Below the pieces are notes generated by a model, which was not told the origin of the DNA, made no database searches, and worked only from the letters and a program-made list of their open reading frames with translations. Shown piece after piece: positions 1-39,108 of a stretch of DNA of 39,108 nt. How positions within the stretch are numbered: the first letter of the stretch is position 1; every line of letters starts with the position of its first letter. The stretch spans positions 1 through 39,108 of the forward strand of contig JADGCQ010000024.1 of the NCBI GenBank assembly GCA_015228925.1, in the 5' to 3' direction. The stretch comes from Magnetococcales bacterium (GTDB lineage: Bacteria > Pseudomonadota > Magnetococcia > Magnetococcales > UBA8363). Position numbers and translations under genes: made by a program.

Positions 1-1
1 A

Positions 2-51
2 TCAAAACCCTGGGGGCAATCCCCCAGACCCCTTTTTTCTTTTAATAATAT
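2..51. repeat. Solo copy of the G-run hairpin repeat
   Basis: This stretch nearly matches the 51-bp arm found at 20593-20643 and 20746-20796. It contains the hairpin CTGGGGG (10-16) / CCCCCAG (21-27), then a CCCC-T6 tract and an AT-rich end. It differs from the arm by one base and a small indel. The window begins inside or at the edge of it, so a partner arm may lie upstream. Confidence 0.8.
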
Positions 52-74
52 TTTTAATGCGATTGCCCTGGGGT

Positions 75-95
75 CCGGGGGGAGATTCCCCCCGG
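75..95. repeat. G/C-run inverted repeat
   Basis: Eight-base arms CCGGGGGG (75-82) and CCCCCCGG (88-95) surround a five-base loop, just past the 3' end of the minus-strand gene at 110-412. No T-run follows in the gene's direction, so it is not a standard intrinsic terminator. It is one of several G5-6/C5-6 hairpins in the window. Confidence 0.6.
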
Positions 96-109
96 TTGAA
101 AATTTTGGA

Positions 110-412
110 TCAATAGGGGTAGTAGACGTAGGCGGGTGCTGGCCGATAATAGGGATAAGGGGCAACGACTACGGGTGCCGGATAGGCGTAGGGTGCTACC
201 ACCGGGTGCGCATAGGGGTAGCCGACCGCATAGGGGTAGCCGTGGTGATGGGATGACGAATGCAGCAGCGTCCCCAGGAGGGCGGCACCGCCGAGGGCGG
301 TGGCCACGGCGACATCGGCTTCGGCTTTTGGAGGGGCGATCAAGCCTGCGGCCATGACTGCGGCACACAGCGGCAATGAGATGGATAAGCGTTTTTTCAA
401 TGAAGTATTCAT
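110..412 (-). CDS. Small exported Tyr/Pro/His-rich protein, paralogue of the gene at 1050-1607
   Basis: This is a 100-residue protein of unknown function. It has a basic N-terminus, a hydrophobic core around residues 11-25 and an AEA-type cleavage site near residue 32, so it is probably Sec-exported. The mature part begins with ADVAVATALGGAALLGTLLH, followed by a His/Ser run and a tail made almost only of Tyr, Pro, Ala and Val. The leader and the LGGAALL segment recur in the gene at 1050-1607, so the two are paralogues whose tails have diverged. AAGG lies just upstream of the ATG at 412. The tail composition suggests an extended, surface or periplasmic protein. No known family is recognised. 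Confidence 0.7.
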   Translation of the reverse strand: MNTSLKKRLSISLPLCAAVMAAGLIAPPKAEADVAVATALGGAALLGTLLHSSSHHHGYPYAVGYPYAHPVVAPYAYPAPVVVAPYPYYRPAPAYVYYPY

Positions 413-589
413 GGCCTTGTCTTTGATTGAGTTGATGTGAGTGAAATCATATCCGATCCATCAAACATCTTGGTTGGTGTCATATTTCTTTGATACATTG
501 ATGCAAAGCAGCCGGGTTTGCTACCCTCTGTCAACAACGCCGGTAGTGCGATGGGACAGGTCCATCCAATATTCAGTTTACTTTCCATA

Positions 590-934
590 ATGACTATGAC
601 GCGATTCCGTTTGCAATATTCTTTTTTGGCCTACCTCAGCCCGACGGCGTTATGTTTGACCGGTTTCTTTTTATCTTCCGGTGCTGCCTCGTCGGCTGAT
701 TCGTTGAATCCTGTCGTTTCGTCGGACTCCCCGTATAGCGCAAGCTTGGCGTGCGATCCGAAACAGGGAGGTGTGGGGGATTCCCCCCTAAAACCCCTGT
801 CGCCGACTGAGAACTTCTCTAGTGTCACAACCATCTCTGGTGTTCCATGGTTTCGGAATATTATCCAGGGTTATATTGTCCATCATGACCGGATGGCGAA
901 CGGCCCCTATTGGTCTGATCGGAGTAGCGAATAA
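590..934 (+). CDS. Doubtful small exported protein
   Basis: An ATG at 590 opens a 114-residue frame with a plausible signal peptide (hydrophobic stretch followed by SSGAASSADS). An in-frame TTG at 518 is further upstream. There is no good ribosome binding site. The middle of the frame translates through a G-run hairpin (GGGGGATTCCCCCC near 775-788), the same kind of repeat found outside genes elsewhere in the window. The frame may therefore be chance coding across a repeat. No family is recognised. Confidence 0.25.
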   Translation: MTMTRFRLQYSFLAYLSPTALCLTGFFLSSGAASSADSLNPVVSSDSPYSASLACDPKQGGVGDSPLKPLSPTENFSSVTTISGVPWFRNIIQGYIVHHDRMANGPYWSDRSSE

Positions 935-935
935 G

Positions 936-966
936 GTCGGGGGGAGAGGGGATTCTTCCCCCCGAC
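936..966. repeat. G/C-run inverted repeat
   Basis: Perfect ten-base arms GTCGGGGGGA (936-945) and TCCCCCCGAC (957-966) lie between the doubtful ORF ending at 934 and the 3' end of the minus-strand gene at 1050. No T-run is present. It belongs to the same hairpin class as those at 10-27, 75-95 and about 775-788. Confidence 0.6.
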
Positions 967-1049
967 GGACACTGGATTGACCACCTGCGATTTGAAAATG
1001 GACGACACGTTGTGATGCTTTCCTTGGGTTAGAGAGGGCTTATGTCAGC

Positions 1050-1607
1050 CTATCGACAGACCATCGCTGGTCCTGGGACACAGACGGGCATGGGTTGCGC
1101 GATCTGTGTGGTCAATTGGTAGGTCACGGGTTGAATGACCCGTGTGGTGATCTGATAAGAGACCGGCTGTGCCACGGGGACGGGAACCGCATAAGGTTGC
1201 GCCACGGGGACGGGAACCGCATAAGGTTGCGCCACAGGGACGGGAACCGCATAGGGTTGCGCCACCGGAACGGGAATGGTGACCGGTTGATAGATCGGGA
1301 ATTGTTGAATGGGTGTGGCGCAGGGGGCCACAGATGTATAGATCATAGGCTGTTGCACGGGCATGGCCATGGGTTGTGGTGCCGCCATCATGGGATAGGG
1401 TTGCGGTGGTGGTGGCGGCGGCACCGCGACCTCTACGGGCATGGGTTGTGAAGCATGCATGAGTGTACTGAGGAGGGCGGCACCTCCGAGTACGGTAGCG
1501 GTTACGACGTCCGCATGGGCGTCTGGCGGGCCGGCCAGGCTTCCGGCCACGATGGCGGCGCAGGCCGACATGGCAATCCTGGTTTTCGTTTTCTTTAAAG
1601 TAGTCAT
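1050..1607 (-). CDS. Exported Pro/Val/Gln-rich repeat protein, paralogue of the gene at 110-412
   Basis: This is a 185-residue protein of unknown function, starting at the ATG at 1607. A longer in-frame start at 1649 adds 14 polar residues ahead of the signal peptide and is less likely. The signal peptide (MTTLKKTKTRIAMSACAAIV, AHA cleavage) is followed by ADVVTATVLGGAALLSTLMH, which matches the paralogue 0.7 kb away. The mature protein has a poly-Pro run, then four decapeptide repeats of the type VPVPVAQPYA, then a QPVSYQ/QPVTYQ region and a C-terminus with two cysteines. It is probably periplasmic or surface-exposed. Low-complexity tails of this type evolve quickly, so no function can be assigned. 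Confidence 0.75.
   Translation of the reverse strand: MTTLKKTKTRIAMSACAAIVAGSLAGPPDAHADVVTATVLGGAALLSTLMHASQPMPVEVAVPPPPPPQPYPMMAAPQPMAMPVQQPMIYTSVAPCATPIQQFPIYQPVTIPVPVAQPYAVPVPVAQPYAVPVPVAQPYAVPVPVAQPVSYQITTRVIQPVTYQLTTQIAQPMPVCVPGPAMVCR
1171..1290. repeat. Tandem 30-bp repeat inside the exported protein gene
   Basis: Three nearly identical 30-bp units start at 1171, 1201 and 1231, and a diverged fourth starts at 1261. Each unit encodes one ten-residue VPVPVAQPYA-type block. The length is a multiple of three, so copy-number change would keep the reading frame. There are no spacers, so this is not a CRISPR array. Confidence 0.9.
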
Positions 1608-1854
1608 GGTTATTTGTCTTCTCTTTTCAGTCCAGTTTGAGCGCGACATCCTGAGGGGTACACACCATCATACCGGCATCCTTTACCCCGTATCGGCATT
1701 CTTCTCAGGTAGCTTTACCGGCGTCGTCATTTTTCTTTGCGAGCGGGTGCATGGGGTCCAAAGTTCATTTCTTATGGGAAGTTAGCAGCGGGATGATTGG
1801 CTTGGCGGTTTTGATTCTTGTTGCGAGGGGGGGGGACACGCGAATGTTTGATCT

Positions 1855-2091
1855 TCATGCGACTTTAGGTACCCCTGGCCAGGGCATATCTTCCACGGCG
1901 GATGCTGCGGCAAAGGCGATAGCCGCCCGGATGTCTTCCATGGTGATGATGGGGTAGTCTTTGAGTATTTCTTCAGGGTCATCACCTTCCGCTAGGCTAG
2001 CGAGGATGGTGCGCAACAGGACGCGGGTACCCCTGAAGACCGACGCACCGCCGCAGACGCGGGGATCACTGACGATGCGTGTATTGTTCAT
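1855..2091 (-). CDS. DUF433-family antitoxin-like protein
   Basis: This 78-residue protein has the DUF433 signature: an N-terminal IVSDPRVCGGASVFRGTRV segment, then a helical part (LLRTILASLAEGDDPEEIL) and DIRAAIAFAAA. DUF433 proteins are small DNA-binding antitoxins usually followed by a PIN-like (DUF5615) toxin. Here the stop overlaps an ATG in the arrangement ATGA (1855-1858), which is typical of such pairs. The frame that follows is short and unlike a toxin, and it runs through a nine-base G tract (1827-1835). The toxin appears to be lost, leaving an orphan. The family call is good; the partner's loss is inferred. Confidence 0.8.
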   Translation of the reverse strand: MNNTRIVSDPRVCGGASVFRGTRVLLRTILASLAEGDDPEEILKDYPIITMEDIRAAIAFAAASAVEDMPWPGVPKVA

Positions 2092-2170
2092 GATATGGGG
2101 CCTTTTCTCTCAAAGAAGTTAGCACGATCTTCATGATAACATTGGTATATACTACGAAAAGCGAAAATTT

Positions 2171-3430
2171 TTAATGCTTGATTCTCCCATGATCTGAACT
2201 GTGGGATGGTTTCCCGATCCAGGGGATAACGAGCCGCAGCATGGGCATGGTCAGCGAGGTGGAAATGATCGCCATGAACATCATGGCTGAAAAACATGTG
2301 GCGGAAATGATGTTGGCATCCCGAAAAATGGTCAGCAACAGCACCTCCATCATCCCCTTTGTTTGCATCAGAATCCCCATGGCAACCGAATCCGGCCAGC
2401 TTTCTCCCATTCGGAGTGCCGGCAGCGTCGTTCCGAGAAATTTTCCAATCATGCTGAGAACGACAGTGATGCCCGTGATGGACAAAATGGTGTAAGAGGT
2501 CAGATCAAACGATGTTTTCATGCCGGTCATCGCAAAGAAGAACGGCAAAAGCAATACGACGGTGATGGGTTCCAATCGTTCGATGAGGAAATGCTTGAAG
2601 GGTCGGGGAATGATGATTCCAATCATGAACCCCCCAAGGGCTGCATGTAACCCGATCTGCTCGGTCGCCAGAGCCGAACCAAATACCGAAACAAACACCG
2701 CCACCAGCCCGCCGTCGCCGACAATGCCACAGTGCCCCAATATCCAGTGCATGATGGGTTTGACCACAAAAAGCATGATCGCTAGGTAAAGGACGATACG
2801 CAGGGGAATCATCACCGTACTTTCGATGCTTCCCCCATCTCCCACCAACCCCGCCAGAAATAAGGAGAGGAAACACCAAAGAATCGCATCGTTCACCGCC
2901 GCCATCCCCAGGGTCATCCGGCCCAAGGGGTGTTCCATCAGATCCATTTCACGCAGTATCGCCCCGAGTACCGGCAAAGCGGTCACGCTGATGCTCAAAC
3001 CAATAGCAATGGCAAACTTCCAGATATCCGCGCGCGCACCCAGGGTTTCGGGGTACAGGATCGCGATGAACCAGCCTGTCAAAATTCCCACCAGACAGGG
3101 AACCAGAAAACTTGACACACTCATCCAGACAAAACGACGCCCCATCGGTTTGAGTTCGGCAGTTTGCCAATGCAATCCTGTCAGAAAAGTAAACAGGACA
3201 ATCGCCAGCCAGGAAGATCCCATCAATCTTTGCAAGGAGGCATCGGAAAACAGAATAGACCACAGATCTGGAAAATACCGCCCCATGATCGATGGACCCA
3301 GAGCCAGCCCAAGTAGAATCTGTACGACGACCAGAGGGACGACATGACGTACTCCAGGAATGCGCCAAACCAAGTAGGGAATCCCGACAACCAGTATCGC
3401 TTGGGAAAAGAAGACTGCGATTTCACTCAT
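2171..3430 (-). CDS. CPA2-type cation/proton antiporter
   Basis: This polytopic inner-membrane protein of about 419 residues has roughly 12 hydrophobic segments and belongs to the Na+/H+ exchanger (Kef/NapA-like) family. Recognisable parts are LLGLALGPSIMGRYFP near the N-terminus, IGLSISVTALPVLGAILREM in the middle, and AAVNDAILW, where the NDA sits at the expected position of the ion-binding acidic pair. There is no C-terminal RCK/TrkA-N domain, so it is the short form. I use the ATG at 3430. A TTG at 3469 would add 13 polar residues. The transported ion (Na+ or K+) cannot be told from sequence alone. It is the neighbour of the DUF433 gene on the same strand. Confidence 0.85.
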   Translation of the reverse strand: MSEIAVFFSQAILVVGIPYLVWRIPGVRHVVPLVVVQILLGLALGPSIMGRYFPDLWSILFSDASLQRLMGSSWLAIVLFTFLTGLHWQTAELKPMGRRFVWMSVSSFLVPCLVGILTGWFIAILYPETLGARADIWKFAIAIGLSISVTALPVLGAILREMDLMEHPLGRMTLGMAAVNDAILWCFLSLFLAGLVGDGGSIESTVMIPLRIVLYLAIMLFVVKPIMHWILGHCGIVGDGGLVAVFVSVFGSALATEQIGLHAALGGFMIGIIIPRPFKHFLIERLEPITVVLLLPFFFAMTGMKTSFDLTSYTILSITGITVVLSMIGKFLGTTLPALRMGESWPDSVAMGILMQTKGMMEVLLLTIFRDANIISATCFSAMMFMAIISTSLTMPMLRLVIPWIGKPSHSSDHGRIKH

Positions 3431-4005
3431 AACCTTGGATCCGATATTCCCCGGGTGATGGTTTTCCAAATTCTTGTTTCATAACCACAAGCTTTTATGA
3501 GGCAACCATTACATATTTTCTATGACGCGAATATAGCACGGATTTTTGTGACTTGCGAGCAGAAAGGGGCGGATCGATGTGATTGTCTGGAAGCCATTAA
3601 CATGGGATGGTATAACACTTGCTTTACCCTTTGCAGCGAGGATGGATGGTCCTTTCCAATCGGTTATCAGTAGGGTTGGCAGGGCATCCGAGGGTCCAGA
3701 ATACTATCACCGGGAGTGGTCATGCTTTCTTATATCTTTTTATTTTTGTTCGTTGTCGTTTGTTTTGTCTATGGGCTTGGGGTCTCCAATCCAAACCAAT
3801 ATGCGGTTAAAAATCTTTGGAACAGGCTCAATGGCCGGAAGCCTCTCCCTGAATTTTCCCATATGAGGTCTTGAGAAAAAATCAAAACCTGTCGGAATTC
3901 TGGGGACACACGACGCAACGCCTACAAGGCTGATTGTGTGTCCTCAGAATTTTCCGTATCGATGTTAAGTATTGATACTATGAAAGAAACTTCCGACGGT
4001 GTGTT
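3431..4005. other. Gene-free stretch with one palindrome
   Basis: About 575 bases lie between the divergent antiporter and luxR-type genes. The only ORF (3579-3866) has no ribosome binding site, family resemblance or clear codon bias, and I do not call it. The main structure is the inverted repeat at 3893-3956. Confidence 0.5.
3893..3956. repeat. REP/RAYT-like inverted repeat
   Basis: The arms read CGGAATTCTGGGGACACACG (from 3893) and TTGTGTGTCCTCAGAATTTT (from 3934). They pair over about 18 positions with few mismatches around a 21-base loop. TTAAGTATTGATAC follows at 3964-3977. GGGGACACA next to GAATTCTG with a nearby TTAAGTATTG resembles flanks of REP-associated tyrosine transposase (IS200-like) genes, but no transposase is present. 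It lies about 50 bases before the luxR-type gene, so an operator role is the alternative. Confidence 0.5.
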
Positions 4006-4746
4006 ATGCTGAACCCTTTTGACGTGATCGAGAAATTACAAGCGATTCCGACCGTTGAGGCTTTTAAAGCATCTATTGGCGACATTCTCGCGCGTTGTGG
4101 TTTTGAAACCTGGGCCTACACGGTCAAATTGCCTGATTCTTTTAATGCCAGTTCTTTTGATGTCCTTCATTGTTGGGATCAAGAATTTGTTGATCGCTAC
4201 GTCGCCATCCACGCTTCCAACTGCCCCAGATTCAAACATCTGTGGTTTGAAACAACCCCGTTAATTTATGACAATAAATTTATAAAAGAAGATCTAAAAC
4301 AATTGCCAAATCATCCAGAGCCGGTCCAAGCGGTTGTCAAGGATATTATCGATTTTGGTTACCATGGCTACGGATTTTCATTATCCACCCACGGCAGACA
4401 CGGCGATAAAGGGGTTTTGACACTGCAAAACAGGGATCAAAACAAAGGGGGAATCGAAGCCACCAACCAAAATTTATTTGCTGCCCATACTTTTTTCCCA
4501 TTTTTACACATGAAATATATTGAATTGAAAGGGTGGAAACCACCTGGCGTTGCCATACCACTGTCACAACGGGAGAGGGAATGTCTGCGCTGGGCCGCAG
4601 ACGGAAAAACCACCTGGGAGACAGGAATGATCTTGAACATATCCGAACGGACCGTGAATTTTCATCTCACCAACGCCCAGAACAAACTCCATGCCACCAA
4701 TAAAATTCAAGCGGTGGCCCGCGCCGTTCTTTATAACATACTCTAA
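4006..4746 (+). CDS. LuxR-type transcription regulator with autoinducer-binding fold, no luxI partner
   Basis: The protein has 246 residues. Residues about 15-175 match the LuxR autoinducer-binding domain and 184-246 the GerE/LuxR helix-turn-helix, with its invariant Glu192, Leu194 and Gly200 and the ISERTVNFHLTNAQNKL recognition part. In the ligand pocket, three of the six positions usually invariant in homoserine-lactone receptors are altered: Trp57 is Phe61, the Asp of the DP pair is Cys73, and Trp85 is Tyr88 (TraR numbering first). Tyr65, Pro74 and Gly123 remain. No luxI-type gene is in the window, so it is a LuxR solo here and may bind a different ligand. Target genes are unknown. Confidence 0.9.
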   Translation: MLNPFDVIEKLQAIPTVEAFKASIGDILARCGFETWAYTVKLPDSFNASSFDVLHCWDQEFVDRYVAIHASNCPRFKHLWFETTPLIYDNKFIKEDLKQLPNHPEPVQAVVKDIIDFGYHGYGFSLSTHGRHGDKGVLTLQNRDQNKGGIEATNQNLFAAHTFFPFLHMKYIELKGWKPPGVAIPLSQRERECLRWAADGKTTWETGMILNISERTVNFHLTNAQNKLHATNKIQAVARAVLYNIL

Positions 4747-5039
4747 AATCACGCATTGCCGGGGTTCCGCGATTATTCCCCTGGGGGAACGGTTCCATCG
4801 GCAAGCCGCAACAACCTTTGTGAACACATTGGCTCGTTCTGAGATAATTTTTCTATCGAACACGTCATCATGAGTACCTGTAATTTCTTACAGCTATCCA
4901 AAAAGATGAAGAACATCTATCATGGTGATCGCTGGAAGAGGGGGGGGACCAATTTCAGGGGGTGAATTTGCCGATGCAAAGATGGGTTGTGACCGCGTTT
5001 ATGTATTAAGTATTAAAGAACCCTCGCTCAGGGTGAGAA
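4747..5039. other. Gene-free stretch
   Basis: This region lies between the converging luxR-type gene and the minus-strand gene at 5109. I see no convincing ORF, RNA or repeat in it before the terminator that starts at 5040. Confidence 0.5.
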
Positions 5040-5075
5040 AAGGCCGACCCGGGTCAGATTTGGGTCGGCCTTTTT
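5040..5075. terminator. Bidirectional intrinsic terminator
   Basis: Perfect 11-base arms AAGGCCGACCC (5040-5050) and GGGTCGGCCTT (5062-5072) are followed by a T-run on the plus strand. The minus strand also has a T-run after the stem. It sits between two convergent genes and can serve both. Confidence 0.85.
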
Positions 5076-5108
5076 GAATATCGGGGTGAAACGGTCCCGA
5101 TTGTTGCA

Positions 5109-5474
5109 TTATTTTTTGGCAGGGGCCGTTTTGGCAGGAGCTGGGGCGGTTGCTGCGGGGGCGGTCACAGGCACTGCGGGTGCCGCAGGAGCCGTGGCTG
5201 CGGGAGCAGTCGCCGCTGGAGCTGCGCTACCCATCGGGGGGGCACTGTCGGGAATGGCATCCTGTCCGCCATACTGGTCCACGGTTCCAGCCAATTCCGC
5301 CATGCACTTGGTGATGTAACCTTCCATCTTGTCCGCAGCAATGCCATCTTCCTGCGCCCATTTTTGGCAGGTCCGCTTGTCAATTTCCTGATCTTCCGGG
5401 GGGGCGGCGGCAATCGCCAGGGAAGAGACAAAAAAGCTGGACACCATCAACATGCCGATTTTCTTGATCATCAT
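5109..5474 (-). CDS. Small periplasmic Ala/Pro/Thr-rich protein
   Basis: The start is the ATG at 5474, with AGGAG eight bases upstream; an upstream in-frame start at 5522 lacks this. The roughly 121-residue product has a clear signal peptide (KKIGMLMVSSFFVSSLAIAAA). A compact mature part follows, with two cysteines about 20 residues apart (TCQKWAQEDG and YITKCMAEL) that could form a disulfide. The tail is a long run of APAATAPAAP type. The order suggests a small folded periplasmic domain with a flexible, perhaps wall-spanning or lipoprotein-like tail. The family is unknown. The terminator at 5040 follows directly. Confidence 0.75.
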   Translation of the reverse strand: MMIKKIGMLMVSSFFVSSLAIAAAPPEDQEIDKRTCQKWAQEDGIAADKMEGYITKCMAELAGTVDQYGGQDAIPDSAPPMGSAAPAATAPAATAPAAPAVPVTAPAATAPAPAKTAPAKK

Positions 5475-5716
5475 GCTCAATTCTCCTGTAATGCCAAAGG
5501 GCAGTATTTCCATCCGGTTCAAAAGTTTCGCGCTACACGGAACTTAAGGGTTGCCGGAGGATGGATGTGCGACTATAAGATTCCCTTCATGGGTACGATC
5601 CATACTCGTCGAATACTCTGCTTAGTAACCTATTTGGTTTTCCCAGATATTTCTCAATTGTTTCTGTTTTGTTTCTTTGGAACATTCTCTTCCACTTTCA
5701 CCAACGAGGATGACCT

Positions 5717-6439
5717 TTGGCTGGCGGTCCGATCATACTGGTCGTTGAAGACGACAGTGCCCTCCTGGAGGTGATGGCGGCCTATCTGGAAGAATCGGGA
5801 TACCGTGTCATCAAGGCGCGCAGTGCCCGGGAATTCCATCAGGTCATGGGGCGGCAGACGGTGGATCTGGTCTTATTGGATCTGGAATTGCCCGATGAGG
5901 ACGGTTTGGTCGTGGGGCGGCAGATTCAATCACGATCTCAAACCCCCTTCATGATCGTCAGTGCCAGAGATGGCAGGGAAGATCGGATCGCCGGTTTGGA
6001 ACTGGGAGCGGACGATTATGTCACCAAACCGTTTGATCCCAGGGAACTTCTGCTGCGCATCCGCAATATCCTGGAACGCCGTGGCAAAAGCGTTCAAAGA
6101 ACACAGCCATGGAAAACTCCTGAAGAGGCGGAGAAACGACGTCTGGGCCGTTGGCATCTTCATCTGGGACATCGCACTTTGATCCATGATGATGGTCACA
6201 ATGCGGGGTTGACCCGAGCTGAATTCGATCTTTTGGCCTCTCTGGCCTTGTCCAAAGGGCGGATCAAATCGCGTGACGCCCTGATTGACGCAGTTTCTTA
6301 TGGGAGTGAACCGCCGTCGGATCGGGCCATCGATGTGTTGGTCAGCCGCATTCGTAAAAAAATTGAATCCGATCCCAAAAAGCCGACGTTGGTATTGACC
6401 GTCCCAGGTCACGGCTATCGCTTGGCCGTCGAATCCTGA
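5717..6439 (+). CDS. OmpR-type response regulator
   Basis: A receiver domain (about residues 5-118) holds the acidic pocket Glu11-Asp12-Asp13, phosphoacceptor Asp55 in LLDLELPDEDG, Ser82 and Lys104 in YVTKPFDP. It is followed by a winged-helix DNA-binding domain (about 140-238, with SDRAIDVLVSRIRKKIE and VPGHGYRL). The start is a TTG at 5717 with GAGG eight bases before it; the nearby ATG is in another frame. It converges on the hybrid histidine kinase at 6451-10518 with 11 bases between them. The kinase is a plausible partner, although that kinase also has its own receiver and HPt domains. Confidence 0.92.
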   Translation: MAGGPIILVVEDDSALLEVMAAYLEESGYRVIKARSAREFHQVMGRQTVDLVLLDLELPDEDGLVVGRQIQSRSQTPFMIVSARDGREDRIAGLELGADDYVTKPFDPRELLLRIRNILERRGKSVQRTQPWKTPEEAEKRRLGRWHLHLGHRTLIHDDGHNAGLTRAEFDLLASLALSKGRIKSRDALIDAVSYGSEPPSDRAIDVLVSRIRKKIESDPKKPTLVLTVPGHGYRLAVES

Positions 6440-6450
6440 CTGATCCGCTC

Positions 6451-9400
6451 TCAAGGATCGTTTTCCACGATCGTTTGCCAGCCGTTGGCCTGGATCTGGT
6501 GGTCGATGGCATCCATGGATTCGTCAAAAAGATTTTTAAGGGTTGTCGCCTGGAGGTTCCAATCCTGGGATTCTGGGTCGCTACGGTGTTCCAATGTTGT
6601 GGCCAAATGCTGCAAACGGCGCAATCCCACGGTGCCTGTGGCACCCCTAAGGCGGTGGGCATGGTGGATCACTTCCTGATGGTTCTGCGCCGCAAGTGCC
6701 TGCAACAAAGCGGTAGTCGATTGTTGTATTGCAATACGGCACGATGACAAAACGTGGGCAAAACGATCTGGCGATAAATCACGAGCTATTTTTTCCAATG
6801 GGCTGGTATCCAGGAGGAGACTTTCCAGAGAAAGAGGGGTCGATTGCATCCAATCCCCCATCTCGGAGAACGGTTCCTTTTTGGCCAGGGTATGGAGCAG
6901 TTGGGCAAGCTTCTCGAACAAAATGGGTTTCGCTAAAAATCCATCCATCCCCGCCATATAACAGCGATCCACTTCCGATTTCATCGCGCAGGAGGTCAAA
7001 GCAATGATGGGGACCGTGGCTTTGGTTTGATCGGTGATGCCACGGATGGCCCTGGTCACTTCCAAACCATCCAGATCGGGAAGGCGGATATCCATCAAAA
7101 CCAGATCAAAATGGTCTGCCTGTATTTTTTCCAAGGCTTCGTGACCCCATGAGGCCAGGGTTGCCTGGGCACCCAGATGTTCCAGCATTCCCAAGGCAAC
7201 TTGTTGGTTGGTGGGTTCGTCTTCCACCAGCAGGATACGCATGGGTTGGGTCAGGGGGGACCATGGGGTGGGATAGGCCATCGTCTCGCCAGGATCATCC
7301 CCGGTTTCCAAAGGGAGGCGGATCCAAAAACGACTTCCCTGTCCCGGTTTGCTTTCCAGGCCAATATCTCCCCCCATGGCGGTCAACAAGGATTTGCTGA
7401 TGGCCAGTCCCAATCCTGTCCCCCCATAACGACGGGAAATATGTTCACCACCCTGAGTGAAAGGGTGAAATAAAGATTCTTTCACGCTATCGTCAATACC
7501 GATGCCGGTATCGGTGATTTCGATGTGCAACCAATACGGTTCGGTCTTTCCCTCTTCGGTGTACGCATGGACATGGACCCTCCCCTGTTCGGTAAACTTG
7601 ATGGCGTTGCCAACCAAATTCAGGACGACTTGGTGCAAACGTCCCGAATCACCGATGAATGATGGGGGAACGGTGGGAGCGATCACCATCTGTAGATCGA
7701 TGGCTTTTTCAGCCGCTTTGGTGCGCATCAGGTTGTGAACGGATTGAAAGAGGGGGTGTAAGGAGAATGGTCTGTGTTGCAAGGTCAGCATTCCCGCTTC
7801 AACCTTGGAGAGATCCAGGATATCGTCAATCATGAATAGGAGGCTGTGACCGGAACGGAGGATGGTATCGACGAAATCTTTTTGTTTGGGGCTTAAGGGG
7901 GTTTTTTCGAGGAGTTGCGCCATTCCCAGCAATCCATTCATCGGAGTGCGCAATTCATGGCTCATGGTTGCCAAAAATTCACTTTTGTATTGGTCGGATA
8001 TTTTCAGCTTTTCGGCTTGTTTTTCCAGCGTTTCTTGGGCATTCCTGAGGGACAGATTTTGTTGTTCCAGGATGGTCCGGGCCTCTTCCAGATCGACCGA
8101 TTGTTGCCGTAGACGGGCGTTGGTCTGTTGCAGTTCGGTCGCCATGGTCCTGGAGGCGTTCAGGGCGTCGGCCAAAGGGCGTGCTTGGGCGGTTTCAAAG
8201 GCCATGGCGATGGCATCCATGATCTCTTCGAAGAATTGGACCACCCGATCCTCGGGAGGTTCCAAAAAGGCCAGGGCGATGACACCACGGGGTTTACCAT
8301 CGTTGTGGAATGGGGCAAGAAGCAGGGCGGTGGGTTGAATGGTTCCGATGCCGGTGGCGATGCTCCATTGAAAACGGGATAAATCGGTCCAAAGGGTCGC
8401 TCCTGTTTTGTTGGCCGCTTGGCCGATGAAACCGTCACCCAGATCGAATACTTGGTCTTTATCGATCCCCAAGGGGGCGGCATGGGAGCCGGACCATTGC
8501 AACCCTTCTTTGTGGGTACCACTGACGACCAGGTAGATGACCCCGGAAACCGAATGCAAATGACGACAGAGGGATTGGACGATGCGGTTGGACAACTCTT
8601 GGATGGTCAGGCGTCCGCGCATGGCTTCGGCCAGATCCAACAGTCCATCCTGTTTCCAGCGACGCATCCGGTTTTCCTGGTCGGCGACCTGAAGATTGGA
8701 GGCCATGGTTTTCAAAGCTTGGCTGAGGCGGTCATGGGGGGAGCGGGGGGTGACTTTGATATCGAAACGGCCTTGGGAGATGGCATGGGCTTGGCTGATG
8801 ATTTTCTCCATGTTTTCAATGATTTCATTGATGGCCTTGGACATCTGATCTTGCGGGGAACGCAATTGCAGGCGGTTGGAAAAATCGCCTTCCACCACGC
8901 GATTGGCGATGTTGGTGATGGCCAGGTATTGTTCGGAAATGGTGTTCAGGGCATCACCGATGATGGTCAACTCATCCTGGGCGCGAGGATTTTCATCCTG
9001 GGCCATTTGGCCGAGGGAGATGGCATGGGCATGATTGGCCAAGGCCCGGATGCGATGGGAAAGGATACGGATGATCCAACGGGCAATCAGGGCACACAGG
9101 ATCATGGCGGCCAGGGCCAGTCCAACACCCGCCAATCGCGAGGCCATGTAAGTGCTTTCGGCCTGTTTCAAGGCCGATTGCATATCTTTTTCCTTTTTGT
9201 GGACGAGTTCGACGAGAATACGTTCGGCATTGTCCACCAGCATCCGCCCCTTGCCCGAAGAGAGTTCAAAGGCGCGATGATTGGCGTTCTCCCGGGCGAG
9301 TTCCACAACCTGCATGGATATTTGGACAAATTCTTCAAACTGTTGTTTGAGCGACTCCAGTGTCGTACCGTCGGCTGGTGCTGTCGATTGCGACAGCCGT

Positions 9401-10518
9401 TGCAATTGGTCGGTGACGTTGGACTGCAACAGGACGATACGGGCAGCATATTCATTCATTCTGCGGGTATCTTGGGTCAAAATCAAATCTTTCTCGGCGC
9501 GATGAATTTTGAATAGGTTACGGTTGATACGGTTACCCAAATGGGCTTTTTCAATGGCATTTTCCATTTCCCGACGCGCTTTCAGGACATCCATATCGGT
9601 TTGTTGGATCAGTTGTCGAAATATTTTGAGAGCCATTTCATGTTGCGGTCGCCCTGTTTTTTTGTAGACTTCTCTGGCTTTGGCTTTGGAACCGTTTTGG
9701 ATATGGCCGATGACTTTTTCGCTGGTTTCAAAATATTCAAGCCACCGATTCCGAAATTGTGCCAATAGCTCCTCTTCGGTGCGACTGGCCAGGGACTCTA
9801 GTTTGGAGGTGGTCTCCAGAACCCGTTGGCGCGAGACGATGATTGACTGAATCAAGGGTTCCGATTGTGTCGTTCCATCCTCGAACAAGAGTATCTTTTC
9901 GTTTTTTTGGGTTTCCAACAGATCGTCGAGCAGTTGACTGGCAATATGTGATTTGGCCATGGCCGAATGGGCGAGGATTCGGGATGTTTGTTTGACGCGC
10001 AACTCGCTTCGGTCTACAAGGGATTCGATACCCAGTGCCAATTGGACAAACGTTTCCTGTCCCTTGCCTTGGGAAAGGTTGCGTGCTTCAACATTGGAAT
10101 TTTTTCGGGACAGATGGACGATTTCCTGTTGAACATGGCTGTAGTTCTCAAGGATGCTGCGTAGGGTGTCTAGTTTGTGCCGATCTTGGGCATCGACCGA
10201 GGCCATGAGAGCCGGGAGACGCTGGCGCAGATTGGTGTCGATGGTGGCCATGACCTGCTCATAGTGATCCATCTCTACCGGGCTGCGGACGAGAATAAGA
10301 TTTTTTTCTGCCCGTTGTAGGGCGATTAAATCTTGAACCATACTGGTAATTTGCCGTAGATTCTGGGCATCGATGGTGACGACGAGTTCCAACGTCTTGC
10401 GGGTGCGGTCCAGCAGATCCACACCCAACCAGGTGACCAAGCTCATGAGGCTGACGACAATGATGAAACCGGCAATGATCCTTTGGGATATGGTCCGGGG
10501 CCACGGTCCTGTCATCAT
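6451..10518 (-). CDS. Large hybrid histidine kinase (TM-sensor-TM-HAMP-GAF-HisKA-HATPase-REC-HPt)
   Basis: About 1355 residues from the ATG at 10518, which has AAGGA upstream; a TTG at 10554 is the longer option. Order: a first membrane helix (about residues 14-32), a long periplasmic helical sensor, a second helix (about 463-486), HAMP-like linkers, a GAF domain (about 630-780), a coiled coil, HisKA with the phospho-His in MSHELRTPMNG (about 851), HATPase with NLVGNAIKF and GGTGLGLAIS, a receiver with Asp in VLMDIRLPDLDG (about 1141), and an HPt domain with His in HHAHRLRGATG (about 1286). The sensor holds two similar segments, RAEKNLILVRS (about 70) and RAEKDLILTQD (about 341), so it looks internally duplicated. 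It is probably a phosphorelay sensor that also feeds an external regulator. Confidence 0.93.
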   Translation of the reverse strand: MMTGPWPRTISQRIIAGFIIVVSLMSLVTWLGVDLLDRTRKTLELVVTIDAQNLRQITSMVQDLIALQRAEKNLILVRSPVEMDHYEQVMATIDTNLRQRLPALMASVDAQDRHKLDTLRSILENYSHVQQEIVHLSRKNSNVEARNLSQGKGQETFVQLALGIESLVDRSELRVKQTSRILAHSAMAKSHIASQLLDDLLETQKNEKILLFEDGTTQSEPLIQSIIVSRQRVLETTSKLESLASRTEEELLAQFRNRWLEYFETSEKVIGHIQNGSKAKAREVYKKTGRPQHEMALKIFRQLIQQTDMDVLKARREMENAIEKAHLGNRINRNLFKIHRAEKDLILTQDTRRMNEYAARIVLLQSNVTDQLQRLSQSTAPADGTTLESLKQQFEEFVQISMQVVELARENANHRAFELSSGKGRMLVDNAERILVELVHKKEKDMQSALKQAESTYMASRLAGVGLALAAMILCALIARWIIRILSHRIRALANHAHAISLGQMAQDENPRAQDELTIIGDALNTISEQYLAITNIANRVVEGDFSNRLQLRSPQDQMSKAINEIIENMEKIISQAHAISQGRFDIKVTPRSPHDRLSQALKTMASNLQVADQENRMRRWKQDGLLDLAEAMRGRLTIQELSNRIVQSLCRHLHSVSGVIYLVVSGTHKEGLQWSGSHAAPLGIDKDQVFDLGDGFIGQAANKTGATLWTDLSRFQWSIATGIGTIQPTALLLAPFHNDGKPRGVIALAFLEPPEDRVVQFFEEIMDAIAMAFETAQARPLADALNASRTMATELQQTNARLRQQSVDLEEARTILEQQNLSLRNAQETLEKQAEKLKISDQYKSEFLATMSHELRTPMNGLLGMAQLLEKTPLSPKQKDFVDTILRSGHSLLFMIDDILDLSKVEAGMLTLQHRPFSLHPLFQSVHNLMRTKAAEKAIDLQMVIAPTVPPSFIGDSGRLHQVVLNLVGNAIKFTEQGRVHVHAYTEEGKTEPYWLHIEITDTGIGIDDSVKESLFHPFTQGGEHISRRYGGTGLGLAISKSLLTAMGGDIGLESKPGQGSRFWIRLPLETGDDPGETMAYPTPWSPLTQPMRILLVEDEPTNQQVALGMLEHLGAQATLASWGHEALEKIQADHFDLVLMDIRLPDLDGLEVTRAIRGITDQTKATVPIIALTSCAMKSEVDRCYMAGMDGFLAKPILFEKLAQLLHTLAKKEPFSEMGDWMQSTPLSLESLLLDTSPLEKIARDLSPDRFAHVLSSCRIAIQQSTTALLQALAAQNHQEVIHHAHRLRGATGTVGLRRLQHLATTLEHRSDPESQDWNLQATTLKNLFDESMDAIDHQIQANGWQTIVENDP

Positions 10519-10617
10519 GGGGGTGGTTGTCCTTGAAGGTGAGGAGTCTGGCAAAGATAACTTATCTATATTGCGCCGGATTTTGGTTCGCCTGCAAGGC
10601 GTGGAACGGTGCGCGTC

Positions 10618-10920
10618 ATGATGACCGGCAGGCTGTTGCGGCTGAGTGTCCTTGGGAAGCCAGGGACGGGAATCGGGACTTTTTTTATCCGTCAGGGTTT
10701 GGGTATTTTATGTATTGTTATTGGGTTGGTTCTTGCGGTTCCGGGTATTCCAGGGCCAGGCTTGGTGGTTGTGTTTCTTGGAATTCTTCTTCTTGACTTT
10801 CCTGGGAAGGTTCGGTTGATTCACCGTCTTGGTACACGACGCTGGTTTCGATTGGCCCGTGTGTTTCTCAGAAAACGGATGCACATTCTTTTGGAAATGA
10901 ACATTCCCCAGGATCCGTAA
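10618..10920 (+). CDS. PGPGW-type small membrane protein
   Basis: This protein of about 100 residues has two membrane helices around the motif VPGIPGPGLVVVFLGILLL, the signature of the putative transmembrane PGPGW family, here with Leu in place of the usual Trp. The C-terminal third is basic (RLGTRRWFRLARVFLRKR). ATGs at 10618 and 10621 are both possible, and a GTG at 10609 adds three residues. It is the first gene of a tight plus-strand trio (16 and 13 bases between genes). The family's function is unknown. Confidence 0.8.
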   Translation: MMTGRLLRLSVLGKPGTGIGTFFIRQGLGILCIVIGLVLAVPGIPGPGLVVVFLGILLLDFPGKVRLIHRLGTRRWFRLARVFLRKRMHILLEMNIPQDP

Positions 10921-10936
10921 TTCCAAGGAGGCGGTT

Positions 10937-11542
10937 ATGGAGACGATTGCTGCAACCATTGCCCAACGATTGAATCATGATGACCGTGTTTTTCAAACGG
11001 CACAGGGGGAATCTTTAGCCGCGCTTTGTGGTGAACGGTCGGTCCGGGTGGAAGAGGCTTTTGGAAAAAAGCGATTTATTTTCAAGGATGGCTCCGCGAT
11101 TACCATGGGTGATGGTCGCTGGTATGTTGGCTTTGAACATTGTTTTTGTCATCGCGGCGACGGTCATTTTCAGGGATGTGGGAATGAAGAACCGGGTGAT
11201 GATGTCAGGTTGCCTGACGTGGCAACGGTCAGCGTTGAGGAGACTGTTGCGGTTGCTCCTCCACAGCCTGAGATGTTGCCCGGTCCCCCCGCTTTCACGA
11301 TCCGTTCTTATGGCCAAAGCAATTCCACGATCGCCATCGAAGGGAGTCGCAACAAGGCCCAGCGTGAAGCGAGAGCGTTGCTTTCCGCAGCTTCCGGGAT
11401 CAGCCATGCCTGGGTGATGGATACCGACGGCAAGATTATCGATGCTTATGAATTGGCGAAGGTACGGGGTGGGGGGACCAGGATTAAAAAGATTGCCCCG
11501 GTAGAATTGAATAAACTCAAGCAGATCGAATTGCCTTTGTGA
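10937..11542 (+). CDS. Unknown 201-residue protein
   Basis: A strong AAGGAGG precedes the ATG. No family is recognised. The N-terminal part (about 30-85) reads like a small beta domain (RFIFKDGSAITMGDGRWYVG) and contains a Cys/His cluster, HCFCHRGDGHFQGCG, that could bind a metal. A Pro/Val-rich linker (about 100-125) leads to a C-terminal domain with SYGQSNSTIAIEGSRNKAQ and AWVMDTDGKIIDAYEL. There is no signal peptide or membrane helix, so it is probably cytoplasmic. It is the second gene of the trio. Confidence 0.7.
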   Translation: METIAATIAQRLNHDDRVFQTAQGESLAALCGERSVRVEEAFGKKRFIFKDGSAITMGDGRWYVGFEHCFCHRGDGHFQGCGNEEPGDDVRLPDVATVSVEETVAVAPPQPEMLPGPPAFTIRSYGQSNSTIAIEGSRNKAQREARALLSAASGISHAWVMDTDGKIIDAYELAKVRGGGTRIKKIAPVELNKLKQIELPL

Positions 11543-11555
11543 CGGAGGATGGATC

Positions 11556-11804
11556 ATGGCTGCCCAGGATATCATTGCTGCTTGGCTCACCGATGGAACA
11601 TTGCGACGGGAAGAGCTGGAGGCGTTGTTTGTCGCGTTTGGTGGCTATGGTGCTGCGGTTGTGCGGGATGATGGCGAAATCCACATTTATGGTTCCACGC
11701 AATGTGCTTGCGCCGATGAGATGGCATCGGATCATGAACTCTCGGAGTTTGTCCAATGGATCACATTGCGGGCAAGTAAGGATGGCATGATTGGCAGTGG
11801 GTGA
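11556..11804 (+). CDS. Unknown 82-residue protein
   Basis: An ACGGAGG lies nine bases before the ATG. The acidic protein starts with a helical part (IIAAWLTDGTLRREELEALF). A likely beta section (GAAVVRDDGEIHIYGS) and a CAC motif follow. No family is recognised. The close spacing to the gene at 10937 implies co-transcription, and the terminator-like hairpin at 11835 ends the unit. Confidence 0.65.
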   Translation: MAAQDIIAAWLTDGTLRREELEALFVAFGGYGAAVVRDDGEIHIYGSTQCACADEMASDHELSEFVQWITLRASKDGMIGSG

Positions 11805-11834
11805 TTCGGACCGGAAAAAATGAGTCCTGCCTGC

Positions 11835-11855
11835 GGCAAAACGGTTGCCTTTTTT
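11835..11855 (+). terminator. Likely intrinsic terminator of the three-gene unit
   Basis: A short stem GGCAA (11835-11839) / TTGCC (11845-11849) is followed by six T. The stem is only five pairs, so strength is uncertain, but the position 30 bases after the last gene is right. Confidence 0.45.
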
Positions 11856-11974
11856 GGCGTGTGTGTTAGTTTTAGAGTGCGGTGGGTCCATAGCTCTTGA
11901 TGGTTGCAAGGAACCCGCCGTCGCTTGGTAATGTCACGGATGACCGATCGATCATGGTTGATTGGGAGGAGGGA

Positions 11975-11998
11975 GGATCAAATCTGAAAATTTGATCC
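11975..11998. promoter_or_regulatory. Perfect inverted repeat upstream of dsrA
   Basis: The nine-base arms GGATCAAAT (11975-11983) and ATTTGATCC (11990-11998) lie just upstream of the candidate dsrA promoter. No T-run follows, so a regulator-binding site or upstream RNA structure is more likely than a terminator. Confidence 0.45.
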
Positions 11999-12006
11999 TT
12001 CACGAG

Positions 12007-12035
12007 TTGTCTTGAACGCTTATGCCATGTAGAAT
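12007..12035 (+). promoter_or_regulatory. Candidate sigma70 promoter of the dsr genes
   Basis: TTGTCT (12007-12012) is followed by a 17-base spacer and TAGAAT (12030-12035). This would give a leader of about 115 bases before dsrA. It is a pattern match only. Confidence 0.4.
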
Positions 12036-12156
12036 CCGTGGGACACTGAATCTGCTGGTCGTAACGATCAGGACGCACCGCTTGTAAGTGGGGCTAGTCC
12101 CCTCCGGGGTCCGCACACTGGAAAGCATCTACCACAATTTCCGAGGAGTTATATTT

Positions 12157-13425
12157 ATGAGTGTTAAGGAAATGGCCTTGAACACCACCATGTTGAACGA
12201 ACTTGAGTCGGGTGAATGGCCCAGTTTCGTCACCGACCTGAAAGAGTATTCCAAGAAAAAGCCCGTTGTCGTCCAATTGTTGAACCAGTTGGAAGATTCC
12301 TATCAGACCCGTTGGAACTATTGGATTGGAAAAATTCTCAACGCCCCCGGTTACGGTGGTGGTATCATTGCGCGGGTTTCCGAGAAAGCGGATGTTTATC
12401 CCGATCTGGCCAATTTTCACACCGTCCGTGTCATCGAACCCCCAGGTTGGGTGTACAGCACCGATGCGTTGCGCAACTTGGCGGACATTGCGGAAAAGAA
12501 TGGTGCAGGCATCCTCCAGTTTCATGGTATGTCGGGCGACGTTCTCCTGTTGGGTTTCAACGATGCGGGTTCTTTGCAGTGCGCGGAAGATTTGATGAGC
12601 AACGGTTGGGATATCGGTGGTTCTGGTGCGGCCATGCGCACCCTGCAATGCTGCGTGGGTCAAGCCCGTTGCGAGATGGCGTGCTATGACACCATGAAGA
12701 TGACCAAGCATATTACCGACACGTTCATTCATTATCTCCATCGTCCTGAGTTTGTTTATAAATTCAAATTCAAACTCTCTGGATGCCCCAACGATTGCGC
12801 CAATGCCATCGTCCGTTCCGACATGCCCATCATCGGGACATGGCGGGGTGCCATGCAGGTTGATCAGGCGAAGGTTGCCGAGTTTATCGATCAAAAAGGG
12901 ATGGAATACCTGATTGACAATGTTTTGACCCGTTGCCCCACCCGTTGCCTTTCGGTCCGTGGCAAGGAGCTTGTGGTTGATAACAGCGATTGCGTCCGTT
13001 GCATGCATTGCATCAACGTGATGCACAAAGCCCTCAAGCCGGGTAAAGACAAGGGAGCCACCATCCTTGTCGGCGGTCATCGTACCCTCAAGATCGGTGA
13101 TACCATGAGTTCGGTTCTGCTTCCTTTCATCAAGCTTGAAACCGAAGAGGATATGAACAATTTCACCGATTTTGTCGAGAAAGTTTGGGAATTCTGGAAC
13201 GACAACGGCATGGATCATGAGCGGGTTGGTGAGTTCATCTACCGCATCGGTATGTTGACCTTCCTCAAGGGGATCGAAGTTGAGCCAGACCCACAGATGG
13301 TTGTCCGTCCGCGGACGACCTCCTACATCAAATTTGAGGAACTGGGACCGAGCCGGTTTGAAGGTGAGCGGGAACAGAATCCTCCGGTTTGGAATCGTGA
13401 GCCTGAATCCAGGGAAAGCATGTAG
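12157..13425 (+). CDS. dsrA: Dissimilatory sulfite reductase alpha subunit
   Basis: The start is the ATG at 12157 with GAGGAG upstream; an in-frame extension to 12088 has no such site. The 422-residue product has the cysteine sets that hold the siroheme-coupled [4Fe-4S] cluster (LQCCVGQARCEMAC and LSGCPNDCANA). An inserted ferredoxin domain follows (RCPTRCLSVRGKEL, DCVRCMHCINVMHKA). DsrA with DsrB converts sulfite and sulfide-level sulfur in the cytoplasm. Direct linkage to dsrL suggests the oxidative (reverse) direction, but this needs phylogeny because reductive types with DsrL are also known. dsrB follows after 53 bases. Confidence 0.97.
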   Translation: MSVKEMALNTTMLNELESGEWPSFVTDLKEYSKKKPVVVQLLNQLEDSYQTRWNYWIGKILNAPGYGGGIIARVSEKADVYPDLANFHTVRVIEPPGWVYSTDALRNLADIAEKNGAGILQFHGMSGDVLLLGFNDAGSLQCAEDLMSNGWDIGGSGAAMRTLQCCVGQARCEMACYDTMKMTKHITDTFIHYLHRPEFVYKFKFKLSGCPNDCANAIVRSDMPIIGTWRGAMQVDQAKVAEFIDQKGMEYLIDNVLTRCPTRCLSVRGKELVVDNSDCVRCMHCINVMHKALKPGKDKGATILVGGHRTLKIGDTMSSVLLPFIKLETEEDMNNFTDFVEKVWEFWNDNGMDHERVGEFIYRIGMLTFLKGIEVEPDPQMVVRPRTTSYIKFEELGPSRFEGEREQNPPVWNREPESRESM

Positions 13426-13478
13426 ATCGTTGTGATCGTTGCCAACAGAGAATTTTCTAACAAGGAGTCAACAGCATT

Positions 13479-14552
13479 ATGAGTCAACCCACGTTGGCGC
13501 CCCGGGACCAGGGCGCTCCCGATTACACGAAATATCTACACCCGCTCATGGCCAAGAATTATGGCAAGTGGGATTATCATGAGAGATTGCGTCCTGGTGT
13601 GCTTGTCCATGTTGCGGAAAATGGGGACAAGCTCTACACCGTGAGGGCTGGATCGCCCAGGACGATGAGTGCCGATACCGTGCGTAAGGTGTGTGCGATT
13701 GCCGATAAGTATTGTGAAGGGCATTTGCGTTTCACGACCCGCTCGAACATTGAGTTTTTGGTAGGCAACAAGGCTAATTTGGAACCTTTGATTCATGCGG
13801 TGGAAAAGGATCTGGGTTGGCCATTGGGTGGGACAGGTCCGTCGGTTTCCAATATTTCACACACGCAAGGTTGGTTACATTGCAACCTGCCCGGCTCGGA
13901 TGCGGCGGGTTCGGTGAAGGCGTTGATGGACGATCTGATTCATGATTTCAAGACGGAAGAGTTGCCCAACCGGGTCCATATTTCTTCTTCTTGCTGTCAG
14001 ATCAACTGTGCGAGCCATGGTGACATTGCGATCATCGTGCAACATCACCATGCGCCGCGTATCAACCACAAGCAGATGCAGATTTGTGAATTGCCCAAGG
14101 TGGTTGCCATTTGCCCAGCGGCGGCCATTCGTCCGGCAGTGATCAATGGTATGGAAACTGTTGAAGTGGTTGAAGAGAAGTGTATGTATTGCGGAGCCTG
14201 TCATGGGCAATGCCCCAGCATGGAAATTCGGGATGCTGAGACCGATACCCTTTCCATCTGGGTTGGTGGTAAAATGTCCAATGCCCGGAGTGCGCCCACA
14301 TTCATGAAGCTGGCGGTTTGGGGCATCCCCAACAATCCGCCGCGTTGGCCGGAAGTGTCGGCGGCGGTCAAGACTATTTTGAAGGCTTACAAAGAAGGTG
14401 GTAGGCCCTGGGAGCGTCTTGGGGAATGGATTGAAAGGATCGGTTGGCAACGGTTCTTTGAGAAGACTGGTTTTCCTTTTACGCGCTATCACATTGATGA
14501 CAGCCCGGAAGCCCTTTCAACCCTTAACAGGTCGGCCATGCTCCGACTCTGA
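13479..14552 (+). CDS. dsrB: Dissimilatory sulfite reductase beta subunit
   Basis: The 357-residue partner of DsrA. AAGGAG lies upstream of the ATG. It carries WLHCNLPGSDA and the DsrB cluster motif SSSCCQINCASHGD, then a ferredoxin domain with CPAAAIRP and CMYCGACHGQCPSMEI. The length and order of parts are normal for DsrB. It is followed by dsrL after 40 bases, without dsrE, dsrF, dsrH or dsrC between them. Confidence 0.97.
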   Translation: MSQPTLAPRDQGAPDYTKYLHPLMAKNYGKWDYHERLRPGVLVHVAENGDKLYTVRAGSPRTMSADTVRKVCAIADKYCEGHLRFTTRSNIEFLVGNKANLEPLIHAVEKDLGWPLGGTGPSVSNISHTQGWLHCNLPGSDAAGSVKALMDDLIHDFKTEELPNRVHISSSCCQINCASHGDIAIIVQHHHAPRINHKQMQICELPKVVAICPAAAIRPAVINGMETVEVVEEKCMYCGACHGQCPSMEIRDAETDTLSIWVGGKMSNARSAPTFMKLAVWGIPNNPPRWPEVSAAVKTILKAYKEGGRPWERLGEWIERIGWQRFFEKTGFPFTRYHIDDSPEALSTLNRSAMLRL

Positions 14553-14592
14553 TTTGGTTTGGTAACTTTGTCACTCCGGGAGGAATCAGTTA

Positions 14593-16470
14593 ATGATAGA
14601 GACGTCCATACTGACACAAATTTCCAGGGAGGATCTGGAAGCCAAGTTGGGGCGGTTTGTTGCCGAAGAGATTGTTGTACGCAATGGAAGTAGCTGGAAG
14701 TGTCCGACCTATGTTCAAAGGATTCCCCCCTGCCGGGATGCATGCCCCAGCAGTGAGGATATTCGGGGGTATTTGACGACCATCGCCCAGGCGGGGATGT
14801 TCAAGAAGACCCATGAGCAGGCTTTGGATGAGGCGTGGGAGTTGTTGACCGACAAGAATCCTTTGCCTTCCACCCATGGTCGGATTTGTCCGCATCCGTG
14901 TGAATCTGGGTGCAATCGGCAGTTTTTGACCGATGGTTCGGTTGCCATCAACAATATGGAACGGTTTATTGGCGACCATGGTTTGAACCGCAAGTTGAAG
15001 TATAAGAAGTTGACCGACAAGATGTCGGGTAAGAAAGTTGCGGTGATTGGTTCTGGGCCAGCCGGGCTTTCTTGTGCTTATCAGTTGGCGCGCAAAGGGC
15101 ACAAGGTTACCATCTTCGAGGCGTTTGCCAAGACGGGTGGTATGTTGCGGTATGGTATTCCCAGCTATCGTCTTCCCGAGGATATCTTGGATGCCGAGGT
15201 GCAGAACATCCTTGATTTGGGGGTGGAGCTGAAATGCAATACCCGTATTGGTCGGGACATCTCCTTTGAGGATTTGAAGAAGCAGTTTGATGCGGTGTTT
15301 CTGGGCCTTGGTGCGCACAAAGGGAGCATCATGAACATCGAGGGTGAGGATTCGGCGAATGTATTTACTGCCGCTTCCTTTTTGAACCGGGTCAATTCCG
15401 GGGCCAAGGTGGAGATTGGTTCCCAGGTGGTTGTCATCGGTGGTGGTGACAGTGCCATGGATGCTGCGCGTGTTTCGTTGCGACTTCAGGCGGAGCTGGA
15501 TGCGGCTGAGGCGTCGGGGAATGCGGATGCTTATGATCAAGCGCGGGAAGAGGTAGATCGGAAGGCACAGCATGATGAGGAGACTGTTTCCATTGAGAAG
15601 ACGGCATTGGATTCAGCCCGTTCCGCTTTGAGGGTTTCCAAATATTCCAAGGTTACGGTTTTGTATCGTCGTACCAAGGATGAGATGCCGGCCATTGCCA
15701 AGGATGTGGTGGAAGCGGAGCATGAAGGGATTCATTTTGAACTGTTGACCGCCCCTGTGGGGATTGTGACGGATGGTGGTCGGGCAACGGGTGTTAAGTG
15801 TGTTCGTATGGAACTGGGTGCCCCAGACAGTTCGGGGCGTCGGCGTCCCATTCCGGTTGCGGGTTCTGAGTTTGTTGTGGCTTGCGACACCATCATCATG
15901 GGTATTGGGCAGGTTCCTGAGTTGGAACAGGGGATGGAGACGTTGGCCGACAAATGGGGTTGGCTGTCGGTGGACAAGGCTTTTGCGACGGCGACACCGG
16001 GTGTTTTTGCGGGTGGGGATGTTATTGGCTTGGGTATTTCCACCCGGTCCGTGGGACATGGACGTCTTGCGGCGCGTACCATTCATGCGTATTTGAAGGG
16101 TGAAAATCTGAATGCTGTCCACAAGGCGCGTCCGGTGAAGCATTCCGAGATGCGGATGAGTTTTTATCCGCCGATGAAGCGCAATGAAGAAAAGCAGATT
16201 CCTGTGGAAGAGGCGACGCGGACTTTCAAGGAGACGACGCACACGATTGAATTTGAGCAGGCTTTGGCCGAGTCCAAGAGGTGTATGAGTTGCGGCCTTT
16301 GTTTTGCGTGTGATCAGTGTCGGATTTATTGCCCGAGGGAAGCGATTGAGCGCAGCTTCAAGCGTCCCCAGGGTAAGGTGATGCATACCGATTACACACG
16401 GTGTAACGGTTGCCATGTGTGTCACTTGGCCTGTCCGTGTGGTTATATCCAGATGGGGATGGGTTTGTAG
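14593..16470 (+). CDS. dsrL: DsrL-type iron-sulfur flavoprotein oxidoreductase
   Basis: The 625-residue protein is related to the small subunit of glutamate synthase. It has an N-terminal Fe-S region (PPCRDACPSSEDIRGYL, GRICPHPCESGCNR), an FAD-binding fold (VAVIGSGPAGLSCAYQLARK), an NAD(P)-binding fold (VVVIGGGDSAMDAARVS) and a C-terminal two-cluster ferredoxin part (CMSCGLCFACDQCRIYCP, CNGCHVCHLACPCGY). DsrL exchanges electrons between NAD(P)H and DsrAB in sulfur oxidisers. A helical, charged segment of about 45 residues (roughly 297-340) lies between the second dinucleotide motif and VLYRR; GltD-type proteins have a much shorter link there. It is last in the unit, followed by a strong terminator. 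Confidence 0.95.
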   Translation: MIETSILTQISREDLEAKLGRFVAEEIVVRNGSSWKCPTYVQRIPPCRDACPSSEDIRGYLTTIAQAGMFKKTHEQALDEAWELLTDKNPLPSTHGRICPHPCESGCNRQFLTDGSVAINNMERFIGDHGLNRKLKYKKLTDKMSGKKVAVIGSGPAGLSCAYQLARKGHKVTIFEAFAKTGGMLRYGIPSYRLPEDILDAEVQNILDLGVELKCNTRIGRDISFEDLKKQFDAVFLGLGAHKGSIMNIEGEDSANVFTAASFLNRVNSGAKVEIGSQVVVIGGGDSAMDAARVSLRLQAELDAAEASGNADAYDQAREEVDRKAQHDEETVSIEKTALDSARSALRVSKYSKVTVLYRRTKDEMPAIAKDVVEAEHEGIHFELLTAPVGIVTDGGRATGVKCVRMELGAPDSSGRRRPIPVAGSEFVVACDTIIMGIGQVPELEQGMETLADKWGWLSVDKAFATATPGVFAGGDVIGLGISTRSVGHGRLAARTIHAYLKGENLNAVHKARPVKHSEMRMSFYPPMKRNEEKQIPVEEATRTFKETTHTIEFEQALAESKRCMSCGLCFACDQCRIYCPREAIERSFKRPQGKVMHTDYTRCNGCHVCHLACPCGYIQMGMGL

Positions 16471-16497
16471 GAAGGTTTTGCTGGTGATGGGAGTCAG

Positions 16498-16531
16498 AGT
16501 GACCGGGGTTGGTTTCCCGGTCACTTTTTTT
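16498..16531 (+). terminator. Intrinsic terminator after dsrL
   Basis: The ten-base arms AGTGACCGGG (16498-16507) and CCCGGTCACT (16516-16525) surround an eight-base loop and run into seven T. It lies 28 bases after the dsrL stop and closes the dsrABL unit. Confidence 0.92.
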
Positions 16532-16559
16532 ATGGGCTAAGTCCAAACGAACAAAATAA

Positions 16560-16588
16560 TTGACAAACAGAATACACTTATCTATGAT
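16560..16588 (+). promoter_or_regulatory. Consensus sigma70 promoter
   Basis: TTGACA (16560-16565), a 17-base spacer and TATGAT (16583-16588) form a near-perfect promoter, about 60 bases before the ATG of the unknown membrane protein at 16648. Confidence 0.8.
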
Positions 16589-16647
16589 AAAATAGCTGTG
16601 TCTTGTGAAATAAAGAGATCAATGATGTCCTATACGAAACAAATAAT

Positions 16648-17706
16648 ATGACTGACCATTCAGGAGACTCAAGGAAACGCTTGGAAGAGAAAGATATTTC
16701 TTCCTTTGATGGCAAGGATAATGCTGAACCTCATGGAGTCATGAAGGCGGCGTTTCCTCTTCTTGGATCTATAGTAAAAAAACTGAATAACCAAATAGCT
16801 CTATTTGCTTTGGGGGTTTTGGTTGTTCTCGCTTCTGTCAGTATGATCGGTGTAGAGTTTAAAATTGTCCTATTATTAGTGTTCGTAGCCATTATCAGCA
16901 TCTTTTTTATATCAACGAGTGTCCAAGGTTCTGAACAAGAAAAGCTTGAGGAATTGAACAATCAACTCAGAAAAGAATGTTTAGGTATGCGGAAAGAATT
17001 GCAAGATATAAAGGCCAATCAATCATCAACCGGCAGTATCTATGCGGGTCTGCTTGGTTTTGAGGCCGGTGTGGACTACCATTCTATTCAACAGGATCTC
17101 AATCTAGGCGGATCTTTCATTGACCACGACCATAGATATGTGAAGTTAGTTTTTAATGCCTATGTTGATAAAGATGGAAATTATTATGGGGAATATGAAA
17201 GGAAGGCTGTAAGGATAAAGCCTGGAGTTACAAAAGATTTTATTTTTCGTGTAGGTGCATCATCTGTACTCAATGCTCGAGATATCAATCTCAAAGCAAC
17301 AGATGAGAAAGGGGCGGAATTGGCATTACGTCAAACAAGTGACACGAGTCCTACGTTGAAGGAATTTGTCTTTGGACTAAAATCGGCGGTTCATCAGCAT
17401 GATGAGTTTTCTGCAAAGATTACATTTTGTTGGCCAAAGTGTATTGTTTTAGTACGCGATACGGACACGATTGATTTATCCATTTTTCCCGAAGGGATAG
17501 AGAGCTTGGAATATGCTTTGGAATGTGAATTTGAACCCGCTTCTCCTGTTTTGTACGAAATGCAGGACGGCCAACTGATTGTCTCAAGGAAACGGTTGGC
17601 CTCAACCAGGAATGAAAAAGGGAGGTATGTTATTAGCTTCTCGTATGAACAACCCAAAATAGGCGGTTTTGTGATTGCATTTAGTCGTGATGATTTGTTG
17701 GTGTAG
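16648..17706 (+). CDS. Unknown two-helix membrane protein
   Basis: The 352-residue protein has no recognised family. A polar N-terminus (about 1-45) is followed by two membrane helices (about 50-68 and 72-90). A short charged, probably coiled-coil segment comes next (EQEKLEELNNQLRKECLGMR). A C-terminal domain of about 230 residues looks mostly beta (YVKLVFNAYVDKDGNYYGEY, ITFCWPKCIVLVRD, YVISFSYEQPKIGGFVIAFS). Base composition is clearly AT-richer than the dsr genes before it, and it has its own consensus promoter; both suggest acquisition by transfer. It lies next to the degraded VapBC and restriction region. No good ribosome binding site is seen before the ATG. Confidence 0.75.
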   Translation: MTDHSGDSRKRLEEKDISSFDGKDNAEPHGVMKAAFPLLGSIVKKLNNQIALFALGVLVVLASVSMIGVEFKIVLLLVFVAIISIFFISTSVQGSEQEKLEELNNQLRKECLGMRKELQDIKANQSSTGSIYAGLLGFEAGVDYHSIQQDLNLGGSFIDHDHRYVKLVFNAYVDKDGNYYGEYERKAVRIKPGVTKDFIFRVGASSVLNARDINLKATDEKGAELALRQTSDTSPTLKEFVFGLKSAVHQHDEFSAKITFCWPKCIVLVRDTDTIDLSIFPEGIESLEYALECEFEPASPVLYEMQDGQLIVSRKRLASTRNEKGRYVISFSYEQPKIGGFVIAFSRDDLLV

Positions 17707-17726
17707 GTGAACAGTACCCGTTCGGA

Positions 17727-17762
17727 TCCCCCCCTAGGAAATTATTGAAAAGAAAGAAGGGG
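17727..17762. repeat. Partial copy of the hairpin repeat
   Basis: The segment from CCCCCCTAGGAAATTATTGA to AAGGGGTCC resembles the start of the arm at 20593 (AAAATTATTGAAAGAAAAAA then GGGGTC). It stops before the G-run hairpin. It marks the upstream edge of the decayed region. Confidence 0.6.
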
Positions 17763-17853
17763 TCCAATGATATGGTCTGATCAGGAGATTGAACTTTTAC
17801 GGTGATGGTGTATGCTGGGGTATATATCATTACCATTTCCGGGAGACCATGGC

Positions 17854-18087
17854 ATGCCCCATCAGACTGCCAAACTATTTACCAATGGCCGCAGCCAAGC
17901 CGTGCGGTTGCCTCGGGAATTTCGCTTCCATGGGGATGAGGTCTCCATTCGTCGTGCGGGAGAAGAGGTGGTTTTCTCTCCCCGTCCGCAGTCGTGGGAT
18001 CCGTTTTTCGCTATGTCTGAAACCGTATCGGATGATTTCCTGGAAGCCCGTCAGGACCGACCGCCACAGGAGCGGGAGTCGCTCTGA
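17854..18087 (+). CDS. vapB: VapB/VagC-type antitoxin
   Basis: The 77-residue protein has the swapped-hairpin AbrB-like antitoxin signature TAKLFTNGRSQAVRLPREF, then a Trp/Phe-containing C-terminal part that normally wraps the toxin (SWDPFFAM). I use the ATG at 17854 (GGGAG 13 bases upstream) rather than the earlier in-frame start at 17812. The gene is intact. Its stop overlaps the start of the vapC remnant by one base (TGATG), the usual arrangement of a vapBC operon. Antitoxin binding to its own promoter is known for the family. Confidence 0.85.
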   Translation: MPHQTAKLFTNGRSQAVRLPREFRFHGDEVSIRRAGEEVVFSPRPQSWDPFFAMSETVSDDFLEARQDRPPQERESL

Positions 18088-18239
18088 TGTGGATGTTGGA
18101 TACCAATATCTGTATCTACATCGTCAAGGGCAAGCCGCCGACGGTGCATGAACACCTTGTTAAACTTCCCATTGACCGGATCACCATTTCCAGCGTCACA
18201 CTGGGGGAGTTGCGCCATGGCGTGGAAGATTGGGTCTAG
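18087..18239 (+). pseudogene. vapC: VapC toxin remnant with internal deletion
   Basis: The 50-residue frame starts exactly like a VapC PIN-domain RNase: MWMLDTNICIYIVKGKP with the first catalytic Asp, then ISSVTLGELRHGVE with the next acidic residue. It then ends at once with DWV and a stop. Full VapC proteins are about 130 residues and commonly close on a (V/T)EDW-type C-terminus. The frame therefore looks like residues 1 to about 46 joined in frame to the last few residues, with the middle (including the remaining catalytic Asp residues) deleted. The product cannot form a PIN fold. Confidence 0.8.
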
Positions 18240-18269
18240 GACGATGATGACCACTTAAGGACACCAATC

Positions 18270-18749
18270 ATGGCCACTGGCGATATTTTGTCCAACACAC
18301 CCGGCAAGGGAACCTTAAAACTCTCCGACAACGAGCTGCGGGACATCATCCAACGGCTGGGGGCGGGCAAGCCGCTGCCGGACAAGTATCGCTTTCTGTT
18401 GTTTGAGGACAAACGAGAGGTGGAGCTAGTCTGGAACGGCAAAACCAACGAGGTCTGCAACATCGTTCTGCCCTTCCAAACCATTGAACATGTGGATGAA
18501 CCCCGGGCGGAAAAGCCAGAGGATACAGCAGCCCAGGGATCACTGTTCGACGAGCGGGGGCGGTAACTCAAGGGGTGGACCAACAAGCAGTGGTGCGAGG
18601 ATATCACGATCATTCAAAGCGATGCCCGTTTCGACTTTGCCTTTGTGGACCAGGAGGGGTTTGAGCAGTACAAGCCAACCTCTTTCGGTGCTTTATTGGA
18701 AGGCTTCACCGAATACAAACATGGAGACCAGGAGCAAACGGGATCATGA
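18270..18749 (+). pseudogene. Type III restriction-modification remnant (Mod start joined to Res end)
   Basis: The first 98 codons read like the N-terminus of type III-like DNA methyltransferases (LSDNELRDIIQRL, PLPDKYRFLLFEDKREVELV, GSLFDERGR). A TAA at 18564-18566 interrupts the frame where a Gln codon is expected. The frame then continues as LKGWTNK, still Mod-like. It switches abruptly to QWCEDITIIQSD and FAFVDQEGFEQYKPTSF, which resembles the C-terminus of type III Res subunits. All catalytic methyltransferase and helicase/nuclease parts are missing. This points to one large deletion between mod and res plus a nonsense mutation. The family resemblance is from memory and should be checked by search. 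Confidence 0.65.
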
Positions 18750-18811
18750 AACCAAAACATGGCTTTAAACCTCCGGTCATCACCACACTGGAACAAATTA
18801 CTGAGGAATAA
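18746..18811 (+). other. Tiny ORF, possibly a leftover
   Basis: A 21-residue frame (MKPKHGFKPPVITTLEQITEE) starts within the stop of the res remnant (ATGA) and ends two bases before the ATG at 18814. The translational coupling on both sides suggests it belonged to the restriction operon. No function can be given. Confidence 0.3.
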
Positions 18812-18813
18812 CC

Positions 18814-18990
18814 ATGTGGAAAGACCCCATCGTTGAAGAGATCCGCAAGATCCGGGATGAACATGCCGCCCGGTTCAACGATGACTTGGAAGCCATCTAC
18901 AAGGATATAAAGCGGCTGGAGGAGGAGTCGGGGCGAAAGACCGTCAATCTCAAGCCCAAGCTGGTTCAAGAGATCCCAAAGGCTGGCTGA
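18814..18990 (+). CDS. Small conserved-looking helical protein
   Basis: The 58-residue, strongly charged protein begins MWKDPIVEEIRKIRDEHAAR and continues FNDDLEAIYKDIKRLEEESG. Short proteins with a W-DPIVEE-R--R---AARFN-D start occur widely in bacteria beside mobile or defence genes, usually without assigned function. It appears intact, unlike its neighbours. An antitoxin-like role is possible but not shown by the sequence. Confidence 0.6.
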   Translation: MWKDPIVEEIRKIRDEHAARFNDDLEAIYKDIKRLEEESGRKTVNLKPKLVQEIPKAG

Positions 18991-19072
18991 AGTCGCATGG
19001 CGGCGAACCCCCTACTCAATATTGCGGAGGTCCAGGGAGGATCATCTCCCCGAACCCTCGCAACCGTTTCTG

Positions 19073-20536
19073 TTAAAAATCATACCGGAGAATGTCTGTG
19101 GTCCGGCGGCAGATCTCACGGCCAAAGTCAGTCCACTCCCCCTCTCCCCAATAGCGATAACAACTCGTTTGCGACGACAAAAGATGGAACAAGGCATTCT
19201 TGTAGCGGAACTCATCAGAAACCCGCTCAGGATCAGGAATCTTGCTATGAAACATGGCACTCGCCTCCTCCATCGGCCCCAGGACATTTTCATAGCCACT
19301 GACCCAGGAAATATTCTGGGTCCAAGAACCACCATCCATATGAAACCGATGATCCTCCTTCTTCAAGGAGGCAATCACCTGGGACAAAACCTCCGGCCCA
19401 TCACCCGGTTTCATCCTTTCCCATAAGCGACGCTGCAACACCGGCTGTACCACCGGCAAATCGGTCTCCCCAATCCCCGAAGCAAACAAATGTTCCAAAT
19501 ATTCCGTGACATTCATCGCCGGATGACGGCTCCCCGAACACTCCCGCATGACATCCATAAACTTGGGCGGGAATTCATTCATCATCACCCCGCCATTTTC
19601 GCCATCGGCAATCTGAGTCACCAACGGCGGTATTTTTTTTCCACCCAATGGCCATAAGTCCAAACTTTTTGCCCCATAATAAGGCTGCATCTGCCCCACC
19701 AACTTGGTATCGGAACCCTGGGTTTTGATGATGGCAATGATACTCTCGCTGCGACCATCCGAATGGGTGCAAACCAAGCGATGGGGAATGTGGGGCTGGT
19801 GGGAATGATGTCCATTTTCAGGCTGCTCCACCGTATGCTCCTGAACCAAAACCCACTGGTACCCAGAATCCTTGAGCGTTTTGACAAAATGCCATGCCAC
19901 ATCCGGGTGATTCGGAAGGGCCATCTCCGACGGAGAAAAGCCCCGAACACGGGACAACGCCTCCACACCAAAGATAGCCGCAAAATGATGCCGCCATGCC
20001 CGAACATGCAAACGATAATCCTGAACCGGGGTCGAAGGGGCCACCGGATGCCCCCAGGGGACACCCAACCATTCCACACTGCGCCTGTATTCGGGATGAA
20101 CGGTAATCTCCTTGAGGTCGGCTAGGGCATGATCCGCCCCCATCTTGCGTAAACCATGAAAAAGAGTCCCCGAATAATCCAGCATCACCCGAGGGGAACG
20201 CCCTTCGTGGATCAATTCCTTGAGCATACGACCGATGCGATGATAACAATCGAGAAAAACCGCTGCATTGTGATTATCCCCAATGCCCGGATGGTTCATC
20301 ATGTGTTGCAGATTGCTGATAATCTCCGCCTGCGTCAGTGGACTACCTCCGGCGGGAATCAGCGGTTGATGCATATGCAGCCCAATGGCAAACGCGCTCT
20401 GAATCGCAGCAAACCGGATATCGCTCTCCGCAAGGAAAGCGGGACGACCCCGGCTTGCCTCCAAACAGGCATCGATCCATAGGTTGGATCCAGATATATT
20501 AGGCAAACCACCAACAGTCTCTGGTAGTTCCTTCAT
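19073..20536 (-). CDS. Glycoside hydrolase family 57 protein
   Basis: The 487-residue protein has the GH57 first motif HMHQP (residues 54-58) and a GFSPSEMALPN segment whose Glu204 is at the place of the catalytic nucleophile. It also has the usual C-terminal helical part. GH57 enzymes are alpha-amylases, branching enzymes or 4-alpha-glucanotransferases. Position downstream of glgB and glgA on the same strand suggests glycogen processing, but the exact activity cannot be read off. There is no signal peptide, so it is cytoplasmic. Its 5' side is separated from glgA by a 204-bp palindrome. Confidence 0.85.
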   Translation of the reverse strand: MKELPETVGGLPNISGSNLWIDACLEASRGRPAFLAESDIRFAAIQSAFAIGLHMHQPLIPAGGSPLTQAEIISNLQHMMNHPGIGDNHNAAVFLDCYHRIGRMLKELIHEGRSPRVMLDYSGTLFHGLRKMGADHALADLKEITVHPEYRRSVEWLGVPWGHPVAPSTPVQDYRLHVRAWRHHFAAIFGVEALSRVRGFSPSEMALPNHPDVAWHFVKTLKDSGYQWVLVQEHTVEQPENGHHSHQPHIPHRLVCTHSDGRSESIIAIIKTQGSDTKLVGQMQPYYGAKSLDLWPLGGKKIPPLVTQIADGENGGVMMNEFPPKFMDVMRECSGSRHPAMNVTEYLEHLFASGIGETDLPVVQPVLQRRLWERMKPGDGPEVLSQVIASLKKEDHRFHMDGGSWTQNISWVSGYENVLGPMEEASAMFHSKIPDPERVSDEFRYKNALFHLLSSQTSCYRYWGEGEWTDFGREICRRTTDILRYDF

Positions 20537-20592
20537 GGTAGGCTCCTTATGGCCGCTGGGCCGTCATTGTAACCGATCAAATCCCTCCCTAG

Positions 20593-20796
20593 AAAATTAT
20601 TGAAAGAAAAAAGGGGTCTGGGGGATTGCCCCCAGGGTTTTGATTTTGTTTTTGAACTCAAATAAAAAGCTTCATTCTTCGCTTTTGACTTTGTTTCAAT
20701 TCAAAAGCAAATTCAAAAACGAAAAATGAAGCTTTTTGCTTAAAGTCAAAACCCTGGGGGCAATCCCCCAGACCCCTTTTTTCTTTCAATAATTTT
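20593..20796. repeat. 204-bp nested palindrome with perfect 51-bp arms
   Basis: The outer arms 20593-20643 and 20746-20796 are perfect 51-bp inverted copies, each with its own G5/C5 hairpin. Inside are AAAAAGCTTCATT (20664-20676) / AATGAAGCTTTTT (20725-20737), and inside that GCTTTTGA (20681-20688) / TCAAAAGC (20701-20708). Single arms occur at 2-51 and in part at 17727-17762. It looks like a MITE-like or REP-doublet element and encodes nothing. It fills most of the 313-base gap between glgA and the GH57 gene and could act as a strong RNA hairpin there. Confidence 0.9.
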
Positions 20797-20849
20797 AATG
20801 ATGGGGGGCTGGGCGGTTACACCATTATTGGTATTCCAGACGACATCGC

Positions 20850-22328
20850 TTAACGATGCCGAATGAATTCATAAATGTTCAGGTAGTCTACCCCCGGATG
20901 GTTCCAGGAATAATCCATTTTCATGCAGTTGCCACGAATTTTTTTCCAATATTCCTGGTTATGGTATAACCCAAAAGCACGAAACATCGCCGATTCAAGA
21001 CCCGCATAATCGGCGGATTCAAAGACAAAACCGTTTCTCTCTTCCATAGGCCGCATGGAGAAATCCCAATCAAATACGGTATCCACCAACCCCCCCACAG
21101 CCCGAACGATGGGAACCGTCCCATAACGCATGGCAATCAATTGCGTCAGCCCACACGGTTCAAACAAACTGGGAACGACAAACATGTCGGAACCCGAATA
21201 AATCAAACGCGAAAGTTCTTCGTTAAAGCCGATTTCAAGATGGCAATGGGGGTTATCGTTAAGCAGCCCTTTTAAATGCCAGAAATAATCATTGATCCCA
21301 TATTCGGGACTCGTCCCTAAAAGGATAAATTGGGCATTGTTATGGATTGCGGTAAAAAGGGCATGGCGAATCAAATGCACCCCTTTCTGGGTATCCAACC
21401 GTCCCACATAGGCCACGATGGGCCGATCACACTGTTCCAGCATCAACCGATGCCGCAAAGCGATTTTGTTTTCCCTTTTCCCTGGTAAATCGTCCAAATC
21501 TCTGACCGAATAATGTCCGGGAATGTGGGGGTCAAACTCCGGGTTCCACATGTCATAATCCAACCCATTCAACACGCCGCCAAACTTGGAACCGAACCGG
21601 TGTAGGGTATGACCCATACCATACCCTTGATCGGTGTACATCGCTTCCCAGGCATGTTTGCGAGAGACCGTGGTGACAAAATTGGAATAGATAATGGCCG
21701 CTTTGGTAAAATTGATGGAAAAAGGGTTGTGGTCATCTCCCATCCGGTCCAAGGAATAATAATATTCAGGACGGTTGAGACCTGTCGCATACAACGCCTC
21801 CACCCCGGCGTGGCCCTGATGTTTAAAATTATGGATGGTATGAATGACCCGACAGTTGCCCATCCCCAATGGGGCATAGATTTCAAAAAGGATGGCCGCC
21901 GTCAAACCCGTCTGCCAATCGTGGGAATGGATGATGTCGGGACGTTTTCCCGATTTGTACATGAACTCCAAGGCGGCGCGGGTGAAAAACGCATACCGCA
22001 TGGCTTCATCGTAAAAACCATAAAAAGTACCGCGATTGAAAAAATGGTCATCGGAATGGGAGTCGATGAAATAACACAATTGGCCATGGACATGACCCGA
22101 CCAGACCGTACAACGAATCGCGCCGTTCCACCATGGAACCCACAAATTTTCATAACAAACCGCCATGCCCCAAATGTGATCATGACGAATGCAATCATAT
22201 TTAGGGAGAATGACCTCGACGGTGTTGCCTCGAATACTGAGTTCACGACACAATCCATAAACCATATCGGCAAGCCCGCCGACTTTGGCAACAGGGGCTA
22301 ATTCAGAAGAAACCGTTACGATATACAT
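20850..22328 (-). CDS. glgA: Glycogen synthase
   Basis: The start is the ATG at 22328 with GGAGGA eight bases upstream; the upstream in-frame extension to 22442 lacks this. The 492-residue GT5 enzyme moves glucose from ADP-glucose to glycogen in the cytoplasm. It has ELAPVAKVGGLADMVYGL with the ADP-glucose-binding Lys15, HSHDWQTGL, and the C-terminal SLFEPCGLTQLIAMRYG and VGGLVDTV. It is downstream of glgB on the same strand, 167 bases away. No ADP-glucose pyrophosphorylase gene (glgC) is in the window. Confidence 0.96.
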   Translation of the reverse strand: MYIVTVSSELAPVAKVGGLADMVYGLCRELSIRGNTVEVILPKYDCIRHDHIWGMAVCYENLWVPWWNGAIRCTVWSGHVHGQLCYFIDSHSDDHFFNRGTFYGFYDEAMRYAFFTRAALEFMYKSGKRPDIIHSHDWQTGLTAAILFEIYAPLGMGNCRVIHTIHNFKHQGHAGVEALYATGLNRPEYYYSLDRMGDDHNPFSINFTKAAIIYSNFVTTVSRKHAWEAMYTDQGYGMGHTLHRFGSKFGGVLNGLDYDMWNPEFDPHIPGHYSVRDLDDLPGKRENKIALRHRLMLEQCDRPIVAYVGRLDTQKGVHLIRHALFTAIHNNAQFILLGTSPEYGINDYFWHLKGLLNDNPHCHLEIGFNEELSRLIYSGSDMFVVPSLFEPCGLTQLIAMRYGTVPIVRAVGGLVDTVFDWDFSMRPMEERNGFVFESADYAGLESAMFRAFGLYHNQEYWKKIRGNCMKMDYSWNHPGVDYLNIYEFIRHR

Positions 22329-22495
22329 GGATTGAATCCTCCCGTGCAGTGACCCGCTCATCCCCCTTACCCTAAGGGGCGACGACATGGGCAACCTGAA
22401 ATGATAAACAAACCTCCACCCCAACCGGAGCGGAGGTCTCATCGATTACGACCAATGCTCTTCAATGGCTACGCGACCCTTCCCCACAGGTTACG

Positions 22496-24871
22496 TCATT
22501 CCGGGGGATACCCCGCTTCACGTTGGCCAGAATTGTTGCCTTTCACCCCTTCTTGCGATGGTCCATGTTCCAAAGACGATCTGGCCATATCCTGGGCGAT
22601 CGTTTGTCCCGAATTGTCCGCAGCATAATCACGGTCATCCTCACCGGTCCGCTGATGGATCAGGATCAATCCCGCCAGTGGTGGCAACGTCAAAGGTAAT
22701 GAGTTGGGCCGTCCATGGGCAGAAACCTCGACCGTTTGCACACGGCCACCGTTGCCGACGTTGGAACCGGAATATTTTTCCGAATCACTATTGAAAATTT
22801 CCGTGTAGACACCGGGTTTGGCAACCCCCAGATGAAAATTACCGCGGACGACCGGGGTAAAATTGCAGACGATGACGATATCTCCCGAATGGCGACCGCG
22901 ACGGATCCAGGAGAGGACGCTTTGTTGATGATCATTACACTCGATCCATTCAAAACCGGCGGGATCATGATCCAGATCGTGCAACGAGAGCAAACCACGA
23001 TACAGTCGATTAAGATCCTGAACAAGACGCCAAATTCCCTGGTGGAACGGAACCCTTTCCAACAAATGCCAATCCAGGCTGACCAGATGGTTCCACTGCT
23101 GTCCTTGGGCAAATTCATCCCCCATGAACAACAGTTTTTTTCCTGAGTAGCAAAACATAAAGGTATAGTAGCAACGAAGATTGGCAAATTTTTGCCACGC
23201 ATCGCCCGTCATTTGATCCAGAAGCGACCCCTTGCCGTGGACCACTTCATCGTGGGATAGCGGGAGGATAAAATTTTCGTGGAAACAATAGAGCATCCCA
23301 AAGGTTAAATGGTTATGGTGATGCATCCGATGGACCGGTTCCTTGTGCATATATTCCAAGGTATCGTTCATCCATCCCATGTTCCATTTAAATCCAAAAC
23401 CCAACCCCCCCTCGCTGATGGGGCGGGAGACCCCAGGCCAAGCGGTGGATTCTTCGGCGATGGTAATGGCTCCCTGACCATCTTCATAGATCTTGGTATT
23501 GAGAAGCCGAATGAAATCGATGGCTTCCAGATTTTCCTTGCCACCATATTGATTGGGGATCCATTCCCCTTCCTTGCGGGCATAGTCGTTGTAAAGCATG
23601 GAGGCGACGGCATCCACCCGGAGGGCATCCAGATGAAAATGTTCGATCCAGAACAAGGCGTTGGCAATCAGAAAATTACTGACCTCCTTGCGCCCGAAGT
23701 TATAGACCAACGTGTTCCAATCGGGGTGGAATCCGCGTCTGGGATCGGCATGTTCATAAAGGGCGGTACCGTCAAAATTGCCCAAGCCATGGCCATCGGT
23801 GGGAAAATGGCCGACCACCCAATCCATGATCACCCCGATCCCTGCCTGATGCAGACGATCGACAAGGTAGCGCAGATCATCGGGTTGACCGTAACGGCAG
23901 GTTGGGGCGAACAAACCTGTTGGTTGATACCCCCAGGATCCTTCAAAGGGAAACTCCGAGAGTGGGAGAAATTCCACATGGGTAAATCCCAGATCTTTGA
24001 CGTAAGGGACCAATTCATCGGCCAGTTCCCGATAGGAAAGGCTGCGATTTCCCTCTTCTGGTTTACGTCGCCACGACCCGATGTGGAGTTCATAGATACT
24101 CATGGGGTTGTGATAATAATCATGCTTCTTTCTCGCCGCCATCCAATCGCCGTCCTGCCATTCATAGGAACTGGGGGCTTGGACGATGGAGGCATTGCCC
24201 GGCGGCAGTTCGCTCGCAAAGGCGAAGGGATCGGATTTGACGGGTTGCAGGTCTCCGTGGATCCCCTTGATTTCAAATTTGTAAAGATCCCCCGCATGGA
24301 CGCCGGGGACGAAGAGTTCCCAAAGGCCACATTCCTGTCGGAGACGCATGGAATGTCTGCGTCCATCCCAATTATTGAAATTACCGACGACACTGACGCG
24401 CTGGGCATTGGGTGCCCAAACCGCAAAGGCGGTCCCTTGAACACCACCGATGTTTTTGGGGTGGGCACCGAGGTGATCATACAATCGCCAATGCCGACCT
24501 TCCGAAAACAGGTAGACATCCACTTCGCCCAGGATGGGGGGGATGCGGTAGGCATCTTCCAACGGCACGGGGCCAGCACCGAAGTCTACCGTAAAGCGAT
24601 GATTGAACCGTTCGGCGGGCTGGCGCAGGTGGATGGCATAGAGACCCCAATCATGGATCAACTCCATCCTTCCCATATTTTTTCCAGTATCCCGGTTGAC
24701 CAGTTCAATGTACAAGGCACCGGGGAGGAAGGTACGCACCACCAGGGAACCATCGTGGAGTTGATGCATCCCCAGGAATGCAAACGGGTCACGACAGTAG
24801 CCGTTGACCACCTGATCGATGAAATGGTGCGGGTGTATGACGTGATCCGATTCTTGGTGCTGGTGTGTCAT
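22496..24871 (-). CDS. glgB: 1,4-alpha-glucan branching enzyme
   Basis: The start is the ATG at 24871 (GAGGGG close upstream), not 24955. About 791 residues. An N-terminal double carbohydrate-binding/E-set region (DPFAFLGMHQ, FAVWAPNAQRVSVVGNFNNW) precedes the GH13 barrel. The catalytic residues are seen in DALRVDAV (Asp about 420), ITIAEEST (Glu about 473) and LPLSHDEVVHGKGS (Asp about 541). After the normal end (LPPLAGLILIHQ) there is a polar tail of about 50 residues that the family usually lacks. It makes alpha-1,6 branches in glycogen and probably works with glgA and the GH57 protein. Confidence 0.96.
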   Translation of the reverse strand: MTHQHQESDHVIHPHHFIDQVVNGYCRDPFAFLGMHQLHDGSLVVRTFLPGALYIELVNRDTGKNMGRMELIHDWGLYAIHLRQPAERFNHRFTVDFGAGPVPLEDAYRIPPILGEVDVYLFSEGRHWRLYDHLGAHPKNIGGVQGTAFAVWAPNAQRVSVVGNFNNWDGRRHSMRLRQECGLWELFVPGVHAGDLYKFEIKGIHGDLQPVKSDPFAFASELPPGNASIVQAPSSYEWQDGDWMAARKKHDYYHNPMSIYELHIGSWRRKPEEGNRSLSYRELADELVPYVKDLGFTHVEFLPLSEFPFEGSWGYQPTGLFAPTCRYGQPDDLRYLVDRLHQAGIGVIMDWVVGHFPTDGHGLGNFDGTALYEHADPRRGFHPDWNTLVYNFGRKEVSNFLIANALFWIEHFHLDALRVDAVASMLYNDYARKEGEWIPNQYGGKENLEAIDFIRLLNTKIYEDGQGAITIAEESTAWPGVSRPISEGGLGFGFKWNMGWMNDTLEYMHKEPVHRMHHHNHLTFGMLYCFHENFILPLSHDEVVHGKGSLLDQMTGDAWQKFANLRCYYTFMFCYSGKKLLFMGDEFAQGQQWNHLVSLDWHLLERVPFHQGIWRLVQDLNRLYRGLLSLHDLDHDPAGFEWIECNDHQQSVLSWIRRGRHSGDIVIVCNFTPVVRGNFHLGVAKPGVYTEIFNSDSEKYSGSNVGNGGRVQTVEVSAHGRPNSLPLTLPPLAGLILIHQRTGEDDRDYAADNSGQTIAQDMARSSLEHGPSQEGVKGNNSGQREAGYPPE

Positions 24872-25025
24872 GGTGCCCCCTCTTTTTGGACGACGGCCTT
24901 CGTGAGGTACGTTTTGATGTCGCATTTTCACAGTGCGGTGAAATATAGCATCCACAAGCGCATCTCTGCCATGCTTTTCCGCTTGACGGCACTTTCGTTG
25001 GCAGGTTATCGGGTGTGTACTTCGT

Positions 25026-25376
25026 TTAGGAAAGTAAATTCAGAAGGTTTTCCGTGGGCCGTCCCACGGCGGCTTTTGCGGAGGTCACACCGATAGGCCG
25101 TTCAATTAACTTGGGAAATTGGATCATGGCCGCCACCAGGCTCTCCGAGGAGAGGTTGGGATCATCCAGGTTGTTTTCCTTGTATTCCGGCTCTTTTTGA
25201 CGCATCAATTGTCTGGGCTGAAGTCCCAATTTGTTCAGAATGTCCCACAATTGTTCTCGGGTGGGGGGCTTGACGAGATATTCGACAACTGTGGGTTGCA
25301 CCCCTTTGTCCTGTAGAAGTTCCAGACCGGAACGGGATTTGCTGCACCGGGGATTGTGATAATAGGTGATTTCCAT
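25026..25376 (-). CDS. arsC: ArsC-family (glutaredoxin-type) arsenate reductase
   Basis: The 116-residue protein starts MEITYYHNPRCSKSR with Cys11 and keeps the three arginines of the arsenate site (Arg59, Arg93 in IERPIG, Arg106 in AVGRPTENLL), one position lower than in the Escherichia coli enzyme. It therefore looks catalytically complete. No arsB, acr3 or arsR lies nearby, so it may be a housekeeping ArsC-like reductase and not part of an arsenic operon. It is divergent from the J-domain gene, with 22 bases between starts. Confidence 0.9.
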   Translation of the reverse strand: MEITYYHNPRCSKSRSGLELLQDKGVQPTVVEYLVKPPTREQLWDILNKLGLQPRQLMRQKEPEYKENNLDDPNLSSESLVAAMIQFPKLIERPIGVTSAKAAVGRPTENLLNLLS

Positions 25377-25398
25377 GATTGCTGACCCTCACAAGTGA

Positions 25399-25773
25399 AT
25401 GATTGATGCAATGACCCATAACACGGGCAACATAAACGAAGTATGGACAATCATCCAGGCTGGTGAGCCTCCAGACGAAAAAACGGGGCTGCATGATCGT
25501 CTGGCATGGGCCAGAAGAGTCCTTGGATTGGGCTTAAGCGTCACCCGGAACGAATTGAAAGGGCGTACCCACCAATTGTTGCAGGTTTGGCATCCCGATC
25601 ATGCCCCATCTCCCGATGCGGTACACACCGAAGTGACCCGTAAGGTGTTGAAAGCCAGGGATATCATTCTTGACTATTGTGACAACTACCGCTTTTCTTT
25701 TTCCCAGGAAGAAATAAACCATTACTTGCCCCCGGAAGAGTGGCTCAAGAAACGCTTTTGGGAAGACCCATAA
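25399..25773 (+). CDS. J-domain protein
   Basis: The 124-residue protein has a DnaJ-like J domain (ARRVLGLGLSVTRNELKGR), then WHPDH with the essential HPD, then a third helix (VLKARDIILDYCDNYRFSF). There is no Gly/Phe-rich, zinc or C-terminal substrate domain, so it is a minimal J protein that would stimulate an Hsp70 for a special task. The C-terminal EEINHYLPPEEWLKKRF is shared by no class I recall by name. An internal ATG at 25411 is an alternative start. Confidence 0.8.
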   Translation: MIDAMTHNTGNINEVWTIIQAGEPPDEKTGLHDRLAWARRVLGLGLSVTRNELKGRTHQLLQVWHPDHAPSPDAVHTEVTRKVLKARDIILDYCDNYRFSFSQEEINHYLPPEEWLKKRFWEDP

Positions 25774-25825
25774 AAATATCCTGATCGCCGCGCCCCGTAT
25801 TCTCCAGATTAAAAGGCATCCTCCC

Positions 25826-26548
25826 ATGTTTCCAGGCCATGTCAACCAGCTCAAAGCCGCCGACATCAAGAAGGTCATCCACGTTTTTGGGCAATTTATC
25901 ACGCTTCGCCTGGGTTCTCTCACGCTGGATTTACGTCCGGTATTGGAATTGATTCACAAGGATTGCCTCCCCGCCCATCCCGACTTGATCGGACACAGGG
26001 TTCCCGATCTGCTGGTGATCATGATGAATCCCGGTTCTTCGCGCCCTCTGGACCCGAATTACCAACCGCAACAGATGACACAACCGCAGGATTTCGACCC
26101 TTTTGGCGAACGGACACCCACCCGTCCCGACAACACCCAATATCAGGTGATGCGGATCATGTTGGCCCGGGGCTTTGGTCATGCCCGGGTTCTCAACCTT
26201 TCGGACCTGCGCGAAACCAAAAGTCCCATTTTTATCCAACGTTTTCAAGAATTGGAAACCCATCCCGACGGATCTGCCCACTCTTTGTTTTCCCCAGTCA
26301 GGAGTGCCGAACGCAAGGTGCGCATGGGCCAGGATACCCCCATTCCCCTTTTGGTGGGATGGGGACGCCATCCTGGTCTCCTCCCCTTGGCCCACCAATG
26401 TTTGGCCACACTCCCTCAGGAGCGTATCATCGGGGTGGAAATTCCCGGCAGCCCCGGCCTATACGCCCATCCCAGCCCCATGTTACAAAAGGCCAAGGAA
26501 GCTTGGGTCAATGCCATTCTGGAAAAAATGCCCATCCCCGCCCAGTGA
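25826..26548 (+). CDS. DUF1643-like protein
   Basis: The 240-residue cytoplasmic protein has the landmarks of DUF1643: VIMMNPGSS near residue 65, a Tyr/Arg region with RPDNTQYQVMRIM, ARVLNLSDLRETKSP, PLLVGWGR and a C-terminal PGLYAHPSPM. The function is unknown. It is on the plus strand, 52 bases after the J-domain gene, and could be co-transcribed with it. Confidence 0.7.
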   Translation: MFPGHVNQLKAADIKKVIHVFGQFITLRLGSLTLDLRPVLELIHKDCLPAHPDLIGHRVPDLLVIMMNPGSSRPLDPNYQPQQMTQPQDFDPFGERTPTRPDNTQYQVMRIMLARGFGHARVLNLSDLRETKSPIFIQRFQELETHPDGSAHSLFSPVRSAERKVRMGQDTPIPLLVGWGRHPGLLPLAHQCLATLPQERIIGVEIPGSPGLYAHPSPMLQKAKEAWVNAILEKMPIPAQ

Positions 26549-26887
26549 CGTTTTCACAAGAACCTTTCAAAAAACAGAAACTATTTTTCAGATTATTTTT
26601 TTAAGGGGATGCCATTCATGGTGTTCTTCGCTTGTTTGTTTACCTGTGGAAAATATATGTATATAATTATAATATAAATATATTTTATATATTCCCTTCG
26701 ATTTTTCCCCGGCATAGTTCCTGGACTGGCACACATTTAGCGTTATCCAGGTCATAAGAAAACCCTTCGTTGTCCCCTATTTTTCCAGGATTGTGTCGTT
26801 ATGCTCAAGGACATTATCGCGAGAGCGCAGCATACACGGCGGCGCGCCTTTCAACAGGTTTGTCGGAAGAGCAGTGGGGAGTGTGGC
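26549..26887. other. Intergenic region with a 44-bp pure A/T-like tract
   Basis: Positions 26650-26693 are almost only A and T, in repeated TATA/ATAT steps with self-complementary parts. Such tracts bend or melt easily and may bind nucleoid proteins. No gene or defined promoter is claimed here. Confidence 0.5.
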
Positions 26888-28765
26888 ATGGACACGCCCG
26901 CATCGACCGGACTCCCCCCTGTACACGAATTCAATGCCATTCTTGATCGACCGTCGTTGACGCCTCATTTTATGCCCATCATTGCCACCGGCCAGAACCA
27001 AGTATTTGGCCATGAGGCATTGATTCGTGGACCCGAGGAAAGTCCATTGCATATGCCAGTGGATTTATTTTCCATGGCGGAGTCTTTAAATCGGAGTCGG
27101 GATTTGGAGATGTTGTGCCGGAAACTTTCTTTGGAAGCCTTTGCCCGGAACATGACACAAACCAAACTATTTCTCAACGTCAGTCCCCATGGCCTATTGA
27201 ATCCAGGTCATACGCGCGGGACGACGACCCGCTTTATGGATGCATTGGGGATCAAGCCGAGTCAGGTGGTCATCGAGATTACCGAAAATCTTCCCATCCC
27301 CGACTATGATATCATCGTCCAGGCGGTTGAGCATTATCGGTCCAAAGGTTTCAAAGTGGCCATTGATGATCTGGGGGCGGGACATTCCGGGTTACGGGCA
27401 TGGTTTGAACTCAAACCCGACTATGTGAAATTGGATCTTTGTTTTTTGAAGGATATTACAACCAACCCGCTCAACCAGGATTTTGTCCGTTCCATGATCC
27501 GAATGGCGCACGATACTGGCTGCCAAGTTGTCGCCGAGGGGGTTGAGACACCGGAAGTTTTACACCTGCTGCGCGATTTGGAAGTAGATTTTATGCAAGG
27601 TTTTTTGATTGGGGTTCCCATGACGACCCTGCATGAAGAAATCAAACTTCCCTGGCCACCGACCACGCAAACTGGAAGATCATCCACGGAAGTTGAAAAG
27701 ATCGATGGAATTCCATCCGGGATGACGGGACATCGCGGAGCGACCCTGGCCGAGTTGACGGTATGGGTCAAACCCATCGCCCCAGATGTTTTGTGTGAGA
27801 CGGTTGTGGGAATTTTTGGTTCGCGGGACAATTTGCGTTCCTTACCTGTGGTTCAGGATGGCCGTCCTGTGGGGATTGTCTTTCGCAACGCTTTTTTGGG
27901 GTTGTTTTTATCGGCCTATGGCCATTCGTTGTATGATCGCAAACCCATCCTGACCGTACTGGATACCATGCACCCTGTTTTTGAACAGGACACCCCTCTG
28001 GAACAGGTGAGTCAGGCGATGACAAGCCAAAGGTCGGAGCTTCAGGAAGGGGAATTTATCGTGACGCACCTTGGTATTTACAAGGGGATTGTCAACATCA
28101 TGGATCTGCTGCGACGGATTACCCAGTTGCAGGTGTTGAGTGCGCGCAATACCAACCCTCTGACCATGTTACCGGGCAATGGTCCCATCCAGGAGACTGT
28201 GGAGGAGTGTTTGCGGCAACAACAAGCTTTTGCCATCGCCTACTGCGATTTGGATAATTTTAAACCCTATAACGACATTTATGGTTTTTCAAAAGGGGAT
28301 GCCGTCATTCGTGCCACGGCCACGGTTTTGATGAGTCATCTGGATCGGGGATGGGATTTTCTCGGCCATATTGGTGGCGATGATTTCATCATGATCATTC
28401 GCAGTGGTGAATGGGAACAAATCTGTCAGGATTGCCTTTCTGCGTTTGCCACGGTGGTCCCTGGATTCTATGACGAACAAGACATCGCCGCAGGCGGTAT
28501 TTATGCGGCCAACCGCAAGGGAAATCCCACTTTTTTTGGATTATTGAGTCTGTCCATCGGGATTGCCACCCCCGATGTGACGCGGTGTCGCAATTATTAT
28601 GAGGTCGCCACCCTGGCCAGCCAAGCCAAGAAAGAGGCCAAGAAACAGGAAGGCAACAGTTTGTTCGTCAATCGACGCCTGTATATTCACCCCTCCGAAA
28701 AGTTGTCCAACCCAGCGGTCGAGGAGACCAGGGATTGCGATACCATCCAAACCTACGCCGCATAA
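26888..28765 (+). CDS. EAL-CBS-GGDDF cyclic-di-GMP protein
   Basis: GGGGAG six bases before the ATG at 26888 favours this start; an in-frame ATG at 26801 adds 29 residues. The EAL domain comes first, with EALIRG, LFLNVSP, IEITEN, AIDDLGAGHSGL, VKLDLCFL, AEGVET and QGFLIG; the metal and base residues are all there, so phosphodiesterase activity is likely. A CBS-pair-like region follows. A GGDEF-type domain closes the protein, but its signature reads GGDDF. The expected catalytic Glu is Asp, so cyclase activity is doubtful. There is no membrane helix. It probably lowers c-di-GMP in response to a nucleotide bound at the CBS pair. Confidence 0.9.
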   Translation: MDTPASTGLPPVHEFNAILDRPSLTPHFMPIIATGQNQVFGHEALIRGPEESPLHMPVDLFSMAESLNRSRDLEMLCRKLSLEAFARNMTQTKLFLNVSPHGLLNPGHTRGTTTRFMDALGIKPSQVVIEITENLPIPDYDIIVQAVEHYRSKGFKVAIDDLGAGHSGLRAWFELKPDYVKLDLCFLKDITTNPLNQDFVRSMIRMAHDTGCQVVAEGVETPEVLHLLRDLEVDFMQGFLIGVPMTTLHEEIKLPWPPTTQTGRSSTEVEKIDGIPSGMTGHRGATLAELTVWVKPIAPDVLCETVVGIFGSRDNLRSLPVVQDGRPVGIVFRNAFLGLFLSAYGHSLYDRKPILTVLDTMHPVFEQDTPLEQVSQAMTSQRSELQEGEFIVTHLGIYKGIVNIMDLLRRITQLQVLSARNTNPLTMLPGNGPIQETVEECLRQQQAFAIAYCDLDNFKPYNDIYGFSKGDAVIRATATVLMSHLDRGWDFLGHIGGDDFIMIIRSGEWEQICQDCLSAFATVVPGFYDEQDIAAGGIYAANRKGNPTFFGLLSLSIGIATPDVTRCRNYYEVATLASQAKKEAKKQEGNSLFVNRRLYIHPSEKLSNPAVEETRDCDTIQTYAA

Positions 28766-28868
28766 TATGCATCGCATTTTCCCCGTGCGGTGCCGTGTGT
28801 GACGCATGGAACATTGGGCCTGTCTTCCTTAAAACCGTCCCAAGGGGCGAGGTTGTTTTTGGTTGCGT

Positions 28869-28888
28869 TATAACCTGGAATGGTTATA
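28869..28888. promoter_or_regulatory. Inverted repeat, possible antitoxin operator
   Basis: The arms TATAACC (28869-28875) and GGTTATA (28882-28888) stand directly before the relE-like remnant. A half-site GTTAACC follows at 28891-28897. This is where an HTH antitoxin would bind to control its own operon. Confidence 0.45.
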
Positions 28889-28897
28889 GTGTTAACC

Positions 28898-29023
28898 ATG
28901 GGCTATCCAATTAAAATCCGGCGTGAAGCCAAGCGGAAACTTCAGAGCCTTTCGCCCAGTGATCGTCTTCAGAACGTATTCGATCCAGGGGAGATGTATA
29001 CAAATGAATCTTCAAGTCATTAA
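28898..29023 (+). pseudogene. RelE-like toxin remnant
   Basis: The 41-residue frame begins MGYPIKIRREAKRKLQSLSP, which matches the start of RelE/ParE-type ribosome-dependent RNases. After SDRLQ it runs into sequence unrelated to the family and overlaps the antitoxin start at 29004. The core beta-sheet and catalytic C-terminus are missing. The operon order (toxin, then HTH antitoxin) is preserved. Confidence 0.65.
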
Positions 29024-29330
29024 AAATATCAATGGACAGGATGAATACGTGCTTTTGCCTGTGGGGGTCTATGCGTCACTCCGGGAGCAAATTGAAGATG
29101 AACTTTCGGTTTTGGGTCTCAGCAAAGGGCAAGAAGGAGAGTTCGTCCCTTTTGATCCAGCCGATTTTGTACAAAATCCGGTTGCCTTGGCTCGGATGAA
29201 AGCGGGTATCAAACAAGTTGATTTAGCCAGAAAAATGGAAGTTTCCCAGGCGTATATCAGCAAGTTGGAACACGCTGAAACAGTTTCTGAAAGTGCCGTG
29301 AATCGTGTTCTGGATGCTTTGAGGAAATAG
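29004..29330 (+). CDS. HTH (Xre/Cro) antitoxin
   Basis: The start is the ATG at 29004, with GGGGAG upstream. The 108-residue protein has an N-terminal part that normally holds the toxin (INGQDEYVLLPVGVYASL) and a C-terminal Xre-type helix-turn-helix (MKAGIKQVDLARKMEVSQAY, ISKLEHAETVSE). It is intact although the toxin upstream is truncated. It may still repress its promoter or neutralise toxins elsewhere. The frame is open back to 28923, but that extension overlaps the toxin remnant. Confidence 0.85.
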   Translation: MNLQVIKNINGQDEYVLLPVGVYASLREQIEDELSVLGLSKGQEGEFVPFDPADFVQNPVALARMKAGIKQVDLARKMEVSQAYISKLEHAETVSESAVNRVLDALRK

Positions 29331-29391
29331 CGTCTATTGCGGGTTGCGGGCCTCGATCATCGTTTCGGCCATCCTGCCCGTTTTTTTCCCA

Positions 29392-30480
29392 TCATACACT
29401 GCGCCTGGGTTCCGCCAGATGTAGAAAGAAAAACCCTCCGATGCCCAGAAAAAACAGTTCGGGTGCCCAGGCCGCCACCATGGGCGGCAAACGGTTACCC
29501 ATCCCCAAGGCAGTAGATAAATCGACGATGACAAACATGGCAAACCCCAGGAGCAGGCCCAAAAAGATCCCCCAGGTGGTCCCACCCTGACGCGGTAACC
29601 GCATGGCAAATGGAAATCCCAACAGGATGGCGGTCATGGTCGTTAGCGGGTCCACCACCTTGCGATGAAATGTCATTTCATAAGTGACGGTATCCACCCC
29701 TTCCCGTTTCAACCGATTCATTAAATCCCACAGTTGTATCAACGATAAATTCATCGGTTCCGGTCGTGTACGATCCATTTGCACCGGCTCCAAGGTAATC
29801 GGCCACTCTTTGCGTAGAAAAGGCTCGGCATTGGCCTCCGAACCAAAATGATACAAGGTGCCATTGCTTAAAAACCAGCGACCTTGTTGATAATAGGCAT
29901 TTTCAGCATCGATGCGGCTGACTAGGCCATTATCTTCATCAAAACGGAAAACGCTGACATCTTCCAGTTCGATACCCGATGGATTGGCTTTGGCGGCATG
30001 AATGATCTGACGACCACTCCGCAACCAAAAACTTCCCGATTCCGATTTGGATGCCAACATGCGGCCATTGATCTGGTTTTGCAGATATTGTTCCGCTTGA
30101 TTACACCGCCAGATAATTTGTTCCTGAAGGAGATAATGGATCGCGGCAATCACCATCCCTCCCATGAGAAATGGAATGATGATCCGATAGATGGAGACGC
30201 CGCTGGCCCGCATCACAGTGATTTCACTTTGACGGCTCAGGGAGGTCAACACCATCATGGCAGCCATGAGGGCGAACGAGGGGAGCAGCATCCCCAGAAA
30301 GGATGGCAACCGACTGAGAATCAACAGACCAACATCCATCCAGTCAAAATTAATTTTTTGCGAGTAGCGTCGCACACTTTCGATGCCGTCAATCAGGAAG
30401 AACAATCCGATGAAGACGGCGATGATGTGCAAGAAGCTTCGCAAAAAAAGTTTCAGGAGGTATTGAAATAGGATAGGCAT
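29392..30480 (-). CDS. lptG: LPS export permease LptG
   Basis: The 362-residue protein has six membrane helices in two groups of three, around a periplasmic beta-jellyroll (about 120-270). LptG and LptF with the ATPase LptB2 pull lipopolysaccharide from the inner membrane and push it along the Lpt bridge. Its ATG overlaps the lptF stop by one base (TGATG), so the two are translationally coupled. The N-terminal LKLFLRSFLHIIAVFIGLFF and the conserved MRASGVS segment (about 92) are typical. Confidence 0.95.
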   Translation of the reverse strand: MPILFQYLLKLFLRSFLHIIAVFIGLFFLIDGIESVRRYSQKINFDWMDVGLLILSRLPSFLGMLLPSFALMAAMMVLTSLSRQSEITVMRASGVSIYRIIIPFLMGGMVIAAIHYLLQEQIIWRCNQAEQYLQNQINGRMLASKSESGSFWLRSGRQIIHAAKANPSGIELEDVSVFRFDEDNGLVSRIDAENAYYQQGRWFLSNGTLYHFGSEANAEPFLRKEWPITLEPVQMDRTRPEPMNLSLIQLWDLMNRLKREGVDTVTYEMTFHRKVVDPLTTMTAILLGFPFAMRLPRQGGTTWGIFLGLLLGFAMFVIVDLSTALGMGNRLPPMVAAWAPELFFLGIGGFFFLHLAEPRRSV

Positions 30481-31661
30481 CAGGTCCGACCTTCACCGAG
30501 GGTACCTGGTTCCCGGAGAAATCTCTGTGGCAACAATGAGATAAACTGGGAGAGCCAGATAAACACCTTGAATGATCCATCCCGTGCCGTATGGATTGTG
30601 ACGTACAGGGTCACGATGGCCATCAGAGCATTGGGAAACCAGAATCCAACCACTGTGGGCATGAGTCCCCGTTGCACGGCAGCCTCTCCGAAAGAGAGCA
30701 ACATAAAGTGCAGAATCAGCACCAGGACGGCGACGACAAATCCATAGGCACGCCCCGTGCGATGGGATTGTTGGAGACCCAGAGAGACCGAAAATAAACC
30801 CAGGATAAACCCGGCCACCGGAAAGGCCAGTCGCCGATGCAATTCGGCATTGGCTTTCAAGGATTCTTCGGGGTCATCCATGGCGATGGCACGCCAAAGA
30901 TGCGTCAAACCCATTTCTTTATGGCTTGATTGATGCTGTTCTTCCCGCAAACCCAAAGAGACTCCCAGATCAAGGTTATAACTGGAGAAACGGAGTTGAC
31001 GAAAACGTCCCCCCGGCAATTTTTCGTGTCGGCTGCCGTCTTGGAGCAGCAGAATTGAATTTTGGGCACCTTGGATCAGGAGTTGCCCACTGCGGGCGGT
31101 CAGCGTGACGATTTCATCGGGCTTGCGTTCGTCGTGAATCAAGATACCATGAAGTATGCCGCCGATTTCCGATCTTTCATGGATATAGATGGTCAATCCT
31201 GAGATGGTTTGATTGAATGTTTGCGGTTTTAGTGCCAGAGTGTTGGACGAAAGCAGTGCGCTACGTAAAATGGCGAATCGATGGAAACTGGCGGGGACCA
31301 GGGTCATATTGAGAACAATGTTCAAAATGGTAAACAGGCTGACCAATGTTGCAATGGGGAACAGTATTTGATAGAGACTCACCCCACTGGCTTTGAGGAC
31401 CACGGTTTCGCTATCCTGGGCCAAACGGCCCAGTGCCAGTAAAATACCAATCAACAACGCCATGGGTGCCACCGCAACAATAAATTGGGGTATGAGCCAC
31501 AAGATCATGTCGATAAAGACGCTGACCGCCACCCCTTTGTTGACCCACAAGTCCAGCAGCACGAGCATTCTGGGCAACAGGATCAAAAAAGTCAGCACAA
31601 ACAGCACCAGCACCGAAGCGATGGCGCATTCCGAGAAAATGTATCTGAAGAGCTTGGTCAT
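30480..31661 (-). CDS. lptF: LPS export permease LptF
   Basis: The start is the ATG at 31661 (MTKLFRYIFSECAIASVLVL); the upstream in-frame extension to 31757 would run into the pepA start. The 393-residue protein has the same 3+3 helix plan as LptG with a periplasmic domain between. It keeps VLKASGVSLYQIL (the coupling-helix region for LptB) and the ELHRRLAFPVAGFILGLF C-terminal half. Its start lies 77 bases from the divergent pepA start, a common proteobacterial arrangement. Confidence 0.95.
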   Translation of the reverse strand: MTKLFRYIFSECAIASVLVLFVLTFLILLPRMLVLLDLWVNKGVAVSVFIDMILWLIPQFIVAVAPMALLIGILLALGRLAQDSETVVLKASGVSLYQILFPIATLVSLFTILNIVLNMTLVPASFHRFAILRSALLSSNTLALKPQTFNQTISGLTIYIHERSEIGGILHGILIHDERKPDEIVTLTARSGQLLIQGAQNSILLLQDGSRHEKLPGGRFRQLRFSSYNLDLGVSLGLREEQHQSSHKEMGLTHLWRAIAMDDPEESLKANAELHRRLAFPVAGFILGLFSVSLGLQQSHRTGRAYGFVVAVLVLILHFMLLSFGEAAVQRGLMPTVVGFWFPNALMAIVTLYVTIHTARDGSFKVFIWLSQFISLLPQRFLREPGTLGEGRT

Positions 31662-31738
31662 GGTATGGTAGCCTACCACCTTTTCCAACAAAATGCCTGG
31701 GGATGTAACATGCCCGAAAAAAATAAGGAACCAAGGCG

Positions 31739-33265
31739 ATGAACAATGCGCGTACAATCGTGGAACTTTTTGCCAACGCTCCCCTATCCTGGTCGTGTGA
31801 TGCCGTCGCCATGGGTATTTACGCCGATGGCTCTCCCCAAAAAGCCCTTGAGGGGATCAGTGCGGGATGGTTCGCCGAGGTCAAGCAGGCGTTGTCGGCG
31901 GGATGGATGCAGGGCAAGGAGGGGGAATTTTTGATCCTCCCCATTGTCCGTGAATCATTCGGTCCTGCACGTCTGCTGCTCATAGGGTTGGGCAAACGCG
32001 ATGGCATCACCCCCCGTACCTTGGAAGATATCGGTGCCCGCCTGGTCAAAACGTCTCAAGCACACGGCATCTCTCGGCTTGGATGCCTCATTCCCATGAA
32101 CAATCACAACGGCATCTCCAAAGGGCGGTGCATCCAGGCCCTGGCGGAAGGGGCCTGGAGAGGCAGCTACCGCTTTGACCGGTTCAAATCCAAAAATGGC
32201 GAAAACGAACAGCCCCCTGAAAAATCCATCATTCTGGGGTTGGCGGTCAAGGAGAAGCAGAAGAATCGCATGTCCGATAAACTGGAACGTTTGCGCCATA
32301 TCTGCGATGGCCAATTTCTTGCTCAAGATTTGGGCAATATGCCGGGCAATTGGCTGACCCCGGAACGATTGGCTGGCGAAGCCCGGAAAATGGCCGAAAA
32401 CCTCCCCATCCAGGTGACCGTTTGGAATGAAAAGGAGCTGAAGAAAAATCGGATGCATGGCATCCTGGCGGTGGGTCAGGGGAGTGCCCATCCGCCGCGC
32501 CTCATCATCATGGAATATCGGCAGGGAGAAGATCGTCCGGTGTTGGCGGTCGTCGGTAAGGCGGTTACCTTCGATTCTGGGGGGATTTCTCTGAAACCCG
32601 GTGCCAAGATGGAGGAGATGAAATTTGATATGGCGGGTGGGGCCGCTGTCCTGGGGTTTATACATGCCATCGCGTCTATGAATCTCCCGGTCAATGTCGT
32701 CGGTCTGATTCCCGCTGCCGAGAATCTCCCTTCCGGCCATGCCCAACGTCCGGGGGATGTCATTGAGACGGCCAGCGGTCAATGGGTTGAAGTCATCAAT
32801 ACCGATGCCGAAGGTCGGTTGATTTTGGCCGATGCCCTGCACCATGCTCAATCTTTTGAACCCAACATGGTCATCGATCTGGCAACACTGACCGGGGCCT
32901 GTGTGATTGCCTTGGGACATGAGGCCAGTGGCCTCATGGGGTTTGATACCCAATTTCTCCGTAAGCTGGAACGGGCTGGAAGCCAAGTGGGTGAAAAAAT
33001 GTGGCGTCTTCCGCTATTTCCCGGTTATCAGGAACAGCTAAAATCGACGGTTGCCGACATGAAGAACGTCGGTGGCCGCGATGCGGGGGCCATCACCGGC
33101 GGATGTTTTTTGTCCCGATTCATCGATAAAAAAATTCCCTGGGCACACATCGACATTGCGGGTACCGCCTGGGATATGGGGAGCAAAAGACCCAGCCAAC
33201 CCAAGGGGGCCACGGGGGTTGGGGTACGATTTCTGTGCCGTTTTGCCCAAAAGGAGCTGGTTTAG
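31739..33265 (+). CDS. pepA: Cytosol (leucyl) aminopeptidase
   Basis: The 508-residue M17 metallopeptidase has its two-metal site in VGKAVTFDSGGISLKPG, EMKFDMAGGAAVLG and the signature NTDAEGRLILADAL. It removes N-terminal residues from peptides and in some bacteria also binds DNA. AAGGA lies upstream of the ATG. One residue differs from the usual GKGITFDSGG (Ala-Val for Gly-Ile), which is conservative. holC follows after two bases, as in many proteobacteria. Confidence 0.96.
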   Translation: MNNARTIVELFANAPLSWSCDAVAMGIYADGSPQKALEGISAGWFAEVKQALSAGWMQGKEGEFLILPIVRESFGPARLLLIGLGKRDGITPRTLEDIGARLVKTSQAHGISRLGCLIPMNNHNGISKGRCIQALAEGAWRGSYRFDRFKSKNGENEQPPEKSIILGLAVKEKQKNRMSDKLERLRHICDGQFLAQDLGNMPGNWLTPERLAGEARKMAENLPIQVTVWNEKELKKNRMHGILAVGQGSAHPPRLIIMEYRQGEDRPVLAVVGKAVTFDSGGISLKPGAKMEEMKFDMAGGAAVLGFIHAIASMNLPVNVVGLIPAAENLPSGHAQRPGDVIETASGQWVEVINTDAEGRLILADALHHAQSFEPNMVIDLATLTGACVIALGHEASGLMGFDTQFLRKLERAGSQVGEKMWRLPLFPGYQEQLKSTVADMKNVGGRDAGAITGGCFLSRFIDKKIPWAHIDIAGTAWDMGSKRPSQPKGATGVGVRFLCRFAQKELV

Positions 33266-33267
33266 AG

Positions 33268-33777
33268 GTGGCCCGGCAACAACCAGGAGATACGGTAGTC
33301 CGTTTCTACCAATTGCAACAAGGGCCGATGGAAAAGCCACTCGTCGGTCTGCTTGGGCGTATCTATGGCAAAGATCTTAAAGTCTGTCTTGTTGCCGCCT
33401 CTCCCCAACATGCGGCGCACCTGGATGAGTTTTTATGGATCCACAGTGTCGATTCTTTCTTGCCCCACGGCCCTTGCACTGGACCCAACGCCTCCATGCA
33501 TCCCATCATCATTTGTACCGAACCCAAGGATATCAATGGTGCAAGTATTTTGGTGTTAGCCCATGGCCTTTTCGTTGAAACATTTGCCGATTATGACATG
33601 ATCCTCGATTTTGTCAGCGACCAAACCCCCGAAGGGATGCAAATGACCCGGGAACGGTATCGGCGTTATCGTGAAGCGGGTTGTCGCATGGAATATTGGG
33701 TTCAAACCCGCGAATCGGGTTGGCAATTGAAATCCAAAGAACCCAAGGAACAAACGATCCAGGCACCTTCCACCTGA
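33268..33777 (+). CDS. holC: DNA polymerase III chi subunit
   Basis: The 169-residue protein starts at the GTG at 33268, with AGGAG inside the end of pepA. The first part (VVRFYQLQQGPMEKPLVGLL) and the later segments VCLVAASPQHAAHLDEFLW, SFLPHG and KDINGASILVLAHG match HolC, the clamp-loader subunit that contacts SSB. It is a little longer than usual because of a polar C-terminal tail. Its place directly after pepA supports the call. Confidence 0.9.
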   Translation: MARQQPGDTVVRFYQLQQGPMEKPLVGLLGRIYGKDLKVCLVAASPQHAAHLDEFLWIHSVDSFLPHGPCTGPNASMHPIIICTEPKDINGASILVLAHGLFVETFADYDMILDFVSDQTPEGMQMTRERYRRYREAGCRMEYWVQTRESGWQLKSKEPKEQTIQAPST

Positions 33778-33844
33778 CGGTATTACGCCGTCTGCCTGGT
33801 CCGCTCAATCGTACCATGTCATGGCATAGCATAGGTGAAACACT

Positions 33845-36532
33845 ATGAGCATTAAATATCTCAAATCCATGTTCAAACCCTCATCGGTCGCCGTATTGGG
33901 TGCATCCAATCGCCCCGGTTCCATCGGTTCTCTGATTTGTCGCAACCTTATCCAGGGTGGGTTTAACGGCCCCATCATGCCCGTCAATCCCAAACATGAA
34001 TCGGTGGGTGGTATTTTTGCCTATCCATCGGTGGAGGCCCTCCCCAAAATTCCCGATTTGGCCGTGATCTGCACCCCTCCGAAAACGGTGCCGAAGCTTA
34101 TTGAAAAATTGATTCAACGCGAAGTGCGTGCCGCCATCGTCATTACCGCCGGCTTGCAATTACACCACGATGAACACGGTACCAACCTTCGTGATGTGAT
34201 ATTGAACATGTCACGAAAGGGGGGACTCCGCCTGTTAGGCCCCAATTGTTTGGGATTGCTGGTACCGAGCATCGGTTTGAACGCCAGTTTTTCCCACATT
34301 GCCGCCAAACCGGGCCACATTGCCTTTGTTTCTCAATCTGGGGCCATGTGTACCGCTGTCCTGGACTGGGCCAACGGCCAGAATATTGGATTTTCCCACT
34401 TCATCTCCCTGGGAGACAGTTTGGATCTGGATTTTGGTGATGTGATCGACTATTTGGGAATGGATTCAAAAACCAAGGCAATTCTTCTGTACATTGAATC
34501 GATTCACGAACGCCGTAGCTTTATGTCGGCGGCCCGCGCCGCCGCACGCAACAAACCGATACTGGTGATCAAATCGGGTCGCGCTCCAGAGGGTGCCCAG
34601 GCCGCCATGTCGCATACAGGTGCTTTGGCCGGTTCCGACCAGGTATTCGATACCGCCATTCGTCGGGCAGGGATGCTTCGGGTCTATGAAATCGATGAAC
34701 TGTTTGCCGCCGTGGAAACCCTGGCCCGCGCACGTCCCATCAAGGGGAATCGGTTGGGCATCGTCACCAATGGCGGTGGTATTGGGATCATTGCGGTCGA
34801 TAGCCTTATGGAAAAAGGGGGTACTCTGGCGCACTTGAAACCGGAAACCATCCAGGCCCTGGATGCGATACTCCCACCCACATGGTCTCGGTCCAATCCC
34901 ATCGACATTATCGGTGATGCTTCCGGTGATCGGTATGAAAAAACGGTCAAACTGTTGGCTGGAAGTGCCGAAGTCGATGCCTTGTTGGTCATGCACGCCC
35001 CTCTTGCCACTGCGGATAGTACCGAAGCGGCTTTGGCCACCATTGCCGCCGCCAAGCAATTTAATACCAACATTCTGACCTGCTGGGTCGGAGGTACCGG
35101 CGTCGCTGCGGCCAAAGAGGCGTTTCATCAGGCCGAAATTCCGACCCATGAATCACCAGAGCGGGCCGTTACCGCCTTCATGCACATGGTTCGTTATGCC
35201 AAGAACCAGGAAATGCTCATGGAAACCCCCCCTTCCATCCTTGAGGATTTTATCCCGGCCACTGCGACTGCCCGACTGGTCATTGAAAATAGTTTAGCTG
35301 CCGACAAGGAAGTCATGAGCGAAGCGGAATCCAAGGCGGTACTGGCCGCCTACGGCATTCCCACGGTGAAAACCCATATCGCCAAAACGCCGGAGGATGC
35401 CTGTGCCGTTTCGAAAGAGATGAAATTTCCCATTGCCCTGAAAATACTTTCCGAAGACATTTCGCACAAAAGTGACATCGGTGGGGTCGATCTTTTTTTG
35501 GATTCCCCCCAGGTTGTCCAATCGGCTGCCGTCGCCATGCTGGAGACCATCCGCAAAAAAATGCCCCATGCTAGGATTCAAGGTTTTTCGGTGCAGGAGA
35601 TGGCCATTCGCCCCGGTGCCCATGAATTGCTCGTGGGGATGACCACCGATCCCATTTTTGGCCCGGTGATCATGTTTGGACAGGGTGGAACCGCCGTCGA
35701 GGTGATCAACGATAGTGCCGTTGCCTTGCCCCCTCTCAACGTCAATCTGGCCCGGGAATTGATTTCCCGCACCCGAATCTACAAACTTCTCAAAGGATAT
35801 CGGGATCGCAAACCCATTCATATGGATTCTTTGTGCAGCGTGCTGATTCAACTCTCCCAGTTGATTGTGGATATTCCTGAAATCGCGGAGTTGGACATTA
35901 ATCCTCTGTTTGCCGATGAACACGGCGTCATTGCGGTGGATGCCCGCATTCGCATTTCTACCGCCTACCGTCAGGGGGGGGTGGAACAACGTTTGGCGAT
36001 TCGGCCCTATCCCAAGGAGTTGGAAGAAACGTGGTCGTTGAAGAATGATCGTTCCGTGCTACTGCGTCCCATCCGTCCCGAAGACGAACCGCAACATCAT
36101 GAATTTATCGCCAAGCTTTCCCCGGAAGATTTGTTTTTCCGTTTTCTCTCGGTCCGCAAGGCTTTGCCGCACCTTGAGATGGCACGTTTGACCCAAATTG
36201 ATTACAACCGCGAAATGGCTTTTATCGCCTCCAGTAAAAATACCACCACGGGACAAAAGGAGACCTTGGGGGTCAACAGGATTTTTCTCGACCTCGACCG
36301 GGATTCCTGTGAATTTGCCATCGTGGTTCGGTCCGATATCAAGGGCCAGGGATTGGGGGCCAAGTTGATGGCCAAAACCATCGATTATTGCCGCCTCCGT
36401 GGTATTCGCGTCATGGAAGGGCACGTCGATCCAACCAATCATCGGATGATTGAGTTTGTCAAAGGGTTTGGTTTTTCAGTCCGACACGTCAAGGATAGCG
36501 ATTTGATCCTTGCCCATAAAGAAATTGGTTGA
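33845..36532 (+). CDS. Pat-type protein: NDP-forming acyl-CoA synthetase fused to a GNAT acetyltransferase
   Basis: The 895-residue fusion has a CoA-binding domain (SSVAVLGASNRPGSIGSLI), a succinyl-CoA-ligase-like region (GPNCLGLLVPSIGLNASF, IAFVSQSGAMC), an ATP-grasp domain (AYGIPTVKTHIAKTPEDA, KILSEDISHKSDIGGV) and a C-terminal GNAT domain (residues about 735-895, with SDIKGQGLGAKLMAKTIDYC). This is the plan of the lysine acetyltransferase Pat, which acetylates acetyl-CoA synthetase and other proteins. The His of MSHTGALAGSD (about 258), used by ADP-forming synthetases, is still present; many Pat proteins have lost it. Synthetase activity therefore remains possible. Confidence 0.92.
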   Translation: MSIKYLKSMFKPSSVAVLGASNRPGSIGSLICRNLIQGGFNGPIMPVNPKHESVGGIFAYPSVEALPKIPDLAVICTPPKTVPKLIEKLIQREVRAAIVITAGLQLHHDEHGTNLRDVILNMSRKGGLRLLGPNCLGLLVPSIGLNASFSHIAAKPGHIAFVSQSGAMCTAVLDWANGQNIGFSHFISLGDSLDLDFGDVIDYLGMDSKTKAILLYIESIHERRSFMSAARAAARNKPILVIKSGRAPEGAQAAMSHTGALAGSDQVFDTAIRRAGMLRVYEIDELFAAVETLARARPIKGNRLGIVTNGGGIGIIAVDSLMEKGGTLAHLKPETIQALDAILPPTWSRSNPIDIIGDASGDRYEKTVKLLAGSAEVDALLVMHAPLATADSTEAALATIAAAKQFNTNILTCWVGGTGVAAAKEAFHQAEIPTHESPERAVTAFMHMVRYAKNQEMLMETPPSILEDFIPATATARLVIENSLAADKEVMSEAESKAVLAAYGIPTVKTHIAKTPEDACAVSKEMKFPIALKILSEDISHKSDIGGVDLFLDSPQVVQSAAVAMLETIRKKMPHARIQGFSVQEMAIRPGAHELLVGMTTDPIFGPVIMFGQGGTAVEVINDSAVALPPLNVNLARELISRTRIYKLLKGYRDRKPIHMDSLCSVLIQLSQLIVDIPEIAELDINPLFADEHGVIAVDARIRISTAYRQGGVEQRLAIRPYPKELEETWSLKNDRSVLLRPIRPEDEPQHHEFIAKLSPEDLFFRFLSVRKALPHLEMARLTQIDYNREMAFIASSKNTTTGQKETLGVNRIFLDLDRDSCEFAIVVRSDIKGQGLGAKLMAKTIDYCRLRGIRVMEGHVDPTNHRMIEFVKGFGFSVRHVKDSDLILAHKEIG

Positions 36533-36546
36533 GAGTTTTTACTCCG

Positions 36547-37029
36547 TTAGTCTGCGTACAGGAGGGCAACCGCTTGGGCAGCGACCCCTTCGTTGCGGCC
36601 AGTGAATCCCAGTTTTTCGGTGGTGGTCGCTTTGACGTTAACGGCAGTGGGGTCGATGGCCAGGATTTGTGCGATGGTTTGTCCCATGGTTGGCATGAAC
36701 GGGGCGAGTTTGGGGCGTTGGCAGATGATGGTGGCATCGATATTGAGGATGTTCCATCCGGCGGACTTGATTTTTTCCATGGCGGTGGCCAGGAGGATTT
36801 TGCTATCGATGCCGGAATAGCTGGGATCGGTGTCGGGGAACATGCGGCCAATATCGCCCAATCCCGCCCCACCGAGCAGTGCGTCAATGATGGCGTGTAA
36901 GAGTACGTCGGCATCGGAATGACCCAATAATCCACGGTCGTGGGGGATTTGGACCCCTCCCAACATCAGCGGACGCCCCGCGATCCACTGGTGAACATCC
37001 AATCCTTGACCAACACGTAATTTCATCAT
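36547..37029 (-). CDS. ispF: 2-C-methyl-D-erythritol 2,4-cyclodiphosphate synthase
   Basis: The 160-residue protein makes the cyclic diphosphate of the MEP isoprenoid pathway. It starts at the ATG at 37029 with GGAGG seven bases upstream. The metal site GLDVHQW (DxH), [20 protein letters not shown] and the C-terminal [18 protein letters not shown] are all present. The ATG overlaps the ispD stop (ATGA). Confidence 0.96.
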
Positions 37030-37736
37030 TGTTTTTCCTCCAACCATGTGCGTGCCCATTCCAAGTCCTGGGGCTGAGTGATTTTGATGTTGTGGCTATC
37101 TCCAAGGACAATTTTTACCGCTATTCCCCCCCATTCGGCGAGTGACGCATCATCGGTACCGTTAAATCCAGAGGTCCGTGCGCGGTTGTGGAGATCCAGG
37201 ATCTGGCCATAGTGGAACAATTGCGGTGTCTGGGCGAGCCAGATTTGTGTTCGTTCCAAGGTTTCCAAGATGATGCCGCGCTGGGGGTCAACACGTTTGA
37301 CGGTATCGGCGGCGGGGAGGGCGGCAATCAAGGCGGTACTGGTGGACCGCCCCGCCATGAGACGTTCCAGGAGTTTTTTTCCCGGGAAGGGGCGGGCAGC
37401 GTCGTGGATCCCGACCCAGGCATCTTGGGGCAGATTGAGTGCCAATAATCCTTTCCATACCGATTCTTGACGTGTGGCACCGCCGGTAACGGGTGAAGCG
37501 ACCCGGGGTAGTGTCGCCATACGGGGTGCCATCCAGCGGTTCCACAGGGGGTCTCCATCGGCGGCGATCACCGGCAGAATGGTTTTGATTTCTGGAAAAT
37601 CATGTAAGGCTTTTAAGGTATGGAATAGGACAGGTTGTCCGGCAAGATCCAGGTATTGTTTGGGCAACGGACCGCCGAAACGTTGACCGCTTCCGGCAGC
37701 GACGACGATCATGGCGATGGGAGTATCCAGTGTCAT
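37026..37736 (-). CDS. ispD: 2-C-methyl-D-erythritol 4-phosphate cytidylyltransferase
   Basis: The 236-residue protein activates methylerythritol phosphate with CTP. It has the nucleotide-binding start [40 protein letters not shown] and the late [14 protein letters not shown]. It overlaps ispF, the next-but-one pathway enzyme. In many alphaproteobacteria the two are fused; here they remain separate but coupled. Confidence 0.96.
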
Positions 37737-37823
37737 GTGCGTTTATCCTTAAAATGAGGTATGATGACTCATACAACCGGAGTGGGTTGGTGATCAACCC
37801 TAAGCGGAGAGAAAGGTTCGATC

Positions 37824-38648
37824 ATGAACATATGGATGGACCACCTTGTCATTGGATGGGTTACCATCGCCTATGGGATAGGGGCGTTTCTTGTTACCGC
37901 CAAGCAATTGCGCGGTCAAGGTGAAGCGTCGCTGTGGGGGTGGTGGCTGGTTGCAGCAGGGTTTCTGACCCATTTGATTGCCCTGTCGGCGGTTGTCGTT
38001 ATCCATAAGGGGCAGGTTGATTTTAACCTTTCGACATCGTTGGAATTTATTTCGTTGGCGGTGGCCCTTCTTTATTTGGTGAGCTGTCGTGTCGCCAGTT
38101 TGGAGGTACCCAGGGCGGGGATTGTGGTATTGCCGATGTTGGCTTTATCGGTGTTGGTGTCAAGGATTTTGCCGGAACCGCACGGTATGGCAATGTTGAC
38201 GCTCAGCAGTCCTATTTTTATCGCGCACTTGGTTTTGTCTTTGTTGGCCTACGGTTTGTTGACGATTGCCGCCATTTTAGCCTTGATGGATGCGTTTCAG
38301 GATCATGCCCTCAAGAGTAAGCATTTTGGGCGAGTGTTTGAATTTTTACCGCCATTATTTCGTTTGGAAACAACGTTGTACCAAATGGTTTGGGCAGGGT
38401 TTGGATTATTAACCTTGTCGATTGTTTCGGGAGGGGTTTATTCTTGGCAACAGCACGGCACGCTGTTTGCTTTTAGTCACAAGGTCGTGTTCACCTGGGC
38501 GACCTGGGGGACTTTGGCGACGCTGTTTGTTGGACGGTATTATTGGGGTTGGCGTGGCGTCAAAGGTGCGCGGTTTATTGTTCTGGGGTACCTGTTTTTG
38601 GTGTTGGCGTTCCTTGGAGTCAAGATCGTCAAGGAATATATTCTTTAG
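37824..38648 (+). CDS. YpjD/CcsA-like inner-membrane protein
   Basis: The 274-residue protein has about eight membrane helices. It belongs to the cytochrome c assembly (CcmC/CcsA/YpjD) family: FIAHLVLSLLAYGLLTIAA and LFAFSHKVVFTWATWGTLA supply the two conserved histidines, and RYYWGWRGVKGARF follows. YpjD proteins usually sit beside ffh. Here the next element is an rRNA promoter. Whether it handles haem or only shares the fold is not known. Confidence 0.85.
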   Translation: MNIWMDHLVIGWVTIAYGIGAFLVTAKQLRGQGEASLWGWWLVAAGFLTHLIALSAVVVIHKGQVDFNLSTSLEFISLAVALLYLVSCRVASLEVPRAGIVVLPMLALSVLVSRILPEPHGMAMLTLSSPIFIAHLVLSLLAYGLLTIAAILALMDAFQDHALKSKHFGRVFEFLPPLFRLETTLYQMVWAGFGLLTLSIVSGGVYSWQQHGTLFAFSHKVVFTWATWGTLATLFVGRYYWGWRGVKGARFIVLGYLFLVLAFLGVKIVKEYIL

Positions 38649-38693
38649 AAATCAACGGTTTTCAATTTTTCTTTCGTTTTTTTCATTTTCTTG

Positions 38694-38722
38694 TTGACGC
38701 TTCAAGGTTCCTTTGCTAGACT
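38694..38722 (+). promoter_or_regulatory. rRNA-operon-type promoter
   Basis: TTGACG (38694-38699), a 17-base spacer and TAGACT (38717-38722) lie about 235 bases before a 16S-like start. The position and the leader that follows identify it as an rrn promoter. Confidence 0.7.
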
Positions 38723-38846
38723 GTTTCTTCTTGGTGCAGACGGCGTTTTACGAAGAGATACGAAAGAGAAGAATGTAAGCCGGTTGCAACGGGAATTTAA
38801 GTTTCAAGCTTCACAAGCAGGCTCTGGTGCAATGGCCCATCCTGGA

Positions 38847-38967
38847 TGTTCTTTGACAATCTAATGTAACCATAGGTGTGGGCGCATACTCATGTCAGCT
38901 CACCGTCGGCAAGGATCGCGAGATTGAATTCACGGGATCAAGTTGGCGGCATAAGTTGAAGAGTTTG
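38847..38967 (+). promoter_or_regulatory. rRNA leader with boxA-like antitermination site and 16S-like 5' end
   Basis: TGTTCTTTGACAATCT (38847-38862), followed by GTGTGGGCGCA, strongly resembles the proteobacterial rRNA leader. AAGTTGAAGAGTTTG (38953-38967) matches the sequence at the very start of 16S rRNA. The expected continuation (ATCCTGGCTCAG) is absent; unrelated sequence begins at once. Confidence 0.7.
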
Positions 38968-39054
38968 TGTTCACACAAGATCGGTTCCAGTCGGACGACA
39001 AACTGGACCGATTCAAAGTTGAATGCGAGCGTCCCTAATCTTGAAAGAGAAAAA

Positions 39055-39108
<54 letters not shown>

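Follow-up and report, generated by a model that had tools for sequence, protein, structure and literature searches.

The minus-strand sugar-storage genes glgA (glycogen synthase) and a GH57-family gene in a Magnetococcales bacterium, a relative of magnetotactic bacteria, are separated by a long palindrome, and its position raises the question of what kind of element it is, how it came to stand there and what it may do to its neighbours. The window, the whole stretch of 39,108 bp that was analyzed, is the complete contig C136 of an assembly of 4.25 Mb in 219 contigs. The best named relatives of its glgA were Magnetococcales MAGs, with an identity of 85-89 percent.

Boundaries of the element

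First, the palindrome itself was examined. A preliminary description had placed a 204-bp palindrome at 20593-20796, with perfect 51-nt outer ends and a separate hairpin in each arm, and all of this was borne out; an inner imperfect stem was also present (Table 1). The RNA of the palindrome was predicted to fold with -130.3 kcal/mol, against a mean of -46.4 for shuffled sequences (z = -20.3), and a DNA strand of the element likewise folded far better than its shuffles (z = -16.9). No match to Rfam at the gathering score was found in the window, including its last positions (39070-39108, at the contig end), which carry what we take to be a 23S rRNA-like motif.

Table 1. Positions of the element, its parts, the neighbouring genes and related sequences in the window.
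Feature	Position	Strand	Basis or remark
GH57-family gene, flanking	19073..20536	-	Pfam PF03065
glgA, glycogen synthase, flanking	20850..22442	-	Pfam PF08323
glgB, branching enzyme, same cluster, upstream	22496..24955	-	Pfam PF02922, PF02806, PF22019
Full element, 252 bp, IS66-like ends and palindromic core	20569..20820	.	Outward inverted repeat; end motif and duplications of sister copies; spacer arithmetic
Left terminal inverted repeat, shell A, GTAACCGATCAAATCCCTCC	20569..20588	+	Resembles ends of IS66-family L181, L183, L189
Right terminal inverted repeat, shell A, minus reading GTAACCGCCCAGCCCCCCAT	20801..20820	-	End motif in sister copies
Left 51-nt core arm	20593..20643	+	Exact reverse complement of right arm; near family consensus
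Right 51-nt core arm	20746..20796	-	Exact reverse complement of left arm; family consensus comparison
Left-arm local hairpin, CTGGGGG-ATTG-CCCCCAG	20618..20635	.	Terminator-like, both strands
Right-arm local hairpin	20754..20771	.	Terminator-like, both strands
Inner imperfect stem, most variable part of the family	20650..20751	.	Arms 20650-20696 and 20705-20751
Truncated relic, one shell-A end and start of a core arm	17714..17764	+	Sequence similarity
Copy cut by contig start, core arm with the outermost 15 bases of an ISAs1-type end	1..70	-	By-eye reading against the end of L193

The 204 bp did not stand as the whole element, however. The inverted repeat extended outward past the palindrome to 20568-20821 (85% over 80 nt), and the palindrome was found to be the inside of a 252-bp element. 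It is these outer ends, missed at first, that bear the signature of mobility. The element contained terminal inverted repeats and no ORF of at least 80 aa, as is typical of a short, non-coding MITE.

The spacer between glgA and the GH57 gene was then compared with that of four named relatives, and the element was absent from all four. The spacer of the window is 313 bp, and 61 bp of it remain when the element is subtracted; two relatives had short, element-free spacers of 61 bp (L064) and 54 bp (L063). In the other two the spacer was 249 bp (L061) and 209 bp (L062), occupied by other sequence. That of L062 (HA3dbin1) held a different palindromic element with the ends AAACCGCA and TGCGGTTT, which was missing from the similar spacer of L064, and a similar one was seen inside a core copy in genome G001 (L123). 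The flanks of the window copy were identical at 2 of 8 bases, or at 6 of 9 when nine bases were compared; 6 or more was reached in only 1 of 132 cross-pairs, but the length of nine was picked post hoc. No clear duplication was thus seen, and the one expected here is decayed or doubtful.

Spread and structure of the family

The preliminary description had also suggested a dispersed family, and this was confirmed by the search for arm hairpins (loop 3-6), which gave 312 in the genome of the window (G000) and none with a reversed-pattern control. At two arms per copy this amounts by arithmetic to about 156 copies. The seven other genomes of the genus had 3, 240, 163, 42, 89, 12 and 57 arm hairpins, among them 3 in G001, 163 in G003 and 57 in G007, which is 74% complete. 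With a stricter pattern, exact arm matches were obtained in eight of the 48 genomes of the class; these eight all belong to this genus, and the other 40 genomes gave no match. No match was obtained on plasmids by blastn of the 252-bp element, or on viral contigs by an exact search for a 30-nt arm string. The element was not described in the excerpts of open-licence literature on Magnetococcales repeats, MITEs and ISAs1 that were among the matches listed. The named Magnetococcales relative L063 carried hairpins of similar build with other loops (4671-4775, 8074-8172 and 10929-11225), including one inverted pair, and this kind of hairpin may thus be more widespread than the arm sequence itself.

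Arms were often found at the ends of contigs. Among the first 30 listed arms with loci, a biased sample taken mostly from short contigs, 22 were no more than about 60 nt away from a contig end, seven were internally paired and one was internal with its partner not seen. Palindromes of this kind break assemblies: the strand was minus for each of the 12 arms at contig starts and plus for each of the 10 at contig ends, as expected if the assembly breaks inside copies. The arm at the start of the window, earlier taken for a solo arm, is such a case. Since the window is a whole contig, this arm represents a copy cut by the assembly, and the end of the cut copy showed the outer 15 bases of the shell F motif described below (AATGCGATTGCCCTG, at 56-70). 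A partial solo arm had been reported at 17727 as well; related sequence was indeed present there, but as the truncated end of a copy.

For analysis of individual copies, 80 rows were collected, of which four proved to be repeat counts through an inner or chance arm, leaving 76 distinct copies. G000 contributed 38 of these, the rest came mainly from G002, and a few from G001, G003 and G004. Only copies with at least 150 bp of flank were included, so the sample contains no copies at contig ends. End types were called at up to 3-4 mismatches, and one-sided calls may include chance matches. The flank, shell F, neighbour-gene and consensus analyses used the 80 rows; the counts of copies with shell A or shell F on both sides (A/A, F/F) and of shell E ends were the same in both sets.

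Perfect symmetry over 51 nt was found in seven of the 76 copies. Arms differed within a copy about as much as between copies (medians of 3 and 3 in the own genome, n = 38, and of 3 and 4 over all 76). The proposal that perfect arms indicate recent origin or active correction thus found no support, and correction within copies is not required, since the arms of one copy in the own genome were no closer to each other than to those of other copies.

Measured from the outer edge of one arm hairpin to that of the other, the 76 copies ranged from 76 to 450 bp, with a median of 180. The interiors looked like mosaics of recurring segments, and some enclosed a longer palindrome of a different type or a further hairpin element. 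In L049, L106, L107, L109 and L112 a long nested palindrome (CGCGCCCCTTATCCCGAAGCATTTTT...) unlike the usual stem took its place. Of five sites that G000 and G002 have in common, at least four showed an altered interior, and the arms were mostly unchanged. The right arm of one shared copy (L146, about 10390-10500, contig C28 of G002) consisted of C and T runs, a probable assembly error. The pair L009/L149 was considered as a plain empty site and dropped, as the outer ends were still present in G002; L149 (about 17630-17690, contig C37 of G002), compared with L009, seems to have lost the core by deletion between short ATT repeats. At L148 (about 1800-1860) the outer palindromes were likewise present and the core was missing.

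Ends of the copies and their likely transposases

The flanks of the core were then classified into three kinds of shell, A, F and E. A recognised shell was missing from 24 of the 76 copies and was present on one side only in 22. In copies without a shell, the edge of the core was AAAATTATT.

Shell A, the motif GTAACCGTTCAGAYCCCCCC, flanked the core on both sides in copies elsewhere and in the window copy, which was one of 12 A/A copies among the 76. The outer ends of the window copy (GTAACCG...CCCCCC) were like those on complete elements of the IS66 family in the genus, as would be expected of an IS66-type MITE. Excerpts of the literature give IS66 ends as GTAAGCG with 8-bp repeats (PMC11946415), and some ends in the IS66 family carry GTAACCGTCCGGGCA (PMC12888890). 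In three of the A/A copies the duplication covered 8, 8 and 7 of the 8 bases compared, and one more copy had 9 of 9. A convincing duplication was missing from the other eight, including the window copy and another at 7 of 9. In controls with wrong partners, 6 of 8 was reached in 3 of 132 pairs and 8 of 9 in 1 of 132. Some A/A duplications fit 9 bp instead of the 8 bp of IS66, and the 8-bp length was found in three of the 12. Copy L013 is not counted in the 12 because its left A end is more distant from the core; it showed a perfect 9-bp duplication (CTTCAATGG on both sides).

The strongest evidence for transposition is given by reciprocal empty sites, at one site only. Here one and the same spacer carries an A-ended copy in both G000 and G002 (L013 and L154), but the two insertion points are 18 bp apart and the duplications differ (9 bp in G000, 7 of 8 in G002). 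The G000 copy was flanked by CTTCAATGG, and G002 was uninterrupted at that place (CGTCAATGG); the G002 copy, whose left arm was partly lost, was flanked by CGCTGATA and CGCTGATG, and G000 was uninterrupted there. These reciprocal sites and the element-free glgA/GH57 spacers of L063 and L064 show the insertion polymorphism typical of MITEs.

Matches to the IS66 family, some of them fragmentary, were found in all eight genomes of the genus. Two complete-looking elements exceeded the NCBIfam cut-off for IS66 transposases. L183 in G006 was 1737 bp long, with a 476-residue frame, GTAACTATTCAGCACCCCCC at both ends and 7 of 8 bases duplicated; L189 in G003 was 1783 bp long, with 549 residues, GTACCCGTTCAGACTCCCC at both ends and no duplication. 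An intact IS66 element was not found in the own genome, where the search gave no more than a 3' fragment at the end of a contig, with the terminus GTAACTGCCCAGGTACCCCCCC and 89.7 bits, below the NCBIfam cut-off of 180. The family resembles IS66 elements and MITEs derived from them in its ends (GTAAC-G), which are similar to those of IS66-family elements in the same genus, and, to judge by some of the copies, probably in an 8-bp duplication. It differs from them in its interior, which is an unrelated palindromic core that occurs with other ends too. The likeness of the ends at the window locus to those of IS66 elements of the genus makes it most likely that the element was inserted there by an IS66-type transposase supplied in trans.

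Shell F (CAGGGCAATCGCATTTGRAAT) was present on both sides of six copies, five in G002 and one in G000. All six showed duplications, with 10, 9, 9, 9 and 9 of 10 bases in five and 9 of 9 in the sixth, against maxima of 6/10 and 5/9 in cross-pairs. The own genome also contained an intact ISAs1-family element (L193) of 1416 bp, with a 381-residue frame, an exact 10-bp duplication and, on both sides, 22-bp ends that equal the ends of shell F. Its transposase scored 404 bits against an NCBIfam cut-off of 70 for the ISAs1 family. CAGGG ends and 10-bp repeats are given for ISAs1 in an excerpt of PMC11946415, and the shell F copies have CAGGG ends and the 10-bp duplication in common with the ISAs1 element, as is expected of ISAs1-type MITEs. 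Unlike ISAs1 elements, they carry no transposase gene, and the window copy has no ISAs1 ends.

In all, target-site duplications were found in some members of the family (4 of 12 A/A copies and L013, and 6 of 6 F/F copies). Together with the IS elements that have similar ends, they uphold the earlier suggestion of a non-coding family in need of a transposase in trans; to judge by ends and duplications, enzymes of the IS66 and ISAs1 types probably moved the copies with the matching ends. Over all 80 rows, however, exact direct repeats of at least 8 bases in the flanks numbered 8 against 4.2 expected from cross-pairs, an excess of only about twofold. It was also considered that the core is the sole mobile unit and that shells A, E and F are repeats which it hit by chance. 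The 24 copies without a recognised shell would agree with this, as would the interiors that also carry other nested palindromes. However, the observed duplications lay outside shells A and F, which indicates that shell and core moved together, and a scan of the flanks gave no clear duplication at the edge of the core. A core moving alone is therefore unlikely.

Shell E (GGGCGTGTTGACATTCAAT) had TA directly outside 18 of its 32 ends, position -1 was A in 28 and position -2 was T in 20, and the positions beyond were variable; the 32 ends include a few orthologous pairs. A TA target is the rule in the IS630/Tc1 group, and the flanks of shell E would fit such a target. A DDE_3 gene, the putative source of shell E, was absent from G000, G002 and G003 and was found in the five other genomes, where no E end within 4 mismatches was detected at the DDE_3 loci. 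In four copies shell E separated shell F from the core, and in L013 it separated shell A from the core. This position, between outer shells and core, suggests that an E-ended core entered other MITEs.

Proposed origin of the family and possible effect on neighbouring genes

Taken together, the element is very probably a MITE, a non-autonomous DNA transposon, whose core occurs with IS66-type ends, ISAs1-type ends and ends often flanked by TA, likeliest by nesting. Its membership among MITEs is well supported, the shared mobilisation is likely, and the order of nesting is a proposal: a core with TA-type ends would have inserted into MITEs of two other kinds, whose outer ends would then have spread the entire nest. 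As one core was found in different shells with duplications, two or three unrelated transposases have probably moved one palindromic passenger, and nested insertion may have been the route. We see an even chance that this passenger became uncoupled from any single transposase by nesting in, or recombining with, IS66, ISAs1 and TA-targeting MITEs, and so reached about 150 copies in one species and almost none in a congener.

What is unusual here is that one palindromic core occurs in two or more shells that differ in transposase specificity. In the usual description a MITE is the satellite of a single parent transposon, and a core in two well-evidenced end types and a probable third would show escape from dependence on one parent. 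Arm numbers in the genus form a natural series from 3 to 312, and one of the genomes has an intact candidate ISAs1 source, so that dependence on each transposase can be tested.

Correia elements of Neisseria have one kind of end, in contrast to the several kinds found here around one core. They are similar in that they are described, in an excerpt of PMC10969869, as short, high-copy, non-coding MITEs with transcript hairpins. The same excerpt describes BOX, RUP and SPRITE of Streptococcus pneumoniae as small elements inserted in one another, SPRITE being terminator-like; here, however, the nesting is concentric and the target duplications lie on the outer ends. TIMEs (Tn3-derived inverted-repeat miniature elements) are likewise mosaic, non-autonomous and without a transposase gene, according to PMC4133298, but their ends come from one transposon family.

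REPINs, in which two inverted REP hairpins are moved by a RAYT (a Y1 tyrosine transposase), were also considered. Like the present family, they are extragenic doublets of inverted hairpin repeats, and an excerpt of PMC3116915 leads one to expect REPs near the RAYT gene. The family has paired inverted, extragenic hairpins in high copy, and Y1_Tnp matches were found in seven of the eight genomes of the genus, with two Y1_Tnp genes in the own genome. However, 10 of 11 Y1_Tnp loci in the seven genomes had no arm and the eleventh had one (several of these loci are shortened by contig ends, and L130 and L132 overlap). Nor did Y1 matches follow copy number: G003, with 163 arms, had one weak match, G007, with 57, had none, and G001, with 3, had one broken by stops. 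The association with RAYT that marks REPINs was thus not seen, and the duplications present here indicate a DDE transposase. The duplications and the reciprocal empty sites point to a MITE and not to a RAYT-driven REPIN, which is very unlikely. At L025 (1-330 and 1189-1956), a RAYT-like Y1_Tnp gene lay at a distance of about 0.9 kb from repeats that differ from the arms (GGGGGACACCATCCCTATT) and may be a REP family of its own.

Next, we investigated whether the element could act on its neighbours. In an 801-bp region, five terminator-like sites were found against a shuffle mean of 1.1, and each arm was terminator-like on both strands. Around the 68 copies with called neighbours, 43 gene pairs were tandem, 17 convergent and 8 divergent; background gaps of at least 100 bp, from simple ORF calling and not from a gene finder, comprised 110 tandem, 47 convergent and 55 divergent pairs. 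Divergent gaps were thus avoided (8/68 vs 55/212, p = 0.019). This, the conserved arms and the four terminator-like arm sites, two per strand, would be expected of a host terminator or RNA-processing module that is retained for its function and mobile only incidentally. However, convergent gaps were not enriched (17/68 vs 47/212, p = 0.62), the number of arms varied more than a hundredfold within one genus, the glgA/GH57 spacers of the four named relatives lacked the element, and target duplications exist. Retention as a host module is very unlikely. A two-way terminator or RNase processing site is predicted between glgA and GH57. The two G-rich hairpins would end or process transcripts in both directions and reduce read-through from glgBA into GH57, so that an uncoupling of GH57 from glgBA, as proposed earlier, is possible. 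Elsewhere in the window, a three-copy tandem repeat of 30 bp (1165-1276) overlapped ORFs of both strands.
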